Shown: in pieces, positions 1 through 64,000 of the stretch
Layout: every line of letters starts with the position of its first letter
Numbering within the stretch: position 1 is the stretch's first letter
From: Ignavibacteria bacterium
Lineage (GTDB): Bacteria > Bacteroidota > Ignavibacteria > Ignavibacteriales > SURF-24
DNA length: 64,000 nucleotides
Reading direction: 5' to 3'
Assembly (NCBI GenBank): GCA_025612375.1
Contig: JAAXKN010000001.1
Location: 290,669 to 354,668, forward strand
Notes under the pieces: model-generated
Told to the model about the DNA's origin: nothing
Database searches by the model: none
The model's input: the letters and a program-made list of their open reading frames with translations, nothing else
Program-made: the position numbers and the translations under genes

Positions 1-1434
1 GGAACGCAGGCCGAGGCCCTCATTATACTTGAAGGCGACGAGTTTATTGCCGAGAAACACGGCATCCCTCCGGGAACAGCAGACCAGAGGGAGGCCATAT
101 ACATTAACCGCCGGAACACGGTAAATGAAATTGTAAGCGAAGTTGAGTTTGAGGACTCTAAAAAAGGTGAATTTTTCAACAAGCTGGGCAGAATGTCGGT
201 TAACCCTGTAACGGGACTCCCGATTCTGGCAGTGGTGCTTGTAATTGTTTATTTCTTTATTGGTGACTTTATATCTCAAAGAGTAGTAAAGTACACCGAA
301 AACACGCTTGGCAAAGGGGAATTTGAATACCACGTTAAATCCTTTGTCGGCAAGTACACGCCCGTAGATATTACTGTGGATATACAGGACGACAACGGGA
401 ACCCGATTTCCACAAAAGATTTCAGCTTCCCCCACGGGCTCAACAGCGACGTTCAGAAAGCAGCCGAGTTCAAGAAAATCTCCGCGCCGCACGGCACAAG
501 CACGTCATTTGAATTTCAGAATCCCTTTGTCAAACTTTTCTTTGGTGAGTTCGGTATAATTACAATGACCATCACCTATCTTCTTTTCCTTCTTCTGCCT
601 CTCGTGGCGGCTTTTTACTTTGTAATGGCTCTTTTGGAAGATTCCGGTTACCTGCCGCGCCTGGCAACGATGCTTGACCGTTCCTTAAACAAGCTTGGCT
701 TAAACGGAAGGGCTGTAATTCCTTTAATACTTGGCTTCGGGTGCGTTACAATGGCTACCATTACAACCAGGCTTCTTGGGACAGAAAGAGAGAAGACAAT
801 TGTAACGGCCATTCTGCAGTTTGTAATCCCCTGCTCGGCTCAGCTGGCAGTTATTGCCGTTTTAATGAGCATGGCAGGCGCCGTGCCCTTTACAATTTAT
901 GTAATTACCATATTAACCGTTCTTATAGTGCTTTCAACACTGCTTAACCGGTTTCTGCCTGGTGAAAGCTCGCCGCTTCTTATAGATCTTCCTGCAATGA
1001 GGCTGCCTAGGCTGGACAATATATTTAAGAAGATGTTCTACAGGACCTACGGTTTCATGAAAGAAGCCAGTTTCTGGTTCTTTGTCGGGGCACTTGCCGT
1101 TGGAATTATGGAGCTTACGGGGCTTTTAACAGTATGGCAGGACATACTGGAGCCATTTACGACAATGTGGCTGAAGCTTCCAAAGGAGGCAGCAAATGCG
1201 TTTGTAATGGGAATGGTAAGAAGGGATTTCGGGGCTGCAGGTCTTTTCCACCTTACATTAAGCCCGATGCAGATAACCGTGGCAATAACGACAATTACGC
1301 TCTTTGTTCCCTGTATAGCTTCATTTGTAATAATGTTAAAAGAAAGGGGCTGGAAGCAGGGTCTTATAATCTGGAGCGGCACCTGGTTTTTTGCATTCCT
1401 GGTTGGCGGAATAATAGCACAGATATTTGTTTAA
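1..1434 (+). CDS. feoB: Ferrous iron transport protein B, C-terminal part (5' cut by window edge)
   Basis: Inner-membrane Fe(II) transporter. The reading frame is open from base 1, so the gene starts outside the window and the GTPase domain is not visible. What remains is the spacer region followed by the NPVTGLPI-type entry into the first membrane helix, then the Gate domains: LEDSGYLPR, a GFGC motif in the first gate (LGFGCVTMATITTRLL) and a long run of membrane helices to the C-terminus. A periplasmic loop of about 60 residues follows the first helix. The gene ends against a strong hairpin shared with the convergent rnhA. Family assignment is secure; the length and start cannot be judged. 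Confidence 0.95.
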   Translation, partial: GTQAEALIILEGDEFIAEKHGIPPGTADQREAIYINRRNTVNEIVSEVEFEDSKKGEFFNKLGRMSVNPVTGLPILAVVLVIVYFFIGDFISQRVVKYTENTLGKGEFEYHVKSFVGKYTPVDITVDIQDDNGNPISTKDFSFPHGLNSDVQKAAEFKKISAPHGTSTSFEFQNPFVKLFFGEFGIITMTITYLLFLLLPLVAAFYFVMALLEDSGYLPRLATMLDRSLNKLGLNGRAVIPLILGFGCVTMATITTRLLGTEREKTIVTAILQFVIPCSAQLAVIAVLMSMAGAVPFTIYVITILTVLIVLSTLLNRFLPGESSPLLIDLPAMRLPRLDNIFKKMFYRTYGFMKEASFWFFVGALAVGIMELTGLLTVWQDILEPFTTMWLKLPKEAANAFVMGMVRRDFGAAGLFHLTLSPMQITVAITTITLFVPCIASFVIMLKERGWKQGLIIWSGTWFFAFLVGGIIAQIFV

Positions 1435-1442
1435 TAAAAAAA

Positions 1443-1476
1443 GGCGCCAGGAAATGGTTTTCCCGGCGCCTTTTTT
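1443..1476. terminator. Bidirectional rho-independent terminator between feoB and rnhA
   Basis: GGCGCC (1443-1448) pairs with GGCGCC (1465-1470). Further pairing continues inwards. A T6 run follows on the plus strand, and an A-rich run before the stem gives a U-tract on the minus strand. It can therefore end both convergent genes. Confidence 0.9.
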
Positions 1477-1496
1477 AAATATTTAAGACAGAGAAT

Positions 1497-1979
1497 TTAA
1501 TTCTGCTTGCCTTTGTAGCCTGTATCCTCCAGAAGATCAGATCCCTGGGCGGCCTGTTTGCACAGTTTATCACACATCTCGTTTTCAGTGTGCCCCGCGT
1601 GCCCCCTTACCCACTTGAATTCAACTTCATGATAAGCGATAAGATCCAGGAGCTTTGCCCACAGGTCAACGTTTTCAGCTTTTTCGGTTTTGTTCCTCAT
1701 CCACCCCTTGGCCTTCCACTTTTTAGCCCAGCCTTTCATTACACCGTTTACAAGATACTGCGAGTCGGTATAAAGCGTAACGCGGCAGCGTTCTTTAAGT
1801 GCCGTGAGGCCCGTAATTGCCGCCATGAGCTCCATGCGGTTATTTGTAGTAAGGCGGTAGCCCTGAGAAAGCTCGCGCCTTCTGTCCTTATATTCAACAA
1901 TTGCGGCATAGCCGCCGGGACCGGGGTTGCCGAAGCTTCCGCCGTCTGTAAAAATTGTAACGTGTTTTAATTCTTCCAT
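1497..1979 (-). CDS. rnhA: Ribonuclease HI
   Basis: Cytosolic endonuclease that cuts the RNA strand of RNA-DNA hybrids. The 160-residue length is normal. The catalytic set is intact: Asp in FTDGGSFGNPG, Glu in NRMELMAA, Asp in YTDSQY and Asp in NEMCDKL, with the basic-protrusion segment KGWAKKWKAKGW between. It lies downstream of nuoF on the same strand but is separated from it by a hairpin at 2017-2039, so it may have its own promoter. Confidence 0.95.
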   Translation of the reverse strand: MEELKHVTIFTDGGSFGNPGPGGYAAIVEYKDRRRELSQGYRLTTNNRMELMAAITGLTALKERCRVTLYTDSQYLVNGVMKGWAKKWKAKGWMRNKTEKAENVDLWAKLLDLIAYHEVEFKWVRGHAGHTENEMCDKLCKQAAQGSDLLEDTGYKGKQN

Positions 1980-2016
1980 ATAAAAAAATAATGAATGTTT
2001 CAGCTATAGAAAAGTA

Positions 2017-2039
2017 AAGCCGGCAACTAATGCCGGCTT
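2017..2039 (-). terminator. Probable terminator of the nuo operon
   Basis: AAGCCGGCA (2017-2025) and TGCCGGCTT (2031-2039) form a perfect 9-bp stem with a 5-base loop. On the minus strand it is followed by TTTACTTTTC. It sits 35 bases past the nuoF stop. Confidence 0.7.
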
Positions 2040-2073
2040 CAGTACTGCTTAAAATTTCAAACTACTTAAAATA

Positions 2074-3399
2074 CTAGCTTTTACTCCGGTCTGCCAGAGG
2101 AAGTGCCGTATTGCGCATAGAGTGAACCTTATTGGCTGCAGGAATAACAATTTCCCTTTTAACAGCCTTTTCAAATTCGTCCCTGAATCTCGTGATCATG
2201 AATTTTACAGGCCATGCCGCAGCATCGCCAAGAGCGCAGACCGTATTGCCTTCAATGTTCTTTGCAACGTCAACAAGCAGATCCAGGTCAGAAGCTGTTC
2301 CCTGTCCTCTTGCAATTCTGTTTAGTGTCTTAAGCATCCAGCCTGTACCTTCGCGGCATGGAGTGCACTGGCCGCAGCTTTCATGGTAATAGAATTTAGT
2401 GATCCTTGCAAGGACTCTTACCAGATCTGTATCCTCATCCATGACAATAACGCCGCCTGTACCTATGGCCGAGCCTGCAGCCTTAAGGCTTTCAGCGTCC
2501 ATTTTAATGCCTTCCAGCTGTTCGCCTCTTAAGGGGGGCATAGAAGACCCGCCGGGAATAACGCATTTAATTTTTTTACCTCCCGGGACGCCGCCTGCAT
2601 AATTATAGATCAGGTCCGTTAAAAGTACGCCCGTAGGGAGCTCATAAACGCCGGGTTTATTTACGTGTCCGCTCACTCCGAAAAGGAGTGTACCCGGGTG
2701 ACGAGCTTCTCCGATCTTAGAGAACCATTCCCAGCCGTTTTTAATGATTGATGGGATATTGGAAATTGTTTCAACGTTATTTATTGTTGTAGGGCATCCC
2801 CAGAGTCCGTTCTGTGCCGGGAAAGGAGGTTTTACCCTTGGATAGGGGCGCTTGCCTTCTATGGAATTCATGAGCGAGGATTCCTCGCCGCAGATATAAG
2901 CACCCGCACCCTTATGAATATAAATATTGCATTCATAAGGTGTAGAGAAAGTTTCCTTCATCTTTTCGCCCACTAATCCCATTTCGTAGGCGTCATCCAG
3001 GGCCTTCTGCACCATCTGTATCCAGTTATGATATTCGCCTCTAATATAGATGTAAGCCGCTTTTGCCTGAATTGCGTAGCATGCAATTAATGCGCCTTCA
3101 ATTAAGGCATGGGGGTTACGCTCAAATATCTGGCGGTCCTTGAATGAGCCCGGTTCGCTTTCGTCGCCATTGATGCAGAGATATTTTGGCTTGTCGGTTG
3201 TCTTGGGCATGAAGCTCCACTTCAGTCCCGTAAGGAAGGAAGCTCCGCCGCGGCCTCTTAAGCCCGACTTTTTAACCTCGTCAATCACCTCATCCGGAGT
3301 CATACTGTAGGCTTTCTTTACAGTTTCATAACCGCCGTGCTCTTTATATACATCTATCCTGTGATAGTTGGGTATGTCCAGTAATAAAATTTTTTCCAT
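2074..3399 (-). CDS. nuoF: NADH-quinone oxidoreductase subunit F
   Basis: FMN- and NADH-binding subunit of the peripheral arm of complex I; it takes electrons from NADH. At 441 residues the length is typical. Visible motifs are the glycine-rich GLRGRGGASF NADH site, the FMN-site segment GAGAYICGEESSL, and the [4Fe-4S] N3 ligands in ESCGQCTPCREG plus the later Cys in GNTVCALGDAAA. It is the last gene of the nuoABCDEF run, 9 bases after nuoE. nuoG, which normally follows, is absent; a terminator-like hairpin and rnhA come next. Confidence 0.96.
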   Translation of the reverse strand: MEKILLLDIPNYHRIDVYKEHGGYETVKKAYSMTPDEVIDEVKKSGLRGRGGASFLTGLKWSFMPKTTDKPKYLCINGDESEPGSFKDRQIFERNPHALIEGALIACYAIQAKAAYIYIRGEYHNWIQMVQKALDDAYEMGLVGEKMKETFSTPYECNIYIHKGAGAYICGEESSLMNSIEGKRPYPRVKPPFPAQNGLWGCPTTINNVETISNIPSIIKNGWEWFSKIGEARHPGTLLFGVSGHVNKPGVYELPTGVLLTDLIYNYAGGVPGGKKIKCVIPGGSSMPPLRGEQLEGIKMDAESLKAAGSAIGTGGVIVMDEDTDLVRVLARITKFYYHESCGQCTPCREGTGWMLKTLNRIARGQGTASDLDLLVDVAKNIEGNTVCALGDAAAWPVKFMITRFRDEFEKAVKREIVIPAANKVHSMRNTALPLADRSKS

Positions 3400-3408
3400 T
3401 CGATTCTG

Positions 3409-3882
3409 TTATTTTAAGGAATCTAAGATTTCAGTTAATTTTTCTTTTGTAAGGTTTTCGTAGTAGTCGTCGTTTACCGCAATCATCGGGGCTGTACCGC
3501 ACGAGCCCATGCATTCGACCTCTTCTATGGAGAATTTGCCGTCGGAGGTAAGGCCGTTTACATCAATGCCGAGTTTTTTAACCACGTGGTCGAGCATCTC
3601 GTAGCCGCCTCTTAGCATGCAGGAGACGTTTGTACAGACCTGAACGTGGTACTTCCCTATGGGATTAGTATGGTACATGGTATAGAAGGTGGCAACGCCC
3701 AGGACGTCAACGCTGTTGATTCCGAGCAGTTTTGCAACCTCGTCCATTACTTCCTTAGTAATATATCCGTTTTGTTCCTGCGCAATATAAAGCACAGGCA
3801 TAACGGCAGCTTTTGAAGCAGGATATTTTTTCCTTACGGCTTCAATCTTCGCCAGATTTTCTTCTGTAAACTTAAAGTCCAT
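3409..3882 (-). CDS. nuoE: NADH-quinone oxidoreductase subunit E
   Basis: Thioredoxin-fold [2Fe-2S] subunit (cluster N1a) of the NADH-dehydrogenase module of complex I. It has 157 residues. The four cysteine ligands are seen as CTNVSC and CMGSCG in the expected C-x4-C ... C-x3-C pattern, after the usual N-terminal helical region (GVATFYTMYHTNPIGKYH). It lies between nuoD and nuoF in the operon, with a 67-base gap from nuoD. Confidence 0.95.
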   Translation of the reverse strand: MDFKFTEENLAKIEAVRKKYPASKAAVMPVLYIAQEQNGYITKEVMDEVAKLLGINSVDVLGVATFYTMYHTNPIGKYHVQVCTNVSCMLRGGYEMLDHVVKKLGIDVNGLTSDGKFSIEEVECMGSCGTAPMIAVNDDYYENLTKEKLTEILDSLK

Positions 3883-3949
3883 TTATTTTCAATCAAAAAG
3901 TAAAAATTACGTATTAATTATTTATGCCCAAGGCTTCAAAGCTATTTGC

Positions 3950-5203
3950 TTATTTATCCGCCTCACCCATAACAGGATCAATGCTGCCTATAATTGCAAC
4001 GACGTCTGAGATCATGCTGCCTTTAATTATTGTAGGCAGAGCCTGTATGTTGCAGAAAGAGGGTGAGCGGATCTTAAACCTCCAGGGTGAACCCTTACCG
4101 TTACTTACAATATAAAAACCAAGTTCGCCTTTTGGGTTTTCAACGGCGCTGTAAACTTCGCCAACCGGAGGATTCATTCCGAAGTTTACTATCATAAAGT
4201 CGTGAATGAGTTCTTCCATTTTCGTATAGATCTCAGTTTTATAGGGAAGAACTTTTTTCGGGCTGTTAGCCCTTACCTCACCCTGGGGCATTTTCTCTAA
4301 AGTCTGGCGCACGATCTTTGCGCTTTCACGAACCTCTTCAACCCTGACGAAGTAGCGTGCAAGGCAGTCGCCTTCTGTATATACAGGCACCTTAAAGTCC
4401 ATTTCGTTATAGAAAAGGTACGGGTTTGAACGCCTTATGTCGTGTTCAACGCCGGAACCTCTGAGCGTAGGACCGGTAACACCGAGGCGTATGGCGTCTT
4501 CCTTGGAAAGGACGCCTATGCCTTCAAGGCGGTCTATAAATATTCTGTTTGTATTGAGTATTTTTTCAATTTCGTCAACAGCAGGGTCAAAGTTGTCTAT
4601 AAAATTCTTAATCATTGCAAGGGCTTCATCTGTAACGTCAGCTGCAACGCCGCCAATGCGTGTATAGCTGGTAGTAAATCTGGCGCCTGCTACCTTGTCG
4701 TAGAATTCCTGTATTTTCTCCCTTTCCCTGAAAGCCCATAGGAGGACTGTAAGGGCGCCCACGTCCATTGCAAAGGTACCGATTGCAATTAGGTGTCCTG
4801 CAATGCGTGAGAGCTCAGCCATAAGCATTCTTATGTACTGGGCGCGTTTTGGGACTTCAATGCCTGCAAGTTTTTCCACAGCCAGGACGTAAGCCACGTT
4901 ATTGCACATCGTGGATGTATAATCGAGTCTGTCTGTATGAGGGATATATTCCATATAAGACATATTCTCGGCCAGTTTTTCATAGCCGCGGTGCAGGTAT
5001 CCGAGTTCCGGCACGCATGCCATAACGGTTTCGCCGTCGAGTCTGAGCAAAAGGCGCAGTACACCGTGAGTTGCAGGGTGCTGCGGACCCATATTCAGTA
5101 TCATTTCATTTTCAAGGGCATCATCGATACTGATGTCTGTATCTGCCATGAGTGCCTGGAGAATCTGGGAATTGCTTTCGTCTTTAAGTATTCTATTGTC
5201 CAT
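3950..5203 (-). CDS. nuoD: NADH-quinone oxidoreductase subunit D
   Basis: 49-kDa-type subunit that helps form the quinone-binding site at the foot of the peripheral arm. It has 417 residues and is not fused to NuoC. The family signature NMGPQHPATHGVLRL is near residue 32. GYLHRGYEKLAENMSY and the C-terminal DVVAIIGSIDPVMGEADK, typical of the family end, are present. The start is 4 bases after the nuoC stop, which suggests translational coupling. Confidence 0.97.
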   Translation of the reverse strand: MDNRILKDESNSQILQALMADTDISIDDALENEMILNMGPQHPATHGVLRLLLRLDGETVMACVPELGYLHRGYEKLAENMSYMEYIPHTDRLDYTSTMCNNVAYVLAVEKLAGIEVPKRAQYIRMLMAELSRIAGHLIAIGTFAMDVGALTVLLWAFREREKIQEFYDKVAGARFTTSYTRIGGVAADVTDEALAMIKNFIDNFDPAVDEIEKILNTNRIFIDRLEGIGVLSKEDAIRLGVTGPTLRGSGVEHDIRRSNPYLFYNEMDFKVPVYTEGDCLARYFVRVEEVRESAKIVRQTLEKMPQGEVRANSPKKVLPYKTEIYTKMEELIHDFMIVNFGMNPPVGEVYSAVENPKGELGFYIVSNGKGSPWRFKIRSPSFCNIQALPTIIKGSMISDVVAIIGSIDPVMGEADK

Positions 5204-5207
5204 AATC

Positions 5208-5690
5208 TTATTTCTTTGGTAATGGTATTGAGCCCGGTATACCCAGTAGCGGGAATTCCTTTCTTAACGGGTGGTATTCAAATTCCTCCGGCATATAAAC
5301 GCGCCTGAGATCGGGGTGGCCTGTAAATTTAATTCCGAACATGTCAAAAGTCTCCCTTTCGTACCAGTTGGCTGAAGCCCAGACTGAAGAAACGCTATGG
5401 GCGGTCTCCCCTTCCAGATTTACCTTTAATCTCAGCCTGAATTTATTCTTAAGGGAGTATATATGATATACCATTGTAAATCTCATCTTGCGTTTAGCCC
5501 AGTCGATGGCAGTCACATCCTCGCACATATTGAATTCCAGGTCGTTGTCGCTTTTGAGGAACGTGCATACATCAATAATCTTATCTGCAGCAACAGTAAG
5601 GCATAAGTCGCCCCGAAAATCGGTCACTTCAAGGACAGCACCTTTCAGGGTGCCATTAAGTTTTTCAATAATTACTTCTTTTAGTTCCAT
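5208..5690 (-). CDS. nuoC: NADH-quinone oxidoreductase subunit C
   Basis: 30-kDa-type subunit of the connecting module of complex I. It has 160 residues with the conserved block WYERETFDMFGIKFTGHPDL followed by RRVYMPEEFEYHPLRKEFPL. It is a separate protein, unlike the fused NuoCD of enterobacteria. It is the third gene of the nuo operon and lies 68 bases after the nuoB stop. Confidence 0.96.
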   Translation of the reverse strand: MELKEVIIEKLNGTLKGAVLEVTDFRGDLCLTVAADKIIDVCTFLKSDNDLEFNMCEDVTAIDWAKRKMRFTMVYHIYSLKNKFRLRLKVNLEGETAHSVSSVWASANWYERETFDMFGIKFTGHPDLRRVYMPEEFEYHPLRKEFPLLGIPGSIPLPKK

Positions 5691-5758
5691 ATTTTGATAA
5701 AGTAAGGCGAAAAAATTCTAAATTAATTGGCGGGAACAATCTCCGCCTTTCCGGGGGT

Positions 5759-6277
5759 TTATTGTTTTGAAAATCCCATTTCCAAAAGCGGTTTATCCTG
5801 AAAATCCCTGCCGCGTGTCTTTGAGATGATATCCTGAATTTCCATGAGTGCATTTATCAGGTTTTCAGGGCGCGGAGGGCATCCGGCAGTATAAACATCA
5901 ACAGGAAGGAACTGGTCTATTCCCTGCACTACTGAATAAGTGCGGTACATGCCGCCGGTTGAGGTGCAGGCGCCCATTGCTATAACCCATTTCGGGTCGG
6001 GCATCTGGTCGTATATTTTCCTTACAACCTTTGACATTTTGTATGTAACCGTACCGGCAACGATCATAAGGTCTGACTGTCTGGGAGAAAACCTCATTAC
6101 CTCGCTTCCGAAACGGGCAAGATCGTACTTAGGGTCTGCCACAGCCATCATTTCGATAGCGCAGCAGGAAATACCCATAGGCATAGGCCACACGGAGTTT
6201 TTCCTTGCCCATGCAATAACAGCATCTATAGTTGTAGTAATAAAACCATCTGAAGTCAGTTTGGCTTCTAATCCCAT
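5759..6277 (-). CDS. nuoB: NADH-quinone oxidoreductase subunit B
   Basis: PSST-type subunit carrying the terminal [4Fe-4S] cluster N2, which hands electrons to quinone. It has 172 residues. Cluster ligands are visible in ISCCAIEMM (two adjacent Cys), in the [15 protein letters not shown] segment and in the C-terminal AGCPPRPE. The gene overlaps nuoA by 10 bases, which points to coupled translation. Confidence 0.96.
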
Positions 6278-6639
6278 TTCAGACCGCCTTTTTTATAAAC
6301 ATATAAATAACCAAGTTCAAGCACTACCAGGAATATAATCATCGGAACGAGTGCAGAAATACCCTGTTCACCCAAAAGTTTCTTAAATTCAACACCCCAG
6401 GGATAGACAAATATCACTTCAATGTCGAAAATTATAAAGAGCATGGCTACGAGGTAATACTTTATTGATATCCTCTCTCTCACGCTCCCGACCGGTTTCA
6501 TACCACTTTCATAGGTGCTCAGCTTCTCAGAGTCAGGCCTCTGCGGGCCGAAAAGCTTTGAAGAGGCGATGACAGCAAGGCTGAAAACCACGGCAAAACC
6601 GATAACAAGAAATATTGGTATGTATTGTTCAATCATCAC
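6268..6639 (-). CDS. nuoA: NADH-quinone oxidoreductase subunit A
   Basis: Small membrane subunit of complex I (123 residues) with three predicted helices and the conserved loop [20 protein letters not shown], followed by [18 protein letters not shown]. It is the first gene of the nuoABCDEF operon. The promoter should lie in 6640-6790, where there is a 17-bp palindrome at 6704-6720. Confidence 0.95.
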
Positions 6640-6703
6640 TATTTACGTTTTATTGTTAAGTGTCAAATTTATCTAATTTATCAAATAATGTCAATTTTAA
6701 TCA

Positions 6704-6720
6704 TTGGACCAGCGGTCCAA
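6704..6720. promoter_or_regulatory. Palindrome upstream of nuoA, possible operator
   Basis: TTGGACCAGCGGTCCAA is a perfect 7-bp inverted repeat with a 3-base spacer, 65-81 bases upstream of the nuoA start. It stands out in an AT-rich intergenic region. It could bind a dimeric regulator or form a hairpin in the leader RNA. I do not recognise the half-site. Confidence 0.4.
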
Positions 6721-6790
6721 TTTTCCCTTAAAGGTAAAAGGGGCAAAATAACAAGGAATTGCGTGATAAATGAAGCCCTGGAAAATAGAA

Positions 6791-6815
6791 AAGCTGCCCT
6801 TTTTAAAGGCAGCTT
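6791..6815 (-). terminator. Terminator at the end of the act-cox block
   Basis: AAGCTGCC (6791-6798) pairs with GGCAGCTT (6808-6815). On the minus strand a U-rich stretch (TTCTATTTTC) follows. It is about 42 bases past the stop of the membrane cytochrome gene. Confidence 0.75.
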
Positions 6816-6856
6816 AAGAGTAGTATCCCTTAGCTTATTATTTACTTTGAGAAATT

Positions 6857-8236
6857 TTATTTATACTGCTTGTAGGTCTTCATAATATAGTCGGCAATGG
6901 CTTCAACTTCCTTGGGCTTTAAGCCCTGGTTCGGCATTGCCGGAAAGGCAGGGTTCTTCTTTGTCGGGTTAGATATAAAGGCTATAAGCTGGTCGCGCTT
7001 CCCCTCATATTTTGGGAGAACATTCTTATAGGCCGGGCCCACGAGCACGCGGTCGAAGCGGTGGCAGGCCGAGCATCTGCCGTCAAAGATATCCTTCCCG
7101 CTTATTGCAGGGCCTTTGCCCGCTTTTTCCATCTTTTCTTTTTGAATTGCATCATAATTGGCTGCCAGGGCCAGCTCCTGGCGCTGCGTGGCATAGCTGA
7201 AGGCCACCTGGTCGTTTACTGTAAAAAGGACAAAGAAAATGAGCAGAAGAAAAAATATGTAGCTGCTGTAGTTCGTACCCGGCTGCTTGATCATCATAAA
7301 ATAGTAGTGCCCCAGGGCAAAAAGTATGAGCAGAATAAGGAGTGAAAGAGCAAAGAAAGGATCGGAAACAGCACCCTTAGGAACTACAAAAAGACTTATC
7401 AGTATAAATACAGGCAGCACAATTACGGCCCAGATCCCCGTTATAAGGCAAAATCTTTCTATTGAATCTGCATATTCAGACTTCACTACCCCGGCGGGTT
7501 TTTTCCATGAGAAGTAATAAAACAGTATTGCGCCGCTTGTTACTGCAATAGTAGCAATAAGGAAGAATACATATTTATAAATTGCATTCATCGAGAATAT
7601 CGTACCGAAGAAGGTATGCTTTTGACTCCATATTTCGGGCTGAAATGAAAGCTGGATTGCTGCAATTATAAGGTAGGATGAAATAAAAAGCAGTATCACG
7701 CCCCAGATGCCCGAGCGCCTGCTGACCTTAAGGTTCGATTTCCTGAAAGCTTCAAGTTCACTTGTCCCCTCTTCCAGCCCCCCCGGGACTCCTTCGGGAC
7801 CTTTACCTTCCGGACTTTTACCTTCCGGGTGTCTTAAAAGCCAGTCGAGGTTGAATGTATATTTATAGGAATAGATCAGTATTACAGCCGGTACAAAGAG
7901 GAGTCCGGCAATGAATATAAATGATACGACGCCCATCTTTGATGCATGCAGGAGCTGGGAATAAATGAGAATAAGGCTTATGACCGGAATAATTCCAAGC
8001 ACAATTGCAATGCTTTTTGTAAACGTCACGATATCTATGAGATCTTTCGAAAAGCGGATATGGTTTTCATTGCCTTTTTTTCTTCCAAGAAAATTAATGG
8101 CAACCGAATAAAGAGTTATCCCCTTAAGGAATGCCAGGTAAGGCAGAAAGAGTATAAGTGCAAGTACAAGTATATACCTGAGCAGTGTAAGATTTTCTGC
8201 CGATTGGGGTATTACCAGTCTGTTCAGAAATTCCAT
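6857..8236 (-). CDS. Polytopic membrane protein with C-terminal cytochrome c domain
   Basis: A 459-residue protein of no family I can name. About nine hydrophobic helices fill roughly residues 17-345. They are interrupted near residue 140-160 by a hydrophilic loop with PEG repeats (HPEGKSPEGKGPEGVPGG). The last ~90 residues form a class I cytochrome c domain: haem-binding CSACH in GRCSACHRFDRVLVGP and a likely Met ligand in FPAMPNQG. It is the last gene of the ACIII-oxidase block, 16 bases after ctaB, so a role in electron transfer to or around the oxidase is likely. It might supply the cytochrome c function that caa3 oxidases carry on subunit II. Cofactor binding is well supported; the role is inference. 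Confidence 0.75.
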   Translation of the reverse strand: MEFLNRLVIPQSAENLTLLRYILVLALILFLPYLAFLKGITLYSVAINFLGRKKGNENHIRFSKDLIDIVTFTKSIAIVLGIIPVISLILIYSQLLHASKMGVVSFIFIAGLLFVPAVILIYSYKYTFNLDWLLRHPEGKSPEGKGPEGVPGGLEEGTSELEAFRKSNLKVSRRSGIWGVILLFISSYLIIAAIQLSFQPEIWSQKHTFFGTIFSMNAIYKYVFFLIATIAVTSGAILFYYFSWKKPAGVVKSEYADSIERFCLITGIWAVIVLPVFILISLFVVPKGAVSDPFFALSLLILLILFALGHYYFMMIKQPGTNYSSYIFFLLLIFFVLFTVNDQVAFSYATQRQELALAANYDAIQKEKMEKAGKGPAISGKDIFDGRCSACHRFDRVLVGPAYKNVLPKYEGKRDQLIAFISNPTKKNPAFPAMPNQGLKPKEVEAIADYIMKTYKQYK

Positions 8237-8252
8237 AATAAATCGTCCTGTA

Positions 8253-9137
8253 TTAAAAATTGAAAAGCTTATTTATGGAAAGAAGTATTACAACCAAAAG
8301 AACATAAATATTAATTTCCCTGAAGGCGAACCTGTACGTCATCTTCTCGAAACTGTGCAAAATAAGTTTGCGCGAATCCCAGACGAGCCATGCCCCTGCC
8401 AGCACAAGAAGTATATTTATGACAGGGTTTTTAACCACCCCGAAAAGAGCAATTAAAAGACAGCTTACGGCAAGCGCCACAATCCACACAAAAGTTATCC
8501 TGGTAAGCTGCCTCGTTGTGAACAGGCTCGTAAGCACCGGGAAGCCGGCCTTTTCATAATCCTTTGCATAAATCATCAGCAGGAGCCAGAAATGGGGGAC
8601 CTGCCAGATGAAAAAGAACAGTGCCACGGCAAGAATTTCAGGGTTCATCATTCTTCCGCCTGCGGCAACGTAGCCCATAACGGGCGGAATTGAGCCGATC
8701 AAAGCCCCCGGCACAACAGCCAGGGCAGTTACTTTTTTTAACGGGGTATAAAAAGCGTTGTACCAGGCAAGGGCCAGCATGCCCAGGAGTACAACCCGGA
8801 AATTGCCCGAGAAATAAAGGATAACGAGCCCCGTTACTGAAAGCAGTACTACAATTAAAAGTGCCGCATTGGGCTTAAGAGCCCCTGAAGGAATAGGTCG
8901 CATTTTTGTTCTGCTCATAAGTGCGTCTGTATTTCTTTCCTGGTAGTGGTTCAAGGCAGATGAGCCGCATGAAAGAAGAAAAACGCCCAGCGTCACAAAA
9001 AACATCTGCCAGTCAACTTTACCCGCAGCAAGTATAAACCCCACGGAAGTTGATACGGCAACAAAAAGCGTAATACGGACTTTACCTAATTCCAGTAATA
9101 TTGGAATAATTCCTTTTTTGTTATAAGATCTATTCAA
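8253..9137 (-). CDS. ctaB: Protohaem IX farnesyltransferase (haem O synthase)
   Basis: UbiA-family membrane enzyme that adds a farnesyl group to haem b, giving haem O, the precursor of haem A in aa3-type oxidases. It has 294 residues and about nine helices. The polyprenyl-diphosphate/Mg site is seen as NHYQERNTDALMSRTKMRP; the second acidic loop is near YAKDYEKAGFPVL. It lies directly after coxB, as expected for an oxidase operon. No ctaA (haem A synthase) is in the window. Confidence 0.93.
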   Translation of the reverse strand: MNRSYNKKGIIPILLELGKVRITLFVAVSTSVGFILAAGKVDWQMFFVTLGVFLLSCGSSALNHYQERNTDALMSRTKMRPIPSGALKPNAALLIVVLLSVTGLVILYFSGNFRVVLLGMLALAWYNAFYTPLKKVTALAVVPGALIGSIPPVMGYVAAGGRMMNPEILAVALFFFIWQVPHFWLLLMIYAKDYEKAGFPVLTSLFTTRQLTRITFVWIVALAVSCLLIALFGVVKNPVINILLVLAGAWLVWDSRKLILHSFEKMTYRFAFREINIYVLLVVILLSINKLFNF

Positions 9138-9211
9138 AAGAACCGGCTTTCATTTTAATTAAACTGACTATGAATTATATCGGTAATTCGGGATTTATTA
9201 CTGTGTTAAAT

Positions 9212-10039
9212 TTATTTCGGCTCGTTTGCCCCGCCCCCTTTTTGCTGCATATCCTGGCTGCCCTGTATGCCGCTTCCCGATTTCTGCTGGCCGGGCTGCT
9301 GCTGAGTATTCCCCTGCTGCTGGCCTCCGGACTGCTGAGAGCTGCCTGTTTCATTCTGTGTACCGTCCTTTTGCGGCACATTTTCCGGGACAGCCCCGGG
9401 CACTCCGCCGTGGGCATTAGAAGCCGCGGATGGTTCATTGCTGTTCTCGTTAAGCCAGCCGGCAAAATCCTCCTGCGGTATTACGATCACCTTATTGAGC
9501 ATATAAGCATGATTCATTCCGCAGTATTCGGCACACTCCACCTGATAGACGCCCGTATTGTTGGCGGTAAAAACCAGATAATCCTTTTTACCCGGGACAG
9601 CATCCTCCTTGATCCTGAAGGAAGGGATATAGAAACTGTGGACAACATCAAGCGATGAAAGCTCCAGCTTAACGGGCGTATGGACAGGCACATAAAGCGT
9701 GTCGTACTTTTTCCCGTTTGCATACTCAAAGCTCCACTTCCACATCTGTCCTGTTACCTTGACTGTCATTGCGCCTTTGGGCACTTTCCTCAGTTCGGAA
9801 AATGCCGTAAAGCCGTAATAGAACATGGAAAGTGCAAGCAGTGTAGGCACAGTAATCCATATTACTTCAAGCGCAAGATTTCCCTCAATGTTTGAAGGCT
9901 TGGGATTTCTCTTGCGGCTGTACCTTATGACAAAATATATCATTGCGAAAGTAACACCCAGTAGTATTATTACTGAAATAGTTACAATGTAGATAAACGT
10001 ATTATCAACCGTCTGTGCGTAATTAGAAGCTCCTGACAT
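9212..10039 (-). CDS. coxB: Cytochrome c oxidase subunit II
   Basis: Receives electrons from cytochrome c through the CuA centre. It has 275 residues: two N-terminal helices (about 15-38 and 57-78), then a cupredoxin domain. The CuA ligands are His in VVHSFYIP and Cys, Glu, Cys, His and Met in CAEYCGMNHAYM. After about residue 190 the protein becomes a low-complexity Gln/Gly/Ser-rich tail with no CxxCH, so no cytochrome c domain is fused as it would be in caa3 enzymes. It follows coxA, coxC and cox4, whereas many operons begin with subunit II. Confidence 0.94.
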   Translation of the reverse strand: MSGASNYAQTVDNTFIYIVTISVIILLGVTFAMIYFVIRYSRKRNPKPSNIEGNLALEVIWITVPTLLALSMFYYGFTAFSELRKVPKGAMTVKVTGQMWKWSFEYANGKKYDTLYVPVHTPVKLELSSLDVVHSFYIPSFRIKEDAVPGKKDYLVFTANNTGVYQVECAEYCGMNHAYMLNKVIVIPQEDFAGWLNENSNEPSAASNAHGGVPGAVPENVPQKDGTQNETGSSQQSGGQQQGNTQQQPGQQKSGSGIQGSQDMQQKGGGANEPK

Positions 10040-10066
10040 TTTAACTTCCCCTTACCTAAATTGAGT

Positions 10067-10369
10067 TTACCTGAATAGAATGTCTGCAAATGTAAAAACG
10101 AAAACTGCAAAGAGCGTCATTACAGCAATTGTAATAAACACCTTAAAGACAACGTCGTCGAATTTTATATGCATAAAAATGTTCAATACAAGAGATGCCT
10201 TTGCAGCTGCAATCAGTAGTGCAATAAGAAGCGTTATGCCCCCGAAATTTATACCTGCAACGGCAACCGTTGCAGCCGTAAGGGCCAGCAGCGCCAGCCA
10301 CACCATTACATAAGTACTGTAATTAACTATATGAGGATGCGAATCGTTGTGTGAACTGTTGTTAGCCAT
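10067..10369 (-). CDS. Cytochrome c oxidase subunit IV (small prokaryotic type)
   Basis: A 100-residue membrane protein with three hydrophobic helices and the pattern YVMVWLALLALTAATVAVA ... SLVLNIFMHIKFDD. This is typical of the short subunit IV of aa3/caa3 oxidases, thought to help stability or assembly. It lies 9 bases after coxC and 27 bases before coxB. Confidence 0.85.
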   Translation of the reverse strand: MANNSSHNDSHPHIVNYSTYVMVWLALLALTAATVAVAGINFGGITLLIALLIAAAKASLVLNIFMHIKFDDVVFKVFITIAVMTLFAVFVFTFADILFR

Positions 10370-10378
10370 ATTATTTCC

Positions 10379-11053
10379 TTATCGTAATAAATAGAAAAGC
10401 GGGAATAAGAATATCCAAATTATATCAACCAGGTGCCAGTAAAGTCCGGAATTCTCAAGCTTTGAATAATCCGCCGGTGTCACCTTGTCCCTTGCAATAA
10501 AAGAAACCATAAAGCTGAGTATCACAATGCCAATAATAACGTGAATGCCGTGAATTCCGGTCATGACGTAATAAAGCCCGAAGAAGAGTATCTCCCCCTG
10601 TGAGCGGTTCAAAAGCTCGGGGGATTTAGGGTAAATACCGTTCCGGATCTCATGCGACCATTCAAAATATTTATTTATAAGAAACCAGACGGCAAAGAAA
10701 ATAGTAAAACCCAGGAGCGTAATTGAAAGCCTTTTATTTCCCTTCTGCAGTGCAGTAATAGACATGGCAACCGTAAGGCTGCTCGTCAGAAGAATGACCG
10801 TATTAAAGGCGCCTATGATTGTATTCATCCCCTGCCCCGCGGCGTGGAAGTCCTCATTATTCATATAACGGTAGGCGCCGTATATAAGGAACATACCGCC
10901 AAAGAGCAGGAGTTCTGTCAGAAGAAAAAGCCACATCCCGATCTTGGCACCCATTTTGTCCTTATGTCCATGGGCTTCAAGGAGGTGCTCAGTATCCGGG
11001 TGCCCGCCTGGGAGGGCGGGATTTGCAACTTCCGCATTTTGGACTTTACTCAC
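10379..11053 (-). CDS. coxC: Cytochrome c oxidase subunit III
   Basis: Seven-helix-type subunit III in the 224-residue form. Recognisable segments are GMWLFLLTELLLFGGMF, TVILLTSSLTVAMS and GIHGIHVIIGIVIL, ending in YWHLVDIIWIFLFPLFYLL. It overlaps the coxA stop by 4 bases, so the two are probably translated together. Confidence 0.93.
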   Translation of the reverse strand: MSKVQNAEVANPALPGGHPDTEHLLEAHGHKDKMGAKIGMWLFLLTELLLFGGMFLIYGAYRYMNNEDFHAAGQGMNTIIGAFNTVILLTSSLTVAMSITALQKGNKRLSITLLGFTIFFAVWFLINKYFEWSHEIRNGIYPKSPELLNRSQGEILFFGLYYVMTGIHGIHVIIGIVILSFMVSFIARDKVTPADYSKLENSGLYWHLVDIIWIFLFPLFYLLR

Positions 11054-12720
11054 TTTTCATCCTCCGCTGAATGGTTAAATTCTTCCTGTTTTTCTTTTGC
11101 CTCTTCCTGTGCATGATAGTCATACGGTCCGTGAGTAATGACCGGGATTTCTTCAAAGTTTTCCAGGGGCGGGGGCGATGGGACTGTCCATTCCAGTGTC
11201 ATACCTCCCCAGGGGTTCATACCGGCTCTCTTTCCGCTCTTAAAAGCCTTGAAAAGATTAATGAACATTACTATGAAGCCCGAGATCATAACCCATGAGC
11301 CTACAGTTGCAAAGACGTGAAGGCCGTGGTACTGCGGCAGATAGTCGTAATACCTTCTGGGCATTCCCTCATAGCCAAGTATAAAGAAAGTAAAGTAAAG
11401 CATCAGAAAGCCTAGCGTAATAAGGCTGACAGCAACCTTTGCAACATTGTCGTTGTAAAGCTTTCCGAACATCTTCGGGAACCAGTAGTGAAGGGCTGCA
11501 AAGAAGATAAATCCCGTGCCGCCGAAGACCACAAAGTGGAAGTGGGCAACAACAAAATATGTATCCGTAAGGTGTATATCGGTTGCCAGGGCACCAAGGA
11601 CAAGTCCGGTCAGCCCTCCGATTGAGAATACGAAAATAAATGCCAGCACGAACAGGAGCGGGGCCTGAAGGTCGATTGAGCCCTTATAAAGTGTTGCCGT
11701 CCAGTTAAAGACTTTCACGGCGCTTGGTATTGCAACCAGAAAAGTAAAAAGTGAGAATATCCATCTTGATGTATCGCTCATGCCTGAGGAGAACATATGG
11801 TGCCCCCAGACAAAGTAGCCTACGAATGCAATTGCAAGGCTTGAAATTGCAACTGCCTTATAGCCGAAGATTGTCCTGTGCGCAAATGTAGGTATTATCT
11901 CCGATACCACGCCCATTGCAGGCAGAATCATGATATAAACCGCCGGATGAGAATAGATCCAGAACATGTGCTGGTATAGTATCGGATCTCCTCCCAAAGC
12001 AGGGTCAAAAAGCCCCACGCCGAAAAGCCTTTCAATTGCAACAAGGGCAAGCGTGATACCAACAATGGGCGTTGCAATAAGCTGTATCCAGGCCGTGGCG
12101 TATAAAGACCATGCAAAAAGCGGCATCCTGAACCAGCCCATTCCCGGCGCCCTCAGGCGGTGGATGGTTGTTATAAAGTTTAGACCCGTCAGGATTGAAG
12201 AAAATCCAAGTATAAATGCAGCCAGTATCATCCATGAGACATCTGTTCCTGTTCTCAGGCTGTATGGGACGTAAAAAGTCCATCCCGTATCAATTGGTCC
12301 CCCGGCAAGGAATAATGAAAGGACTGCAAAGACCCCGCCGGTTATGTAAAGCCACCACGACAGGAGGTTCAGCCTCGGGAATGCAACGTCCTTTGCTCCA
12401 AGCATGATGGGAAGAAAGAAGTTGCCGAATACGGCAGGAATGCCGGGAATGACAAAAAGAAATATCATAATGAGGCCGTGCAGTGTAAAAAGTGAATTAT
12501 AGGTCTGCGGCCCCATAATTGTCCTTCCCTGCGTCAACATTTCAAGCCTCATCAGAACACCTATTGTAGCCCCTATGCAGAAGAATGTAGTAAGGGCTAT
12601 AAGATACATCAGTCCTATTCTTTTATGGTCAGTTGTCAGAATCCAGGCCAGAATTCCCTTATGCGGCCCTTTTTCGTCATAAAAATCCACATAGTTTCCA
12701 TGAATAACATGATCAGCCAT
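11050..12720 (-). CDS. coxA: Cytochrome c oxidase subunit I, A2-type
   Basis: Catalytic subunit that reduces O2 at a haem-CuB centre and pumps protons. It has 556 residues and about 12 helices. A haem a ligand lies in FTLHGLIMIFLFV. CuB ligands are in YSHPAVY (His and cross-linked Tyr) and WGHHMF, and the haem ligands are in VVAHFHFVVFGG. The YSHP motif replaces the XGHPEV of A1 enzymes and marks the A2 subtype, known for instance from Rhodothermus caa3. It overlaps sco by 8 bases and coxC by 4. Confidence 0.96.
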   Translation of the reverse strand: MADHVIHGNYVDFYDEKGPHKGILAWILTTDHKRIGLMYLIALTTFFCIGATIGVLMRLEMLTQGRTIMGPQTYNSLFTLHGLIMIFLFVIPGIPAVFGNFFLPIMLGAKDVAFPRLNLLSWWLYITGGVFAVLSLFLAGGPIDTGWTFYVPYSLRTGTDVSWMILAAFILGFSSILTGLNFITTIHRLRAPGMGWFRMPLFAWSLYATAWIQLIATPIVGITLALVAIERLFGVGLFDPALGGDPILYQHMFWIYSHPAVYIMILPAMGVVSEIIPTFAHRTIFGYKAVAISSLAIAFVGYFVWGHHMFSSGMSDTSRWIFSLFTFLVAIPSAVKVFNWTATLYKGSIDLQAPLLFVLAFIFVFSIGGLTGLVLGALATDIHLTDTYFVVAHFHFVVFGGTGFIFFAALHYWFPKMFGKLYNDNVAKVAVSLITLGFLMLYFTFFILGYEGMPRRYYDYLPQYHGLHVFATVGSWVMISGFIVMFINLFKAFKSGKRAGMNPWGGMTLEWTVPSPPPLENFEEIPVITHGPYDYHAQEEAKEKQEEFNHSAEDEK

Positions 12721-13519
12721 GTTTCAGCTCCTCTCCTTTACTTTTACTTACTCTGCTTTTAATGACCAGAACAGTAAAGAGCACAACAGCAGAGAATAAC
12801 AATAAGCTCCCAATTACTTTAGTAACATTAAAGACATATTTTCCTCCCTGGCGGTCATAGCTGTAGCAGAAGGAAAGTATTTTGTTTACAGTTGGTGTAG
12901 TCTCACCTTTCTGTGCTTCAAGTACAGCCATCTTGACGTCGAAGGGAAGAAACTGCGTCCCGAAAATATACCTGGTTATTTTACCCTCGGGAGAAAGGAC
13001 TATGAGCGATCCCATATGAATGAAGTTACCCCGGTCGCGTTTATAGTAAAACCCGGCCGCATCGGTAAGCCTGTGGACCGGCAGGCTGTCGCCCGTCATG
13101 AAAGTCCATGAGCTTTCAGGCAGCTGCCGCCTCATGGCGCCCAGGTGGTCGCTTTTCCATTTTCTGGCGTCCTGCGGTTTATCAAAAGGATCAAAACTGA
13201 TAGTCCATATGTCAAAATCACGTCCCGGTTCCAGGTCAACTTTATCCATAACCTCAGCCACACCGCTTAGAAGCGGGCTGCACACGCCGGGACAGTGGTA
13301 GTAAACAAACGCAAGCACAACCGGCCTTTTGATCATATTTTTGAGCGTAACCGGATTCCCATTCTCATCTTTTAAGGTAACGTCCAAAGGCAGATACTTT
13401 CCCAGCTGCTCATCAATTCCGACTTTTCCTTTTTCAGATGTCTGCAAAGCATAAACATTTATTGACAGGAGGAAGAATATAAGAGCAAGAGCTCCTTTTA
13501 CCTCATGCAGCATTGTCAT
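12713..13519 (-). CDS. SCO1/SenC family copper chaperone
   Basis: Thioredoxin-fold, membrane-anchored protein that helps load copper into CuA of subunit II. It has 268 residues: an N-terminal signal segment (about 7-25), the copper-binding YYHCPGVCSP motif (CxxxC), a distal His in IHMGSLIVLSPEG and a C-terminal helix (about 230-253), so the domain should face the periplasm. It is placed between a cytochrome c gene and coxA with an 8-base overlap, which fits oxidase assembly. Confidence 0.92.
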   Translation of the reverse strand: MTMLHEVKGALALIFFLLSINVYALQTSEKGKVGIDEQLGKYLPLDVTLKDENGNPVTLKNMIKRPVVLAFVYYHCPGVCSPLLSGVAEVMDKVDLEPGRDFDIWTISFDPFDKPQDARKWKSDHLGAMRRQLPESSWTFMTGDSLPVHRLTDAAGFYYKRDRGNFIHMGSLIVLSPEGKITRYIFGTQFLPFDVKMAVLEAQKGETTPTVNKILSFCYSYDRQGGKYVFNVTKVIGSLLLFSAVVLFTVLVIKSRVSKSKGEELKHG

Positions 13520-13522
13520 CTT

Positions 13523-14473
13523 TTAAGCACTCCTTTTCGAATATAAATTCAACAAATACTGATATAAATCATTCCAGTCCTTACCGCTAAGGTTAACGAC
13601 TGCCGGGAGGAAACCGTTCTGATCAGTGTTTGATGTAATGGTGCGCGTAAAGTCATCGAGGCTTGTTTTCCATGCGTCTGAAGAATTAAGGTATATCAGG
13701 CTCCTCAGCTTGTTGCCGCTTACCCTGTTAAAGATCTGAGCTCCGGCTTCCCCCGTATTATTATTAATATAAGACAAAATTGAGTAAATATTCTGCATAC
13801 GCGGAAGTGCCTCGGAATTGATATTTGTAATGGCTTCAGAGACCGGGATCTGTGAAGCCGCCTGAGTGCCTTTGGAGAGGTTAAAAGTTTTGTCCAGGTC
13901 CGTAAGTTCCTGTTCTGTGGGTTTCGGGAAATCATTTGCAAAAGTTCTCACATAACTTATTATATCCAGCCTGTCGCCGGCGGGCAGGTATTCAAAAGCA
14001 GGCATTCCCGAGCCTGGGATCCCCTTCTGCAGCGTCTGGAACATATCGCTTACTCTGCGGCCGTTTTTCCACCCCTGGTTTGAATGAAAATTCCTTGGCT
14101 TCGGGTTCAGCGCAGCGCCGGCAGGGCCGTCGCCCATGCCGTTTTGCCCGTGGCAGCTTATGCAGTTAGCCTGGAAAAGGGTTTTGCCTTTACTTATCAT
14201 TGCATCTGTTGGCTGCATCATCTGCTTTACATCTACCCCCTGCGTAGCAGCAGCCCCTTTAGTAGGCTTAATGTCAATAAAAACGTTAGCCGAATCGGGC
14301 AGTGTCGGGGAAACCTCATTCTGGTTTGCAACTCCCAGATGATCGACAAAGTAGTAGCCCCCGATTAAGATTATGACAAAAAAGTAGGGGTAAATAAGGC
14401 CGAACCATCTTTTAGGGTTACGCAGCACGTTATGAAAATTTATTTCGTCTTCAATTTGCGGTCTTTGTTCCAT
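13523..14473 (-). CDS. Membrane-anchored monohaem cytochrome c
   Basis: 316 residues with one N-terminal helix (about 27-46) and a periplasmic cytochrome c domain: haem motif CISCHGQNGMGDGPAG and Met ligand in PGSGMPAFEYL. The last ~130 residues after the haem domain match nothing I know. The gene lies 15 bases after actF and 3 bases before sco, so it is part of the joint ACIII-oxidase operon. It could pass electrons from ACIII to CuA (inference). Confidence 0.85.
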   Translation of the reverse strand: MEQRPQIEDEINFHNVLRNPKRWFGLIYPYFFVIILIGGYYFVDHLGVANQNEVSPTLPDSANVFIDIKPTKGAAATQGVDVKQMMQPTDAMISKGKTLFQANCISCHGQNGMGDGPAGAALNPKPRNFHSNQGWKNGRRVSDMFQTLQKGIPGSGMPAFEYLPAGDRLDIISYVRTFANDFPKPTEQELTDLDKTFNLSKGTQAASQIPVSEAITNINSEALPRMQNIYSILSYINNNTGEAGAQIFNRVSGNKLRSLIYLNSSDAWKTSLDDFTRTITSNTDQNGFLPAVVNLSGKDWNDLYQYLLNLYSKRSA

Positions 14474-14488
14474 TTTTTAGTCCCTTAA

Positions 14489-15676
14489 TTAAAGTCTAAA
14501 ATCCAGGCCTCTTTGAAGCTTCGGATCGCCTATGGGAACGATGTTTGTATTTTTTGCCTTCATCGTAAAGAAAATAATTACAATTCCAACAGCAGCTATT
14601 GGGAAAGCAAATTCCATCCAGCCCAGAACGGCACCCGTGCGGCTGAAGGTCGGCATTATAAGCCAGTAGAGATCGAACAGGTGCGCAAAAAGAATCCATA
14701 TGGACATAAAAAGCAGGCGCCCGGGATTCATCTTTGAAGGCTGCGACAAAAGCCCGAAGTACGGCACGATGAAGTGAACTACTATTAGGGCAATAGAAAC
14801 AACCCGCCAGCTTCCCTGCCAGCGCAGGAGGAACCATGTTGTTTCCTCGGGCAGGTTTGCATACCAGATCAGGAGGTACTGGCTAAAGGCTATATAGGCC
14901 CAAAAATTAATGAAAGCAAACAAAAGAGCCCCGAGGCTGTAGAGATGGTCTTCTGTAAGGTGCGTGAAATAACCCCGCTTTATGAAAAGGACAACAGCTA
15001 TAGTAGCCGATGCCAGGGCAGCAAGGATTGTTCCGGCAAAGTAATAAACGCCGAAAATTGTGCTGAACCAGTGAGGCTCCAGGCTCATCATCCAGTCAAC
15101 GGCGGCAATTGTTATGGTTATTGCAAAAACGGGCATAAAGACGGCTGAGGACCTGATGTTCCTTGTCGTAATAAGCTGGTCTTTTAACTTATCCTGCTTT
15201 TCGGAGTTCCTTACAATAAGAAGGTAAAATAAAAGCCAGATGGCAAAGCAGACGAGTGTCCTTATGACAAAAAACGGCACGTTAAGATAAGGAGACTTAC
15301 TGCTTAAAGCCGGGTCCTGCCTGACAACTTCCGTATGGCTCCAGTGGAAGACGTCGTGCATGCTGAAGTAAAGCGGTATTGCAAGCACCGGGATAATAAA
15401 GAGTATGGTGGACAAAAACTCGCTTACCCTTCTAATTGGCGTACTCCAGACTGCTCCGGCAACGTATTCAAGGGCAACCAGGAACAGGCTCCCCAGGCCG
15501 ATGCTCATTAAAAACATGAATGAGACAAGTATATTAAAAGAGCTCCTTGTCCTGTCGATAAAAAAGGAAAGCAGTATCAGTACGACTCCCAGTGCAAGCA
15601 GGCCCCAGCCCAGCAAGCTCAGGCTTCTGGGAAATTCTTTAATTCTATAGTTAAAGTTTTCTTCGTTAAGGCTCAT
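14489..15676 (-). CDS. actF: Alternative complex III subunit ActF
   Basis: NrfD-like polytopic subunit of the quinol-oxidising alternative complex III. It has 395 residues and about ten helices in two bundles. Recognisable spans include SIGLGSLFLVALEYVAGAVW, AIWLLFYLLIVRNSEKQD and TITIAAVDWMMSLEPHW. It overlaps the actD-actE gene by 4 bases. The assignment rests on position, length and helix pattern. Confidence 0.88.
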   Translation of the reverse strand: MSLNEENFNYRIKEFPRSLSLLGWGLLALGVVLILLSFFIDRTRSSFNILVSFMFLMSIGLGSLFLVALEYVAGAVWSTPIRRVSEFLSTILFIIPVLAIPLYFSMHDVFHWSHTEVVRQDPALSSKSPYLNVPFFVIRTLVCFAIWLLFYLLIVRNSEKQDKLKDQLITTRNIRSSAVFMPVFAITITIAAVDWMMSLEPHWFSTIFGVYYFAGTILAALASATIAVVLFIKRGYFTHLTEDHLYSLGALLFAFINFWAYIAFSQYLLIWYANLPEETTWFLLRWQGSWRVVSIALIVVHFIVPYFGLLSQPSKMNPGRLLFMSIWILFAHLFDLYWLIMPTFSRTGAVLGWMEFAFPIAAVGIVIIFFTMKAKNTNIVPIGDPKLQRGLDFRL

Positions 15677-16812
15677 TTTACATCAGACTCCTTGGCGTTT
15701 TGAGATCTTTGAAGTGCGCGCAAATAGTGAATAACTGCCCATCTTTCCTCGCGTGAAATCTGTTTGGCGTATGAGGGCATTATATTCTGTCCTTCGGTAA
15801 TTATGTGGTATATGTCGCCGTCTTTATAGTTCCTTACCTTTTCAGACTGCAGGCTTGGCGGTGCCGGGAACTGCCCCCTCAGGCGGCTGTCACCTTTTCC
15901 GAAATATCCATGGCACGGGCTGCAGAAGGTGTTGAACTTATCCTGCCCTTTTGCCAGTACCTCCTTTGAAGGCACAAGAGGATTAATGAGGTATTTTGAG
16001 GCTGCCGCCTGGTTACCCTTATATGGATAAGGAACAAAGCCCCTTGCCACGGTCCCTTCAACAGGCATCCTCATACCGAAGCCGTCGGAAAAGTATGTGC
16101 TCTTTGACTGGGGTATTACCTTGTTCTGGAACCACATCCAGTTAAAAGGCTGCCAGTAGAGAATGTAATTAAGGCTTGCATATGTCATAAGTGAAGTAAA
16201 TATGAAAACGACAGCCAGAAACGAGAGGAATTTGGGTTCAAACACCCTGTGTGTAAGACTAATCTCCTCAGCGTCGTAGTAAACTGAAGTTATGTTTCCC
16301 GATTTCAGCTCCTTAAAGAGTGAAACAATTTTATCCTCATCAAACAAAGGGTCCTTTGACAAAATCACTATTCCGAACTTGTCGGATGAGACACTTCTCA
16401 TGTATTCGGTGTCATGCAGAGGGTAGCTGTTGTTCGGCAGCTTGAAATAAATGAAAAGCATTGCCACAACAGTCCCGATTGAGGCAAGGAGGACCGTTAC
16501 CTCGAAAGTAATCGGTATGAATGCCGGCAGTGAGAAATAAGGTTTTCCCCCGATTACCAGGGGATAGTTAATTGCAGAAACCCACCACATGAAAAACAGT
16601 GCAGAGAAAGTGCCCGTAAGGCCCAGAACCAGCGCCACGTAGCTTAAGGTTGAGGGCTTCAGCTTCATGGCTTTATCCATGCCGTGCACCGGGTAAGGGG
16701 TATTGACGTCGTATTTCGTGTAGCCCGCCTTTCTGACTTCACCGGCTGCGTGGAGAATTTCCCCCGGCGTGTCAAAAAGTGCGGTTACTGCAAATAACAG
16801 GTTTTTATCCAT
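15673..16812 (-). CDS. Alternative complex III fused subunits ActD-ActE
   Basis: One 379-residue frame holds two subunits usually encoded separately. The N-terminal part (about 1-200) is ActD-like (DUF3341): FDTPGEILHAAGEVRKAGYT..DVNTPYPVHGMD, two helices near 57-78 and 98-125, and a soluble domain. A third helix (about 205-225) leads into an ActE-like monohaem cytochrome c with haem motif FCSPCHGYFGKGDSRL and Met ligand in GQNIMPSYAKQI. The fused form keeps the haem domain on the membrane without a lipid anchor. It abuts actC with no gap. Confidence 0.88.
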   Translation of the reverse strand: MDKNLLFAVTALFDTPGEILHAAGEVRKAGYTKYDVNTPYPVHGMDKAMKLKPSTLSYVALVLGLTGTFSALFFMWWVSAINYPLVIGGKPYFSLPAFIPITFEVTVLLASIGTVVAMLFIYFKLPNNSYPLHDTEYMRSVSSDKFGIVILSKDPLFDEDKIVSLFKELKSGNITSVYYDAEEISLTHRVFEPKFLSFLAVVFIFTSLMTYASLNYILYWQPFNWMWFQNKVIPQSKSTYFSDGFGMRMPVEGTVARGFVPYPYKGNQAAASKYLINPLVPSKEVLAKGQDKFNTFCSPCHGYFGKGDSRLRGQFPAPPSLQSEKVRNYKDGDIYHIITEGQNIMPSYAKQISREERWAVIHYLRALQRSQNAKESDVK

Positions 16813-18219
16813 TTATTTACCCTCCTGCTGCCGGGGTTTGAATGCAGTTGAATCTTCTGCAGTATGGTGCTCAACCTGAGAGCCTTCGATGACCCCTTTG
16901 ACCTCAGCTATTGAGACAACAGGCAGCGTCTTTATAAATAGCAGAATCCATGTAAAGAAAAACCCGAAGCTTCCGAGTAAAATGCCCAGGTCGACGTATG
17001 TAGGAGTAAAGTAATGCCAGCTCGAGGGGAGGAAGTCCCTTGAAAGCGACGTAACAACAATTACAAACCTTTCGAACCACATGCCGACGTTTACAAATAT
17101 TCCTATTACCAGCATTACAGGAACTGTCCTTCTTATTTTTTTAACCCAGAAGAGCTGCGGCGAAATTACGTTGCATGTAACCATGATCCAGTATGCCCAC
17201 GCGTAGGGCCCGAATGCACGGTTAATGAAAACAAACTGTTCAATAGGGTTTCCGCTGTACCAGGCTATGAAGAATTCCATTGCGTAGGAATATCCCACCA
17301 TGGATCCGGTAAGGAGCATGATTTTATTCATTTTCTCCAGAGTATCTATGGTTATTATGTGCTCATAGTGGAATATTTTTCTTACGAAAATGAGCACATT
17401 CTGCACCATGGCAAAGCCTGAGAAAACCGCTCCGGCAACAAAGTAAGGAGGAAAAATCGTCGAGTGCCAGCCGGGCATAACTGAAACGGCAAAGTCGAAG
17501 CTTACAATAGTATGCACCGACAAGACCAATGGCGTTGCAAAACCTGCAAGAACGAGGTAAACCATTTCATAATGGTGCCAGTGCCTGTTTGAGTGCCTCC
17601 AGCCTAAAGAGAAAACCGAATAAATAACCTTCTTAATCTTCCCCGTTGTCCTGTCGCGCAGGCTTGCCAGGTCGGGAATAAGCCCAACGTACCAGAAAAT
17701 AAATGAAACGGTAAGGTAAGTTGAGACGGCAAACACGTCCCAGATCAATGGCGAAATAAAGTTCACCCATATGCCGTGTTCATTAGGGTACGGGAACAAG
17801 TATGCTGCCAGCCACGGGCGGCCGACATGAATAAGCGGGAAAAGTCCCGCCGTCATAACGGCAAATATTGTCATGCCTTCAGAGAACCTTGCAATACCGG
17901 TTCTCCACTTCTGTCTTAAGAGAAAAAGTATTGCCGAGATAAGTGTTCCTGCGTGGCCTATACCGACCCAGAAGACAAAGTTAACGATACCGAATCCCCA
18001 GCCCACGGGCTGGTTGTTGCCCCACATTCCTATGCCGTAGTAGAAGGTTAGTCCCAGGCAGACGACGCCTATCATAAGCATGGTTAAGGTTATTGAAAGC
18101 GCAATGTAGTAACCCCTGTCAGGCCTGGTTTCTGTAGGGCTTGCGATCAGATCGTTAATTTCGGCAATCGTAGGCCTGCCTTCTATGACTGAAAATTCTT
18201 TTGAATAATCGACACTCAC
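16813..18219 (-). CDS. actC: Alternative complex III subunit ActC (NrfD/PsrC family)
   Basis: Integral membrane quinol-binding subunit, 468 residues and about ten helices. Family-like segments include [62 protein letters not shown] and [20 protein letters not shown]. It lies 3 bases after actB and directly before actD-actE, the canonical order. Confidence 0.93.
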
Positions 18220-18222
18220 TTC

Positions 18223-21200
18223 TTAGACCTCCGGATGAATATTTCTTAATTTGGCCAGATAAGTAACATTAGGACGCGTATTTAACTCCACCAGGACGTG
18301 GTAGCCCAGGTCGTGCTGCCTGAACTTTGAGATTACGGAATCAGGATCGTTGGCATCACCAAATACAATTGCGTTTGAAGGGCATGCCTGCTGGCAGGCC
18401 GTCGTGACGTCTGAGCCTTTAAGGTCCCGGTTTTCTTCTATAGCATTCTGCCTTGCCTGCATAATGCGCTGAATGCAGAAGGTGCATTTTTCCATTACGC
18501 CGCGCGAGCGTACAGTAACCTCGGGGTTATAAACCATTTCAACCGGCTCCTGCAGGTAGTACCCGTCGGCAAAGTGGTCCCTGAAGTTAAAGAAGTTAAA
18601 TCTTCTTACCTTATACGGACAGTTGTTTGAGCAGTAGCGTGTACCGACGCACCTGTTATATGCCATCTGATTTAAGCCGTCGGGGCTGTGGCTTGTTGCA
18701 GCAACGGGGCAAACGTTTTCACACGGTGCCGTGTCGCAGTGCTGGCAGAGCATCGGCTGCTGATAGGCAACCGGTTCATCCGGCGTGCCCGAGTAATAGC
18801 GGTCCACCCTGAACCAGTGCATAATGCGTCCGTTATTGACCTGTTCTTTACCGACTACGGGCACGTTATTTTCAATGTCGCATGCTGTAACGCATGCGTT
18901 GCAGCCCACGCATTTATTAAGGTCTATTCCCATAGCCCATTTAACGCCTGTGTATTCGGGGTTCTTATTCATGCTTATGCGTTCGCGTTCTTCTTTCTCC
19001 ATGAAGGCCGGGTTCTTCTGGTATTCCTCAACGGTTCCTTCCCTTATAATACCGCGCTTTTTATGGGCGTCTGTTGACCGGGAATCCTCTACCGTATGCT
19101 GCTCCTGTGTTGTAACGAGCTTGTAGGTTCCGGAAGCCTTTTTTACGCTTACGCCGTTATAAATAAAAGGAGTTATTGCGGCATTTTTGCTCATGAGCAT
19201 GTTGGCGTTTGTTCCCACGCCGGAGCCCACTTCACCGGCTTTCCACCTTCCGTAGCCCAGTTCGACTACAACGGTTCCGTCTGCCGTACCCGGCTGAATG
19301 AATACGGGGAATTCCTGTTTCCTGTTGCCGAGGCTTACTTCTATTTTGTCATAATAGCCCACGCCGAGTTCCTTTGCCAGGCCGGGAGATATGGCTGCAT
19401 AGTTATCCCATACAACTTTCGAAACAGGGTGCGGCAATTCCTGCAGGAATCCGTTATTGGCATAGCGCCCGTCGGGGCCGATGGAGTAATTTTCCTTCAG
19501 GACGAGCGTATAATTGCCTCCTTTAGGCGCGGGTTTCAGGTTTGCGAGGCTCTGAGCCTGGAACGTTCCCATCTGTAAGGCAGGCTGCGGATTTATAACC
19601 ACCCCGTTCTCCAGAGCCGTAAGCCAGAAAGTTCTGAAATCCAGCGGGGAGTTTGCGTTTGCATAGACCCCTTTTTCCCAGTTATTCATGATAAAATCGT
19701 GATAGACCGTGTCCTTATAGAAGTTCCTGTCCCCGGAGGCCCACGAAAGGAGGACTGCTTCCTTCTGCCGCGTTGAATACAAAGGATAGAGTACAGGCTG
19801 CTGAAGGCTATAGACACCGCTTCTTGTATTATAGTCTCCCCATGACTCAAGGTTGTGGTTTATTGGAAGCGCGTATTTGCAGAGAGCCGAGGTTTCATTT
19901 TCCTGCTCAAGCATAGCAATTGAGAATGGCACTTTCTTAAGCGCCGTTTCATAGCCGAAATCCTGGGGAAGGTCGAAAACCGGGTTGGTGTCGTAATGTA
20001 TTACAATCTGAACGCTGCCGTTATTCATAGAACTTATGAGGTTTTCCCAGTCAGGTTTTAATGCAAACGGCACCTGTACAACTTCCGCCTGGTCGGTGCG
20101 GTAGAGTTTCGTATTGCCGAGCATTTCATTAAGAGCGTTAACAGCCACGTGAACCTCTTCAGGAAGGCGGCTTCCGGCATAGACAATTGCGGCTCCACGG
20201 TTACTGATAAGGTCCGAGACCAAATGGGCTACAGCCTTTTCAGACAGCTTTTCATTTCTAACAAAGTCTTTCAGTGAAGTGGCTGCGGGCGCCTTTATGG
20301 GGCTTCCTGTCTTACTCCCTATTTCATTTATGAGGCAAAGTACAAATTCAAGCTGCCGGTCTGCCCTTAGTCTCATGCGGTAGTCTGCAGCCATGCCGGT
20401 TGCGCTCATGGTGCTTTCCAGCATATAGAGCCTGTTAAATTCTTTATTCAGGAAGCCGTCTCGCCCTTTTGTAAACAACTGGATATTTTCCATTGTGTGC
20501 CCTTCGCAGGCCAGGAAGTCCCCTTCCAGAGAAACCACCACTCGGGCCTGATCCCAGGCTATTAAGGGGAAGGTCCCCGTTCCATAGGAGCGGCTCCATG
20601 CGGCGTTACGCATGCCGTCATTAAAGAGCTCATATGAATAGACTCTTGCAGTGGGATATTTGGCAATAAAGTTATCCAGCACCATCTTCTCCGAAGGTGA
20701 GGAGATCCTGCGTGCTATAATTGCAATCTGTTTTCCTGATGATGCTGCTTTTTCAAGTTCTGAAATCATCCCGTCGTCAACAGTGGGCCAGGAGATGGCC
20801 GAAGGACCGCCATCTGAGACCTGGACGGGAGTTTTTAATCGGTTCGGGTCGTAGAGGTTTATTACACTTGCCTGCCCGATTGCACAGATCTTCCCGCGGT
20901 TTACCGGATGGTCGGGGTTGCCGTCAACTTTAATCGGCCTTCCCTCGCGTGTTTTTATAATTGTGCCGCACGCATTAGGGCATCCCGTGCATGTGGAGGC
21001 ATAAAGGTTTGCAATACCCGGAGTAATTTCCTCCGGCTTTCTGTTATAAGGTATTATCTCCCCTTTATCGTGGTAATTTGTGCATGAAGAGGCTGCAAAG
21101 GCCACTGACGCACTAAGCAAAGCCAGAAACTTTCTTCTTGAGACGGTGCTCAGTTTTGAAATGTCAAAATCATCGGTAACGCCCTTCATAAATTCACTTG

Positions 21201-21297
21201 CGTTTTCCTCAAATGCTTCGGGGTCTTTACTGAGTTCTCTAAGGCTTCTCCAGTAGTTAGGATCTTTACCGGAAGTTTCATTATGTGAGTTATTCAT
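18223..21297 (-). CDS. actB: Alternative complex III subunit ActB, iron-sulphur protein
   Basis: Large periplasmic subunit of 1024 residues. A Tat motif SRRKFLAL (RR at 54-55) comes after an N-terminal extension, and the hydrophobic run ends in AASSC (Cys72), so a Tat-exported lipoprotein is likely. A molybdopterin-oxidoreductase-like region follows, with CTGCPNACG near residue 97. The C-terminal ~250 residues are NrfC-like, with four Cys groups that can hold four Fe-S clusters: CVGCNACVTAC, CQHCDTAPCENVC, CVGTRYCSNNC and CTFCIQR / CQQAC. In characterised ACIII the pterin-like part carries no molybdenum. Start: ATG overlaps the upstream small gene's stop by 4 bases. Confidence 0.95.
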   Translation of the reverse strand: MNNSHNETSGKDPNYWRSLRELSKDPEAFEENASEFMKGVTDDFDISKLSTVSRRKFLALLSASVAFAASSCTNYHDKGEIIPYNRKPEEITPGIANLYASTCTGCPNACGTIIKTREGRPIKVDGNPDHPVNRGKICAIGQASVINLYDPNRLKTPVQVSDGGPSAISWPTVDDGMISELEKAASSGKQIAIIARRISSPSEKMVLDNFIAKYPTARVYSYELFNDGMRNAAWSRSYGTGTFPLIAWDQARVVVSLEGDFLACEGHTMENIQLFTKGRDGFLNKEFNRLYMLESTMSATGMAADYRMRLRADRQLEFVLCLINEIGSKTGSPIKAPAATSLKDFVRNEKLSEKAVAHLVSDLISNRGAAIVYAGSRLPEEVHVAVNALNEMLGNTKLYRTDQAEVVQVPFALKPDWENLISSMNNGSVQIVIHYDTNPVFDLPQDFGYETALKKVPFSIAMLEQENETSALCKYALPINHNLESWGDYNTRSGVYSLQQPVLYPLYSTRQKEAVLLSWASGDRNFYKDTVYHDFIMNNWEKGVYANANSPLDFRTFWLTALENGVVINPQPALQMGTFQAQSLANLKPAPKGGNYTLVLKENYSIGPDGRYANNGFLQELPHPVSKVVWDNYAAISPGLAKELGVGYYDKIEVSLGNRKQEFPVFIQPGTADGTVVVELGYGRWKAGEVGSGVGTNANMLMSKNAAITPFIYNGVSVKKASGTYKLVTTQEQHTVEDSRSTDAHKKRGIIREGTVEEYQKNPAFMEKEERERISMNKNPEYTGVKWAMGIDLNKCVGCNACVTACDIENNVPVVGKEQVNNGRIMHWFRVDRYYSGTPDEPVAYQQPMLCQHCDTAPCENVCPVAATSHSPDGLNQMAYNRCVGTRYCSNNCPYKVRRFNFFNFRDHFADGYYLQEPVEMVYNPEVTVRSRGVMEKCTFCIQRIMQARQNAIEENRDLKGSDVTTACQQACPSNAIVFGDANDPDSVISKFRQHDLGYHVLVELNTRPNVTYLAKLRNIHPEV

Positions 21298-21488
21298 CCT
21301 CTTAAACCTTTCCTTTTTACTGCTAATGGATGTGCGATAATTTGGATCTTCTTTCCGGACGGGGCCGTTTTTTTATCCCCTGAAAGAAACTTTATCGGGA
21401 AAGCCGAGGCTAAAAGGAGCCCTGCAGCTGACTTAGCCAGGTTTCCAAAAAACTTTCTTCTAGGGAGTTTGTTTATTTTTTCCGGCAT
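21294..21488 (-). CDS. Small Tat-signal protein between actA and actB
   Basis: A 64-residue protein with an N-terminal twin-arginine stretch (PRRKFFGNLAKS), a hydrophobic segment AAGLLLASAFP and a short basic tail; nothing else is visible. It begins 20 bases after the actA stop behind a GGG-rich ribosome site. Its stop overlaps the actB start by 4 bases, so coupled translation argues that it is real. It could be a minor ACIII subunit or an assembly peptide, or a relic Tat signal left by rearrangement. I know no named family for it. Confidence 0.7.
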   Translation of the reverse strand: MPEKINKLPRRKFFGNLAKSAAGLLLASAFPIKFLSGDKKTAPSGKKIQIIAHPLAVKRKGLRG

Positions 21489-21508
21489 AACTTTACCCTT
21501 CTTCTTTT

Positions 21509-22096
21509 TCAGCGGTGACAGGCAAAACAGTTTTGAGGTCCGTATTTAACATTTTTAATATATGGAAGCATCTTTGGAGCATTTCTATGGCAGTTAAGGC
21601 ATGCGGACATGACGAAAGAGTTCATCTGCGCAACAACTTCCATATTCTGCACCTCGCCGTGACAGGTCTGGCATTTAAGGCCCCGGTTTACGTGGACGCT
21701 GTGGTTAAAGTAAACGAAGTCGGGAACCCTGTGGATCCTCTTCCACGGGATCGCGTTATTTTCTTCATAATACTTTGTAAGCCTGATAATTTCGGGCCTG
21801 TCCTTGCGTGCAACGCTGTGGCAGTTCATGCATGTCGAAACAGAAGGGATCATGGCGTGCCTTGATTTATCGGCTCCCGTATGGCAATACCGGCAGTCTA
21901 TACCCATTGTGCCCGCGTGCAGCTTGTGAGAAAACTTTATCGGCTGATCAGGACCGTAGCCCACGCCGTCGCGTTCTGGCCTGGATATAAAATAAGTCAG
22001 GACTATGGAGCATAAAATGACGAAAAGAGTTACCGGAAGCCTGACTTTTAATGTATAATCGAGCACAGTTTTTTTCACCAGCAAAGTTTTTTTCAT
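21509..22096 (-). CDS. actA: Alternative complex III subunit ActA, pentahaem cytochrome c
   Basis: Membrane-anchored periplasmic multihaem subunit. From the ATG at 22096 it has 195 residues, with a helix at about 20-37 and five CxxCH motifs at 68-72, 89-93, 142-146, 166-170 and 190-194. The block PIKFSHKLHAGTMGIDCRYC is typical of ActA. I prefer this start to the ATG 36 bases upstream because AAGGAAG lies just before it. It is the first gene of the act-cox block. Confidence 0.94.
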   Translation of the reverse strand: MKKTLLVKKTVLDYTLKVRLPVTLFVILCSIVLTYFISRPERDGVGYGPDQPIKFSHKLHAGTMGIDCRYCHTGADKSRHAMIPSVSTCMNCHSVARKDRPEIIRLTKYYEENNAIPWKRIHRVPDFVYFNHSVHVNRGLKCQTCHGEVQNMEVVAQMNSFVMSACLNCHRNAPKMLPYIKNVKYGPQNCFACHR

Positions 22097-22222
22097 TTTC
22101 TTCCTTAGCAAATAGGATTGAGAAAATAACAATATCTATCGATGTAAGAACTTTCCAATGATTGGTTATAGCCTGACGCTCATTAACAATAATGATTTGA
22201 ATTGACTGTCCTTACTGCGCGG

Positions 22223-22238
22223 CCTGAAAAAATTCAGG
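22223..22238. promoter_or_regulatory. Palindrome upstream of actA
   Basis: CCTGAAAAAATTCAGG is a perfect 6-bp inverted repeat with a 4-base spacer, 127-142 bases upstream of the actA start, in the 321-base stretch between actA and the next gene. The form resembles a dimeric-regulator site, but I cannot name the regulator. The rest of the region is AT-rich and shows no gene. Confidence 0.3.
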
Positions 22239-22379
22239 AAATAATTATTTGCCCTCAATTATCCGCATAGTGTGGAACTATTTTAAGATAAAAAAATCAG
22301 ATTAAAAATCAAAACAGTGAGGTCCGATTGGAATGGATTAAGAAAAAATAAATAATTATTATATAGGCTGAATTGGATT

Positions 22380-22432
22380 TGATGCCTGAAGAAAAGTGTG
22401 ATGCCTGAAGAATAATGTTACGCCTGGAGGAT
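22380..22432. repeat. Short direct repeats at the 3' end of the MORN-like gene
   Basis: TGATGCCTGAAGAA occurs at 22380-22393 and again at 22399-22412. A diverged third copy (TTACGCCTGGAGGA, 22419-22432) covers the stop codon of the neighbouring gene. The period is 19-20 bases. It looks like duplication of the gene's tail. Confidence 0.6.
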
Positions 22433-22798
22433 CCTGCCCGATTTGTCGAAGTCTTTCTTTTGGGTCAGTGTGCCGTCTTTATAGTATCGTTCACTTTTAA
22501 CTTCGCCGGTTTCATAATACCAGATTGACAGGCCGTGGATCTGGTTTTCTCTATAGAATTCGCGTGCCTTGAGCCTTCCCGACTCATAGTAATAGTTAGC
22601 AATGCCTTCCAGTCTTCCATTTCTGTTGTTCGTCTCAAGCTTCAGGTTGCCGTTCGGGTAATAGAGCCTTTTAATTTCATAGCCCCCGTCGCCGCCCGTG
22701 ACGTTGCCGTTTTCATCCGTGGAAAGCTTATGGATGAAGGAATATATTCTTACCCTGGAGAAGTCTTTTATTCTTTTACCGATGCTCAAAAAAATCAT
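22418..22798 (-). CDS. MORN-like repeat protein (YwqK-type)
   Basis: 126 residues. After a short N-terminal stretch come four to five copies of a ~20-residue unit of the form YYxxGxLKxExxYxxGxxxG: YYPNGNLKLETNNRNGRLEG, YYESGRLKAREFYRENQIHG, YYETGEVKSERYYKDG. Proteins of this kind are annotated as YwqK-family antitoxins, but no partner toxin is adjacent and the function is unknown. There is no clear signal peptide. It lies upstream of the act block on the same strand. Confidence 0.65.
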   Translation of the reverse strand: MIFLSIGKRIKDFSRVRIYSFIHKLSTDENGNVTGGDGGYEIKRLYYPNGNLKLETNNRNGRLEGIANYYYESGRLKAREFYRENQIHGLSIWYYETGEVKSERYYKDGTLTQKKDFDKSGRILQA

Positions 22799-22898
22799 TT
22801 TACACTGACTTTAAGGCTATTTTTACAATTACAACGGAAACTAAAATAATTAAGGTATAATTTCAACAGGAAACTTAATTTTGGAAAAATTAATTTAA

Positions 22899-23879
22899 TT
22901 AGTTTTTTCTGTCAATAATGAAGTCAACGAGCGCCAAAAGGGCAAGTTTGCCTTCTGAGTCCGGGAACCGGTTAAGCTGCTGCTTTGCCATTTCAGAGTA
23001 CCTGTGTGCAGTTTCAACTGCATAGTCAATTCCCTTATACTTCTTTACAAATTCTACAACCTTTTTCACGTCATCGTTTTTGCTGCCTTTTTTGATCATC
23101 TTAAGGATTGAGGAGCGTTCGCTTTCACTGGCCTGTTTAAGAGAATAAATGAGCGGAAGCGTGATCTTCTTTTCCTTAATATCACCGCCAAGAGGCTTTC
23201 CTATTATGCTTGAAGTGCCGACATAGTCCAGTATATCATCCCTTATCTGGAAGGCGATGCCTATGTTTTCACCGAACTTCCGCATTGAAGCATGGAGCTC
23301 AGCGTCATCTGTTGCGCTGACAGTACCGATTTCGCAGCAGGTAGCAAGCAGAGAGGCGGTTTTATCTGAAATTATCCTGAAGTATGTTGCCTCATCAATG
23401 TCGAGTTTTCTGGTCTTGCTTATCTGCAGCAGTTCACCCTCAGACATGCGTTTTACGGCATCGGTAACTATGCCAAGGAAATCAAAATCATGCCCGTCCA
23501 CGGCAATCATCAGTCCGCGCGAGAGCAGGTAGTCACCCATGAGGACAGCCACCTTATTTTTCCATATGGCATTTATTGAAGGCAATCCCCTTCTTTTGTC
23601 AGCATTATCCACCACATCATCATGCACGAGCGTAGCTGTATGCAAAAGTTCGACTAATATTGCGCCGCGGTATGTCCTTTCATTCACGCCGCCTGCAACC
23701 TTGGCAGACAAGAGCACCAGAAGCGGGCGTATTTTTTTTCCCTTCTGCTTTAAGATGAACTTTGTGACCAGATCGACCAGTCCCACGCTGGACTTCAGCG
23801 ACTTTTTATAAAGACCGCTAAAACACTCCAGTTCCGCCTTAATTGGACTACTAATATCGGATAATTGTGACTTAATCAA
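22899..23879 (-). CDS. ispB: Long-chain trans-prenyl diphosphate synthase
   Basis: Condenses isopentenyl diphosphate onto an allylic primer to make the side chain of a respiratory quinone. It has 326 residues. The two Asp-rich motifs are LVHDDVVDNADKRRG (about residue 90) and FQIRDDILDYVG (about 215). The start is TTG, overlapping the tatC stop as TTGA, with AAAGGAAA just upstream. Chain length cannot be read from the sequence; hepta- or octaprenyl is likely. The symbol follows the generic family name. Confidence 0.9.
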   Translation of the reverse strand: MIKSQLSDISSPIKAELECFSGLYKKSLKSSVGLVDLVTKFILKQKGKKIRPLLVLLSAKVAGGVNERTYRGAILVELLHTATLVHDDVVDNADKRRGLPSINAIWKNKVAVLMGDYLLSRGLMIAVDGHDFDFLGIVTDAVKRMSEGELLQISKTRKLDIDEATYFRIISDKTASLLATCCEIGTVSATDDAELHASMRKFGENIGIAFQIRDDILDYVGTSSIIGKPLGGDIKEKKITLPLIYSLKQASESERSSILKMIKKGSKNDDVKKVVEFVKKYKGIDYAVETAHRYSEMAKQQLNRFPDSEGKLALLALVDFIIDRKN

Positions 23880-24631
23880 GATTTCCTTTGTGACATTTTA
23901 GATACGAATATACTTATTTCGTACAATAAAACCAACGGTACAGCTAAAACAAGCTGAGAAACCGGATCGGTTCCCGGCGTGAGAAAAGCTGCAAGGACCA
24001 TGATAACCACAATAGCGTGCCTTCTGTAGCGCCTCATAATCTGGGGCTTCAGAATGCCAAGTTTCGAAAGGAAGAAAGATAGCATCGGCAGTTCAAAGAC
24101 CACCCCCGCACCAAGCATTATGCTGATAATAATGGACAGGTACTCATCGACCGCAAAATTGTTCTCAATTGCCTTTGAGCCGAAGTTTGCCGCAAAGCCG
24201 AAGGTCAATGGGAGCATCACAAAGTATGCAAAAGCAATTCCGGAAAGAAAGCAAAAGGTTGTAAAAAGTACAATTGCGCTTATGTACTTTTTCTCACTCG
24301 TCCTTAAGGCAGGCTCGATGAATTTCCAGAGCTGATAGACAAGATTAGGAAGGCTGAGAACGATCCCGCCTATAATGGAAATTTCCATGTACAGCATTAT
24401 CTGCCCGAAAGGCCTCAGGTTCTGAAGCTTTATTCCGGCTCTTGTAGCCGGGGCAAGAAGGATATTGGTTATAAGAAAATCGCTAAAGACCCAGCATACA
24501 ATGGTGCCAACAATAACCCCGATCATAGAATATATAATTCTCCACCTAAGTTCTTCCAGGTGATCGAGGAAGGACATTTCGCCGGGCTGAGATTTATCGG
24601 TATCAAACAAATCTGTATTTTCCAAACTCAC
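23876..24631 (-). CDS. tatC: Sec-independent protein translocase TatC
   Basis: Core membrane component of the twin-arginine translocase; it recognises RR signal peptides. It has 251 residues and six helices. The N-terminal family motif is MSFLDHLEELRWRIIYS, followed by the usual LPNLVYQLWKFIEPALRTSEKK loop split across helices. No tatA or tatB lies beside it. Candidate substrates in this window are ActB and the small protein upstream of it. It overlaps the prenyl synthase gene by 4 bases. Confidence 0.95.
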   Translation of the reverse strand: MSLENTDLFDTDKSQPGEMSFLDHLEELRWRIIYSMIGVIVGTIVCWVFSDFLITNILLAPATRAGIKLQNLRPFGQIMLYMEISIIGGIVLSLPNLVYQLWKFIEPALRTSEKKYISAIVLFTTFCFLSGIAFAYFVMLPLTFGFAANFGSKAIENNFAVDEYLSIIISIMLGAGVVFELPMLSFFLSKLGILKPQIMRRYRRHAIVVIMVLAAFLTPGTDPVSQLVLAVPLVLLYEISIFVSKMSQRKS

Positions 24632-24650
24632 ACGCGTGTATTATTTTATT

Positions 24651-24685
24651 AAAGGGCAGAAATAAACTAAGTATTTCTGCCCTTT
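24651..24685 (-). terminator. Hairpin downstream of glyA, probable terminator
   Basis: A perfect 14-bp stem, 24651-24664 with 24672-24685, around a 7-base loop. On the minus strand the tail is A/U-rich rather than pure U. It lies 24 bases after the glyA stop and upstream of tatC. Confidence 0.6.
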
Positions 24686-24708
24686 TAATTAGACAATTAA
24701 CTTTATTA

Positions 24709-26022
24709 TCAGGACTTAAATGCCAGTGTGCCCAGTTCAGGATAAAGCGGGAAGCCCGAGCAGAGATTTTTAACTTCAGCCTTGATTGAAGAAAGAGTTT
24801 CTTCATTCTCGAAATTATTTATCGCCTTGTCGATAAGACTGGCAATTGTTTCCATTTCAGCTTCTTTCATTCCCCTGGTGGTAACAGCAGGTGTACCGAT
24901 CCTGATGCCGCTTGTTACAAAGGGACTGCGTTTGTCGAAAGGAACCATATTCTTGTTAACCGTAATGCCGGCCATGCCAAGTGCGTTTTCGGCCTGTTTG
25001 CCCGTAATGTTCTTATTTGTAAGATCAACAAGCATCAGGTGATTATCCGTGCCGCCGGAGACGATATCGTAGCCCATTTCAAGTAGCTTTGCGGCAAGGG
25101 CTTTTGAATTCGAAATGATCTGCTTTGCATAGTCTGTAAATGAATCCTGAAGTGCTTCGCCGAAGGCAACAGCCTTAGCCATTATGATGTGCATAAGCGG
25201 CCCGCCCTGAATACCGGGCATTACCATACTATCGAATATTTCGGACATCAGTTTAAGGCGGTCGCCCTTAAGGGTTTTAATTCCAAGCGGGTTTTCCCTG
25301 TCCTTGCCAACCAGTATGATGCCGCCTCTGGGGCCTCTTAAGGTTTTGTGTGTTGTTGAAGTAACAACGTCGCAGTAAGGAAGAGGATTATTAAGCAGCC
25401 CTTTTGCAATAAGTCCTGCCGGATGCGCCATATCCATCATTAAAAGCGCTCCCACGGAGTCTGCAATTTCCCTGAACTTTGCATAGTCCCAGTCTCTTGA
25501 ATAAGCGCTGGCGCCCATGATGATAAGCTTCGGTTTTTCCTTTTTTGCCAGATCTTGTACCTGGTCGTAATCGATCATCTTGGTTTTCTCATTCAGGCTG
25601 TAGGAAACAGCCCTGTAGATCTGTCCGGAAAAGTTCACCGGGGATCCGTGTGTAAGGTGGCCCCCGTGAGCAAGGTTAAGCCCCAAAATTGTATCCCCCG
25701 GATGCAGGAGCGTCATATAGACGGCCATATTTGCCTGTGAGCCGCTGTGAGGCTGAACGTTTGCGTATTCTGCGCCGAAGAGTTTTTTAAGGCGTTCGCG
25801 GGCAATGTTTTCAGCCATATCTACGTATTCGCAGCCGCCGTAGTATCTCTTTCCGGGATATCCTTCGGCGTACTTGTTCGTTAAAACGGAGCCGGCTGCT
25901 TCAAGAACGGCCATGCTGACAAAGTTTTCAGAAGCGATCAGTTCAAGATTGTTCTGCTGACGTGCGAGTTCGAGATTTGCAATCTCAAAAAGCTCGCTGT
26001 CGTTTTGCAAATTGTTTATCAT
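24709..26022 (-). CDS. glyA: Serine hydroxymethyltransferase
   Basis: PLP enzyme interconverting serine and glycine with one-carbon transfer to tetrahydrofolate. It has 437 residues. The N-terminal [11 protein letters not shown] and [18 protein letters not shown] are classic, and the PLP lysine is in the block [12 protein letters not shown]. It is probably the last gene of the glgA-to-glyA run. Its folate chemistry connects with ftcD and fchA a few kilobases away, though they are on the opposite strand. Confidence 0.97.
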
Positions 26023-26102
26023 AGTTTACTTCAAATTTGTTTATAAAATATATTATTCTTTTCCGGAATTCATTTCCACAAAGATCTTTTCCTTACAGAA
26101 AT

Positions 26103-26561
26103 TTACTCCCTTCCGGACGGATCAGCCTCCCCGGGCTGTTCAATTTTGTTAACCCGCCTGAGGTGCCTGCCGCCTTCAAATTCAGCACTGAGCCATGCAT
26201 CCACAATCTTAAGAAGGCTTTTTTCCTCAATGAACTTTTCCGAAAGAGCCAGAAAGTTGGCGTTATTGTGCCTGACAGAAAGTTCGGCCATCTCTTCATT
26301 TAATGCCAGGGCAGCTCTTACGCCATGCACCTTATTGGCAACAATTGAGACACCGATACCGCTTCCGCAGACGCCTATTGCCCTGTCTGACTTCTGCATG
26401 GCAACGTCGAGTGCCGCAGGCCTGATAAAATCGGGATAGTCGGCCGATTCCACGGAAAAGGTGCCGTGATCTAAAACCTCAAAACCCCTGCTGGAAAGAT
26501 AAGCCTTTATGATTTCTTTATAACGGAAACCGGCGTGATCAGATGCAATTGAAATTTTCAT
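26103..26561 (-). CDS. rpiB: Ribose-5-phosphate isomerase B
   Basis: Pentose phosphate enzyme that interconverts ribose 5-phosphate and ribulose 5-phosphate. It has 152 residues. The substrate-site motifs SDHAGFRYKE and GVCGSGIGVSIVANK (active Cys) and SVRHNNANFLALS are present. A short polar C-terminal tail of about 16 residues looks dispensable. It lies between an outer-membrane protein gene and glyA, 18 bases from the former. Confidence 0.94.
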   Translation of the reverse strand: MKISIASDHAGFRYKEIIKAYLSSRGFEVLDHGTFSVESADYPDFIRPAALDVAMQKSDRAIGVCGSGIGVSIVANKVHGVRAALALNEEMAELSVRHNNANFLALSEKFIEEKSLLKIVDAWLSAEFEGGRHLRRVNKIEQPGEADPSGRE

Positions 26562-26579
26562 TCGTTATCCTATAATATA

Positions 26580-27833
26580 TTATCTTCCCTGGGGTCTTAA
26601 GAACCAGAGTTCCCCAAGGCTCAAAGTAACATTTAATCTGAAAATATTCTCCTTCAGGAGGTTATTTTCCGCTGAGCCCCTCATTGAATACTGCAGGCCG
26701 AAGTCGAGCGTATTCTCATACTCAAGAGGCATTGAGACACCTCCGTAGACCGAGTACTGGTCGACGCCCTTGCCGTTTACCTGGTACTGCGTTTTCTCAT
26801 AGCTTAAGGCGCCTCTAAGAATTAGAGTTTCCCAGAAGCCGCGGGCACGCATGTCGGGATTCCTGTACTCAAGACCGGCACTGACCTTCTGGTCGTTCCT
26901 GAGGTTTTGAGAGGTTCTGCCGTTAAACTCATATTTACTCCACGGCTGATAGAAGTAGTCGAGGAGGACACTGTATGCGTTGTTGACCGTAAAATTGAGT
27001 CCCAGTCCAAGGCTCATCGGGATCTTGAGCGTGGATTTTTGTGAATTAAGGTTGCCCAGGCCGAGCGAGGTTGTAAGAGCCTGTCCGCTGTCGGCTTCAA
27101 ACTGGCCCCTGAAGCTGTATGCGGCTCCAAGCCTCAGGTTTGTTACAGACCCGAGATTAAGGAGTTTTGCAAAGTCGCTTGATATTACTCCGAAAGTGCC
27201 GCCGATTCCAGTAGATTTATAGGAAGTCTGGTATTCCGGGTTTGTAAAGTTAGGATCCTGAAAAGTAATTCTGGAAAAGTAGTTCAGGTTTCCTATATAA
27301 TAATCGAATGAGGCGCCCAGGCTCACGTCATAAGGAAGCGAATAGGAAGCTCCGATAAATGTTCTGGTAACAGAGCCGTTGCCTTCATAGGAAACGCTGT
27401 AAGGGTTCTGAACACCAGAGACATTCTGCATGACATTGTAGTTGACGTTTGAATAAGGCGTAATTCCGGCAACCATTGAAAGCCCCCAGTCCCTCTCAAG
27501 CGGCACACCAAACGTGAAGCCTGAGAATCTTGTAAGGGTTGAGTACCGGCTAAGGCTGTTATCCTTTGTATTCAGGTCCTGGAAATTAACTGCAATTTCA
27601 AAGCGTGTAAGGTTAAGCCTCGTCCAGCCCGCGGGGTTCAGTGTACCCAGGAAGTCCCTGTCATATACAGCAAATCCCAGTTCTCCCAGACCTAATCTGC
27701 GTGCCGAATAGGCGCGGTCGAGTTCACCGATACCGAGCCTTGAATAAACCGATCCTCCCTGCTTCTGTGCGAATACGAGGGAAGAAAGGAACAATAAAAT
27801 GATAAAAGGTTTTATAAATTTCATATATTTCAA
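26580..27833 (-). CDS. Outer-membrane beta-barrel protein, unknown function
   Basis: 417 residues with a signal peptide (FIILLFLSSLVFAQ, cleavage near residue 22) followed by alternating-residue strands and many aromatic residues, ending LNVTLSLGELWFLRPQGR. The opening SVYSRLGIGELDRAYSARRLGLGELGFA...LNPAGWTRL resembles barrels of the FadL/PorV-like group in Bacteroidota, but I cannot assign a substrate. The neighbouring lipoprotein gene ends 24 bases upstream, so the pair may act together at the outer membrane (inference). Confidence 0.7.
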   Translation of the reverse strand: MKYMKFIKPFIILLFLSSLVFAQKQGGSVYSRLGIGELDRAYSARRLGLGELGFAVYDRDFLGTLNPAGWTRLNLTRFEIAVNFQDLNTKDNSLSRYSTLTRFSGFTFGVPLERDWGLSMVAGITPYSNVNYNVMQNVSGVQNPYSVSYEGNGSVTRTFIGASYSLPYDVSLGASFDYYIGNLNYFSRITFQDPNFTNPEYQTSYKSTGIGGTFGVISSDFAKLLNLGSVTNLRLGAAYSFRGQFEADSGQALTTSLGLGNLNSQKSTLKIPMSLGLGLNFTVNNAYSVLLDYFYQPWSKYEFNGRTSQNLRNDQKVSAGLEYRNPDMRARGFWETLILRGALSYEKTQYQVNGKGVDQYSVYGGVSMPLEYENTLDFGLQYSMRGSAENNLLKENIFRLNVTLSLGELWFLRPQGR

Positions 27834-27857
27834 GCTTTTGGGTTCAGGAATATTTAA

Positions 27858-29033
27858 CTATTTACTTTTTGCCGTATAAAGGATTTTTAGTCTTGGCCTG
27901 TCGGCTGCATTGCCGCTCTTAAATGCGTAAAGGTCGCCTGTGGCGGTCTCATTGCCTAGCGAAATCATAAGTCCGTTATTTGCCTCCCCTTTGAGCCATC
28001 TTTGAAGATGTGATGCAATATTGCCGGAGAATACATTACCCGACTTATTAAGAACAGTAGTGCTTGTTGTATCGTATGCGTTAGTGCTGCTATTGGTTAC
28101 AAACTGCACTACAAGATAGTTCGATGCAGGACTACCCAGGACGCTATGCAGCGTGTCTACAGTCAGTTCCAGAATAGCGCTGTTAATAATTGCATCCTGG
28201 GGGATATTTGCCGTAGTGATCTGGAATTTGGAACTTACGGCAATGCCTCCCTGAACGACCAGGTCGGTTGAAGTTATCTGAGGCAGCGATCCTGCGATGG
28301 TATGCAGGTCGTTATTGTCATTGAATGTAACTGTATAGTCGCTCTGTCCATGCTTTGAAAAGACCACTGACATTGTCAGTAAGGGCCTTGTGAGGCTTAA
28401 AGCAATGGCCTGAAATCCTACAATTTTACCCGAAGAGGCGCTTGGGGCAAAATAAAGTCCGTAGTTATGGCTGTTTGTATAACTAGTATCCTTAAGCCAG
28501 GAGGTGACAGAATTTTTATCCAGGCTGAACGTATAAAGTGTGTCCGACGTATTCAGCTCAGAAGACTTAAGGTTAAAGGCATCGTAATTTAATTTTGAAA
28601 GGCTGTCCGCCGTAAAATTCTGACCCCAGCTGTTATTGATCTTATGGACCGAGAAGTCGAAGGGTGCAGTGCTGCTGCCTAATGTATAGACCTTAGACAT
28701 TTCAACTGTTGCAGATTTAATGGTAACTGTGCCGTCCAGGAGCCCAGAGCGGGTCGTATCGGGCAGAGATGTAAGTGCAAACTGCACCAGCATTGAAGCC
28801 TGAATGTTGCCGTACTTGCCTAAAAGGAGTCTGTCTGAGGCAGAAAGCTTTGCCTCGGTCTTGAAATAAGAAGCAGACTGTGTCTGAATTGAGCTGTCTG
28901 CATTAAGAGTTATGTAGTCGTTAGGGTCCAAGAGTCCCAGTCCTACAGTAGAGGGGTCATCGGCGCATGAAGAAAGAAGCATCGTGGTGCCGACAAGGAC
29001 CATCAGGTATATATACTTAAACTTTGAGTACAA
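27858..29033 (-). CDS. DUF4270-like lipoprotein
   Basis: 391 residues starting with a lipoprotein signal: hydrophobic LMVLVGTTMLLSSC with the lipobox Cys near residue 23, then ADDPSTVGLGLL. The rest is beta-rich with no catalytic motif. Bacteroidota commonly encode DUF4270 lipoproteins next to glycogen synthase, and this gene is separated from glgA only by gmhB, so both sequence and position support the label. The gene starts the base before the gmhB stop ends, with no spacer. Function unknown. Confidence 0.7.
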   Translation of the reverse strand: MYSKFKYIYLMVLVGTTMLLSSCADDPSTVGLGLLDPNDYITLNADSSIQTQSASYFKTEAKLSASDRLLLGKYGNIQASMLVQFALTSLPDTTRSGLLDGTVTIKSATVEMSKVYTLGSSTAPFDFSVHKINNSWGQNFTADSLSKLNYDAFNLKSSELNTSDTLYTFSLDKNSVTSWLKDTSYTNSHNYGLYFAPSASSGKIVGFQAIALSLTRPLLTMSVVFSKHGQSDYTVTFNDNNDLHTIAGSLPQITSTDLVVQGGIAVSSKFQITTANIPQDAIINSAILELTVDTLHSVLGSPASNYLVVQFVTNSSTNAYDTTSTTVLNKSGNVFSGNIASHLQRWLKGEANNGLMISLGNETATGDLYAFKSGNAADRPRLKILYTAKSK

Positions 29034-29609
29034 TCAATTTCCTCCGGAAAAATCTTTAATAATAAAATCCGACGCATCAATTAAATTTTCAGCAATAAAG
29101 TTGGGGAGCTTATCTTTTACAAGCAAGCCTGAAATTTGTTCCTCTTTCAGAGTATTTTTAAGCAGGACGGTTCTGACCCCCGCATTAATTCCGCACTCGA
29201 CATCCGAAATCATATCGCCGACGAAGTAAGACTTCCTGAGGTCTATCTCGAGGTCTTCGGCAGCCTTCAAGACCAGAAGCGGCGAAGGTTTTCTGCAGCG
29301 GCATTCCTCAGGGGTGTTAAAATCCGGGTGGTACGGGCAGTAATAGAATTTATCCACACAAACGCCCCTTTCTTTCAGCAGGTCATTGATTTTGAGGTTT
29401 ACCGCATCGACCTCTTTTGAAGAAAAAAATCCGCGCGCAATGCCTGACTGATTAGAGATAACGACAATTTTGAAGCCTTCATTTTTCAGCTTCAATAAAG
29501 CCTCGGCAACACCAGGATACAAAACAACCTTCTCAGGATCGCCGAGATATCCGGGATCCAGGTTTAAGGTTCCGTCCCGGTCAAAAAACACAGCAAAGTT
29601 AGCCATCAA
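29034..29609 (-). CDS. gmhB: D-glycero-D-manno-heptose bisphosphate phosphatase-like HAD
   Basis: 191 residues. HAD motif I is FFDRDGTLNLDPGYL, motif II VISNQSG, and motifs III/IV are KPSP and VGDMISDVECG. The zinc site is seen as CPYHPDFNTPEECRCRKP (Cys, His, Cys, Cys). This is the GmhB/HisB-N family; heptose phosphatase in LPS core synthesis is more likely than histidinol phosphatase because no his genes are near. It overlaps glgA by 4 bases. Confidence 0.85.
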   Translation of the reverse strand: MMANFAVFFDRDGTLNLDPGYLGDPEKVVLYPGVAEALLKLKNEGFKIVVISNQSGIARGFFSSKEVDAVNLKINDLLKERGVCVDKFYYCPYHPDFNTPEECRCRKPSPLLVLKAAEDLEIDLRKSYFVGDMISDVECGINAGVRTVLLKNTLKEEQISGLLVKDKLPNFIAENLIDASDFIIKDFSGGN

Positions 29610-31102
29610 TCATTATTCAAAATTTTCTTATATAAATCCACGTATTTCTTAGCCGAAGCTGTCCAGGAGAAGTCGCACTTCATGCCGCTTTTTGCAATCT
29701 TTGTCCAGGCTTTCTTATCGCCAAAGATCTTAACTGCTCTTTTAATTTCTTTCAGAAGGTCCTGAGGGTCGTATTTTTTGAATACGAATCCGTTGCCGGT
29801 TTCTTCTTTTTCATTATATTTTTCCACTGTGTCGGCAAGTCCCCCTGTTTCCCTTACAACCGGGACAGTGCCGTACATGAGGCTGTACATCTGATTAAGT
29901 CCGCAGGGTTCATAACGTGAAGGCATAAGGAACATATCGCTTCCTGCTTCAATTAGGTGTGCCAGTTCATCATCAAAGCCCAGGTAGCAGGAGAATTTCT
30001 GCGGGTATTTAGAGTGAATATTCTCGAACAAGGTATGATATTTCCTGTCTCCGGTGCCAAGGAGGACCACCTGGAGATTCATTTTCATCAGGTCCTCAAT
30101 TATTGCAGCAATTAGGTCAAAACCCTTGGCGTCAACAAGTCTTGAGATGCATCCGATAACGGGCACGTTCTCGTCGTATGGAAGTTCAAATTTTTCTGTG
30201 AGAGCCTTTTTATTTTCAGCCTTTTCATCAAGGGTTTTGGCAGAATATTTTTTCGGGATCAGGCTGTCTGTCTCGGGGTTCCATACCTTGTCGTCAATTC
30301 CGTTAATAATTCCGTATAAGTCTTTTTTACGCTTGGTAAGGACGCTTTTTAAGCCGGCGCTCAGCTCTTCATCTTTAGTTATCTCCTCTGCATAGCGTTC
30401 GCTTACCGTAGTAATTGCGTCTGAGAACATGAGGCCGCTTTTCATAAAATTAAGCCTGCCGTAGATCTCAATCCCCTTCTCTGAATTAAGTTCTTCGGGC
30501 AGCCCCGTCTTGGAAAATTCACTTTTAGGGAAAAATCCCTGGTATGCAAGGTTATGAACCGTAAAGATGCTTTTAACTGCAGACAGTGAGTCATCGTTTT
30601 TATAAAGCGTTTTCAGGTATGCCGGAATAAGTCCCGTCTGCCAGTCGTTGCCGTGAATTATGTCAGGTATCCAGCCCAGTTTATTTATCAGTTCAAAGAT
30701 ACTGCGGGCAAGGAGGATAAAGCGTTCATCATTATCGGGATAGTCGGTACCTGTATTAGGATCGACGTACAAGCCCTGGCGGCTGCCAAAATATTCATAA
30801 TTATCGAGGAAATAGATCTGGACGCGGGCTTTCTGCCCCACCAGGAATGATGATCTGAGAGAAAAGACGACATCTTTTTCCCCGATCTTAAGCGTCAGAT
30901 CCTTGAGCCGGACTACTTCATGAATCTTAAATCTTCTTTCGTCAATGGCGCCATACTTCGGAACGACAATCCTGACCTCGTGTCCAAGCTCAGTCAATGT
31001 CTGGGGTAAAGCTGCTGAAACGTCAGCCAGTCCACCGGTTTTAACAAAAGGAACGACTTCAGAAGTAACAAAAAGAATTTTCAGCTTTTTTGATGGCGGC
31101 AT
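29606..31102 (-). CDS. glgA: Glycogen (starch) synthase
   Basis: GT5 glycosyltransferase that extends alpha-1,4-glucan from ADP-glucose. It has 498 residues. The N-terminal glucose-nucleotide site is KTGGLADVSAALPQTL, with HGNDWQTGLIPAYLK in the N-lobe and the C-lobe motif MPSRYEPCGLNQMYSLMYG carrying the catalytic Glu and then RETGGLADTV. It is the first gene of the minus-strand operon and divergent from hutI. Confidence 0.95.
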   Translation of the reverse strand: MPPSKKLKILFVTSEVVPFVKTGGLADVSAALPQTLTELGHEVRIVVPKYGAIDERRFKIHEVVRLKDLTLKIGEKDVVFSLRSSFLVGQKARVQIYFLDNYEYFGSRQGLYVDPNTGTDYPDNDERFILLARSIFELINKLGWIPDIIHGNDWQTGLIPAYLKTLYKNDDSLSAVKSIFTVHNLAYQGFFPKSEFSKTGLPEELNSEKGIEIYGRLNFMKSGLMFSDAITTVSERYAEEITKDEELSAGLKSVLTKRKKDLYGIINGIDDKVWNPETDSLIPKKYSAKTLDEKAENKKALTEKFELPYDENVPVIGCISRLVDAKGFDLIAAIIEDLMKMNLQVVLLGTGDRKYHTLFENIHSKYPQKFSCYLGFDDELAHLIEAGSDMFLMPSRYEPCGLNQMYSLMYGTVPVVRETGGLADTVEKYNEKEETGNGFVFKKYDPQDLLKEIKRAVKIFGDKKAWTKIAKSGMKCDFSWTASAKKYVDLYKKILNND

Positions 31103-31305
31103 TTTCCAAGTCCTTTTATTTTTAATAGTGCAATTTACAAAAATATCGGGTTTTAGCCAAAATATTCCTTTTTTTTACTTAAAATGGGCTTTTTGCTTTT
31201 TGCTTCATCAGGGGTATAACAAATAAGCACTTAATTATTTATATTTATCAACCCTGTTGAAATTGTTTTATCATATTTTCACATTATTCCCGGGGATTAT
31301 TATTT

Positions 31306-32553
31306 ATGCTTGAATTGCTTTATTCTCCTTCGGTAATCGTAACGGCTGCAGCCAATGGGAAGAACTTTAAGCGCGGTGGCGAGATGCGCGAAGTTCAGGC
31401 TCTTGAAGGGCACTCGGTTGTAATTGAGGATGAGATAATTAAAGACATCCTCCCTGACGCCGCGGCTAAAAAGGGTAAATACGATAAGATAATTGATCTT
31501 AAAGGAAAAACATTGCTCCCGGGCCTGATCGACTGCCACACTCACCTTGTCTTTGCGGGTTCAAGAGCAGATGAATTCAGGCAGAAGATCTCTGGAGCGA
31601 CTTATGAAGAAATTGCATCTAAAGGCGGGGGAATAAAAAAAACGGTCGGGGCCGTAAGAAAAACCAGTCCTGAAGACCTGGTTAAAATTGCCCGGCCCAG
31701 GATAGAATACGCCATCTCGCAGGGAATTACAACGCTTGAAATTAAAAGCGGTTACGGCCTCAGCCTGGAAGACGAGATAAAACTTCTGAGGGTAATAAAC
31801 CATCTCAAGGCGTTCTATGAAATTGACATCATTCCAACATTTCTTGGCGCCCATACATTCCCCGGGGAATACGAGCATGACAGAGAAGGCTATGTAAGAC
31901 TTATTAATGATAAAATGCTCCCCCTTGCGGCAAAAGAAGGCTTGGCAGTGTTCTGCGACGCATTCCTGGAGGCTACGGCATTTAATAAGGAAGAGGTCGC
32001 TAAGATTTTCTCAAAAGCCAGGGATCTGGGCTTTAAGATAAAGCTGCATTCAGAGCAGTTTAACGCCATGGGGGGTATAGACGTTGCCTTAAGCTACGGA
32101 GCCACCAGCCTTGACCACCTGGAGATGATTACAGATGAAGGGATCAGTAAAATTGCCGCAACCGAAACCGTTTGCGTGCTTCTTCCCGGGGTATCCTTTT
32201 TTCTTAATTACGGCTTTGCGCCTGCACGCAAACTGATTGAAAAGGGCGCAATTGTTGCGCTTTCAACGGATTATAACCCGGGATCATCAAACATTGCAAA
32301 TTTGAACCTTGTAATGAGCCTTGCTGCAATAAAGATGAAAATGACAGTTGAAGAGGTGATTTCGGCAGTTACCATAAATGCCGCAAAAGCACTTGACTTA
32401 AGCCATAAGACCGGAAGCATTGAAATTGGGAAAAAAGCCGACCTGGCGGTTTTTGACACCGGGGAATATTCAGACATAGTCTATCAGGTCGGGAAAAATC
32501 TCAACTGCATGACAATAAAAAACGGGCGCGTAATTTATACAGGAAAAATATAA
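31306..32553 (+). CDS. hutI: Imidazolonepropionase
   Basis: Amidohydrolase that opens 4-imidazolone-5-propionate to N-formimidoyl-L-glutamate in histidine breakdown. It has 415 residues. Metal-site motif LIDCHTHLVFAGSRADEF, lysine/histidine block GAHTFPGEY, KLHSEQFNAMGG and the final Asp in ALSTDYNPGSSN all fit. It heads a three-step run hutI-ftcD-fchA that ends in folate. hutH and hutU are not in the window. A purine-rich GGGGA precedes the ATG by 8 bases. Confidence 0.95.
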   Translation: MLELLYSPSVIVTAAANGKNFKRGGEMREVQALEGHSVVIEDEIIKDILPDAAAKKGKYDKIIDLKGKTLLPGLIDCHTHLVFAGSRADEFRQKISGATYEEIASKGGGIKKTVGAVRKTSPEDLVKIARPRIEYAISQGITTLEIKSGYGLSLEDEIKLLRVINHLKAFYEIDIIPTFLGAHTFPGEYEHDREGYVRLINDKMLPLAAKEGLAVFCDAFLEATAFNKEEVAKIFSKARDLGFKIKLHSEQFNAMGGIDVALSYGATSLDHLEMITDEGISKIAATETVCVLLPGVSFFLNYGFAPARKLIEKGAIVALSTDYNPGSSNIANLNLVMSLAAIKMKMTVEEVISAVTINAAKALDLSHKTGSIEIGKKADLAVFDTGEYSDIVYQVGKNLNCMTIKNGRVIYTGKI

Positions 32554-32572
32554 ATCTTCAAAAAGGCAGATT

Positions 32573-33589
32573 ATGAAAATTATCGAATGCGTACCTAACT
32601 TCAGTGAAGGCAGAAATGAGGCTGTCTTTGAGGCCATTTCAGGCGCAGTCTCAAAAGTAGAAGACGTAAAGCTCTTGAGCCTTGAGCCCGACAGGGATTA
32701 TAACCGTGTAGTTGTAACGCTGGCAGGAAGTGAAAAAGGGATTCTTGAGGGCACAATAGAGGCCTGTAAGGCAGCAGCCCAGGGGATCGACATGAGGAAT
32801 CATAAAGGAGAGCACCCGCGCCTGGGGGCAATAGACGTAGTACCTTTTGTTCCTGTTAAAAATACTTCAATGGAAGAGTGCGTAAAGATCTCGGAGGAGT
32901 TCGGAAAGAGGATCTCCGAAGAGCTAAATCTCCCGGTCTACTTATATGAAGAAGCCAGCCGCACGCCGCAGAGGAAACTCCTTTCTAACATACGCAAGGG
33001 TGAATACGAAGGCCTGGAAGAAAAACTTAAGGACCCTTCATGGGCGCCTGACTTCGGCAAAGCGGAATTTAATGCAAAGCTTGGGGCACTTGTAACGGGA
33101 GCCAGGTTCTTCCTTATAGCCTACAACGTCAACATTAAATCCCCCGACATAAAGTATTCAAAAGAGATTGCTGAGATCCTGAGAGAAACCGGGAGGCCGC
33201 AAAGAGATGAAAACGGCAGCGTTGTAAAAGTGGACGGGCAGACAGTTAAAATACCGGGACGCCTTAAGACCGTTCAGGGGATGGGGGTTTTCCTGGAGAA
33301 ATACAACATAACACAGGTATCCATGAATCTCAAGAACTATACGGTTGTTCCGATACACCTGGCATTTGAAGAGGTAAAGAAAGAAGCCAGAAGACTCGGC
33401 GTGGAGGTGGAAGGAAGTGAAATTGTGGGCCTTGTACCGCTTGAGGCTCTCCTTATGGCCGGCAGGTTCTACAGTGAGAACAAAGAGACCAATGAAACAA
33501 AACTGGTGGAAATTGCCGTTGAGCGCCTGGGCCTAAGCAGCCTGAACCCTTTTATACCGGAACAGAAAATAATCGATTACATGATCTGA
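32573..33589 (+). CDS. ftcD: Glutamate formimidoyltransferase
   Basis: Moves the formimidoyl group from formimidoyl-glutamate to tetrahydrofolate. It has 338 residues covering the two transferase subdomains, without the fused cyclodeaminase found in animals. Signature segments are IECVPNFSEGRNEAVFEAI at the start, HPRLGAIDVVPFVP and GKAEFNAKLGALVTGAR. It lies 19 bases after hutI and 28 bases before the cyclodeaminase gene. Confidence 0.95.
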   Translation: MKIIECVPNFSEGRNEAVFEAISGAVSKVEDVKLLSLEPDRDYNRVVVTLAGSEKGILEGTIEACKAAAQGIDMRNHKGEHPRLGAIDVVPFVPVKNTSMEECVKISEEFGKRISEELNLPVYLYEEASRTPQRKLLSNIRKGEYEGLEEKLKDPSWAPDFGKAEFNAKLGALVTGARFFLIAYNVNIKSPDIKYSKEIAEILRETGRPQRDENGSVVKVDGQTVKIPGRLKTVQGMGVFLEKYNITQVSMNLKNYTVVPIHLAFEEVKKEARRLGVEVEGSEIVGLVPLEALLMAGRFYSENKETNETKLVEIAVERLGLSSLNPFIPEQKIIDYMI

Positions 33590-33617
33590 AAAATCAAACA
33601 ATTTACAGGAATAAAAA

Positions 33618-34244
33618 ATGGACACCTCAAAGACATTAAAACAGTACCTGGATGAACTTTCCTCAAACTCCCCTACCCCGGGAGGAGGCAACGTTTCGGC
33701 TTTCTGCGGCAGCCTGGCCTCGGGCCTTGGAGAGATGGTCTGCAATCTTACAATCGGGAAAAAGAAATATGCCGATTTTGAGCCCGAGATGACCGTGGCA
33801 AAAAAAAGCCTGGAGGAGTTAAAGGAAAAGTTCATACTTCTGGCAAACAGGGACAATGAGGCTTTTGACAGGGTTATGGATGCATTCAAGCTGCCCAAGG
33901 AGACCGAGGACGAAAAATCCGCACGGCTTGAGAAAATTGACGAGGCAACCTTCCAGGCAGCAGAAGTTCCCTCTGAAGTAATAAGGACGTGCAACGAGGT
34001 TATTCCCTTAATTCAGACTGTAGTTGAAAAAGGCAACCAGAACTCGCTTTCTGATGCCGGTGTGGCCGCCCTGCTTTTATCGGCAGCATCCCAGGGCGCA
34101 TTCTTAAACGTTTTAATTAACTGCAGTTCTCTTAAAAATCAGACGATTGCCGGAGAACTCTTAAAAAGCGCTGAAATACTGTGCAATGATGTAAAGGCAC
34201 AGAGCGCTTCAATCGTGGACAAAATCATTCAAAGGTTAAAATAA
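33618..34244 (+). CDS. fchA: Formimidoyltetrahydrofolate cyclodeaminase
   Basis: Turns 5-formimidoyl-THF into 5,10-methenyl-THF with loss of ammonia. It has 208 mostly helical residues with the family motif SPTPGGGNVSAFCGSLASGL near residue 18 and GVAALLLSAASQGAFLN near the C-terminal third. It follows ftcD, completing the folate branch of histidine degradation. Its stop overlaps the next start by one base (TAATG). Confidence 0.92.
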   Translation: MDTSKTLKQYLDELSSNSPTPGGGNVSAFCGSLASGLGEMVCNLTIGKKKYADFEPEMTVAKKSLEELKEKFILLANRDNEAFDRVMDAFKLPKETEDEKSARLEKIDEATFQAAEVPSEVIRTCNEVIPLIQTVVEKGNQNSLSDAGVAALLLSAASQGAFLNVLINCSSLKNQTIAGELLKSAEILCNDVKAQSASIVDKIIQRLK

Positions 34245-35482
34245 TGAAAAAAATCTTTTTTTTGTTTTCAGTATTGCTGTTGTCAGTTAGTCTGAACGCT
34301 CAGACTTTTAAGGTAAAGACAGGTATTGACGTTCTTAAGGAGAAGAATTTCGACCTCCTGAAAGGTAAAAGAGTAGGCTTGATTACAAACCCCACAGGCG
34401 TCGACCAGCACCTTAAGTCGACTATAGACATACTCTTTGAAACCCCCGGAGTTAAGCTTGTTGCGCTCTACGGCCCCGAGCACGGCGTAAGAGGCGATTA
34501 TGCAGCCGGTGAGCACGTGGATTTCTATACCGATCCGGTTACAAAACTTCCCGTTTATTCTCTTTACGGAAAAACCAGGAAACCGACCCCCGAGATGCTG
34601 AAGGATATAGATGTACTGGTCTATGACATTCAGGATAACGGCTGCCGCTCATACACATATATTTCAACTATGGGTGTTGCCATGGAAGCCGCGGCAGAAA
34701 ACAACAAGGAGTTTGTTGTGCTCGACCGCCCTAACCCGTTAACGGGCCTTAAAGTGGAAGGAAACCTGGTTGAAGACGGTTTCATCTCTTTTGTAAGCCA
34801 GTTCAAGATCCCTTACGTTTACGGCCTGACCTGCGGAGAGCTCGCAAAGATGTTAAACAACGAAGGGATGCTTAAAGACGGGATTAAGTGCAAGCTTACG
34901 GTTGTTCCTATGAAGGGCTGGAAGCGCAGCATGTCTTTCAGTGAAACGGGACTCATCTGGGTGCCTGCAAGCCCGCACGTAGCTCATAAAGACTCGCCTG
35001 AATACTATGTTTCAACCGGAGTTATGGGTGAGCTCGGTACGGTCTCAGAAGGCGTTGGCTACACGATTCCTTTTGAAACCTTTGCCGCCGAATGGATTGA
35101 CGGGAAAAAACTTGCGGACAAGATGAATTCACTCGGAATTGAAGGTGTGCTCTTCAGGCCTATGACATTTAAGCCGTTCTACGGCGGCAATCAGGGCAAG
35201 GAGCTTCACGGCGTACAGATACATCTGCTCGATATGAAGAAAGTAAACCTTCTTTCTCTGCAGTTCCTTTTTATGCAGGTAAACAATGAATTATACCCGG
35301 ATAAGAACCCATTTACATTGGCCAAGCAGGACAGGATAGACTTTTTTGACAAGGTGGCAGGAACAGACAAGGTAAGAAAGATCTTCAGTGAAAAGATGCT
35401 CTATAGCGACGTAAAGCCGTTTCTTGATAAAGACGTCGAACAGTTCAGAAAGCTCTCAAAGAAATACTACCTCTACCGCTAG
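34244..35482 (+). CDS. DUF1343 / NamZ-like exo-beta-N-acetylmuramidase
   Basis: 412 residues with a signal peptide (FFLFSVLLLSVSLNAQ, cleavage near residue 20), so exported. Family blocks are GKRVGLITNPTGVDQ, ALYGPEHGVRGDYAAGEHVD, VYSLYGKTRKPTPEMLKDID and VYDIQDNGCRSYTYISTM. The family includes NamZ, which removes terminal N-acetylmuramic acid from peptidoglycan fragments; that activity is inferred here. It is the fourth gene of the hut run but has no evident link to histidine use. Confidence 0.88.
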   Translation: MKKIFFLFSVLLLSVSLNAQTFKVKTGIDVLKEKNFDLLKGKRVGLITNPTGVDQHLKSTIDILFETPGVKLVALYGPEHGVRGDYAAGEHVDFYTDPVTKLPVYSLYGKTRKPTPEMLKDIDVLVYDIQDNGCRSYTYISTMGVAMEAAAENNKEFVVLDRPNPLTGLKVEGNLVEDGFISFVSQFKIPYVYGLTCGELAKMLNNEGMLKDGIKCKLTVVPMKGWKRSMSFSETGLIWVPASPHVAHKDSPEYYVSTGVMGELGTVSEGVGYTIPFETFAAEWIDGKKLADKMNSLGIEGVLFRPMTFKPFYGGNQGKELHGVQIHLLDMKKVNLLSLQFLFMQVNNELYPDKNPFTLAKQDRIDFFDKVAGTDKVRKIFSEKMLYSDVKPFLDKDVEQFRKLSKKYYLYR

Positions 35483-35492
35483 AAAATTAAAA

Positions 35493-35523
35493 AAGGGATA
35501 CAGAAATTGTTTCTGTATCCCTT
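35493..35523. terminator. Long hairpin terminator between convergent genes
   Basis: A perfect 14-bp stem (35493-35506 with 35510-35523) and a 3-base loop. The A-run upstream gives a T-tract on the minus strand, so it mainly serves the minus-strand gene ending at 35556. It can also block transcription from the hut operon. Confidence 0.85.
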
Positions 35524-35555
35524 AATCAAAAATCCAACGCTAAAACAAAAACTTC

Positions 35556-36080
35556 TTACATCTGGATATTATCCTCTTCGGCCGGTGTCAGGTCGTAGAG
35601 TGAACTGATGCAGAGTTTTACCCTTTTTATCCAGTCGACGCCGTGCGCTGAGACAATTCTTCCAAAGTCCTGAATGTCGTGCTTTCTCAGCTTGAAATTC
35701 CAGTCGCCCGTCTTATCGTTCTGCAGGACCAGTATGTGCCTAAGTTCATGCTCAAGAAGTATTCTTCTTGTTTCCTTGTCGAGGGCCGTCCAGAGTTCCC
35801 CTGAAACTTCAATAACATAGTCAAGGTTCGAGAAAAATTTCAGCTCCTTGCCGGTTTTAACACATTTTGCAGCCGTGCTTTTGGATATGTTAGGTTCAAC
35901 CGTAACATACTCTATTTTAGCAGGATGCACGTCAATTTTCTCTTCGCTTATGATCTCCTGTGCCATGAACTTCATTTCTTCAGAAATGACAAATTCCCTT
36001 TTTACGGGGCCTTTCGGCTTCTTTTCCCTGTAATTGTCCAGAAAATCGACACTGCTTAATTCTTTAATATCCGCGCTCAC
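35556..36080 (-). CDS. Putative phage-type metallopeptidase domain protein
   Basis: 174 residues with no signal peptide. The helix LLEHELRHILVLQ carries an HExxH zinc motif. About 20 residues later comes FKLRKHDIQDFGRIVSAHG, a pattern I associate with the putative phage metallopeptidase family (PF18894-like). An N-terminal acidic/basic region (to about residue 45) looks disordered. No phage gene is near, so this is either a captured domain or a chromosomal branch. It has a strong terminator downstream. Substrate unknown. Confidence 0.6.
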   Translation of the reverse strand: MSADIKELSSVDFLDNYREKKPKGPVKREFVISEEMKFMAQEIISEEKIDVHPAKIEYVTVEPNISKSTAAKCVKTGKELKFFSNLDYVIEVSGELWTALDKETRRILLEHELRHILVLQNDKTGDWNFKLRKHDIQDFGRIVSAHGVDWIKRVKLCISSLYDLTPAEEDNIQM

Positions 36081-36110
36081 ATTATCTCCTATTGAAATTA
36101 TATTTTAACA

Positions 36111-36129
36111 GCTCCCCACTGGGGGGAGC
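36111..36129 (-). terminator. Possible terminator after the M16 gene pair
   Basis: GCTCCCC (36111-36117) pairs with GGGGAGC (36123-36129). It is 92 bases past the M16 stop, without a clean U-tract but preceded on the minus strand by a T-rich stretch (36171-36205). Confidence 0.35.
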
Positions 36130-36220
36130 ATACATTTCTTTTTACGCAGAAGCGAAGTTATTTATTTGGGCTGAAAAATCAAAAACAAAAAAAATAAAAA
36201 TTTCGCCGGGGGCTATTGAC

Positions 36221-37648
36221 TTAAAAGCTGTCATCCTTAATATCAACCGTAGTCATCTGTCCGTACTTTGCAACCTTCTCTTTGATCTCGGAAGCCTTGC
36301 CTATAAGTACAAACTGCAAGTTGTTCTCAGGAAAATACTTAGCAATAATTTCCTTTGCTTTATCGAGTGTCAGGCTGTCGACGTTCTTTTCAAAGTCGTT
36401 TATAAAAGACTCATTGAAATTATAGGTAAACATGTTCACGAGCAGCTGCGAAAGCGCTCCGGCGGTTTCATACTTTGGCGGAAACTGCCCTTTAAGGTAA
36501 TTTTTTGCGGATGTAAGTGTCTTCTCGTCAATCCCCTTTTCATGCAGGCGTTTTAAGACCTTTAAGGCGATGTCAATTGCATCGACGGTTGTGGCAGTTC
36601 CTGTATAAGTGCTTATTGTAAAGGTTCCTGTTTCCTTCAGTGCCGAAAAATCGCTGCGAGCCCCGTAGGTAAGGCCGGAATTTACCCTCAGCTCATCATT
36701 GAGCCAGGAAGTAAACCTGCCGCCAAGAATTGTATTTATTACCTGCACCGAAACGTAGTCGGGATTACTCTGTTTGATGCCGTAGCTTCCAATGAGGAAA
36801 GTTGTTTCAGTTGCGTCATCCTTATTTACAAGGAGTATCCGGCTGGAATTTAGTTTGCCCTCGGGCGTAATTGTTTCCGCTGATGGAATATCCTTTCTTT
36901 TCCAGTCGGAAAAGAGGCTCGTGATATAGCTTTTCATTTCGGCGGCCTTGAAGTCCCCGGCCAGGGCAATTGCCGAACCGTTCGGAATATAATTTTTATC
37001 GTAGAAGTTCTGCAGATCCTCCAGTACGATGGTTGAGACAGAAGTAACGGTTCCCGCAACCGGGCTTCCGTAGGGGTTATTTCCGTAGAGGAACCTGTCA
37101 AAATAGCCTTTAATTACCCTGCGAGGACTTTCCTTTGCCTGTTTTAATTCTAAAAGAGCCCTCTGCTTTCTTTTTTCAAATTCTGTTTTATCGAATACCG
37201 GGTTTACTATCATTTCCTTTATGACGGGCAGGATTTTATCCCTGTCTTTGGATGCAAATGAAGCGTTTATTCTGGCCGATTCATTAGCTGCATTTGAGGA
37301 GAAGCTGGCGCCGTAGAAGTCGAAGGTTTCCTCTATCTGGTCTTTTGAATAGCTCTTTGTTCCGAAGTGCAGGGCCTCAGCCGTAAAGAAGGCAAGGCCT
37401 GCTTTCTCTCCGTCATGGATTGAGCCCCCGGGAGTTGCAAGTGAAAGGTATACCAACGGCACCTCGTGCTGCTCCATGAGATAGACTGTAAGCCCGTTAC
37501 CCAGAGTAAACTTTTCATACTGCGGGAGCTTATAGCCGCCTTCCGAAGCCTTTTTGTTCATGGCAAGGAGGCTTTGGTTTAAGAAAGCCAGGAACAGTAA
37601 AAATGCGGGTAAGGTTTTAAGAGTGCGTAAAATTCTATTAGTTTTCAT
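36221..37648 (-). CDS. M16 peptidase-family protein, catalytic motif lost
   Basis: 475 residues with a signal peptide (about 1-29). It has the M16B fold pattern (LGNGLTVYLMEQHEVPLVYL, PGGSIHDGEKAGLA, KGYFDRFLYGNNPYG, LINTILGG-like NTILGGRFTSWLNDELR). Where active members have HxxEH it reads GLAFFTAEALHFGT, so both zinc His are gone. Such subunits pair with an active partner, as in MPP alpha/beta. The partner is the gene directly upstream, overlapping by one base. Probably periplasmic. Confidence 0.88.
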   Translation of the reverse strand: MKTNRILRTLKTLPAFLLFLAFLNQSLLAMNKKASEGGYKLPQYEKFTLGNGLTVYLMEQHEVPLVYLSLATPGGSIHDGEKAGLAFFTAEALHFGTKSYSKDQIEETFDFYGASFSSNAANESARINASFASKDRDKILPVIKEMIVNPVFDKTEFEKRKQRALLELKQAKESPRRVIKGYFDRFLYGNNPYGSPVAGTVTSVSTIVLEDLQNFYDKNYIPNGSAIALAGDFKAAEMKSYITSLFSDWKRKDIPSAETITPEGKLNSSRILLVNKDDATETTFLIGSYGIKQSNPDYVSVQVINTILGGRFTSWLNDELRVNSGLTYGARSDFSALKETGTFTISTYTGTATTVDAIDIALKVLKRLHEKGIDEKTLTSAKNYLKGQFPPKYETAGALSQLLVNMFTYNFNESFINDFEKNVDSLTLDKAKEIIAKYFPENNLQFVLIGKASEIKEKVAKYGQMTTVDIKDDSF

Positions 37649-38958
37649 TATTTATTCTCCTTTTCAGGCTGAAGGAAGCCAACGGTTCTGTTTGTTGGAC
37701 GGAAGTACTTAGAGGCTGCACGCTTTATGTCCTCATTTGTAACTTTGTTGTAATCATCAGGGGCACTGAAGAGTTTTGCATAGTCTCCGAAGAAAAGTTC
37801 ATAAGTGCCAATGCTGTTTGCCTTTCCGTTTATTGTTTCCATGCTGTGGTAAAATTCCATTAGCTTCTGGTTCTTTGCCTTCTGCAGCTCTGAGTCTGTT
37901 ACACCTTCTTTTGAAATCTTATCCAGTTCAGAGTATATTGCTTCTTCAAGCGCTTCAGCTTTTATGTCGTTTGAGGCAACGGCGTAAATAAACATCAAAA
38001 AGGGGTCGAATGCCTGCGGGGTGTAGGTGAATACCTCTGTTGCAAGCTGTTTTTTATCTACCAGGGCGTTATAAAGCCTTGAGCTTTTCCCCTCGGACAA
38101 TATTGAATTAAGGAGGTCCAGCGCGTAGAAGTCCTCTGAGCCCGTTTGGGGCACATGATAGGCAACCATCACGTTCGGTGTTGATACGGCCTTATAAACA
38201 GTAAGTCTTTTTTCCCCCAGCTGTTCAGGCTCAACAGTGTGGATTTTGCGCGGAGGATCCTGTGGCGGTATCGGCTCAAAATATTTTTCTGCCAGATGAC
38301 GCACCTCCTCAGGCCTGACGTCGCCCGAGATAACGGCCACACAGTTGTTCGGTGCGTAGTAGGTCTTGAAGTAATTCTGCAGGTCCTTTTTAGACCAGTT
38401 TTTTATGTCCGACTCATAGCCTATAACAGGCCAGTGATATGGGTGAGCCGTCATTGCAACGCCCAGCAAAGGCTGGTTCAGGAATTCAAAGTTGCTGTTT
38501 TCAAGTCCCGTGCTTCTTTCAGAGAGTATTACTCCCCTTTCGCTTTCAACGAGCTTATCGTTAAAATTCAGGTTTTGAATTCTGTCACTCTCCAGGTCAA
38601 ATATTGTCTTGAGCGCATTGGAAGGAAACCAGTCGGTATAAACTGTAACGTTTTCGGTTGTATAGGCGTTATTTGCCCCGCCGTTAAATTCCATTACCTG
38701 GTCGAAGACCTTTGGGCCGTATTTTTTGGCACCGTTAAACATCATGTGTTCAAAAAAGTGGGATATACCTGTAATGCCCGGGTATTCATTTCTTGAACCC
38801 ACGCGCCAGAACAGGTACATGTTTGCGTTCGGTATCGAGTGGTCCTCAAGTATAATTATTTTCATGCCGTTTTTGAGGGTAAATGTTTTTATATCCTCAA
38901 GCTTTGTCTGTGCAAAGGACGTGGCAGTAAAAAGAAATAGCAGGATGAGTATCCGCAT
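37648..38958 (-). CDS. M16 family zinc peptidase, active subunit
   Basis: 436 residues with a signal peptide (LILLFLFTATSFAQ, cleavage near residue 16). The inverted zinc motif HxxEH is intact in GISHFFEHMMFNGAKKYG, and the downstream Glu ligand region YTTENVTVY / LESERGVILSERS-like segments are present. With the next gene it forms a probable active/inactive heterodimer that degrades peptides in the periplasm. The family is clear, the substrate is not. Confidence 0.9.
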   Translation of the reverse strand: MRILILLFLFTATSFAQTKLEDIKTFTLKNGMKIIILEDHSIPNANMYLFWRVGSRNEYPGITGISHFFEHMMFNGAKKYGPKVFDQVMEFNGGANNAYTTENVTVYTDWFPSNALKTIFDLESDRIQNLNFNDKLVESERGVILSERSTGLENSNFEFLNQPLLGVAMTAHPYHWPVIGYESDIKNWSKKDLQNYFKTYYAPNNCVAVISGDVRPEEVRHLAEKYFEPIPPQDPPRKIHTVEPEQLGEKRLTVYKAVSTPNVMVAYHVPQTGSEDFYALDLLNSILSEGKSSRLYNALVDKKQLATEVFTYTPQAFDPFLMFIYAVASNDIKAEALEEAIYSELDKISKEGVTDSELQKAKNQKLMEFYHSMETINGKANSIGTYELFFGDYAKLFSAPDDYNKVTNEDIKRAASKYFRPTNRTVGFLQPEKENK

Positions 38959-39091
38959 AAGTAAGTTCCTCCATAGTTCTTAGCTATAAACCGGCTATGA
39001 AGATAGGGATAAATTAGAAAAAGTTCTACAGCTTTTTTGCATGCGGGGTTTACAGATGGGGTATAAAGCAGCGTTTTTTAGAGTAAAGATG

Positions 39092-39116
39092 AGAGCGGGC
39101 AAGTCCGGCCCGCTCT
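39092..39116 (-). terminator. Hairpin terminator after the small acidic gene
   Basis: AGAGCGGGC (39092-39100) pairs with GCCCGCTCT (39108-39116) around a 7-base loop. It sits just past the stop of the gene ending at 39123. The minus-strand tail is only moderately U-rich. Confidence 0.6.
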
Positions 39117-39122
39117 GAGGTT

Positions 39123-39365
39123 TTATTCGTTTTCTATATTTTCCTGCCCTTCAAGCGGGTTAGGGTCAGAATCTTTTCTATTCTGCTGCTTTTCATTATA
39201 CTCTTCCAGGCCGCTGCCCGACTTCTTTTCATCTTTTGGGCGCCTTTTATGGCCATAGCCTGTCACTTCATTTTCACCTTCGAACTCTTCGGGTTTGGTA
39301 CCGGGCCTGCGTCCGCCCTGATCACTATCGCCATGGTCGTTTACATAATTATTGTCGTTTTCCAT
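39123..39365 (-). CDS. Small hydrophilic, probably disordered protein
   Basis: 80 residues made almost only of Glu, Asp, Asn, Gln, Gly, Lys and Arg (for example GGRRPGTKPEEFEGENE), with no hydrophobic core, signal or motif. An AAAGGA site 8 bases before the ATG and a terminator after the stop support it as a gene. It lies 32 bases downstream of the interrupted pyrophosphatase frame and may be co-transcribed with it. I do not recognise a family. Confidence 0.6.
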   Translation of the reverse strand: MENDNNYVNDHGDSDQGGRRPGTKPEEFEGENEVTGYGHKRRPKDEKKSGSGLEEYNEKQQNRKDSDPNPLEGQENIENE

Positions 39366-39397
39366 CTCTTATATCCTTTATAATTTTTTTCTTAAAT

Positions 39398-39958
39398 TCA
39401 GCTGTTGTTCTCCTTAAAAAGCTTTATTCCCTGCTTCACCAGCTTAAGTGCCTGTTTGGGGCCGTACTGTCCCAGGGCTTTGAATTCCTTTCCTTTGTAC
39501 CTGTTGTAAGTCTCAAAGAAAAACTGGATTTCCTCAAGCGTGCTTTTATTCAGCTGCTGGAGGCTCCTGATATCGCTATATATGTGCGACTTTGCAAATA
39601 CAGCTATAAGACGGTCGTTGCGTTCAAATTTTCCCTTCTTTGCAGACTGCTTCGCCTCAATTACGCCGATGAGCCTTACAGGGACAAGACAGCCTGTATA
39701 GGCTTACTGGTCCATGAGGACAAGGATATCCAGGGGATCGCCGTCTTCAACTTCTGTAGAGGGTATAAAGCCAAAATCAAAGGGAAAGCTGGCTCCGGCC
39801 TGAAGCGAGCCATCGAGCTTGAAGACGTCAAGCGTTGGAGCATACTTATATTTATTCCTGCTCCCTTTCGGTGTTTCAATAATTACGTTCAGGTTGTCTG
39901 AATCCTCCTCAAAGGTTTCCATAAAAAGCAGCGACCTGTACTTTGGTATTTCAGCCAT
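39398..39958 (-). pseudogene. ppa: Inorganic pyrophosphatase (family I) with in-frame stop
   Basis: The frame of 187 codons (stop included) reads as a complete soluble pyrophosphatase (PPi to 2 Pi) except that codon 85 is TAA (39704-39706). Before it stand the substrate-site blocks IETPKGSRNKYKY, FPFDFGFIPSTEVEDGD and DPLDILVLMD. After it the same frame continues with AYTGCLVPVRLIGVIEAK, FERNDRLIAVFAKS and FFFETYNRYKGKEFKALG, down to TGA at 39398. No other disruption is seen and there is no good internal restart. It is either a recent pseudogene, a base-call or assembly error, or read-through. The 84-residue product alone lacks the later catalytic residues. Confidence 0.85.
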
Positions 39959-40141
39959 AAGACACCTCTAAAGCGTCTTTATAAACCGGTTACACAGAGA
40001 ACTTATCCATATTAGTTTTATTAAACGAATAATAAGGCTGAAAAACAATGCAATCAGTTAACCGTAAAAAGAACACCGGAAAAGGAGAAATCTTCAAAAC
40101 TATTTATTATATTGTATGAAATTTAAGGAACAAGGATAAAG

Positions 40142-40960
40142 ATGGCGGAAAGAAAACAAAGTGCGGCAATCTTAGGCGGCGGCAATATCGGCTCAGCAAT
40201 TGCAAACGGGCTCGTAAAGTCTGAAGTCTTTAAGGCAGGCGACATTACAGTAACAAGGCGCAGCAAGGAACACCTGAAAGCCTTTGAAGGCCAGGGCTTC
40301 AGGACTGATACCAGCAATAGCTCAGCCGTAAATGACAGCGACATTATTATTATTGCAGTAACACCCCAGCAGCTCGACGGGCTTTTAATGGAAATAAAGG
40401 ACTCCCTCGATGAAAAAAGGCACACTGTAATATCTGTCGTTTCAGGGGCGTCCATAAAAGAGATAAGGCGGAAAATAGAAAATAACAATATCCCCGTCTT
40501 AAGAGCCATGCCGAATACAGCAATTGCCATCAGGGAATCCATGACTTGCATCTGCGCCGACGAGGCAAGTGCATCAGGGCTTTATCTGACAAAGAGGATA
40601 TTTGAATCGGTTGGCAAGGTGCTCGTAATAGACGAGGCCCTGATGGTTCCTGCAACCGCACTTTGCGCCTGCGGCATTGCATTTTTCTTAAGAGCCATAC
40701 GCGCGGCCTCCCAGGGCGGAATTGAAATAGGATTTCATGCCGAAGACGCCCTTTTAATGGCAGCCCAGACGGCTAAAGGTGCCGCTTCACTTCTTGTGGA
40801 CTTGGGAAGCCACCCTGAAAAGGAGGTGGACAAAGTCACAACCCCACAGGGGTGCACAATCGCAGGATTAAACCAGATGGAGCACCACGGCTTCAGCTCT
40901 GCACTTATAAAAGGAATTACCTCTTCGGCCGAGAAAGCCTCAAAGCTGTATTCCAAATAA
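40142..40960 (+). CDS. proC: Pyrroline-5-carboxylate reductase
   Basis: Last step of proline synthesis: reduces pyrroline-5-carboxylate with NAD(P)H. It has 272 residues. The Rossmann motif AILGGGNIGSAIANGLVKS is at the start, VLRAMPNTAIAI mid-protein, and the C-terminal helix block KVTTPQGCTIAGLNQMEHHG carries the substrate site. It stands alone, divergent from the pyrophosphatase frame and convergent with the HAD gene. AAGGAT precedes the ATG. Confidence 0.95.
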   Translation: MAERKQSAAILGGGNIGSAIANGLVKSEVFKAGDITVTRRSKEHLKAFEGQGFRTDTSNSSAVNDSDIIIIAVTPQQLDGLLMEIKDSLDEKRHTVISVVSGASIKEIRRKIENNNIPVLRAMPNTAIAIRESMTCICADEASASGLYLTKRIFESVGKVLVIDEALMVPATALCACGIAFFLRAIRAASQGGIEIGFHAEDALLMAAQTAKGAASLLVDLGSHPEKEVDKVTTPQGCTIAGLNQMEHHGFSSALIKGITSSAEKASKLYSK

Positions 40961-40988
40961 GGTGTCTGTTGTGCAGTAAGGTAAACGG

Positions 40989-41732
40989 CTATTTTGCATA
41001 TGGGGATAAGGATTTTGGGGAGGTCATCTTTTCCATTATTTCGACGGCACTTTCAACTTCGCTCAGGCTGCCGATAATAAAGTCAGCCATTGAATAATCC
41101 TCCGGATATTTCCAGGCGCGGCCTTTAAGCCAGATGGTCCTGCAGCCCAGGCTTTTCGAGGGCACGATGTCATTGTCGTATGAATCCCCAATCATTATGA
41201 GCTCTTCAGGCTTAAGTGCTGTTTTACCAAGCATCTCCTGGTAAAACTCCCTGTCGGGTTTCCTTATGCCTGTTAGTTCAGAATCCATTACAAGAGAGAA
41301 AAGTTCATATATTCCTAAATCCTTAAGCACCTGAACAAGGTTGCTGTAAAAGTTTGAAATGACGCCGAGCGTATACTTCTTTGAAAGGTTAAGGAGCGTA
41401 TTGTATATATAACCGGTATTATTTTTTACTTCGCTATAGCACTTCCGGGAAAGGTCATCCGCTATCTGAGGCAGATCGTCGTAGAACCTGCAGTTATAAT
41501 CATTTACCAGGTGCTTCAGCTGAAAGGAGATCTGCTTGTTGAGAGTTTCAAGAAGGCCTGTATTTTTCTTTAGTTTTCCCGCCATATCCCGTTCAGCCAG
41601 AACATAAGCATTTCTGAATACCTTCTCCGGAATCATGATCCCTGAGCCGAGGTAAACCTCATGGAACTTTATTCCCCAATGGGTACCGTCGGTATCGAGT
41701 GTACCGCCGAAGTCAAAAATTATTGCTTTCAT
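40989..41732 (-). CDS. HAD-superfamily hydrolase, last gene of the seven-gene cluster
   Basis: 247 residues. Motif I is FDFGGTLDTDG, motif II GVISNFYS, motif III lysine in GIRKPDREFYQEML and motif IV IGDSYDNDI, with a C1-type helical cap between I and II. The nucleophile Asp is present, but the second Asp of DxDxT is Gly, as in some HAD subgroups. A phosphatase acting on an intermediate of this pathway is the simplest reading. It overlaps the flippase-like gene by 20 bases. Confidence 0.85.
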   Translation of the reverse strand: MKAIIFDFGGTLDTDGTHWGIKFHEVYLGSGIMIPEKVFRNAYVLAERDMAGKLKKNTGLLETLNKQISFQLKHLVNDYNCRFYDDLPQIADDLSRKCYSEVKNNTGYIYNTLLNLSKKYTLGVISNFYSNLVQVLKDLGIYELFSLVMDSELTGIRKPDREFYQEMLGKTALKPEELIMIGDSYDNDIVPSKSLGCRTIWLKGRAWKYPEDYSMADFIIGSLSEVESAVEIMEKMTSPKSLSPYAK

Positions 41733-42750
41733 TAGTAATCCCGCTTTTACGCATAAAAAGGGTATTCTCTTTTTTTAAGCTTCTGTTATTGAACTGAATA
41801 AGGAGCATACCGATTCCGATCCAGAACAGTTCCCTTATACGGTTGACAAGAGCGATATAAATTCCGACCGTGGCATCAGGAATGAAAGCTTTCAGTGTAA
41901 CATAAAGGCTCCCTTCCCTTGTTCCAAACTCCATCGGCATAAAGAATAATATATTCAAAAATAAGGACGACGCCCCGTGTATATACAGCGCCTGGAAAAC
42001 AGAGATATCTATACCGATGGACCGGAAGACAAAAAAGAACTCCATTGCAGCCAGAACACGGGCAAAGAATTCCATGCCGAGAACGGTGTAAAAGATCCTT
42101 TTCTGGTTGAAGTAGAAATCCTTAATCTGGCTGTCAATCTCGACTATATTGTTTTTATTTTCTTCCAGCTTTTTATTAAGAAACTTCAGGAACTTCAGGC
42201 GCATTATTATCTTTGATATCGCCTCATAGATTCCCAGCTTGTGCCGGGAGAATACAAAGGCCAGCATTAAGAAGATGACCAGAAATAAAATAACCAGTGT
42301 GACTGCAAACTTTAGTGACACAGGTATCACAAAAAACGTCACCGGTATTACTGCAAGCCAGAAGAGGAGGTGTGAAATGATGTGCAGCATCCTGTAAAGA
42401 GTAACCGAGGAAACAGATTTATTGATTCCCGTAAAGTCCTTCAGTGCGTATACTCTGTAAGGTTCACCCCCAAGGTTGACAAAAGGGGTAAGATAATTTA
42501 TGGCAAAGCCGCCAAGGCTTATACCGAAGATCCTCCAGAATGCAACTTTTTTTCTGTCCTCACCAAGTATAATGTGCCATCCCAGGGCATTGATCAGATA
42601 GACAAGGCCCCAGACCGCAATTATAGGCAGAAACCACCAGCCTGTCTTTCTTATATTGACAATTATTTTATCAAGGCCAAAGTCCCAGATAAGAATGACA
42701 AATATGGCAATCCCGACGGCATACAATATGGGAAATAGCTTTTTCCTCAT
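41713..42750 (-). CDS. Flippase-like membrane protein (LPG-synthase TM / UPF0104 family)
   Basis: 345 residues and about eight hydrophobic helices. The family signature region is seen as INYLTPFVNLGGEPYRVYAL followed by VSSVTLYRMLHIISHLL. It lacks the soluble aminoacyl-transferase domain of MprF. Members are linked to lipid or lipid-linked precursor translocation. Its stop region overlaps the HAD gene by 20 bases, and its start overlaps the dehydrogenase stop by one base (TAATG), so it is tightly embedded in the cluster. Confidence 0.85.
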   Translation of the reverse strand: MRKKLFPILYAVGIAIFVILIWDFGLDKIIVNIRKTGWWFLPIIAVWGLVYLINALGWHIILGEDRKKVAFWRIFGISLGGFAINYLTPFVNLGGEPYRVYALKDFTGINKSVSSVTLYRMLHIISHLLFWLAVIPVTFFVIPVSLKFAVTLVILFLVIFLMLAFVFSRHKLGIYEAISKIIMRLKFLKFLNKKLEENKNNIVEIDSQIKDFYFNQKRIFYTVLGMEFFARVLAAMEFFFVFRSIGIDISVFQALYIHGASSLFLNILFFMPMEFGTREGSLYVTLKAFIPDATVGIYIALVNRIRELFWIGIGMLLIQFNNRSLKKENTLFMRKSGITNESNNF

Positions 42751-43757
42751 TAAACAGCAATTGTTTGGTTTAATTCAGCTGCCCTGTAGCATGAGTGCAA
42801 AAGCCTGATGCTTTTATAGGCTTCATCCAGGTGGCAGTTGTCTTTAATGCCTGAGGTGATCTGCCCCAGAAAGTCGCTTATTAAGGAAACGTACAAGGCA
42901 ACGTAGTTCTTTTTATCAGAAGCATCGGGAACGGGAATTTTCAGGCTTCCCTGCTGAGAATGTTTAATCAGTTCAGTGCCGTTATAGACAAGGCTCATAC
43001 TGTCGTTTACAAGGCAGGCACTGTTTGCCCTTCTGTCGGCTCCCCAGGTAAGGCTGATCTGAGCAATGCCTTTGTCAAATTCCAGGAGCACGAGCGCCGT
43101 ATCTTCGACGCTGTAGTCGGTGTGCGAAATGGAAAATATTTTTGAGGTAACCTTTCTTGCCTCACCAAACATCCAAAGGGCAAGATAAAGGTAATGCACA
43201 CCGGTATCAGAAAGAATGCCGCCTCCGCTGATCAAAGGGTTGGTGCGCCACCTTGCGCCCAAAGGGGCAATTCCTTTATCCGCCTCCGTTCTGAAAACAT
43301 TAAACTGAAGGAGGCTCTTTTTCAGGGAACCTTCCGGAACCTCACTTCTGAACGTCCTCCAGATGGGAGAATATTTATACTGATGGACGGGCATAAAGAC
43401 CTTCGGATCTTCTGTCAGTACAGGATACAGCCTTTCTGCGTCAAAAGGACTTAAGACAAAAGGCTTTTCGCACAGGATATGGACGCCCCTTCTTATGCCC
43501 TCTTCAATCAGAGATGCGTGAGTCCCGGGGGGAGAAGAGATGTCAATAAAATCCACATCCTCCCGGCTGAACATTTCATCCACTGAAGAGTAGTACATTA
43601 TTCCCGGGAATTTTGCCCTTGCAAGCCTTACGGTCTCAGCGTTATTATCCACTGCTGCAACAATTTCAGCACTACAGGCTATCTCAGGGTCTAAGAATGC
43701 CGGCAGATGCCCTTCCTGTGCAATTTTCCCTGCTCCTATTATTGCTCCTTTCAGCAA
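42750..43757 (-). CDS. Gfo/Idh/MocA-family NAD(P)-dependent oxidoreductase
   Basis: 335 residues. The N-terminal Rossmann fold begins GAIIGAGKIAQEGHLPAFL. The signature ISSPPGTHASLIEEGIRRG is followed by ILCEKPFVLS with the catalytic Lys of the EKP motif. The C-terminal half is the usual beta-sheet dimer domain, with SGGGILSDTGVHYLYLALWM carrying the conserved Asp and His. The family oxidises sugars, inositols and derivatives; in this cluster it could make the keto group for the aminotransferase (inference). TTG start, 1 base after the upstream stop. Confidence 0.9.
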   Translation of the reverse strand: MLKGAIIGAGKIAQEGHLPAFLDPEIACSAEIVAAVDNNAETVRLARAKFPGIMYYSSVDEMFSREDVDFIDISSPPGTHASLIEEGIRRGVHILCEKPFVLSPFDAERLYPVLTEDPKVFMPVHQYKYSPIWRTFRSEVPEGSLKKSLLQFNVFRTEADKGIAPLGARWRTNPLISGGGILSDTGVHYLYLALWMFGEARKVTSKIFSISHTDYSVEDTALVLLEFDKGIAQISLTWGADRRANSACLVNDSMSLVYNGTELIKHSQQGSLKIPVPDASDKKNYVALYVSLISDFLGQITSGIKDNCHLDEAYKSIRLLHSCYRAAELNQTIAV

Positions 43758-43758
43758 A

Positions 43759-44685
43759 TTACTTCTCCACTTTTATTTTAGCCGTCTGAAATTTGTCGGC
43801 CATCAAAAGAAGTCTTTTATTAATACTCTCCTGCCTCACTGTAACCCAGGCAAGAAGAATGTTAAGAATCGTGAGTTCAAAGAGGAAGTAAAAAATGGGC
43901 CTGTCCAGGAGCACAACAATAAACAGCCAGAACTGGCGTGTATTAGTTGTAAGTATGTTGTAGTACTTAAGCAAAGGCTTATTGTACTCCTTATACGATG
44001 TCTTAAACTGGTCCGGTATATTATTCTTAAACACCTCGGCGCTGCGGCTGAAGAGCTTCTGGAAATTTTTAGACAGGCTTTCCTGCTGGCGCGTATAATT
44101 GACATAGAACATCATAAGGAACTTGCCCGGGAAGTCATGCCTCCAGCTCAAGTCGCTAAACTTTTTTGCCACATCCTTATGTTTATCGAGCTCCCCTTTT
44201 TTAACCGAGATTACAAAGTGCAGATATCCGTTGCGGTAGTAATCGGCCATTGCGCTCTGATAAGAGTGGCAGATGCCTGAGATAATGGCAAGAAGAAAAA
44301 TCCACCCGGTTCCTCCGGAATAAATTATTCTTAAGCACAGGTGTATATAAATGCTTAGGAATACGGTATTGCCTGCAAAGCCGTCGAAGATCCTTCCGTA
44401 CTTTGTCCGGAAGCCCGAAAGCCTTGCAAGCTGTCCGTCGGCGCTGTCAAAAGCTTCATTGATGATTATAAGAAGAATGCCGTAGATGTTCAATTTCACG
44501 TCATTATAGAACAGTAGGTGCCCCCCCATAACGCCAAGAAGCATTCCAATAGCAGTAATAGCATTGGGCCTTATGCCGAGCTTCCAGCAGGCCTTTGCTA
44601 TCAAAAAACCGAAGGGGCGGTAGAAATAAACATCCAGGAATTCTTCAACATCCCTGGTTTTATAAGATAATTCTATTTGCGACAT
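43759..44685 (-). CDS. CDP-alcohol phosphatidyltransferase family protein
   Basis: 308 residues and about six to seven helices. The signature D-x2-DG-x2-AR-x8-G-x3-D-x3-D is readable as DSADGQLAR...YGRIFDGFAG: the first three Asp are present, while the fourth, the presumed base, is Gly. These enzymes displace CMP from a CDP-alcohol and join the alcohol phosphate to an acceptor. A ~100-residue soluble insert follows the third helix. It overlaps the aminotransferase gene by 26 bases. The substrate pair is unknown. Confidence 0.88.
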   Translation of the reverse strand: MSQIELSYKTRDVEEFLDVYFYRPFGFLIAKACWKLGIRPNAITAIGMLLGVMGGHLLFYNDVKLNIYGILLIIINEAFDSADGQLARLSGFRTKYGRIFDGFAGNTVFLSIYIHLCLRIIYSGGTGWIFLLAIISGICHSYQSAMADYYRNGYLHFVISVKKGELDKHKDVAKKFSDLSWRHDFPGKFLMMFYVNYTRQQESLSKNFQKLFSRSAEVFKNNIPDQFKTSYKEYNKPLLKYYNILTTNTRQFWLFIVVLLDRPIFYFLFELTILNILLAWVTVRQESINKRLLLMADKFQTAKIKVEK

Positions 44686-46018
44686 CCTTAAAGGCTTCCT
44701 CCATTATTTCAATTCCTTCCTCGGCAATTTCTTCCGTAATTATAAGGGGCGGATTTATCCTGATATCGGGGTTATAGCCCATTACGATCAGTCCGCGCTT
44801 GAGGCATTCCTGGAATATCATCTGAGTATATTTTTTCTCAAGTTTTTCCTTTGAGCCGGGAGACTTGACGAGTTCCATGCCTATCATTAGCCCGCGCCCG
44901 CGCACCTGGCCGACGAAGGGGAATTTGTCCTTAAAGGTCATGAGCCTTTCAAGCATGAAGCTGCCGACCCTTGCCGAATTACCGACCAGGTCATCCTCAA
45001 CAATAGTTTTCAGAGTAGCCAGTGCTGCGGCCGAGGCCAGCGGGTTGCCGCCGTAGCTCGAAGAGCTTCCGGATGGATTGGCAAAAGGCTTTGAGAATAT
45101 GACCTCCTCGCGCGACATTAGCCCCGTCATGGGGAATCCCCCGCCAAAACCCTTGCCTACCGTAATTATGTCGGGCACCACGTTGTCGTGCTGGCATCCG
45201 AACATTCTGCCTGTTCTTCCAAATCCAGTAATCATTTCATCCACAATCAGGAGTGCCTTAATCTCGTCGGCCAGCTGTCTTAATTTTGTAAGGAAGCCTT
45301 CCGGAGGAACAACGTTCCCGGCTGTTCCCTGAATGGGCTCCACCACAATTGCGGCAATGTCGTTTGTAGTTTCGTACCTGATTTTTTTCTTCATGAAGTC
45401 CACGCACGCAAAGCTGCATTCAGGGAAGGTCTTTTCGAACGGGCAGTGCCCGCAGTTTGCATAAGGCGTCAGGTATCTTCCGAATGGAAGGGGCCCGAGC
45501 CCGTGCTTGAAGTTATCCCCGAGGAGTCCAAGCACGCCGAGCGTCTTGCCGTGGAATCCTTCCCAGAAGCCGATGAATTCCGATTTGCCTGTGTAGGATT
45601 TAGCGAGCCTCAGGGCTGCCTCAACGGCCTCGGCTCCGCTTGAGTAGTACTGCGTTCTCCTCAGGTCGCCTACGGCCACCTCTGACAAGAGGCTTGATAG
45701 CTCGGCGCGGTTTCTGGAGGTAAAGCTGCCGACGTGGATCTTAGAGACCTGCTCCTGCATCATTTTTACGTATTTGGGATGGTTGTAGCCCAGGCTTGCC
45801 ACACCGACCCCGGCAAAGAAATCAATGTAGCGGTTGCCGTCCACATCCTCAACGATTGCGCCCTCCCCTTTCTCAACTGCAATCTGCGAAGAGGTGGCAA
45901 TGGTCTGAATGCCCGGCGAGATAAACTTTTGTTCCAGTTCGAAGAGCTCTTTGGATTTAGGTCCGGGCACCTGTGTCTTCATAGAAGCGTATTTGGGTTT
46001 AAAGTCTGCTGTTAACAA
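44660..46018 (-). CDS. Class III PLP aminotransferase
   Basis: 452 residues. Fold type I motifs are YSSGAEAVEAALRLAK, LLIVDEMITGFGRTGRMF (PLP-contacting Asp) and the Schiff-base Lys in ITVGKGFGGGFPM. A Cys-rich insert, CGHCPFEKTFPECSFAC, resembles that of some archaeal GABA/aspartate-type transaminases. In this context it probably aminates a keto or aldehyde sugar/polyol rather than acting in amino-acid metabolism (inference). The TTG start is chosen because GGGAGGG lies just upstream; an ATG at codon 13 has no such site. It overlaps the ATP-grasp gene by 20 bases. Confidence 0.9.
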   Translation of the reverse strand: MLTADFKPKYASMKTQVPGPKSKELFELEQKFISPGIQTIATSSQIAVEKGEGAIVEDVDGNRYIDFFAGVGVASLGYNHPKYVKMMQEQVSKIHVGSFTSRNRAELSSLLSEVAVGDLRRTQYYSSGAEAVEAALRLAKSYTGKSEFIGFWEGFHGKTLGVLGLLGDNFKHGLGPLPFGRYLTPYANCGHCPFEKTFPECSFACVDFMKKKIRYETTNDIAAIVVEPIQGTAGNVVPPEGFLTKLRQLADEIKALLIVDEMITGFGRTGRMFGCQHDNVVPDIITVGKGFGGGFPMTGLMSREEVIFSKPFANPSGSSSSYGGNPLASAAALATLKTIVEDDLVGNSARVGSFMLERLMTFKDKFPFVGQVRGRGLMIGMELVKSPGSKEKLEKKYTQMIFQECLKRGLIVMGYNPDIRINPPLIITEEIAEEGIEIMEEAFKDVANRIIL

Positions 46019-46832
46019 ATTCCCTCCCTTTAGCTAATAGTAAGTTTGAAATATGGTAACCGGCCTCTTCCCTGATTGGGGCAAAGCTGGGCCAGTCGTT
46101 AATATCTATGATTATTATGGAGCCGTCACTTGTAATAATAGCATCCCCGCCGTAGACATACAGTCCAAGAATTTCTGCCGAAGCTTCAGAAAGCTGCCGG
46201 AGGGATTTTTCATCAAAGCATATGCTGAAATTGTTGGCGAGGTAATACCAGTAAAAAAATCCCGTTTCCCTGACCGCGTAGAATTTAACCGTATCACCCG
46301 GGATGTGCTCCTGGAGAATGACCCTGTCTACCTTGCGCCTGTGAAATTCCTCCAGCATGGATGTAATTTCCTCTCGGTCGGCCGCTACAGAAATCACGTC
46401 TTCTTTTCTTACGGCATGGACGTCCCCTCTTTTAATCCAGAGCCTTTCCGAAGAAAATTCATTTATCTGGCCGTTAAGGCTGATCCCGGTGGAAGTAAGT
46501 ATGCTCTTGGGAGTAGGTATCCCCCCGTTTGAAAGCATCCGGAGCATATTGAACCGGTAGCAGGAGTAAACGCTCTCCGGGGAATTAATGATCAGGGGAC
46601 CACGCTCCGAAATCCTGAAGAGCTCCTGTATCCCCTTCGGGCCCTGGACCATTGAAAAAATGATGTCTTCTTTTATTATATCCGGGCCAATCGTGTCCTC
46701 GTCATATAATGTAACATCTGCTCCCATTTTTCTTAAATTTTCAGCCGTGCAATTAATAATTGCCAGATCATTAACCTCATGATTCGGAGAAAATTCTGTT
46801 TTCCGCCGGATGCCTGCAAATTTTATCTTCAT
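45999..46832 (-). CDS. ATP-grasp family ligase
   Basis: 277 residues. After an N-terminal pre-ATP domain (about 1-90) comes the grasp region: LWIKRGDVHAVRKEDV with a nucleotide-binding Lys, VILQEHIPGDTVKFYAV, and the metal-binding end GGDAIITSDGSIIIIDINDW. Such enzymes couple a carboxylate to an amine through an acyl-phosphate. It is a good candidate to acylate the amine made by the adjacent aminotransferase with an amino acid or similar acid. Substrates cannot be read from the sequence. Confidence 0.82.
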   Translation of the reverse strand: MKIKFAGIRRKTEFSPNHEVNDLAIINCTAENLRKMGADVTLYDEDTIGPDIIKEDIIFSMVQGPKGIQELFRISERGPLIINSPESVYSCYRFNMLRMLSNGGIPTPKSILTSTGISLNGQINEFSSERLWIKRGDVHAVRKEDVISVAADREEITSMLEEFHRRKVDRVILQEHIPGDTVKFYAVRETGFFYWYYLANNFSICFDEKSLRQLSEASAEILGLYVYGGDAIITSDGSIIIIDINDWPSFAPIREEAGYHISNLLLAKGREFVNSRL

Positions 46833-46958
46833 GTCCTGGCTCCATAATTTTAGGAAGGTGTTTCAAAGGACAAAGGTCAGGCTTTGTACCTATTAAATTA
46901 TATACCCATTTTCTGCTACTATTTCAATACTATACGTTCTGAATCCGGGTCATCTCCA

Positions 46959-47663
46959 TTAAGTGCTCATGGAGAAGAGGAATTCCCCTGCTGCTTTTAT
47001 GTCGCTCATGTGGTCAATATCTATTATTTTGGAGAAAGGATACCCTTTCAGTTTATAGCCGTTATTAAGAAGAAGCCTGAGAAAGTTTCTGAGGCGGGAG
47101 ATTTTAAGCTCATGGGCTGACTTGATCATTTCAAAAATTCCGGGAGAGAAGTAGTATATTCCGCCTGTAGCCCAATTATAGCCCTGCCGGCTGTCGCTGA
47201 AAGAAGTAATGCCATACTCCCCGTCCATTTCAACGCATAAGGGTTTTTCGTCGTCAATATATTGTGTAACTGCAAGCACACCCTGACAGTCCAGGCCCTC
47301 TTTTATTGAGGATACAAATTTTGAAAATTCCGAAGCATCGAAAACTGAATCGCAGGTTGTAAGAAGAAACGGCTCCTCCGAAAGATAAGGCGCAAGGCTA
47401 AAGAGGCTGTGCATGGAGCTTTCTGTGGTCTTAATGACAAGTTTAACCGGGACCTGAAAGTCCCCCGAAATAAAGAATTCCCTTAAGGCCGGTTCATCTT
47501 CATTTATAATGCAGTATATTGAACTTACACCATTTAATACAGAAAGCCTTATTATTCTTTCAATTATCGTCTCCCCATTAATGCTTATCATGGCCTTCGC
47601 GGTCTTTAAGCCCTCGGCCTTCAGGCGCGAACTCTCGCCAGCAGCCAGTATTGCCAGGTTCAT
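46959..47663 (-). CDS. MobA-like NTP (nucleotidyl) transferase
   Basis: 234 residues, Rossmann-like. The nucleotide loop LAAGESSRL is followed by GLKTAKAMISINGETIIERI with the conserved Lys, the metal Asp is in TTCDSVFD, and the end reads IDIDHMSDIKAAGEF, the form found in sugar- or inositol-phosphate (cytidylyl)transferases. As first gene of the cluster it could make the CDP-alcohol used by the phosphatidyltransferase. 126 bases separate it from the ATP-grasp gene; that gap holds a weak hairpin (46867-46891). AGAGG lies before the ATG. Confidence 0.85.
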   Translation of the reverse strand: MNLAILAAGESSRLKAEGLKTAKAMISINGETIIERIIRLSVLNGVSSIYCIINEDEPALREFFISGDFQVPVKLVIKTTESSMHSLFSLAPYLSEEPFLLTTCDSVFDASEFSKFVSSIKEGLDCQGVLAVTQYIDDEKPLCVEMDGEYGITSFSDSRQGYNWATGGIYYFSPGIFEMIKSAHELKISRLRNFLRLLLNNGYKLKGYPFSKIIDIDHMSDIKAAGEFLFSMST

Positions 47664-47903
47664 TTTTGCCTCTAATTATGTCTTACAAACTTTAGCTATA
47701 CAATAAGATAATATAATCCTGGGAAAATTCTTCCCTTATAAATTGCTCCAGGTCATATTACACGGTTAAAACAAAAATGCTGCCTTTGTCCCCTGCAAAG
47801 GAAAGCCGGTTTATAGCAAGAATTCCTTCGTTGACATTCAGCCGATAAATCTTTACAAATAAATACAAACCATTTTCTCAAAGAAGATCCGGTTTATGAA
47901 GAG

Positions 47904-48812
47904 ATGAACAACAACTATGACGTGATTATAATAGGAGGAGGGCCGGCCGGGCTGAATGCAGCAGTCATTCTGGGGCGAAGCCGAAGGCGCGTTCTTATTC
48001 TGGACAGCGGAAAGCCGCGTAACATAAAAGCCAAACTGATGCACGGATATCTCACGCGTGACGGGATCAAGCCCCTTGAATTCCTGCGCCTGGGAAGTGA
48101 AGAACTCAAAGAGTACGAAGTTGAAAAGCATCAGATGGAAGTCTCAGAGATCATTCCGCTTGGGCGCGGCTTTGAGGTAAAAGGCTCTGAGGGGGAAAAA
48201 TACTATTCAAAAAAGATCCTTCTTGCCACCGGGATCAAAGACAACATTCCGCAGATTGATGGAATTGATGAGCTTTACGGATCAAGCGTCTTTCACTGCC
48301 CGTACTGCGACGGCTGGGAGGTACGCGACAAGAGGCTTGCCGTCTTCGCCAGGGGTAAGGCTGCACTTGCACTGTCCATGTCATTAAAGACCTGGAGCCA
48401 CGACGTCATTCTTTGTTCGGGCGGACTTGCAAGGCTGACCTCAGAGGACAGGAAAATTCTTGAACTCCACAACATTAAAGTCTATACCGGGGAAATTGCC
48501 CGCCTGGAAGGGCGGCATGGTCTCCTGCAAAGGATTGTTTTTAAGAACGGCTCATCGGTTGAACGCGACGCTCTTTTCTTCTCCACCGGGCAGAAACAGA
48601 AGTCCGACCTTGCAGAACGCCTCGGATGCCAATTTAACGACAAGGGATTTATCCCGACAAACAAAAAACAGCAGACAAATATAAAAGGGATCTTTGCTGC
48701 GGGAGACATAACAAAGGACGTAAAGTTTGTTGTCGTGGCCGCAGCTGAAGGGGCAAGAGCCGGCGTAGCCATCAATGTTGAGCTTCAGGAGGAGGAAAGG
48801 CTGAAACTTTAG
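47904..48812 (+). CDS. Thioredoxin-reductase-like FAD/NAD(P) oxidoreductase
   Basis: 302 residues. FAD motif IIGGGPAGLNAAVILGRSRR, redox pair in FHCPYCDGWEVRD (CPYC instead of the CATC or CAVC of standard TrxB), NAD(P) half FARGKAALALSMSLK, and the C-terminal FAD motif GIFAAGDITKDVKF. Disulphide reductase or dithiol oxidase activity is likely; the CPYC pair also occurs in dithiol oxidases such as DepH. Divergent from the seven-gene cluster across a 240-base intergenic region, so a link is possible but unproven. Confidence 0.85.
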   Translation: MNNNYDVIIIGGGPAGLNAAVILGRSRRRVLILDSGKPRNIKAKLMHGYLTRDGIKPLEFLRLGSEELKEYEVEKHQMEVSEIIPLGRGFEVKGSEGEKYYSKKILLATGIKDNIPQIDGIDELYGSSVFHCPYCDGWEVRDKRLAVFARGKAALALSMSLKTWSHDVILCSGGLARLTSEDRKILELHNIKVYTGEIARLEGRHGLLQRIVFKNGSSVERDALFFSTGQKQKSDLAERLGCQFNDKGFIPTNKKQQTNIKGIFAAGDITKDVKFVVVAAAEGARAGVAINVELQEEERLKL

Positions 48813-48857
48813 AGGCATTTTGCCATTTTTAGCTAAATAACTTTTGAGAAACGGGCC

Positions 48858-48876
48858 TCCGGGTTACAAAACCGGA
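48858..48876 (+). terminator. Weak hairpin after the reductase gene
   Basis: TCCGGGTT (48858-48865) pairs with AACCGGA (48870-48876) with one bulged G, followed by CTTTCGGTGTTTATT. It is 46 bases past the stop. A terminator is possible but the U-tract is poor. Confidence 0.35.
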
Positions 48877-48981
48877 CTTTCGGTGTTTATTAGTTAATAT
48901 TATTATGTTATATTTGCGAATTGTAATAATCTCATTTTCGGCTTAACTGTTTTTCTATAAAATTTATATTCAGGGGAATAT

Positions 48982-49848
48982 ATGTTCAAAGGAACGGGTA
49001 CAGCTCTGATTACGCCTTTTGATGAGTCGTTTGAAGTTGATTATGCAGCTCTCAAGAGATTCGTCCGCTTTCAGCTCGAGAGCGGGATCAATTCACTGGT
49101 TGTGCTTGGAACAACCGGCGAAGCAGCTACGATCAGCGATGAGGAAAGAAGAAAAATTATTGAGACAGTTACCGTGGAAGTCAGCCGCCAGGTACCCGTT
49201 ATTATAGGTACCGGGACGAACGATACAAGGAAAGTTGTAGAGCATAATAAAACGGCTGAAGAATTGAAGGCCGACGGCCTTCTGATAGTAAACCCATACT
49301 ATAATAAAGGCACACAGACAGGCCTCGTTGAACATTACAGGTTTATTGCAGAAAAAACCAGGCTGCCTATTATTCTCTACAACGTTCCCAGCAGGACTGC
49401 CATGAACATGCTGCCGGAAACAGTGCTTAAGATTCATGAGGCCTGCCCGAACGTAACAGGCGTCAAGGAAGCCAGCGGCGATATTTCGCAGGTTGCCAGG
49501 CTTATGGCTATGAAGCCCAAAGACTTTATGGTTTTTTCGGGAAACGACGACCAGACAATACCTGTCATGGCCCTCGGAGGCAGAGGCGTCATCTCCGTAT
49601 TCTCGAACGTCTTCCCGCGGGAGATGGTAAGCCTTACAAATGCCATTTTGCAAAATGACTGGGAACAAGCCCGCGATATCAATGAAAAGTATCTGGGAAT
49701 AATGAACGACCTGTTTGTTGAAACAAACCCTATCCCGGTAAAGTATGCAGTAAGCCTGCTGGGATATTGTAAAAATGTATTAAGGCTTCCCTTAACCCGG
49801 GCTTCGGAGAAGACCTCGGAAATTTTAATGAAGGCCGTTAAACATTAG
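48982..49848 (+). CDS. dapA: 4-hydroxy-tetrahydrodipicolinate synthase
   Basis: First committed enzyme of lysine/diaminopimelate synthesis: condenses pyruvate and aspartate semialdehyde. It has 288 residues. VVLGTTGEAATISDEER holds the Thr pair, ILYNVPSRTAMNM the Tyr, and NVTGVKEASGDISQV the Schiff-base Lys. AGGGGAA lies before the ATG. It is the first gene of dapA-dapB-dapH-lysC-deacetylase-asd, which covers most of the acetylase route. Confidence 0.96.
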   Translation: MFKGTGTALITPFDESFEVDYAALKRFVRFQLESGINSLVVLGTTGEAATISDEERRKIIETVTVEVSRQVPVIIGTGTNDTRKVVEHNKTAEELKADGLLIVNPYYNKGTQTGLVEHYRFIAEKTRLPIILYNVPSRTAMNMLPETVLKIHEACPNVTGVKEASGDISQVARLMAMKPKDFMVFSGNDDQTIPVMALGGRGVISVFSNVFPREMVSLTNAILQNDWEQARDINEKYLGIMNDLFVETNPIPVKYAVSLLGYCKNVLRLPLTRASEKTSEILMKAVKH

Positions 49849-49891
49849 ACGTATGAACGCTCTACATAACAACGCTCTGGCAGAGGAAAAA

Positions 49892-50551
49892 ATGGGCAGT
49901 ATAAATTATGGTTTAATCGGCGCCTCCGGCAGGATGGGCTTTGAGATTGAAAGCGTTATGACTGAAGCCGGAAATAAGGCTGTACTGAAGTACGATAAAA
50001 ACGGGATAAAAAAAGAAGGAACGCCGGAAGTCCTGATTGACTTTTCTTCCCCCGACACGCTGGAGAAGACACTGGAACTGGCGCGCGAGATGAAAACAGC
50101 CATAGTAATTGGAACTACAGGCTACAGCGACGAGCAGCTAAGCCTCATAAATGAGGCAAGCCAGGATATCCCGATAGTACTGAGCTATAACTATTCAGTC
50201 GGGATACAGATGCTCTTAAAGTGTGTGGAATTTTTAAGTGACAACCTGGATGACTGGGACATTGAGATCTCGGAAACTCATCACCGCTTTAAGAAAGACA
50301 AGCCGTCGGGTACGGCGCTGATGATAAGAAATGCCGCAGGCAAAAGCGTTAATATCCATTCTCTCAGAATTGGTAACGTTGCAGGCGAACATACAATCTC
50401 CTTCGGCGGGCTTGGAGAGGTACTGACCCTGACGCACAGCGCCACAAGCCGAAGGACTTTTGCCGAAGGAGTTCTTAAGGCCGTAAACTTTATTACACAG
50501 AAAAAATTCGGGCTTTATAGTTTTAAGGATGTGCTTTTTCAAAACAGCTAG
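49892..50551 (+). CDS. dapB: 4-hydroxy-tetrahydrodipicolinate reductase
   Basis: NAD(P)H-dependent second step of the DAP pathway. From the ATG at 49892 it has 219 residues: [17 protein letters not shown] (nucleotide site), [25 protein letters not shown], the catalytic block [19 protein letters not shown], and [18 protein letters not shown]. An upstream in-frame ATG at 49853 has no ribosome site, whereas AGAGGAAAAA precedes 49892, so the shorter form is chosen. It is short for DapB, as in other Bacteroidota-type proteins. Confidence 0.93.
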
Positions 50552-50565
50552 GAAAGATTTCAGAG

Positions 50566-51264
50566 ATGGATTCATATGAAATAATTAACTTTATTGCCTC
50601 CTCACCCAGGGTAACTCCCCTGAAGGTTTTTCTTTCAGGAGACCTGGAGAAAATTGACTTTACAGGATTTGAGTTCACAGGGGGAAAAGATTTCGGCCTA
50701 TTGATCTGCGAATACAACGCTTTTGACGGGTTTTATAATAAGAACAAGGAATTTATAAAAAGCTTTAGAGCTGAAGCCGACAGGAGGAATTCGGCAATTC
50801 CCCTGGCCAGCCTTACAAAGTACAATGCAAGGATTGAACCCGGAGCTGTTATAAGGGACATGGTTGAAATCGGCAGCAACTGCGTTATAATGATGGGTGC
50901 AGTAATAAATATAGGGGCTGTTATTGGTGAACGTACCATGATAGACATGAATACCGTAATTGGCGGAAGGGCCGTTATTGGAAGCGACTGCCATATAGGC
51001 GCCGGCGCCGTAATAGCCGGTGTAATAGAACCCCCAAACGCAAATCCTGTAGTAATAGGCGATAACGTTGTAATAGGCGCAAATGCCGTGGTGCTCGAAG
51101 GCATAAAGGTTGGCAAAGGTGCCGTTATTGCAGCCGGATCTGTTGTAATTTCAGACGTGGAGGAAAACAGCGTCGTTGCAGGCATACCGGCCAAAGTAGT
51201 AAAAAAGGTGGACGAAAAAACAAGGTCAAAGACTATCTTAATTGATGCCTTAAGGAAGCTGTAG
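50566..51264 (+). CDS. dapH: Tetrahydrodipicolinate N-acetyltransferase
   Basis: Acetyl-CoA-dependent step of the acetylase DAP pathway. It has 232 residues: an N-terminal domain (to about 85), then a left-handed beta-helix of hexapeptide repeats ([40 protein letters not shown] and so on) and a C-terminal [16 protein letters not shown] tail. The architecture matches DapH of Firmicutes, not the succinyl enzyme DapD. Its partner deacetylase is two genes downstream. Confidence 0.92.
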
Positions 51265-51289
51265 CATAAAGAAACCAGAAGGAAGATAT

Positions 51290-52486
51290 TTGAACATAAC
51301 TGTCCAGAAATATGGCGGAAGCTCGGTTGCAAGTTCAGAAAAGATACTGAAAATTGCAGAAAAGATAGCTCAAAAGGTAAGCTCAGGGAGCAAGGTAATC
51401 CTTGTAGTCTCTGCCATGGGCAAAAGTACGGATAACCTGATCAGACTGGCACGTGAGGTTTCAGTCACTCCGGACCCCAGGGAGCTTGACATGCTTTTAA
51501 CCACAGGCGAGCAGGTCTCGGCCAGCCTGGTGGCCATGGCGCTTCAAAGCAAGGGGCTCAAAAGTAAATCCCTGAACGGTTTTCAGGCCGGGATCAGGAC
51601 CACGGCAAGATACAATGAGGCCAAGATTGTAAGCTTCGACAAAAAGAAGATACTAAAACTGATGGAGGAACTGGACGCTCTTGTTGTAACGGGGTTCCAG
51701 GGGATTACAGAAGAAGGAGAAATAACCACGCTGGGACGCGGGGGCTCTGATACCTCAGCCGTCGCTCTGGCTGCAGCTCTTGGAGTCGACTGCGAGATCT
51801 ACAGCGACGTGGCAGGAATTTATACAATTGACCCAAGGCTGCACGCGGGTGCAAGAAAAATTAAGTATATTTCGTATGACGAAATGCTGGAAATGGCAAG
51901 CCTTGGAGCCAAGGTTCTCCACAGCCGCTCTGTAGAGATTGCAAAGAAATTTAACATTAAGATTTACTGCGGATCAACTTTTTCCGATGAGGAGGGAAGC
52001 TTTGTGGCAAACGAAAATATAATTATTGAACAGCCTGTAGTCACAGGATGCAGCCTGATGGAAAACCAGACACAGGTTTTCATAAAGCACCTGCCGGTGG
52101 ACTATTCACTGGTAAGGAGAATATTTGAAAAAGTTGCCCTGGAAGCCCTGAACGTCGATATGATTTCGATAATTAATTCCGAGGCGCACCTGGTGGTTTC
52201 TTTTACAATTGTTGAGAGCAAGAAAAAACATCTTCAGGCGGCCCTGAGTAAAGTTCTCTCGGATCTGAAGGACTGGGATGTTGAGTATCATACGGGAAAT
52301 ATAAAAGTATCAATCGTGGGAATAGGAATGCGCTCGGGAATCGGTGTGGCCTCAAGCTTTTTTAAGGCTCTTCAGAATGTGCCCATAAAACTCGTCACCA
52401 CCTCGGAAATAGCCATCTCCGGCCTGATAGGCGAAGAGTACAAGCAGGCTGCAGTTGATGCGCTGGTAAAGGAGTTTAAGTTATAG
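51290..52486 (+). CDS. lysC: Aspartate kinase
   Basis: Phosphorylates aspartate, the entry step for lysine, threonine and methionine. It has 398 residues: an amino-acid-kinase domain with VQKYGGSSVASSEKI at the start, TLGRGGSDTSAVALA and YSDVAGIYTIDPR, followed by two ACT domains (from about residue 265) for feedback control. The start is TTG, with AGAAGGAAG 5 bases before. There is no room for a lysine riboswitch in the 25 bases after dapH. Confidence 0.94.
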   Translation: MNITVQKYGGSSVASSEKILKIAEKIAQKVSSGSKVILVVSAMGKSTDNLIRLAREVSVTPDPRELDMLLTTGEQVSASLVAMALQSKGLKSKSLNGFQAGIRTTARYNEAKIVSFDKKKILKLMEELDALVVTGFQGITEEGEITTLGRGGSDTSAVALAAALGVDCEIYSDVAGIYTIDPRLHAGARKIKYISYDEMLEMASLGAKVLHSRSVEIAKKFNIKIYCGSTFSDEEGSFVANENIIIEQPVVTGCSLMENQTQVFIKHLPVDYSLVRRIFEKVALEALNVDMISIINSEAHLVVSFTIVESKKKHLQAALSKVLSDLKDWDVEYHTGNIKVSIVGIGMRSGIGVASSFFKALQNVPIKLVTTSEIAISGLIGEEYKQAAVDALVKEFKL

Positions 52487-52527
52487 CATACCCTCACACA
52501 GTGAGGATTAATATTGAAGGATTAAAA

Positions 52528-53622
52528 ATGTTAACGCCAATTGAAATGCGCCACGTTCTGCACGAGACACCGGAACTGATGTTCAGGGAGTTTGAGACCA
52601 CAAATATATTAAAGCATAACCTGCAGGAACTGGACAATATGGTCATACATCAGCCGCTTGCAACAGGGCTTGTTGTCGAGTACACGGTCAATGACGGCGA
52701 TTACCTCTTGTTCAGGGCTGACATTGACGCGCTTCCGATTAAGGAAGACACCGGGGTGGAATTCCAGTCAAGAAACAATTTCATGCATGCCTGCGGCCAC
52801 GATGTACATTCATCCATACTCTACGGCTTTATCAGGCACGTTGCCGGGGTAAAGCCAAAAAGGAACATGATCTTCCTCTTTCAGCCGGGTGAAGAAGGAG
52901 GCGGCGGGGCAAAGAAAGTTATTGACTCGGGCATACTCGGCAGGTTTAATATAAGCAAGGCTTTTGCCCTCCATGTAACAGATGAATACTCTTTGGGAAC
53001 AATAGCATCCACTTCAGGCGTTCTTTTTGCATCAGCCTATGAACTTGACCTGGTCATTCACGGCAAAAGCGCCCACGTGGCATTCCCCGAAAACGGGATA
53101 AATTCCTTTGACGCCTTAAGAATGTTTCTTGACGAAATTCAAAGTGAACTCAGGCGTTCAGAAGAAAAGATTATCTTCGGCTACGGAAGAGTTGAATCCG
53201 GTACGGCAAGAAACATAATCCCCTCTTTCACAAAAGCCGAGTGCACTATAAGGGCCCTTGACAGCAGGAAGAATGTGGAGTTTTTCAGGAAAATCATCTC
53301 AACTCTTGAAGAGATAAAAAAGAAAACAGGCGTGACTTATTCAATTGATGAGGGTTCGCTCTATAGCGAAGTTGTTGTAGATAAGGAGCTTTTCAGCAGA
53401 CTGTCTGAAAAGCTTTCACAAAAGCATAAATTTATTGACTGCGGATATAAAATGACGGGAGAGGACTTTGGTTTCTTTTCACACCTCTACCCTTCTTTTA
53501 TGTTCTGGCTCGGGACTTACAGGGATAACAGGTACGGTCTTCATACCCCCAGGTTTTTGCCTGAGGATTCTGTTATCGGGACCGGTATTGAAATTTTAAT
53601 CGACATATTACAAGAGGTTTAA
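52528..53622 (+). CDS. M20 amidohydrolase, probable N-acetyl-diaminopimelate deacetylase
   Basis: 364 residues from the ATG at 52528, which has GAAGGA 7 bases upstream; a GTG at 52501 in frame has none. M20 metal motifs are HACGHDVHSSILYG and FLFQPGEEGGGGAKK, with the dimerisation domain from about 175 (IHGKSAHVAFPENGINSFDA) and the final GEDFGFFS. Neighbouring dapH makes the acetyl intermediate, so N-acetyl-LL-DAP deacetylase is the expected role. The matching aminotransferase is not in the run. Confidence 0.85.
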   Translation: MLTPIEMRHVLHETPELMFREFETTNILKHNLQELDNMVIHQPLATGLVVEYTVNDGDYLLFRADIDALPIKEDTGVEFQSRNNFMHACGHDVHSSILYGFIRHVAGVKPKRNMIFLFQPGEEGGGGAKKVIDSGILGRFNISKAFALHVTDEYSLGTIASTSGVLFASAYELDLVIHGKSAHVAFPENGINSFDALRMFLDEIQSELRRSEEKIIFGYGRVESGTARNIIPSFTKAECTIRALDSRKNVEFFRKIISTLEEIKKKTGVTYSIDEGSLYSEVVVDKELFSRLSEKLSQKHKFIDCGYKMTGEDFGFFSHLYPSFMFWLGTYRDNRYGLHTPRFLPEDSVIGTGIEILIDILQEV

Positions 53623-53623
53623 G

Positions 53624-54673
53624 TTGGTAAAAAAAGATAAAATTAACGTTGGTGTTCTTGGCGCTACGGGCAGCGTGGGACAAAAATTCATTCAGCTGCT
53701 GGAAAATCATCCTTATTTTAACCTTGTGGAAGTTGCCGCTTCCGACCGCTCGGCGGGAAAAAAATACAAGGACGCGGTAAACTGGATACTTCCAAGCCCG
53801 ATACCTGAGGGCGTTGCGGATCTGGAGGTAAAAAAGTGTGAACCCGGTCTGGAAAGCCGCCTTCTTTTCTCGGCTCTTGACTCTTCGGTTGCCGGGCACA
53901 TAGAAAGCGATTTAGCCCAAAAGGGCTACATTGTAGTTTCCAATTCAAAGAATCACCGCATGGACCCTGACGTTCCGCTCCTCATACCGGAAGTCAACCC
54001 GGGCCACCTGGAACTCATAAAGTGCCAGAAGTACGGCGAGGGTGCAATTGTAACAAACCCCAACTGCTCCACTATCGGTATGGTTATTGCATTAAAACCC
54101 CTTGTGGATAATTTCGGGCTTGAGGCTGTAAATGTTGTTACTATGCAGGCACTTTCGGGAGCAGGCTACCCCGGCGTATCCAGCCTGGACATACTGGACA
54201 ATGTAGTTCCCTTCATCAGCGGTGAGGAGGCAAAACTGGAGTCGGAGCCGCTAAAAATCCTGGGAAGCCTGCAGGACAGCTCGGTTAAGGACCTGGATAT
54301 AAAAATTAGCGCGCAGACAAACCGCGTTGCCGTTCTTGACGGGCATATGGAAACAGTACAGGTAAACCTGAAGAAGAAAGCTTCAGCCGAAGAAATTATT
54401 GAATGCTGGAAAGCCTTCCATAGCGAACCCCAGGAATTAGATCTCCCGCTGGCGCCCATAAACCCGATCTATTATTTTACAGAGGACAAATACCCGCAGC
54501 CGCGCCTGCACAGAAATATAGACAAGGCAATGGCAGTTTCCATCGGACGCCTCAGAAAATGCAGCCTCTTCGATTATAAGTTTGTCGTTCTTTCGCACAA
54601 TACCGTGCGCGGTGCTGCCGGAGGCGCAATACTCTGCGCAGAACTGATGAAGGCAAGAGGATACCTGAAATAG
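53624..54673 (+). CDS. asd: Aspartate-semialdehyde dehydrogenase
   Basis: Makes aspartate semialdehyde from aspartyl phosphate with NADPH. It has 349 residues. GVLGATGSVGQKFIQLL is the nucleotide site, the catalytic Cys is in VTNPNCSTIGMVIALKPL, and the substrate block ALSGAGYPGVSSLDILDN is present; the active-site His lies in the region RVAVLDGHMETV. The start is TTG, one base after the upstream stop, with AAGAGG ahead. It ends the dap operon before a terminator. Confidence 0.95.
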   Translation: MVKKDKINVGVLGATGSVGQKFIQLLENHPYFNLVEVAASDRSAGKKYKDAVNWILPSPIPEGVADLEVKKCEPGLESRLLFSALDSSVAGHIESDLAQKGYIVVSNSKNHRMDPDVPLLIPEVNPGHLELIKCQKYGEGAIVTNPNCSTIGMVIALKPLVDNFGLEAVNVVTMQALSGAGYPGVSSLDILDNVVPFISGEEAKLESEPLKILGSLQDSSVKDLDIKISAQTNRVAVLDGHMETVQVNLKKKASAEEIIECWKAFHSEPQELDLPLAPINPIYYFTEDKYPQPRLHRNIDKAMAVSIGRLRKCSLFDYKFVVLSHNTVRGAAGGAILCAELMKARGYLK

Positions 54674-54708
54674 AATTCTTTGTGAAATAAAATTCTTTCA
54701 AATCCGTT

Positions 54709-54762
54709 AAAGGCCGGCAAAAAGAAATCTTAAAAAGATGACCTTACTTTCTGCCAGCCTTT
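54709..54762 (+). terminator. Terminator of the dap-lysC-asd operon
   Basis: A 16-bp stem with two mismatches (54709-54724 with 54747-54762) is followed by TCTTTTTAC. A second small hairpin sits in its loop. It lies 36 bases past the asd stop. Confidence 0.7.
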
Positions 54763-54883
54763 CTTTTTACTTATCAGCAGCCCTAAAGACTCGCGCAATT
54801 TCAGACACCACATCCTCTATTGTAGCCCAAATCAGCCTAACCCCCTTGTTTTTAAATAATTATTGTCATAACTTTTAGCAAAA

Positions 54884-54913
54884 CTACGAACAGGAGGCTC
54901 CTGTATTGCGTAG
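54884..54913 (+). promoter_or_regulatory. Hairpin in the leader of the sensor kinase gene
   Basis: CTACG/CGTAG outside and ACAGGAG/CTCCTGT inside form a two-part hairpin that ends 21 bases before the kinase ATG. It contains a GGAGG-like sequence that is not the working ribosome site (GAGGG at 54924-54928). It could be an operator or leader structure; no assignment. Confidence 0.3.
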
Positions 54914-54934
54914 CTTAAAAAACGAGGGATCACC

Positions 54935-57688
54935 ATGGAGCAGAATAGTAAAAAGCTCTCCTTGCTGGCTTTGTCCATTTTTCTGACTTTATGCATTTTT
55001 ATAACGGACATACTTCTTCCCTACTCCGTAGGAGTGCTGTACATATTTCCACTACTGATGATATTCTGGAAATATCCCAGGTCATATACGCACACACTTG
55101 CCTCGGTAACCACAGTACTTATACTGACAGATATTTATACCTGCTCTGAGTACAGGTCCGAAACTGCTCTTGTAAGCCGCTGGATAGAAATTTTACTTAT
55201 CTGGTTAATTGTCCTCTATCTCGTCTACAGCAGAAAAAATGAAAGTTCGTTAAGGGAAACCAACCTGCTGCTTCAGACAATATCCGATAATACAAACCTG
55301 CTGTTTATTTATCTTAAAAATGACTTTACAATAATTAACGTAAATAAGGCCTTTGCCGAAATTTTCTCCTGTGAGGCCGCGGCATTCACGGGAAAAAATT
55401 ATTTTGATTTTGTAAGGTGCGAAGAGGACCGTAAGCTTTTCAATGAGGTAATTAAGGCTAAAAAGCCACTCTATATACATGAACGCCCGTTGTATGCCCC
55501 GGGGCTGAACAGAAAAGATTCCAATTTCTGGAACTGGGATCTTATTCCCCTTTTCGGCCACAGAGGGAAAGTAAGCGGAATAATTGTCTGCCTGCTCGAC
55601 GTTTCCGAACAGATCCGCTCGCAGTCAGAACTCAGACAGTCCAACAGGATACTTAAAAGCGTTTTTTCAAGCCTTAATGAAGCCGTGCTTCTTATCGATC
55701 CTGCGACACAGAAAATAATCGACTGCAATAAGGCGGCTGAAAAGATTTTAGGCTATGAAAAGCACGAACTTGACGGACAGGACATGAGAATACTTCATGT
55801 AAACGAGGAGATGCATAACCGCTTCACCGATGAATCCAACGAGGCTCTTAAGACAAAAGGCTTTTATGAAACTGTATTTCATCTGAGGAGGAAAAACAGG
55901 GAGATCTTTATTTCCGAACATTACGTGAACCCTATTTATGATGAAGCCGGGAAGCTGACTCTCATAATCAGTGTCGTACGCGATATCACGGAAAGGAAAA
56001 AGGCCGAGAATCAGATCTACAACCAGAAATACCGCGCAGAGGCACTTGCCGGTATTTCGCAGAGGCTGAACGAAGTCACGCTGGATTATCAGGCGGTGCT
56101 TGACGTTGCAGTCAGATATACTGCAGAACTAATAGGCGATGCGGCAATCATACGTCTTACATCGGATGATAACAACTGGATTACACCCGCTGCATTTTAT
56201 CATTCCGACTATGAGAAGGTCAGGCTCCTGCGGAACATATTTGAGTCGGAAACGCAGGCTATAGACGAAGGCTTTGCCGGTTACGTAATTAATACAGGAA
56301 AGCCCGTGCTCATTCCGAACGTTACAAAGGAAAAACTCATTGCAGCGCGCGAGAAAGAATATTTTCCATATTCAGAAGATTACAGAACGTTCAGTTTCTT
56401 AATGGTTCCTTTGAGGGTGGAAAGCAAGCTCATTGGAACAATGGATATTTCAAGAGATGAACCGGGGCACCCATATACTCTCGAAGACCAGTTTTTCCTG
56501 CAGAACATAGCCGACAGAATTGCGCTCGCCATTTTCAATGCTCAGCTCTACAGCAATAACATGCACGAGATCTCTGTTCGCAAGCAGACTGAAATAACGC
56601 TCAGGCAGAAAGAGGAACTGCTGGCCGAAGCACAGAGGCTGACCCACCTGGGAAGCTATCAGTATAATATACCGGAGAACAAGCTTAACTTCTCGGATGA
56701 ACTCTTCAGGATTTTCGGACTGGAGCCTTCAAATGAAAGCCCCGCGCTTGAAGAAATCGCCGGCAAAGTACAAAGAGAAGACCTGGCGCTTTTCAAAAAG
56801 ACCCTTGGCTTCCCTATGGACGGCGGCAAATCCTATGAAACAGAATACCGCCTGCAGCTTCCGGACGGGACACAGAAGTATGTCCTCTGCAAGAGCAAGC
56901 CTGTAATAAATGAAGCCGGGGGCCTGGAGGAGGTCCTTGGCGCAGTGCTGGATATTACTGAGAGGAAAAAAGCAGAAGAGGAATTAAAGCAGACCTTAAC
57001 CGAGCTCGAGCGTTCGAACAAGGACCTGGAGCAGTTTGCATATGTTGCAAGCCACGACCTGCAGGAACCGCTCAGGATGGTCTCTAACTTCACGCAGCTA
57101 TTTGCAAGGCGCTACCGCAACAGGCTCGATTCAAGTGCAGATGAATTTATTGAATTTATTGTCGAAGGCGCCATGCGTATGCAGCACCTGATAAGAGACC
57201 TGCTGCTTTATTCAAGGCTTTCGGCCAGGACAAAAAGTTTTGAGCCGGTTGATTTTAAGACGGTTATGGAAAAGGTCCTCTCAAACCTGAGGCTCTTTAT
57301 TGAAGAAAGCCAGGCAACTGTAAGCTTCGGAAAGATGCCTGTAATTGCTGCTGACCCGGTGCAGATTGAGCAGCTGTTTTCCAACCTCATCATTAATGCA
57401 ATTAAATTCCACAACCATGAAAATCCTGTTGTAAAAGTCAGCTGTTCGTTCCAGAATAAGGACTGGGTATTTTCTGTCCAGGATAACGGCATCGGCATTG
57501 AGCCCGATTATCATGAAAGAATATTTGTCATCTTCCAGCGCCTGCACGAGCGCAGTGAATATCCGGGCACAGGCATAGGCCTTGCAATCTGCAAGAAGGT
57601 AGTAGAGCATCACGGGGGCCGGATATGGGTGGATTCCGAACAGGGCAAGGGCTCTACATTCTACTTTTCAATTCCCGAAAGCAACTGA
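54935..57688 (+). CDS. Membrane-bound PAS/GAF sensor histidine kinase
   Basis: 917 residues. Four hydrophobic helices (about 8-100) form a membrane sensor. Then come PAS (about 108-230), PAS (about 235-355, ending DITERKKAE), GAF (about 370-545), another PAS (about 565-680, ending LDITERKKAEEEL), HisKA with phospho-acceptor His707 in VASHDLQEPLRM, and HATPase_c with NAIKFHN, DNGIGI and GTGIGLAICKKVVEHHGG. The SHDLQEPLR form is that of phytochrome-like kinases, but no bilin Cys is evident. There is no response regulator gene next to it, so it is an orphan kinase with unknown signal. Confidence 0.93.
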   Translation: MEQNSKKLSLLALSIFLTLCIFITDILLPYSVGVLYIFPLLMIFWKYPRSYTHTLASVTTVLILTDIYTCSEYRSETALVSRWIEILLIWLIVLYLVYSRKNESSLRETNLLLQTISDNTNLLFIYLKNDFTIINVNKAFAEIFSCEAAAFTGKNYFDFVRCEEDRKLFNEVIKAKKPLYIHERPLYAPGLNRKDSNFWNWDLIPLFGHRGKVSGIIVCLLDVSEQIRSQSELRQSNRILKSVFSSLNEAVLLIDPATQKIIDCNKAAEKILGYEKHELDGQDMRILHVNEEMHNRFTDESNEALKTKGFYETVFHLRRKNREIFISEHYVNPIYDEAGKLTLIISVVRDITERKKAENQIYNQKYRAEALAGISQRLNEVTLDYQAVLDVAVRYTAELIGDAAIIRLTSDDNNWITPAAFYHSDYEKVRLLRNIFESETQAIDEGFAGYVINTGKPVLIPNVTKEKLIAAREKEYFPYSEDYRTFSFLMVPLRVESKLIGTMDISRDEPGHPYTLEDQFFLQNIADRIALAIFNAQLYSNNMHEISVRKQTEITLRQKEELLAEAQRLTHLGSYQYNIPENKLNFSDELFRIFGLEPSNESPALEEIAGKVQREDLALFKKTLGFPMDGGKSYETEYRLQLPDGTQKYVLCKSKPVINEAGGLEEVLGAVLDITERKKAEEELKQTLTELERSNKDLEQFAYVASHDLQEPLRMVSNFTQLFARRYRNRLDSSADEFIEFIVEGAMRMQHLIRDLLLYSRLSARTKSFEPVDFKTVMEKVLSNLRLFIEESQATVSFGKMPVIAADPVQIEQLFSNLIINAIKFHNHENPVVKVSCSFQNKDWVFSVQDNGIGIEPDYHERIFVIFQRLHERSEYPGTGIGLAICKKVVEHHGGRIWVDSEQGKGSTFYFSIPESN

Positions 57689-58106
57689 GATTATACATAC
57701 AGTTCTCCTAAATAAAAGCAATGCCCAGCCTCACAATTATTTGCAAAACTCATGTACCGCACCCACAAAAAAAAGAGCTATTCCGGTGACCATTTTTTTT
57801 GCTATTTGATTTGCGTATATGAAATTTAGTTTTATATTATAATTAGATACCGATGTGAACGACCAGACACAGAATAACTTCTTTATCAAGCCCAGGATTG
57901 AATGATCACACGCTGAAGAAAATTATTAAAAGGGACATACTCCTTTAACAAGGTTATAATTTTCTTACACCTTTTTTATTTTATACGCCAACAGATTTTT
58001 TGTTAAATAATTTTACGTTGTTTTTCAGAGGGCATATTTTTTTTGCTAATATTTTCCAATCAATTAGCCAGAGATAAAGAAATATCATTTGGGAGGGAGG
58101 TTACCT
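57689..58106 (+). other. Gene-free AT-rich region
   Basis: 418 bases with no credible coding frame. It contains homopolymeric A and T runs, a 13-base direct repeat (ATTTTTTTTGCTA at 57792-57804 and 58036-58048), and a strong ribosome site GGGAGGGAGG at its end for the next gene. It probably holds the promoter of the gene at 58107. No tRNA, CRISPR repeat or clear small RNA is visible. Confidence 0.6.
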
Positions 58107-58382
58107 ATGGAACTGTTTTGGCTGTTTCTCATATGGGTATTCTTACTGTACTTTATCCGGATACACATGGAGTTGTATTCCTATAGAAAGTATTTTAGTC
58201 AGCACAACGATATTTATGTTCCTTCATACAATGAGCTGGCTAAGACGGATCACTGGAGCATTCGTACTGCGCAGTACATATTCACCCAGTTCAGAAGAAC
58301 TAACAAGAACGTAAAAGAGCACCTTTCCACAACGGAAAGCCTTGCTCCGGTATATAAAAAGAAGTTGCTTCCAATGTCCTAA
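58107..58382 (+). CDS. Small single-helix membrane protein
   Basis: 91 residues from the ATG at 58107, chosen because GGGAGG lies 6 bases upstream; a TTG at 58089 is inside that site. One helix covers residues about 2-20 (LFWLFLIWVFLLYFIRI), followed by a basic, aromatic-rich tail (YSYRKYFSQHN ... PVYKKKLL). A strong terminator follows. No known family. It stands between the kinase and the Cas6-like gene on the same strand. Confidence 0.7.
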   Translation: MELFWLFLIWVFLLYFIRIHMELYSYRKYFSQHNDIYVPSYNELAKTDHWSIRTAQYIFTQFRRTNKNVKEHLSTTESLAPVYKKKLLPMS

Positions 58383-58388
58383 AGCCAG

Positions 58389-58460
58389 AGGCAAAGAAGA
58401 TATTAAACAGTTTTACTATACCCGTTTTACTGTTTAGTTTTCTTCTTTGCCTTTATTCTT
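58389..58460 (+). terminator. Long hairpin terminator
   Basis: A 12-bp outer stem (58389-58400 with 58441-58452) and an 8-bp inner stem (58404-58411 with 58429-58436), followed by TTATTCTTA. It begins 7 bases after the stop of the small membrane protein and should separate it from the Cas6-like gene. Confidence 0.8.
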
Positions 58461-58465
58461 ACCTG

Positions 58466-58565
58466 GCACGCGTGCGCGTGGGCTTAATTGCCCGGGGACA
58501 AATATTTTATATGGGTTGATAATAATTGTAAAATATTTTAGCTTGATATTTTAGTTATTACAATT
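58466..58565 (+). promoter_or_regulatory. Palindromes and inverted repeat upstream of the Cas6-like gene
   Basis: Three elements lie in the 133 bases between the terminator and the ATG: the perfect palindrome GCACGCGTGC (58466-58475), a GGGC/GCCC hairpin with a TTAATT loop (about 58480-58493), and the inverted repeat AATTGTAA (58524-58531) / TTACAATT (58558-58565). The last could form a hairpin in the leader RNA. No function is known; a promoter must lie here. Confidence 0.35.
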
Positions 58566-58593
58566 CTGTTTATTCTGCTAAAATGAGAGGGTT

Positions 58594-59394
58594 ATGCGTT
58601 TAGTATTAAAATTGAAGGCCATTAAGGAAAAAGAATTCCCGTATAATTATAATGCGCTTGTTTCAAGGGAAATTTCTAATCTTCTCGGTTTTGAAACTCC
58701 GGAATTTAAGAGCTATCTGCAGTCTAAAGGCTACCGGGCAACGGATAAACCGTTCGGGCTTTTTACCTTCAATTTGCATTTTGAGAATGTATTCCATAAA
58801 AGAGAGACTCTTTTCCTGCGCAGCAACAATGCGCACCTGAGTATTTCTTTCCCTCTGTTAAACGACTATATAAACAATTACATTATTGACAAGCTGCCGG
58901 AGAAGGAAATTATAATTCAGAAGGGGCAGCTGCAGACAACTTTCCTGATAAGCAGAGTTGAAACAGTACAGGAACCTGTGTTCAGGGATGACATAATCTT
59001 TGTACCCAAGTCCCCTCTTATGCTGCCCGGTAAAAAGATGATTAAAAACGTCCTGAGGAATGTTTACTATACTTACAGGGACGACATACGCGTGGTAAGC
59101 AAACTCATAAAAGAGGACCTCTGCAGAAAGTACGAATCCATTTACAACTCTCTGCCAGCAAACGATTACATATTCTTCCAGTGGGACAGGAACTACATTT
59201 ACGCCAATGAGAAGACTACAAAGAAGCTAAAACCGAAATTCATGCTCGAATCCAACCAGAAGAATTTTTCTGTCCTTGGCAACATGGTGCCCTTTAGAAT
59301 AAAGGGTAATCCCGATTTAATTAAAGTAGGCTATCAGTGCGGATTCGGAAAGCTGAATTATCTTGGTTTCGGTTTTAGTGAGTTTCAGGATTAA
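58594..59394 (+). CDS. Cas6-like RNA-binding protein, catalytic residues missing, orphan
   Basis: 266 residues with the two-RAMP-domain Cas6 pattern. The N-terminus is MRLVLKLKA then FPYNYNALVSREISNLL, followed by FKSYLQSKGY and GLFTFNLHFEN (first ferredoxin-like domain), the mid-protein IIFVPKSPLML, and a C-terminal glycine-rich end VGYQCGFGKLNYLGFGFSEF. Set beside Pyrococcus furiosus Cas6, the catalytic Tyr31, His46 and Lys52 positions are Ser28, Gln43 and Gly55 here (by-eye alignment). No other cas gene and no array lies in the window. It may be a non-cutting crRNA- or RNA-binding protein with a new role, or a relic. Confidence 0.78.
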   Translation: MRLVLKLKAIKEKEFPYNYNALVSREISNLLGFETPEFKSYLQSKGYRATDKPFGLFTFNLHFENVFHKRETLFLRSNNAHLSISFPLLNDYINNYIIDKLPEKEIIIQKGQLQTTFLISRVETVQEPVFRDDIIFVPKSPLMLPGKKMIKNVLRNVYYTYRDDIRVVSKLIKEDLCRKYESIYNSLPANDYIFFQWDRNYIYANEKTTKKLKPKFMLESNQKNFSVLGNMVPFRIKGNPDLIKVGYQCGFGKLNYLGFGFSEFQD

Positions 59395-59421
59395 GAGGAA
59401 AGTGCCTGTTTGTTACTGATT

Positions 59422-60063
59422 TTAATTGTTACTTGTATAGCGGATATTTAAGTAATCCCTGCTGAACTCCGAATAGCTGGTGCTTAAGACCTCAACAAAG
59501 CCGTCTATATTTTCCAGAACTTCATCAGCCTGCATAAACAGCTCATCCAGCTTTATGACGGAATAGTTCAGGAAGCAGTGTTTTGCCCAGTTTTCATTTA
59601 AGGCATACCTAAATTCCCCCGTCCTGCTTTTCAGGAACTGAAGGCTGTTCCTGCTGATATTGTATTCTTTTAGCTCCCTGCAGTATCTTTCTGCAAGATT
59701 GTATATAGACAAAGCCTTTGCAATCAGCAGATCGTCATTCATGCTGAAAAGCTCCTTCCGGCTTATTTTCGAGGCATTCATAAGTTCCGTGTTTTCCGTT
59801 TCTTTACCTAATGCCGATAAGGCCATAGCTACAGCCGAGAGGATCATTGTAAGTTCATCTTTCAGCTTTAGTACCCTCTGGTGCCCTGACTGGAGCTGAA
59901 GACTGAATTCTTTCTGCTTTCTTCTGATGTCTTCTATAATTTTACATAATTTTGAAGTGGAAAAGGAGAGTTCCCTGCTGTGAGCAACAACAGCCCTGTT
60001 CTCAGTCAGAACCCGGGCTATGGAGTCGTATCTGTTTAATCTGTAGCTTTCAAGAGTTTTCAT
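59422..60063 (-). CDS. All-helical protein of unknown function
   Basis: 213 residues, almost wholly amphipathic helices (for example SKLCKIIEDIRRKQKEFSLQ, ELFMQADEVLENIDGFVEVL), no signal peptide, no membrane helix and no catalytic motif. Coiled-coil or helical-bundle character is likely. A purine-rich AAAGAGAAAGGG precedes the ATG. It is convergent with the Cas6-like gene and lies downstream of a tiny membrane-protein gene on the same strand. Not recognised. Confidence 0.7.
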   Translation of the reverse strand: MKTLESYRLNRYDSIARVLTENRAVVAHSRELSFSTSKLCKIIEDIRRKQKEFSLQLQSGHQRVLKLKDELTMILSAVAMALSALGKETENTELMNASKISRKELFSMNDDLLIAKALSIYNLAERYCRELKEYNISRNSLQFLKSRTGEFRYALNENWAKHCFLNYSVIKLDELFMQADEVLENIDGFVEVLSTSYSEFSRDYLNIRYTSNN

Positions 60064-60132
60064 CCCTTTCTCTTTGTGTCTTTCATCTTACATATCTCAA
60101 CGGTTTCTTAAATACGGCTATTCTGAGGATTT

Positions 60133-60285
60133 TCAGAAGAGTTTTTCCTTTCTGCCCCTGATAAATTCCCTGCTGGCAGTTATTACGCCAAGTATAAGGA
60201 GTAAATGGATTGCACCGCCCAGAGTAAAAGAACTGGTCATCCCGATCAGCCAAAGAAAAAATAGTATAAAGAAATTCCACAACAT
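60133..60285 (-). CDS. Tiny membrane protein, lmo0937/DUF5670-like
   Basis: 50 residues: MLWNFFILFFLWLIGMTSSF, then TLGGAIHLLLILGVITASRE and a basic end. The pattern MLW...LWLxG...S(F/Y)TLGGxIHxLL...I is that of the lmo0937 family of two-helix membrane proteins of unknown function. AAGGAG lies 6 bases before the ATG. It is short but well supported by pattern and ribosome site. The longer overlapping frame at 60083-60280 is a shadow. Confidence 0.8.
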   Translation of the reverse strand: MLWNFFILFFLWLIGMTSSFTLGGAIHLLLILGVITASREFIRGRKEKLF

Positions 60286-60391
60286 ATTTTGCTCCTTTTT
60301 CATAATATCAAAAACTTAAATGCATCAATAACAGATGTAACAAAATAGCCTATTTAGGTCCCCGTGGGTATAGGTATGTTTCTGAAAGTTT

Positions 60392-60410
60392 TGTAGGAAT
60401 TTAGCCTACA
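60392..60410 (-). terminator. Weak hairpin after the DnaE-like gene
   Basis: TGTAGG (60392-60397) pairs with CCTACA (60405-60410), followed on the minus strand by AAACTTTC. It starts 14 bases past the stop of the polymerase gene. It is consistent with a natural 3' end but weak. Confidence 0.4.
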
Positions 60411-60424
60411 GGTTAAAAAACGCC

Positions 60425-62089
60425 TTATTTCTGCGGATTTATGCTGAAAACCCGCGGTGCATTCTGGGGGGTATCTATGCGGCTGCCGTTTATCCTTAAA
60501 AGTGTGTCTTTGAGCACGCCAAGTGAGCGCTGGCTTAAGAGGTCAATTTTTACAAGCCCCATCTCATCTATTGAGTACATGTCCGGCTGCGTAATTATGA
60601 GTCCCAGCCCCTTGTTCTTTGCATATTCAAGCGCCACATAGTTCGTAATAGGCCGGGCTGTTATAACGATACCGCTCGGGTGGACGCTTAGATGCCGGGG
60701 GAAATCCGCCAGGCGCACGGCAATACGGATTATGGAGCGCCATGGTTCAGAGTTGAAATCAAGGGACTTTGTTTCAGGGAACTTCTCTGCAATATTCATG
60801 AGGTTCCCGGCGCTTGTCCATGGTATAAACTTGCTATAGCGTGAGATCTCCTCGCCGGAGATGCCGAAGGCCTTGGCTACTTCCCTGAAGGCAGAGCGGG
60901 CGCGGAAGGTTACGGTAGTGGAAATCATTGCCACATTGCCGTAGCCGTACTTATCGTATATATATTTTACGATCTGGTCCCTTTCCTGCCAGGAGAAGTC
61001 AAGATCCACGTCAGGCGGGCTTTTGCGCCCGCGGTTTAAGAACCTTTCGAAATAAAAGTTGTGATATAATGGGTCCACCTGTGTAAAATCCAGGCAATAG
61101 GATACAAGGCTGTTGGCAGCAGAGCCGCGCCCGATGGAAACCATGCCTCTTTTGCGCGCCTCCCTTATTACGTCCCAGATAATGAGGAAGTAATCGGCAT
61201 AGTTTAACTCCTCAATTACCTCCAGTTCATGCTGAAGTCTCTTTATGGCTTTTTCCGTAATAGGCTTATATTTTTCCTCAAGGCCGCGGAAGGCAACTTT
61301 CCAGAGGTATGAGAATGCGGTTTCTCCCGGGGGGAGGGAAAACACCGGAAATTTCTGGGTTCCCAGCTCAAGCTCCACGTTGCAGCCTCTTACAATCTGC
61401 TCAACGTTCCACAGGGCCTCGGGCAGAGCCTTCCACAGTTGTTTCATTTCCTCCGGGGACTTTATGCAGTATTCCTCATCGGCCAGGCTTTCAGCGGGGA
61501 GATTATGGAGAGTGGAATTTAATCTTATAGCCGTAACCACCCTGTGCAGAAGGTAATCCTCCGGCTTCAGGAAATAAGACGGGTGTGAGGCCACAACCTG
61601 AAGGGCGTTAGCCCGTGCAAAATCGTACAACGCCCTTGTCTTTTTCTTATGCCTTTCGGTTACTATGAGTTCAGCAAAGATGTTTTCTTTCCAGCAGCCG
61701 CAGCCTTTGATCCTGCTAAGGAGCTTCAGGGAAGACGAGACGACGTATAGATTCCTGAGGTCGGTACTGAATACCTCCTCAAGAGAGAAGTCCTCCTTCA
61801 GGTTTCTTGCCGTAATGAGCCTGCAGAGCTGCGAATACCCGTCATTATTCCTTGCAATAAAGAGCGCACTGATGTCCTGATCCTTCGGATCATCAATGAG
61901 TGCCCCCAGTATCGGCTTAAGGTTTTCAGCAAGGGCCTTCTTTGCAAACTGTATGAGCCCGTACATATTATTCCTGTCTGCAAGGGCAGCATAGGTGCTT
62001 CCTGAAGCCTTTGCGTGCGCAATAAGCTCGTCTAAGGGTATTGTACCCTGAAGAATAGAATAATATGAATGATTATGAAGCGACAACAT
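60425..62089 (-). CDS. DnaE-like DNA polymerase III alpha subunit, short form
   Basis: 554 residues, about half the usual length. An N-terminal PHP domain (LHNHSYYSILQGTIPLDELI) is followed by the polymerase core with SIGRGSAANSLVSYCLDFT, the catalytic Asp pair in PPDVDLDFSWQERDQIV, and the third Asp in GLVKIDLLSQRSLGVL. It ends only ~32 residues later, so fingers, clamp-binding and OB regions are missing. No remainder is seen in any frame downstream. It lies after dinB, recalling ImuB-ImuC (DnaE2) mutagenesis pairs. It is either a truncated remnant or an unusual minimal polymerase. Confidence 0.85.
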   Translation of the reverse strand: MLSLHNHSYYSILQGTIPLDELIAHAKASGSTYAALADRNNMYGLIQFAKKALAENLKPILGALIDDPKDQDISALFIARNNDGYSQLCRLITARNLKEDFSLEEVFSTDLRNLYVVSSSLKLLSRIKGCGCWKENIFAELIVTERHKKKTRALYDFARANALQVVASHPSYFLKPEDYLLHRVVTAIRLNSTLHNLPAESLADEEYCIKSPEEMKQLWKALPEALWNVEQIVRGCNVELELGTQKFPVFSLPPGETAFSYLWKVAFRGLEEKYKPITEKAIKRLQHELEVIEELNYADYFLIIWDVIREARKRGMVSIGRGSAANSLVSYCLDFTQVDPLYHNFYFERFLNRGRKSPPDVDLDFSWQERDQIVKYIYDKYGYGNVAMISTTVTFRARSAFREVAKAFGISGEEISRYSKFIPWTSAGNLMNIAEKFPETKSLDFNSEPWRSIIRIAVRLADFPRHLSVHPSGIVITARPITNYVALEYAKNKGLGLIITQPDMYSIDEMGLVKIDLLSQRSLGVLKDTLLRINGSRIDTPQNAPRVFSINPQK

Positions 62090-62143
62090 CAGTTTTTCCG
62101 TATCAGTTTTTCCGTATCAGTTTTTCCGTATCAGTTTTTTCCG
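62088..62143. repeat. 14-bp tandem repeat, four copies, between dinB and the DnaE-like gene
   Basis: ATCAGTTTTTCCG plus T is repeated at 62088, 62102, 62116 and 62130 (the last copy has one extra T). It covers the dinB stop and runs up to the ATG of the next gene. On the minus strand each copy contains GGAAAAACTGA. Confidence 0.95.
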
Positions 62144-63273
62144 ATGGCAAGGGCCGTATAGCCATATTTATCCCTGAGCTCATTAACAGCACAGAGCATT
62201 CTTTTTCTTCTTGATATATCGGCATCAAAAAGGCTTTCCTGTTCGGCAGATTCGCAGAAGTTGCTTAAGTGAATGCCTATCAGGCGCACTGCAACTCTTC
62301 TCTGGCAGGCTTTTATAAAAAGGTCCAGCGCCGTCTTAAAGATCACCTGGTCGTCATCGGTCGGAATGATTGTTTTGGATCTTACGACTGTATTAAAGTC
62401 TGAGTAGCGGAGCTTAATGCTCACGGTAGACGTCTGCCACTGCTTATTGCGGAGCGACTGGCAGATCTGCCCGTTGAGGTCAAAGAGAACCTTCTCCACC
62501 CTTTTCTTATCCGAGACGTCCTCACTGAATGTATTTTCCTTTGATATGCTTTTTCTTTCAGATGCAACCGTAAGGCAGTCGTTCCCCCCTCCGTTGGCCT
62601 TATTCCACAGGTCAAGCCCGTGCTTGCCGAAGGCTGTCGTCAGGTAGTCCGCCGAAAGATTTGCAATATCCCCCACTTTATAAAATCCCTTGCTGTTAAG
62701 CTCTCTGAGCGTGACCTTTCCGACCCCGGGCAGAGCCTCGACGGGCATTCGTCTTAAGAATTCCTTCTCCATTCCGGGTACGACGAAGGTAATTCCGCGG
62801 GGCTTCATAAAGTCCGAGGCAACCTTGGCAATTGTTTTATTGGTTCCTATTCCAATTGAGCACGGGAGCGAAAGCTCACTTAAGACCTTCTCCTGAAGCA
62901 TACGGGCAAGCACGAGGGGAGGCCCGAAAGTCCCGCTGCATCCGGTAAAATCCATATAGAACTCGTCTACTGAAGCCTGCTCGATAAGGGGCGCATAACC
63001 TTCCAGAAGCCGTTTTACGGCCCTGGAATAATTTGTATACTCCTGGTGATGCCCGTGGAGGTAAATTCCCTGGGGGCAGAGCCTGAATGCATCGCGTATA
63101 GGCATGGCCGAATGCAGGCCGTAGCGCCTTGCCTCATAGGAGCAGGCGGCAACGACTCCCCTTCCGTGCGGATCGCCGCCAACGATAACGGGCTTTGCCT
63201 CCAAAGAGGGGTCGAGTATGCGCTCAACCGATATGAAGAATGCATCTAAGTCCAGGTGAAATATTGTACGCAT
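62131..63273 (-). CDS. dinB: Y-family DNA polymerase (DinB/Pol IV-like)
   Basis: Translesion polymerase of 380 residues. The metal Asp is in HLDLDAFFISVERI, followed by CSYEARRYGLHSAMPI and the Asp-Glu pair in EQASVDEFYMDFTG. The helix-hairpin-helix block MPVEALPGVGKVTLRELN is followed by the little-finger domain. A clamp-binding motif such as QESLFD may be present (AEQESLFDADI, about residue 345). It lies 4 bases after the DUF72 gene and just upstream of the DnaE-like gene, so the three may form a damage-tolerance operon (inference). Confidence 0.92.
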   Translation of the reverse strand: MRTIFHLDLDAFFISVERILDPSLEAKPVIVGGDPHGRGVVAACSYEARRYGLHSAMPIRDAFRLCPQGIYLHGHHQEYTNYSRAVKRLLEGYAPLIEQASVDEFYMDFTGCSGTFGPPLVLARMLQEKVLSELSLPCSIGIGTNKTIAKVASDFMKPRGITFVVPGMEKEFLRRMPVEALPGVGKVTLRELNSKGFYKVGDIANLSADYLTTAFGKHGLDLWNKANGGGNDCLTVASERKSISKENTFSEDVSDKKRVEKVLFDLNGQICQSLRNKQWQTSTVSIKLRYSDFNTVVRSKTIIPTDDDQVIFKTALDLFIKACQRRVAVRLIGIHLSNFCESAEQESLFDADISRRKRMLCAVNELRDKYGYTALAIGKN

Positions 63274-63277
63274 TTTC

Positions 63278-64000
63278 TCAGCCTGCCAGAGCTATTGGAG
63301 TAAGCCTCGGAAACGCCTTTAAGGCATTCAGAGGCACCGTAATCTTATTCCTTCCTCTAAGCATATGCATCATTTCAAAAGCATTCACAATCCCATAGGT
63401 ACTGGGATGGTTATTCATTACAACGTAAACATCCTTCACACTGTCGTAGATTTCTTTTATCTTATTTTCAATTTCCACCAGCTCGCCCGGCGAATAAAGA
63501 TACTTGTACCTTTCACTTGCCTGCTCATAGGTCTGACTTTTCCCGTAGTTATTCACAGACTGTTTCCATGCTTCCGTATTGCGCCCGTGGAAACGGAAGT
63601 AAGCACGGCTGTTTGTAATAACCGGTTCAAAAGCAACTGAGCGCCCGAGCTGCGGCTGGTCAATCGTGCAAAGCGAGATATCCAGCTCATGCAGAAAGTG
63701 ATATGCCTCCTCGTTATTCCATGAGGAATGCCTTACTTCCAGAAAGCGGTTACAGCCTCCGAAGATGTCGTTTAAGAGCCTTACGTGCTCAAGTGCCGCA
63801 GAGTTAAAGGCAAATGAATAAGGAAACTGTATGAGAAGTCCTCCCAGGCGCCCGGCAGCGGCAAGAATGTCCAGATTCGCCTGAACGGCTTTTATGTTTG
63901 CCCCTTCAAACTTCCTTGCGTGTGTAAAATCCTGGTGCAGCTTTACGGTAAAAAGAAAGTTATCGGCCTTCTCAACCTTCTCCACCCAGCCTGCAGCCGC
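63278..64000 (-). CDS. DUF72 family protein (5' cut by window edge)
   Basis: The frame is open to the window edge, so the N-terminal ~60 residues are missing; a GTG at 63985 is not the real start. The TIM-barrel-like DUF72 pattern is visible: FLFTVKLHQDFTHARKF, GGLLIQFPYSFAF, FLEVRHSSW, AYFRFHGRN, LYSPGELVEIENKI and the C-terminal VVMNNHPSTYGIVNAFEM. Family function is unknown. Close spacing to dinB suggests co-transcription. Confidence 0.88.
   Translation of the reverse strand, partial: AAAGWVEKVEKADNFLFTVKLHQDFTHARKFEGANIKAVQANLDILAAAGRLGGLLIQFPYSFAFNSAALEHVRLLNDIFGGCNRFLEVRHSSWNNEEAYHFLHELDISLCTIDQPQLGRSVAFEPVITNSRAYFRFHGRNTEAWKQSVNNYGKSQTYEQASERYKYLYSPGELVEIENKIKEIYDSVKDVYVVMNNHPSTYGIVNAFEMMHMLRGRNKITVPLNALKAFPRLTPIALAG

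Follow-up and report, generated by a model that had tools for sequence, protein, structure and literature searches.

An Ignavibacteria operon predicted to make a membrane lipid with an aminated inositol head group

Results and discussion

A seven-gene operon built on a putative inositol-lipid core

Inositol lipids are rare in bacteria. A seven-gene operon on the minus strand of the 64,000-nt Ignavibacteria bacterium window (the whole stretch of DNA that was analysed) is predicted, with moderate confidence, to produce a membrane lipid whose head group is an aminated inositol. Two enzymes added to an inositol-lipid core would probably replace one inositol hydroxyl by an amine, giving a bacterial head group for which no description was found: a literature search that covered few subscription journals returned no account of aminoinositol lipids or of inosamine together with an inositol lipid. 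All seven open reading frames were confirmed at positions 40989-47663, on one strand, and their order and overlaps agree with those that a sequence-only reading had reported:

46959..47663, minus strand: NTPT, inositol-phosphate cytidylyltransferase-like nucleotidyltransferase, 234 aa (Pfam NTP_transf_3 / NTP_transferase)
45999..46832, minus strand: ATPG, ATP-grasp enzyme and core cluster member, 277 aa (AF2 model, Foldseek and profile matches)
44660..46018, minus strand: AT3, class III PLP aminotransferase, 452 aa, TTG start, add-on gene (Aminotran_3, 5.1e-97)
43759..44685, minus strand: CDPOH, CDP-alcohol phosphotransferase, 308 aa (CDP-OH_P_transf, 1.1e-9)
42750..43757, minus strand: GFO, Gfo/Idh/MocA NAD(P)-dependent dehydrogenase, 335 aa, TTG start, add-on gene (GFO_IDH_MocA, 9.7e-22)
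41713..42750, minus strand: LPGTM, flippase-like membrane protein of the MprF transmembrane-domain family, 345 aa (LPG_synthase_TM, 3.1e-32)
40989..41732, minus strand: HAD, haloacid-dehalogenase-superfamily protein, 247 aa (HAD_2, 9.6e-17)

In transcription order, NTPT is followed by a gap of 126 bp, ATPG and AT3 overlap by 20 bp and AT3 and CDPOH by 26 bp, CDPOH and GFO lie 1 bp apart, and overlaps of 1 bp and 20 bp join GFO to LPGTM and LPGTM to HAD. The exact overlaps at AT3 and GFO vary with the choice of start because both genes begin with TTG. The same genes in the same order are found again in a congener (L040, with 56-90% identity gene by gene) and in further genomes of class Ignavibacteria. 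The arrangement exceeds chance, and it is not an orphan operon: the seven genes sit within a longer operon, itself conserved, that also includes inositol-3-phosphate synthase (MIPS) and, usually, the MlaE/F/D lipid transporter. An Rfam scan of the window gave no match, and a promoter and terminator scan returned only weak consensus matches.

The alternative inositol-lipid cluster of Heaver (2022) is a putative cluster found across Bacteroidota, usually beside MIPS; two species that carry it, B. vulgatus and P. veroralis, produce PI-dihydroceramide (PMC9246714). Like that cluster, the window encodes together an NTP transferase, a CDP-alcohol phosphatidyltransferase, a HAD protein and an LPG-synthase-like membrane protein. 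Its core genes are 32-41% identical to those of Bacteroides, Parabacteroides and Prevotella loci, and the order NTPT-ATPG-CDPOH-LPGTM-HAD is common to the window and its Phocaeicola/Bacteroides relatives (L107, L035). By homology, the window core belongs to this functionally putative cluster. Unlike the Heaver cluster, the window carries AT3 and GFO and has no adjacent MIPS, and its class relatives add MlaE/F/D. While MIPS is in the vicinity in 19 of the 21 cluster genomes of the class, its absence beside the window's genes was not counted as excluding membership because Heaver notes such exceptions, for example P. copri (PMC9246714). The main text of the 2022 description mentions neither an ATP-grasp enzyme nor an aminotransferase (PMC9246714). 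The earlier proposal of a polar-lipid pathway is upheld by a core that lies in a described, MIPS-linked inositol-lipid cluster; that reading did not note that this core had already been described, as functionally putative, or that in relatives the operon is completed by MIPS and a lipid ABC transporter.

Other systems share parts of this logic. The characterised BT_1522-1526 genes of B. thetaiotaomicron likewise pair MIPS with a CDP-alcohol transferase to give PI and PI-dihydroceramide, but their route runs via PIP-DAG and a PgpA-type phosphatase and, as described, they have no cytidylyltransferase, HAD or amine genes (PMC9246714). The IPCT/DIPP synthase pathway of Thermotoga and Archaeoglobus resembles the window in its CTP-activated inositol phosphate and CDP-alcohol transferase. 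The product of that pathway is a soluble solute, and the pathway is not known to include flippase, Mla or amine genes. In the streptidine (streptomycin) pathway, a Gfo/Idh/MocA inositol dehydrogenase is followed by an aminotransferase and by inosamine phosphorylation, a likeness to the window in logic and not a claim of membership; the streptidine aminotransferase is of the DegT type, not class III, and the product is an antibiotic, not a lipid.

Core enzymes with conserved and altered active sites

NTPT matched NTP_transf_3 at 1.1e-10 in Pfam and fell below the NCBIfam equivalog cut-off. Its best PDB match in a profile search was 4jd0 (E 9.2e-12), the inositol-1-phosphate cytidylyltransferase of T. 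maritima (PMC12275187). The active-site Arg, Lys and Asp of that enzyme are present as R13, K23 and D105, which are invariant among 23 sequences and matched in the 4jd0 alignment, and this suggests that NTPT is inositol-phosphate cytidylyltransferase-like, with a phosphorylated cyclitol as its predicted substrate.

CDPOH is nearest to the inositol-type CDP-alcohol transferases. Its best NCBIfam matches, both below cut-off, were archaetidylinositol phosphate synthase and PIP synthase, and its AF2 model (pLDDT 94.8) matched AF2299, PIP synthases and IPCT-DIPPS in Foldseek. Against the four-Asp motif DxxDGxxAR(8-9)GxxxDxxxD, three Asp are present and the fourth is replaced by Gly105. Asp is missing at this position in 104 of 110 ORFs with the motif (a total in which some loci figure twice), mostly with G followed by N or D instead. 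Because both the Pfam profile and the fold agree, CDPOH is taken to descend from this family while carrying a changed motif; with the fourth catalytic Asp missing, it may carry out a non-textbook step.

A similar substitution is found in HAD, in which the nucleophile Asp7 is invariant and Gly9 replaces the phosphatase acid/base Asp (D+2) in 88 of 88 sequences, so that the DxD of motif I in phosphomonoesterases is absent. This makes the earlier label of HAD phosphatase doubtful in the ordinary sense, and the missing acid/base Asp suggests that HAD, too, may perform a non-textbook step. LPGTM scored above cut-off for the flippase-like model TIGR00374 (NCBIfam), and a flippase-family protein is a core member in most loci.

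ATPG had no Pfam match and only weak RimK-type matches in NCBIfam. Its AF2 model (pLDDT 94.1) matched the ATP-grasp enzymes PsnB, Ddl, RimK and LysX in Foldseek, and the top 50 of the fold search contained ligases only. In a profile search PsnB (7drm, 9.6e-5) came first and the ITPK inositol kinases second (3.8e-4 to 3.7e-3); D243 and N245 are invariant. ATPG may be an ITPK-type kinase, to which sequence points and fold does not.

A co-inherited putative amine cassette linked to MIPS and Mla

CDPOH was found in 21 of the 294 genomes of class Ignavibacteria. GFO is present in 18 of these 21 and AT3 in 17, an eighteenth AT3 (G053) being cut by a contig end, and among the 294 genomes neither AT3 nor GFO occurs outside the 21. 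Wherever a locus was read, the two genes were either both there or both missing, and the order AT3-CDPOH-GFO is constant in all pair-bearing clusters. AT3 and GFO are thus a strictly co-inherited add-on pair on the inositol-lipid core. On the CDPOH tree, presence of the pair requires 4-5 gains or losses. An independent-pairs test, which used a single label (AT3 presence on both sides) and so gives the number of changes only, found about 4 independent changes, below what a significant sign test requires.

The best NCBIfam model for GFO was inositol 2-dehydrogenase (iolG, TIGR04380) at 8e-17, with 61 bits against a cut-off of 355, and myo-inositol 2-dehydrogenase 3cea was its third PDB match, two other structures of the family ranking higher. 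The Lys of the EKP motif and the D-x3-H motif of Gfo/Idh/MocA enzymes are both present, and K98, D184 and H188 are invariant (n=15). AT3 scored 325.5 bits against a Pfam class III cut-off of 30.5, with K289 (the PLP lysine) and R420 invariant, and its orthologues outside the genus are 70-77% identical. The families of GFO and AT3 are promiscuous, and this, like the absence of MIPS from the window's own cluster, counts against the inositol-amination reading.

MIPS is encoded in 21 of 21 cluster genomes as compared to 33 of 273 without the cluster (Fisher 8e-18, shared ancestry ignored), and adjoins the cluster in 19 of the 21, the exceptions being the window's genome (G000) and G061. No inositol phosphate synthase had been seen in the window, which is correct; the gene lies on a separate contig of the same genome (G000:C12:65146-66369). 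Checked for a second inositol cluster, the block beside this lone MIPS (L060) proved to hold genes for glycosyltransferases, nucleotide-sugar epimerases, a GFO and an alcohol dehydrogenase, but none for a CDP-alcohol transferase. MlaE/F/D are in the operon of most class relatives, and in one relative's operon the identity of MlaE, MlaF and MlaD was confirmed by Pfam. Of the head groups proposed earlier, the amino-inositol option is favoured by the inositol-lipid core, the MIPS association and the strict co-inheritance of GFO and AT3.

Proposed pathway and alternatives

The operon's product is best read as an amino-inositol phospholipid or sphingolipid that would be moved towards the outer membrane. 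MIPS, encoded elsewhere in the genome, would supply inositol phosphate; GFO would oxidise a ring hydroxyl to a ketone, which AT3 would transaminate to an amino-deoxy-inositol (inosamine) unit, the candidates for amination being free inositol, its phosphate and the completed lipid. NTPT would activate the phosphorylated cyclitol with CTP, and CDPOH would transfer phospho-(amino)inositol onto a lipid alcohol, either diacylglycerol or dihydroceramide; a ceramide acceptor is plausible because a CFB-type serine palmitoyltransferase is encoded in the same genome. ATPG could act as a re-phosphorylating kinase or as an ester/amide ligase. LPGTM would flip the lipid product and, in most relatives, MlaE/F/D of the same operon would move it between membranes. 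The scheme is built on gene content, homologies, conserved catalytic residues, AT3/GFO co-inheritance, and MIPS and Mla linkage, from which we infer all substrates and the order of steps.

An unlikely alternative, yet the strongest, is an ordinary inositol lipid in which the ring is not aminated: AT3, with GFO, would make an amino acid or small amine that ATPG, as a ligase, attaches to the head group. The closest solved relatives of AT3, amino-acid racemases and GABA aminotransferases, are in keeping with this, as are the ligase-like ATPG model with the graspetide ligase PsnB first, and the presence of AT3 and GFO in all four clusters with two ATPG copies (L050, L053, L055, L056). However, AT3 has Thr232 where GABA aminotransferases have Glu in 15 of 15 aligned sequences, and the constant pairing with GFO fits polyol oxidation followed by transamination. 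ATPG also occurs in clusters across Bacteroidota without AT3 and GFO and therefore has no general dependence on their product; a general role as amine ligase was rejected for this reason, and the suggestion that the ATP-grasp enzyme decorates the amine loses ground with it.

The weak matches of NTPT and CDPOH to the IPCT-DIPPS family would also suit an aminated soluble solute resembling di-inositol-phosphate, as made in Thermotoga and Archaeoglobus by IPCT, DIPP synthase and a phosphatase, but this is improbable given that Bacteroidota carrying the core make inositol lipids (PMC9246714), that most loci have the flippase-family protein and most relatives MlaE/F/D in the operon, and that the acid/base Asp which a DIPP phosphatase should have is missing from HAD. 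Least of all is a phosphonate-derived head group to be expected, with NTPT forming a CMP-phosphonate and AT3 as phosphonate aminotransferase: although phosphonolipid pathways contain CDP-alcohol transferases and cytidylyltransferases, and the NCBIfam matches of AT3 include, below cut-off, a hydroxy-aminoethylphosphonate ammonia-lyase family, the linked gene in relatives is MIPS and not PEP mutase, for which the window's genome holds nothing above cut-off (best 107.2 against 319.55 bits), and this option of the sequence-only reading is not supported.

The aminated inositol lipid, in its fullest form, would be a new membrane-lipid class, a phospho-inosamine glycerolipid or sphingolipid serving as a zwitterionic counterpart of PI, with an oxidation-transamination cassette inserted in the Ignavibacteria inositol-lipid pathway and a dedicated Mla-type transporter to the outer membrane; we hold this tentatively, at slightly under an even chance. 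If an amino-inositol lipid is made, its head group would be zwitterionic instead of anionic, which would affect the charge of the outer membrane, and AT3 and GFO could serve as markers by which to find the lipid in environmental genomes. The putative alternative cluster of Bacteroidota gains features unnamed in its 2022 description, namely a near-constant ATP-grasp gene and odd CDPOH and HAD active sites. The window represents a naturally varied sister version of it with an amine cassette, and the class a version with a linked lipid transporter. CDPOH had no match among viral contigs and a plasmid collection searched with AT3 at E 1e-80 gave none; the CDPOH matches in that collection were Bacteroidales loci filed as plasmids.

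Gene content and relation to a described putative inositol-lipid cluster

All seven genes of the cluster were found on the minus strand at 40989-47663, in the transcription order nucleotidyltransferase (NTPT), ATP-grasp (ATPG), class III aminotransferase (AT3), CDP-alcohol transferase (CDPOH), Gfo/Idh/MocA dehydrogenase (GFO), flippase-like membrane protein (LPGTM) and HAD. The tight junctions described by the sequence-only reading were measured as such, and its family assignments were confirmed. For ATPG a Pfam search gave no support for ATP-grasp, but the predicted structure (pLDDT 94.1) matches ATP-grasp enzymes in a fold search.

Relatives of CDPOH in Bacteroides, Parabacteroides and Prevotella lie in loci with an NDP-sugar synthase, a "hypothetical" gene, identified by tblastn as the ATP-grasp gene, the CDP-alcohol transferase and HAD. 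Inositol-3-phosphate synthase (MIPS) is also present in the Bacteroides and Prevotella loci, and an LPG-synthase transmembrane gene in that of Bacteroides; Phocaeicola sartorii has the same gene order. These loci match what Heaver et al. 2022 termed the "putative alternative inositol lipid cluster", which is proposed as the source of CDP-inositol and of inositol lipids in species, B. vulgatus among them, that make phosphoinositol dihydroceramide without homologues of BT_1522/23/25 (PMC9246714). Among 80 named loci this core is found repeatedly across Bacteroidota and is in most cases accompanied by MIPS. The core has thus been described before; the AT3-GFO pair and the linkage to the lipid transporter MlaE/F/D were not found in the available literature.

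Link to inositol

MIPS was detected in 21/21 class genomes with the cluster vs 33/273 others (Fisher 8e-18, not corrected for kinship), and adjoins the cluster in 19 of the 21. The window's own genome (G000) encodes MIPS at C12:65146-66369, amid nucleotide-sugar and glycosyltransferase genes, and has the window cluster as its sole copy. This cluster looks like a reduced paralogue, since a congener has two clusters, of which L040 resembles that of the window and L041 is full and includes MIPS. The first match in an NTPT profile search was the T. maritima inositol-1-phosphate cytidylyltransferase (4jd0; PMC12275187). The product is very probably an inositol-type lipid.

An additional aminotransferase-dehydrogenase pair

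AT3 and GFO are a co-inherited pair of extra genes. CDPOH (E<=1e-40), GFO (1e-60) and AT3 (1e-170) occur in nested sets of 21, 18 and 17 of 294 class genomes, with an 18th AT3 truncated by a contig end, and the order is AT3-CDPOH-GFO wherever all three co-occur. A core without the pair is kept by G030, G061 and G273, and by G009 at its second locus (L054, L151, L152, L051), and the CDPOH tree requires 4-5 gains or losses of it, i.e. more than one event. AT3 orthologues (1e-150) were confined to the window's own order in a 396-genome phylum sample that overlaps the class sample. Among the 80 named loci, AT3 is limited to Ignavibacteria, Ignavibacteriae or Ignavibacteriales titles plus two others: L065, titled "Bacteroidetes bacterium", with 88-100% identity to Ignavibacteria-class loci, and L074 (BroJett037, titled Patescibacteria), a complete Ignavibacteria-type cluster on a contig that is probably misbinned or misassigned.

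AT3 has Thr232 at the position of the Glu of GABA-type enzymes, with Lys289 and Arg420 invariant, a combination that would fit a glutamate donor and a non-carboxylate acceptor; GFO retains K98, D184 and H188. The fourth Asp of the CDPOH family motif is replaced by Gly or another residue in 104/110 motif-bearing ORFs, all 104 of which have Asn or Asp at the following position. HAD keeps its nucleophile D7 and has Gly at the phosphatase acid/base Asp position (88/88).

Proposed pathway and lipid acceptor

In the most likely scheme, GFO would oxidize an inositol phosphate, AT3 would transaminate the product, NTPT would activate it with CTP, CDPOH would transfer it to a lipid, and LPGTM would flip the result, with Mla transport following in relatives. 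Amination of the inositol ring is somewhat favored. The sequence-only reading had ATPG decorating the amine; because clusters without AT3/GFO also contain ATPG, it is not amine-specific. It could be a kinase, as its sequence hints, or a ligase, as its fold suggests. Two ATP-grasp genes in tandem occur in four loci (L050, L053, L055, L056), all with AT3 and GFO.

In most relatives MlaE, MlaF and MlaD lie between NTPT and ATPG (Pfam-confirmed on L049); none is present in the window cluster, and three MlaD-domain genes lie elsewhere in G000. That genome also encodes a CFB-type serine palmitoyltransferase (best NCBIfam NF047600, 499 bits vs a cut-off of 640; top PDB match likewise a serine palmitoyltransferase), in what is perhaps a ceramide synthesis locus:

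L147:331-3894 (G000:C30), adjoining genes for serine palmitoyltransferase, an NAD-epimerase-type dehydrogenase and a 373-aa protein

Ceramide is therefore a plausible lipid acceptor, given this transferase beside an epimerase-type dehydrogenase.

Other CDP-alcohol transferase loci

Clusters of family f20 hold an additional 213-aa CDP-alcohol transferase within the operon (L153:5274-5915, L154:10200-10841, L158:10342-10983), closest to archaetidylinositol phosphate synthase in the two of three loci checked; the two transferases may therefore use different acceptors. G004 has a partial ATPG-CDPOH-LPGTM cluster (L042:7222-10078), which may share NTPT, AT3, GFO and MIPS with its other cluster, L043, where all genes are present. 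A second CDP-alcohol transferase of Parabacteroides distasonis (L037:13259-16219; ∼35% identical) lies in a separate operon, possibly for another polar lipid, with a CTP_transf_like cytidylyltransferase, an SDR dehydrogenase and an acyltransferase. A third group (∼30% identity), at L059:5119-8654 in G010, neighbors an NTP transferase, a HisC-like aminotransferase and a LysE-type exporter, a possible further amino-alcohol phosphodiester pathway.

Follow-up and report, generated by a model that had tools for sequence, protein, structure and literature searches.

The locus encodes a Cas6-family protein

The window analysed here is a stretch of 64,000 nucleotides from the genome of an Ignavibacteria bacterium. 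Within it, the frame at 58594–59394 is unbroken, begins with ATG and specifies a protein of 266 amino acids. This gene and the features around and within it are:

58107..58382, + strand: small upstream protein of 91 amino acids with an N-terminal stretch resembling a membrane helix, beside the triad-less Cas6 gene in three genomes
58390..58451, + strand: inverted repeat between the two genes, GGCAAAGAAG...CTTCTTTGCC and then T-rich, read from the sequence
58514..58553, + strand: conserved upstream element GGTTGATAATAATTGTAAAATATTTTAGCTTGATATTTTA, promoter-like, 40 nt, with a further 40 nt between it and the start codon
58594..59394, + strand: Cas6-family protein, 266 amino acids, catalytic triad lost (profiles, alignment, dN/dS, AF2 fold)
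58675..58677, + strand: Ser28 codon (TCT), where P. furiosus Cas6 has its catalytic Tyr31; the clade has Ser in 3/3 members
58720..58722, + strand: Gln43 codon (CAG), in the place of catalytic His46; Gln, Lys or Ser in the clade
58756..58758, + strand: Gly55 codon (GGG), in the place of catalytic Lys52; Gly, Gly or Arg in the clade
59341..59376, + strand: Gly-rich loop GFGKLNYLGFGF, residues 250–261, a Cas6 signature in which the Glu-Lys of the family is replaced by Lys-Leu

An earlier note on this DNA had likened the protein to Cas6 from its fold pattern, an SPL block and a Gly-rich C-terminus, and the likeness is borne out on each count. The protein scores above cut-off with both the NCBIfam Cas6 equivalog model TIGR01877 (74.5 bits, cut-off 58.65, E = 1.5e-20) and the Pfam Cas6_C model PF01881 (65.5 bits, cut-off 23), it matches PADLOC Cas6b (E = 1.7e-31), and its sequence matches the solved Cas6 chains 5yi6 (E = 1.3e-6), 3pkm, 3i4h, 3qjj and 3ufc. 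The SPL block lies at residues 140–142, and G250, G252, N255, G258 and G260 of the C-terminal GxGxxxxxGxG loop are retained, in a part of the model where pLDDT is low. The AF2 model, which is of moderate confidence (mean pLDDT 71.7, with residues 209–230 and 254–266 below 50), covers both Cas6 domains as two tandem RRM-like (RAMP) domains and aligns end to end with Cas6 crystal structures, over 233 residues at 3.3 Å; a prediction without two RAMP domains, which the note had named as evidence against Cas6, was not obtained. The best structural matches are PfuCas6nc (3ufc, Z 19.6) and PhCas6nc (3qjj, Z 19.2), with other Cas6 proteins nearly level (5yi6, Z 18.6; the active 3i4h, Z 18.1). The protein is strongly basic (pI 9.45, net charge +12), and R76, R178, R199, K210, K211 and R235 are invariant in its clade. 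We conclude that the product is a genuine Cas6-family protein; the label of Cas6 endoribonuclease is withheld, since the catalytic features and the association with CRISPR that would justify it were looked for and, as described below, are absent.

The catalytic triad is lost in all members of the clade

A set of 46 homologues from related genomes was collected and aligned, and 44 relatives fall outside the clade of the window protein. At the columns of the P. furiosus triad these relatives carry Tyr in 44/44, His in 42/44 and Lys in 42/44. None of the three orthologues that make up the clade has the triad. The window protein reads Ser-Gln-Gly at Ser28/Gln43/Gly55, the replacement of Tyr31, His46 and Lys52 that had been noted before; the orthologue from a genome of the same genus (G001, 85% identity) reads Ser-Lys-Gly, and that from a genome of the same family (G004, 45% identity) reads Ser-Ser-Arg.

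Among 41 positions that are near-invariant in the family, 32 are conserved in every one of the three clade members and six are lost from every one. All three triad positions are among these six, for which our own arithmetic gives a probability of about 0.002 under random loss. Because the triad accounts for three of the six positions lost throughout, with 32 of the 41 held, the alignment points to loss of the active site with retention of the scaffold and not to general decay. Nor is a catalytic His recovered elsewhere, the other finding that was to have told against triad loss: judged from secondary structure, the clade-specific histidines H62 and H68 lie in or after a strand and well away from the old active-site positions.

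Loss of the triad is no proof of lost cleavage, since Sulfolobus Cas6 cuts RNA without the histidine (PMC3652601). The window protein might likewise still be a nuclease with a shifted active site in which positively charged residues cut RNA, given that active-site positions vary among Cas6 lineages and that the clade-invariant arginines and lysines listed above are at hand. However, SsoCas6 retains the catalytic lysine, where the clade has Gly, Gly and Arg; the His position is unconstrained (Q/K/S); and H62 and H68 sit, by predicted secondary structure, at the far strand end from the old site. Since the lysine retained by SsoCas6 is likewise missing here, we rate a shifted-site nuclease lower than the reading that we favour, a non-cleaving RNA-binding protein, and regard it as unlikely.

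The host genome lacks the CRISPR components searched for

The genome that contains the window (G000; 5.2 Mb, 140 contigs, 100% complete by the tool's estimate) was searched for CRISPR components, with G001 serving as a positive control in which the same searches returned one Cas1, three RAMPs, one Cas3 over the cut-off and 59 repeats, PF03787 matching the csm3/4/5 genes. G000 has a single Cas6, the triad-less copy. It has no Cas1 and no match to the RAMP family PF03787 (type III), and its Cas3-core matches are all below the cut-off, as they are in every genome; no true Cas3 was found. No array of the G001 repeat was detected either, although an array with an unrelated repeat, if broken up, could be missed in an assembly of 140 contigs. 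The genome of the second-closest orthologue, G004, was equally empty for RAMP, Cas3, Cas1 and the G001-repeat array. An array finder returned no array in the whole window, and the last 20 kb of the window hold neither a cas gene nor an array, as the earlier note had remarked of the gene's surroundings. Effectors, Cas1 and arrays were thus found neither near the gene nor in the genome, and the search of the rest of the genome for arrays and interference genes, which the note had advised, turned up nothing but one repeat-like 30-mer.

This isolated 30-mer (contig C14 of G000, 2780–2809; L126) is identical to the G001 repeat at 26/30 positions. No array or cas genes occur in the 20 kb read around it, and it is not shared with G001 outside the arrays of that genome; it is probably a relic of a former array, or else an ectopic repeat. 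A CRISPR repeat beside the gene itself was considered and rejected, the best local matches to seven Ignavibacteria repeats being 16–18/30 and no better than elsewhere in the window. Phage origin was likewise rejected, as three scans of viral contigs (with the clade, with a broad Cas6 alignment and with intact Cas6) gave no relatives.

G001 carries its triad-less copy (L031) together with a type III-A (L032) and a type I-B locus (L033), each of which comprises an array and effector genes along with its own intact Cas6. Since G000 and G004 are empty and the G001 loci own an intact Cas6, no local system has the protein of the clade as its processing enzyme or needs it in that capacity.

It might nonetheless serve CRISPR in trans, binding crRNA uncut from an array elsewhere or one borne by a plasmid or phage, and acting as chaperone or inhibitor. 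The RNA binding of a non-catalytic Cas6 paralogue (PMC3727216), the two CRISPR loci of G001 and the lone 30-mer in the host genome are in keeping with this. Effector genes and an array were, however, not found in G000 or G004, the solitary site has the isolated setting described above, and the clade stands apart from the CRISPR-linked Cas6 of G001 in the tree. The earlier note's proposal that the protein binds crRNA from a distant array is not supported for this genome, in which no Cas1, RAMP, Cas3 or G001-repeat array was found, and would be possible in G001 only. We consider service in trans improbable, a little more so than a shifted-site nuclease, and return to a protein that binds RNA independently of CRISPR.

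The gene probably forms its own transcription unit

The inverted repeat at 58390..58451 has a stem that is identical in G001 and absent in G004. It was not listed by the terminator scan, which has a loop limit of 8 nt, but it probably represents the terminator of the small upstream gene, which would make cas6 a transcription unit of its own; an operon with the small gene was rejected on account of this probable terminator. The element at 58514..58553 looks like the gene's own promoter. It contains TTGATA and TAGCTT separated by 17 nt, a spacing that is the same in the window and in G004, and 31/40 of its positions are identical between the two, the best 24-mer matching at 21/24 as against at most 19/24 in 120 shuffles. 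Its 24-nt core has a single match within three mismatches in its own genome, before cas6, and a regulon sharing the element was rejected for this reason. A conserved RNA hairpin in the 5′ leader was also rejected: the window element folds with z −3.2, whereas the orthologous elements give z −0.8 and −1.1. Because these do not fold well, the element is treated as promoter-like DNA. Rfam returned nothing near the gene, and elsewhere a sub-threshold match to plastid clpP. Together with the orthologues and the dN/dS values given below, the conserved element supports and reinforces the earlier view that an intact frame with its own regulatory region is probably expressed.

The 91-amino-acid gene adjoins the triad-less cas6 in G000, G001 and G004, even though the wider neighbourhood in G004 is completely different; the G001 copy is syntenic with the window. 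Proteins of this membrane-helix family, with the core RKY..QHNDIYVPSY, occur in 5/5 genomes of the taxonomic family and match no Pfam or NCBIfam model. The constant adjacency in changed surroundings would fit a partnership in which the small membrane-anchored protein tethers RNA, for example, or holds Cas6 at the membrane. Set against this, the small gene is present without Cas6 in G002 and G003, G001 has a second copy elsewhere, and the probable terminator splits the two genes. A functional tie is tentative because the gene occurs without Cas6 in those two genomes, and as an account of the locus such a partnership is doubtful, slightly more so than service in trans; an RNA-binding protein acting without this neighbour is preferred.

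On the other side of cas6, the minus-strand region 60425–63985 contains a 554-amino-acid fragment with PHP and DNA polymerase III alpha sequence, which lacks the 3′ portion of a complete DnaE, adjoining a DinB-family polymerase and a DUF72 gene. The G001 homologue of the fragment is equally short (560 amino acids) and is followed by a LexA-like ORF. The region looks like a truncated DnaE2-type SOS cassette.

The triad-less gene is under purifying selection

Between the window and G001, the dN/dS of the gene is 0.056 (dN 0.086, dS 1.53), a rough value since dS is near saturation at about 1.5, yet far below 1. For the same pair of genomes the neighbouring asd and aspartokinase genes give 0.043 and 0.044 and other long neighbouring genes 0.079–0.174, and one pair of triad-intact Cas6 genes (L023/L041) gives 0.121. 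The gene is therefore under strong purifying selection and is not decaying. This estimate contradicts the notion that the gene is a remnant of a vanished CRISPR locus on its way to decay, a notion that the lost triad, a host that has lost or never had CRISPR and the lone repeat-like site might have suggested; since the frame is unbroken in three species, the most distant at 45% identity, and the promoter-like element is conserved, we regard it as very improbable beside a maintained RNA-binding protein.

The exact clade has three known members, and those with a named record come from assembled genomes of uncultured bacteria; the named relatives of the window genome are Ignavibacteria/Bacteroidota MAGs. 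In trees drawn without Pyrococcus rows, the clade falls among the Cas6 proteins of Ignavibacteria and apart from the CRISPR-linked Cas6 of G001. Adjoining it, with bootstrap support of 89–92, is an orphan Cas6 from G038 (L043:8248–9042) in which His is replaced by Lys and Lys by Asp, and which lies between what reads by eye as a glutaminyl-tRNA synthetase-like gene and a SpoVG gene.

Triad loss recurs among Ignavibacteria and goes with orphan status

A sample of 61 Cas6 homologues from the class Ignavibacteria was examined with flanks of up to about 10 kb per side. Its members were picked up through their resemblance to the window protein, and G001 proteins served as tblastn queries for cas genes, so that the sample is not exhaustive. 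The triad is broken in 12 of the 61: the window (SQG), G001 (SKG), G004 (SSR), L043 (YKD), L049 (YVE), L154 (YNK), L156 (QYN), L157, L158 and L159 (RKD), L161 (KEE) and L165 (PQN). Cas genes or arrays lie alongside none of these 12, as against 41 of the 49 intact copies (Fisher p = 7e-8, the true strength being lower owing to relatedness). The remaining eight intact copies comprise four near a contig end, L166, judged by eye to be a type III-B locus that escaped the queries, and three solo copies (L039, L041 and L140). The intact-triad Cas6 of L041, L140 and L145 adjoins a sixA-like gene, in L145 with a Cas9-like ORF about 3 kb away; these three are possible trans-acting processing enzymes.

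Mapping the triad states on the tree requires at least three changes, and the strongly supported branches force at least two; triad losses thus arose at least two to three times. Descent of all broken triads from one old family was rejected marginally (p-AU 0.044). The clearest separate loss is L165, beside its intact sister L164. The group L156–L161 is conserved across two genera and has a fixed non-CRISPR neighbourhood in the main genus. Members of this RKD/KEE/QYN orphan lineage are at L157:9666–10478, L158:6286–7098, L159:9387–10199, L161:9449–10264 and near position 10066 of L156; in genus g16, represented by four genomes (L157, L158, L159 and L161), the orphan lies between the genes for a Wzi-like outer-membrane protein and a TPR protein. 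Unlike the window host, the genomes with other broken copies have a Cas1 match somewhere, in G016 and G058 a fragment only. The window's clade is strongly basic, and some of the other broken copies have turned acidic, for which reason a single function for all the orphans need not be assumed.

A probable exaptation for RNA binding without cleavage, outside CRISPR

We think it fairly likely that the window protein is a Cas6 that has been exapted to bind RNA without cutting it and that works independently of CRISPR. That it belongs to the family, that the triad is gone from all three orthologues, that selection is purifying, that the CRISPR parts searched for are absent and that a conserved upstream element is specific to the gene are direct observations; from our analysis we infer that the protein binds RNA, does not cleave it and plays a regulatory part. 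A Cas6 copy of a class 1 (type I/III) system would have parted from its cas locus and lost the Tyr-His-Lys site. It would have kept its RNA-binding fold of two domains, together with the Gly-rich loop and the strongly basic charge, and selection would now preserve it, under a promoter of its own, as a protein that binds RNA and does not cut it. The cleft between the two RRM-like domains, where RNA binding has been described for PhCas6nc (PMC3727216), would most likely grip a short and specific stretch of RNA, the model for such a grip being the non-catalytic Pyrococcus Cas6 that holds the 5′ part of a repeat. The gripped RNA might be stabilised, masked or regulated. Recruitment to another RNA was the second of two readings in the earlier note and is the better of them, though our analysis found no target.

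More broadly, Cas6 may have escaped CRISPR repeatedly in the phylum Bacteroidota to become a family of host RNA-binding proteins, RNA chaperones or regulators, with the window protein as its best constrained case and in CRISPR-less genomes; we put the chances of this wider proposal at about even. Non-catalytic Cas6 is already a known kind (PfuCas6nc and PhCas6nc, paralogues in CRISPR-bearing archaea). What is new here is that the host is CRISPR-less, that the constraint is strong and that the loss recurs, and the open literature, with subscription papers outside the search, held no report of an orphan dead Cas6 in CRISPR-less bacteria. If the reading is correct, a dead Cas6 maintained by strong selection in bacteria where no CRISPR system could be detected would be a clear example of a Cas protein converted to a housekeeping role in RNA binding, and the idea can be tested because orphan status correlates with loss of the triad across the class Ignavibacteria. 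Six broken-triad copies were tested against the Cas6 equivalog model and all pass, and because of this such genes are likely to be annotated 'CRISPR-associated endoribonuclease Cas6'; the presence of Cas6 alone would then wrongly suggest CRISPR.

Comparison with known Cas6 systems

The closest parallels are PfuCas6nc and PhCas6nc (3ufc; 3qjj/3qjl/3qjp), which have a Cas6 fold called non-catalytic or inactive, as the window protein has the fold without the catalytic residues. The Pyrococcus hosts of these proteins carry CRISPR systems, whereas none was found in the window host. The identity to the window protein is about 20%, and the Ignavibacteria copies lie within the local Cas6 radiation. 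PhCas6nc binds RNA (PMC3652601, PMC3727216), and repeat RNA is bound by a non-catalytic Cas6 paralogue (PMC3727216).

The Cas6 proteins of the type I-B (L033) and type III-A (L032) loci of G001 are of the same family and length as the window protein and have the Gly-rich loop, at about 35% identity, but they retain Tyr-His-Lys and sit with full cas operons and arrays, neither of which holds for the window protein. SsoCas6 (Sso1437) resembles it in lacking the canonical histidine, but is active nonetheless, keeps the lysine, is dimeric and processes CRISPR RNA (PMC3652601).

A further orphan family (L066–L074), in Cesiribacteraceae (L066) and the Bacteroidota family f37, likewise has no triad, and no cas genes lie beside the copies read. 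Its first member lies at L066:5554–6444 and scores above the Cas6 equivalog cut-off, the family, which also includes L067–L074, is 57–67% identical across 8 sampled genomes, and ychF adjoins the Cas6-like copy in the three that were read (L066, L067 and L072). It differs from the window's clade in its separate origin, in the deletion of the His-bearing segment and in its neighbour gene.
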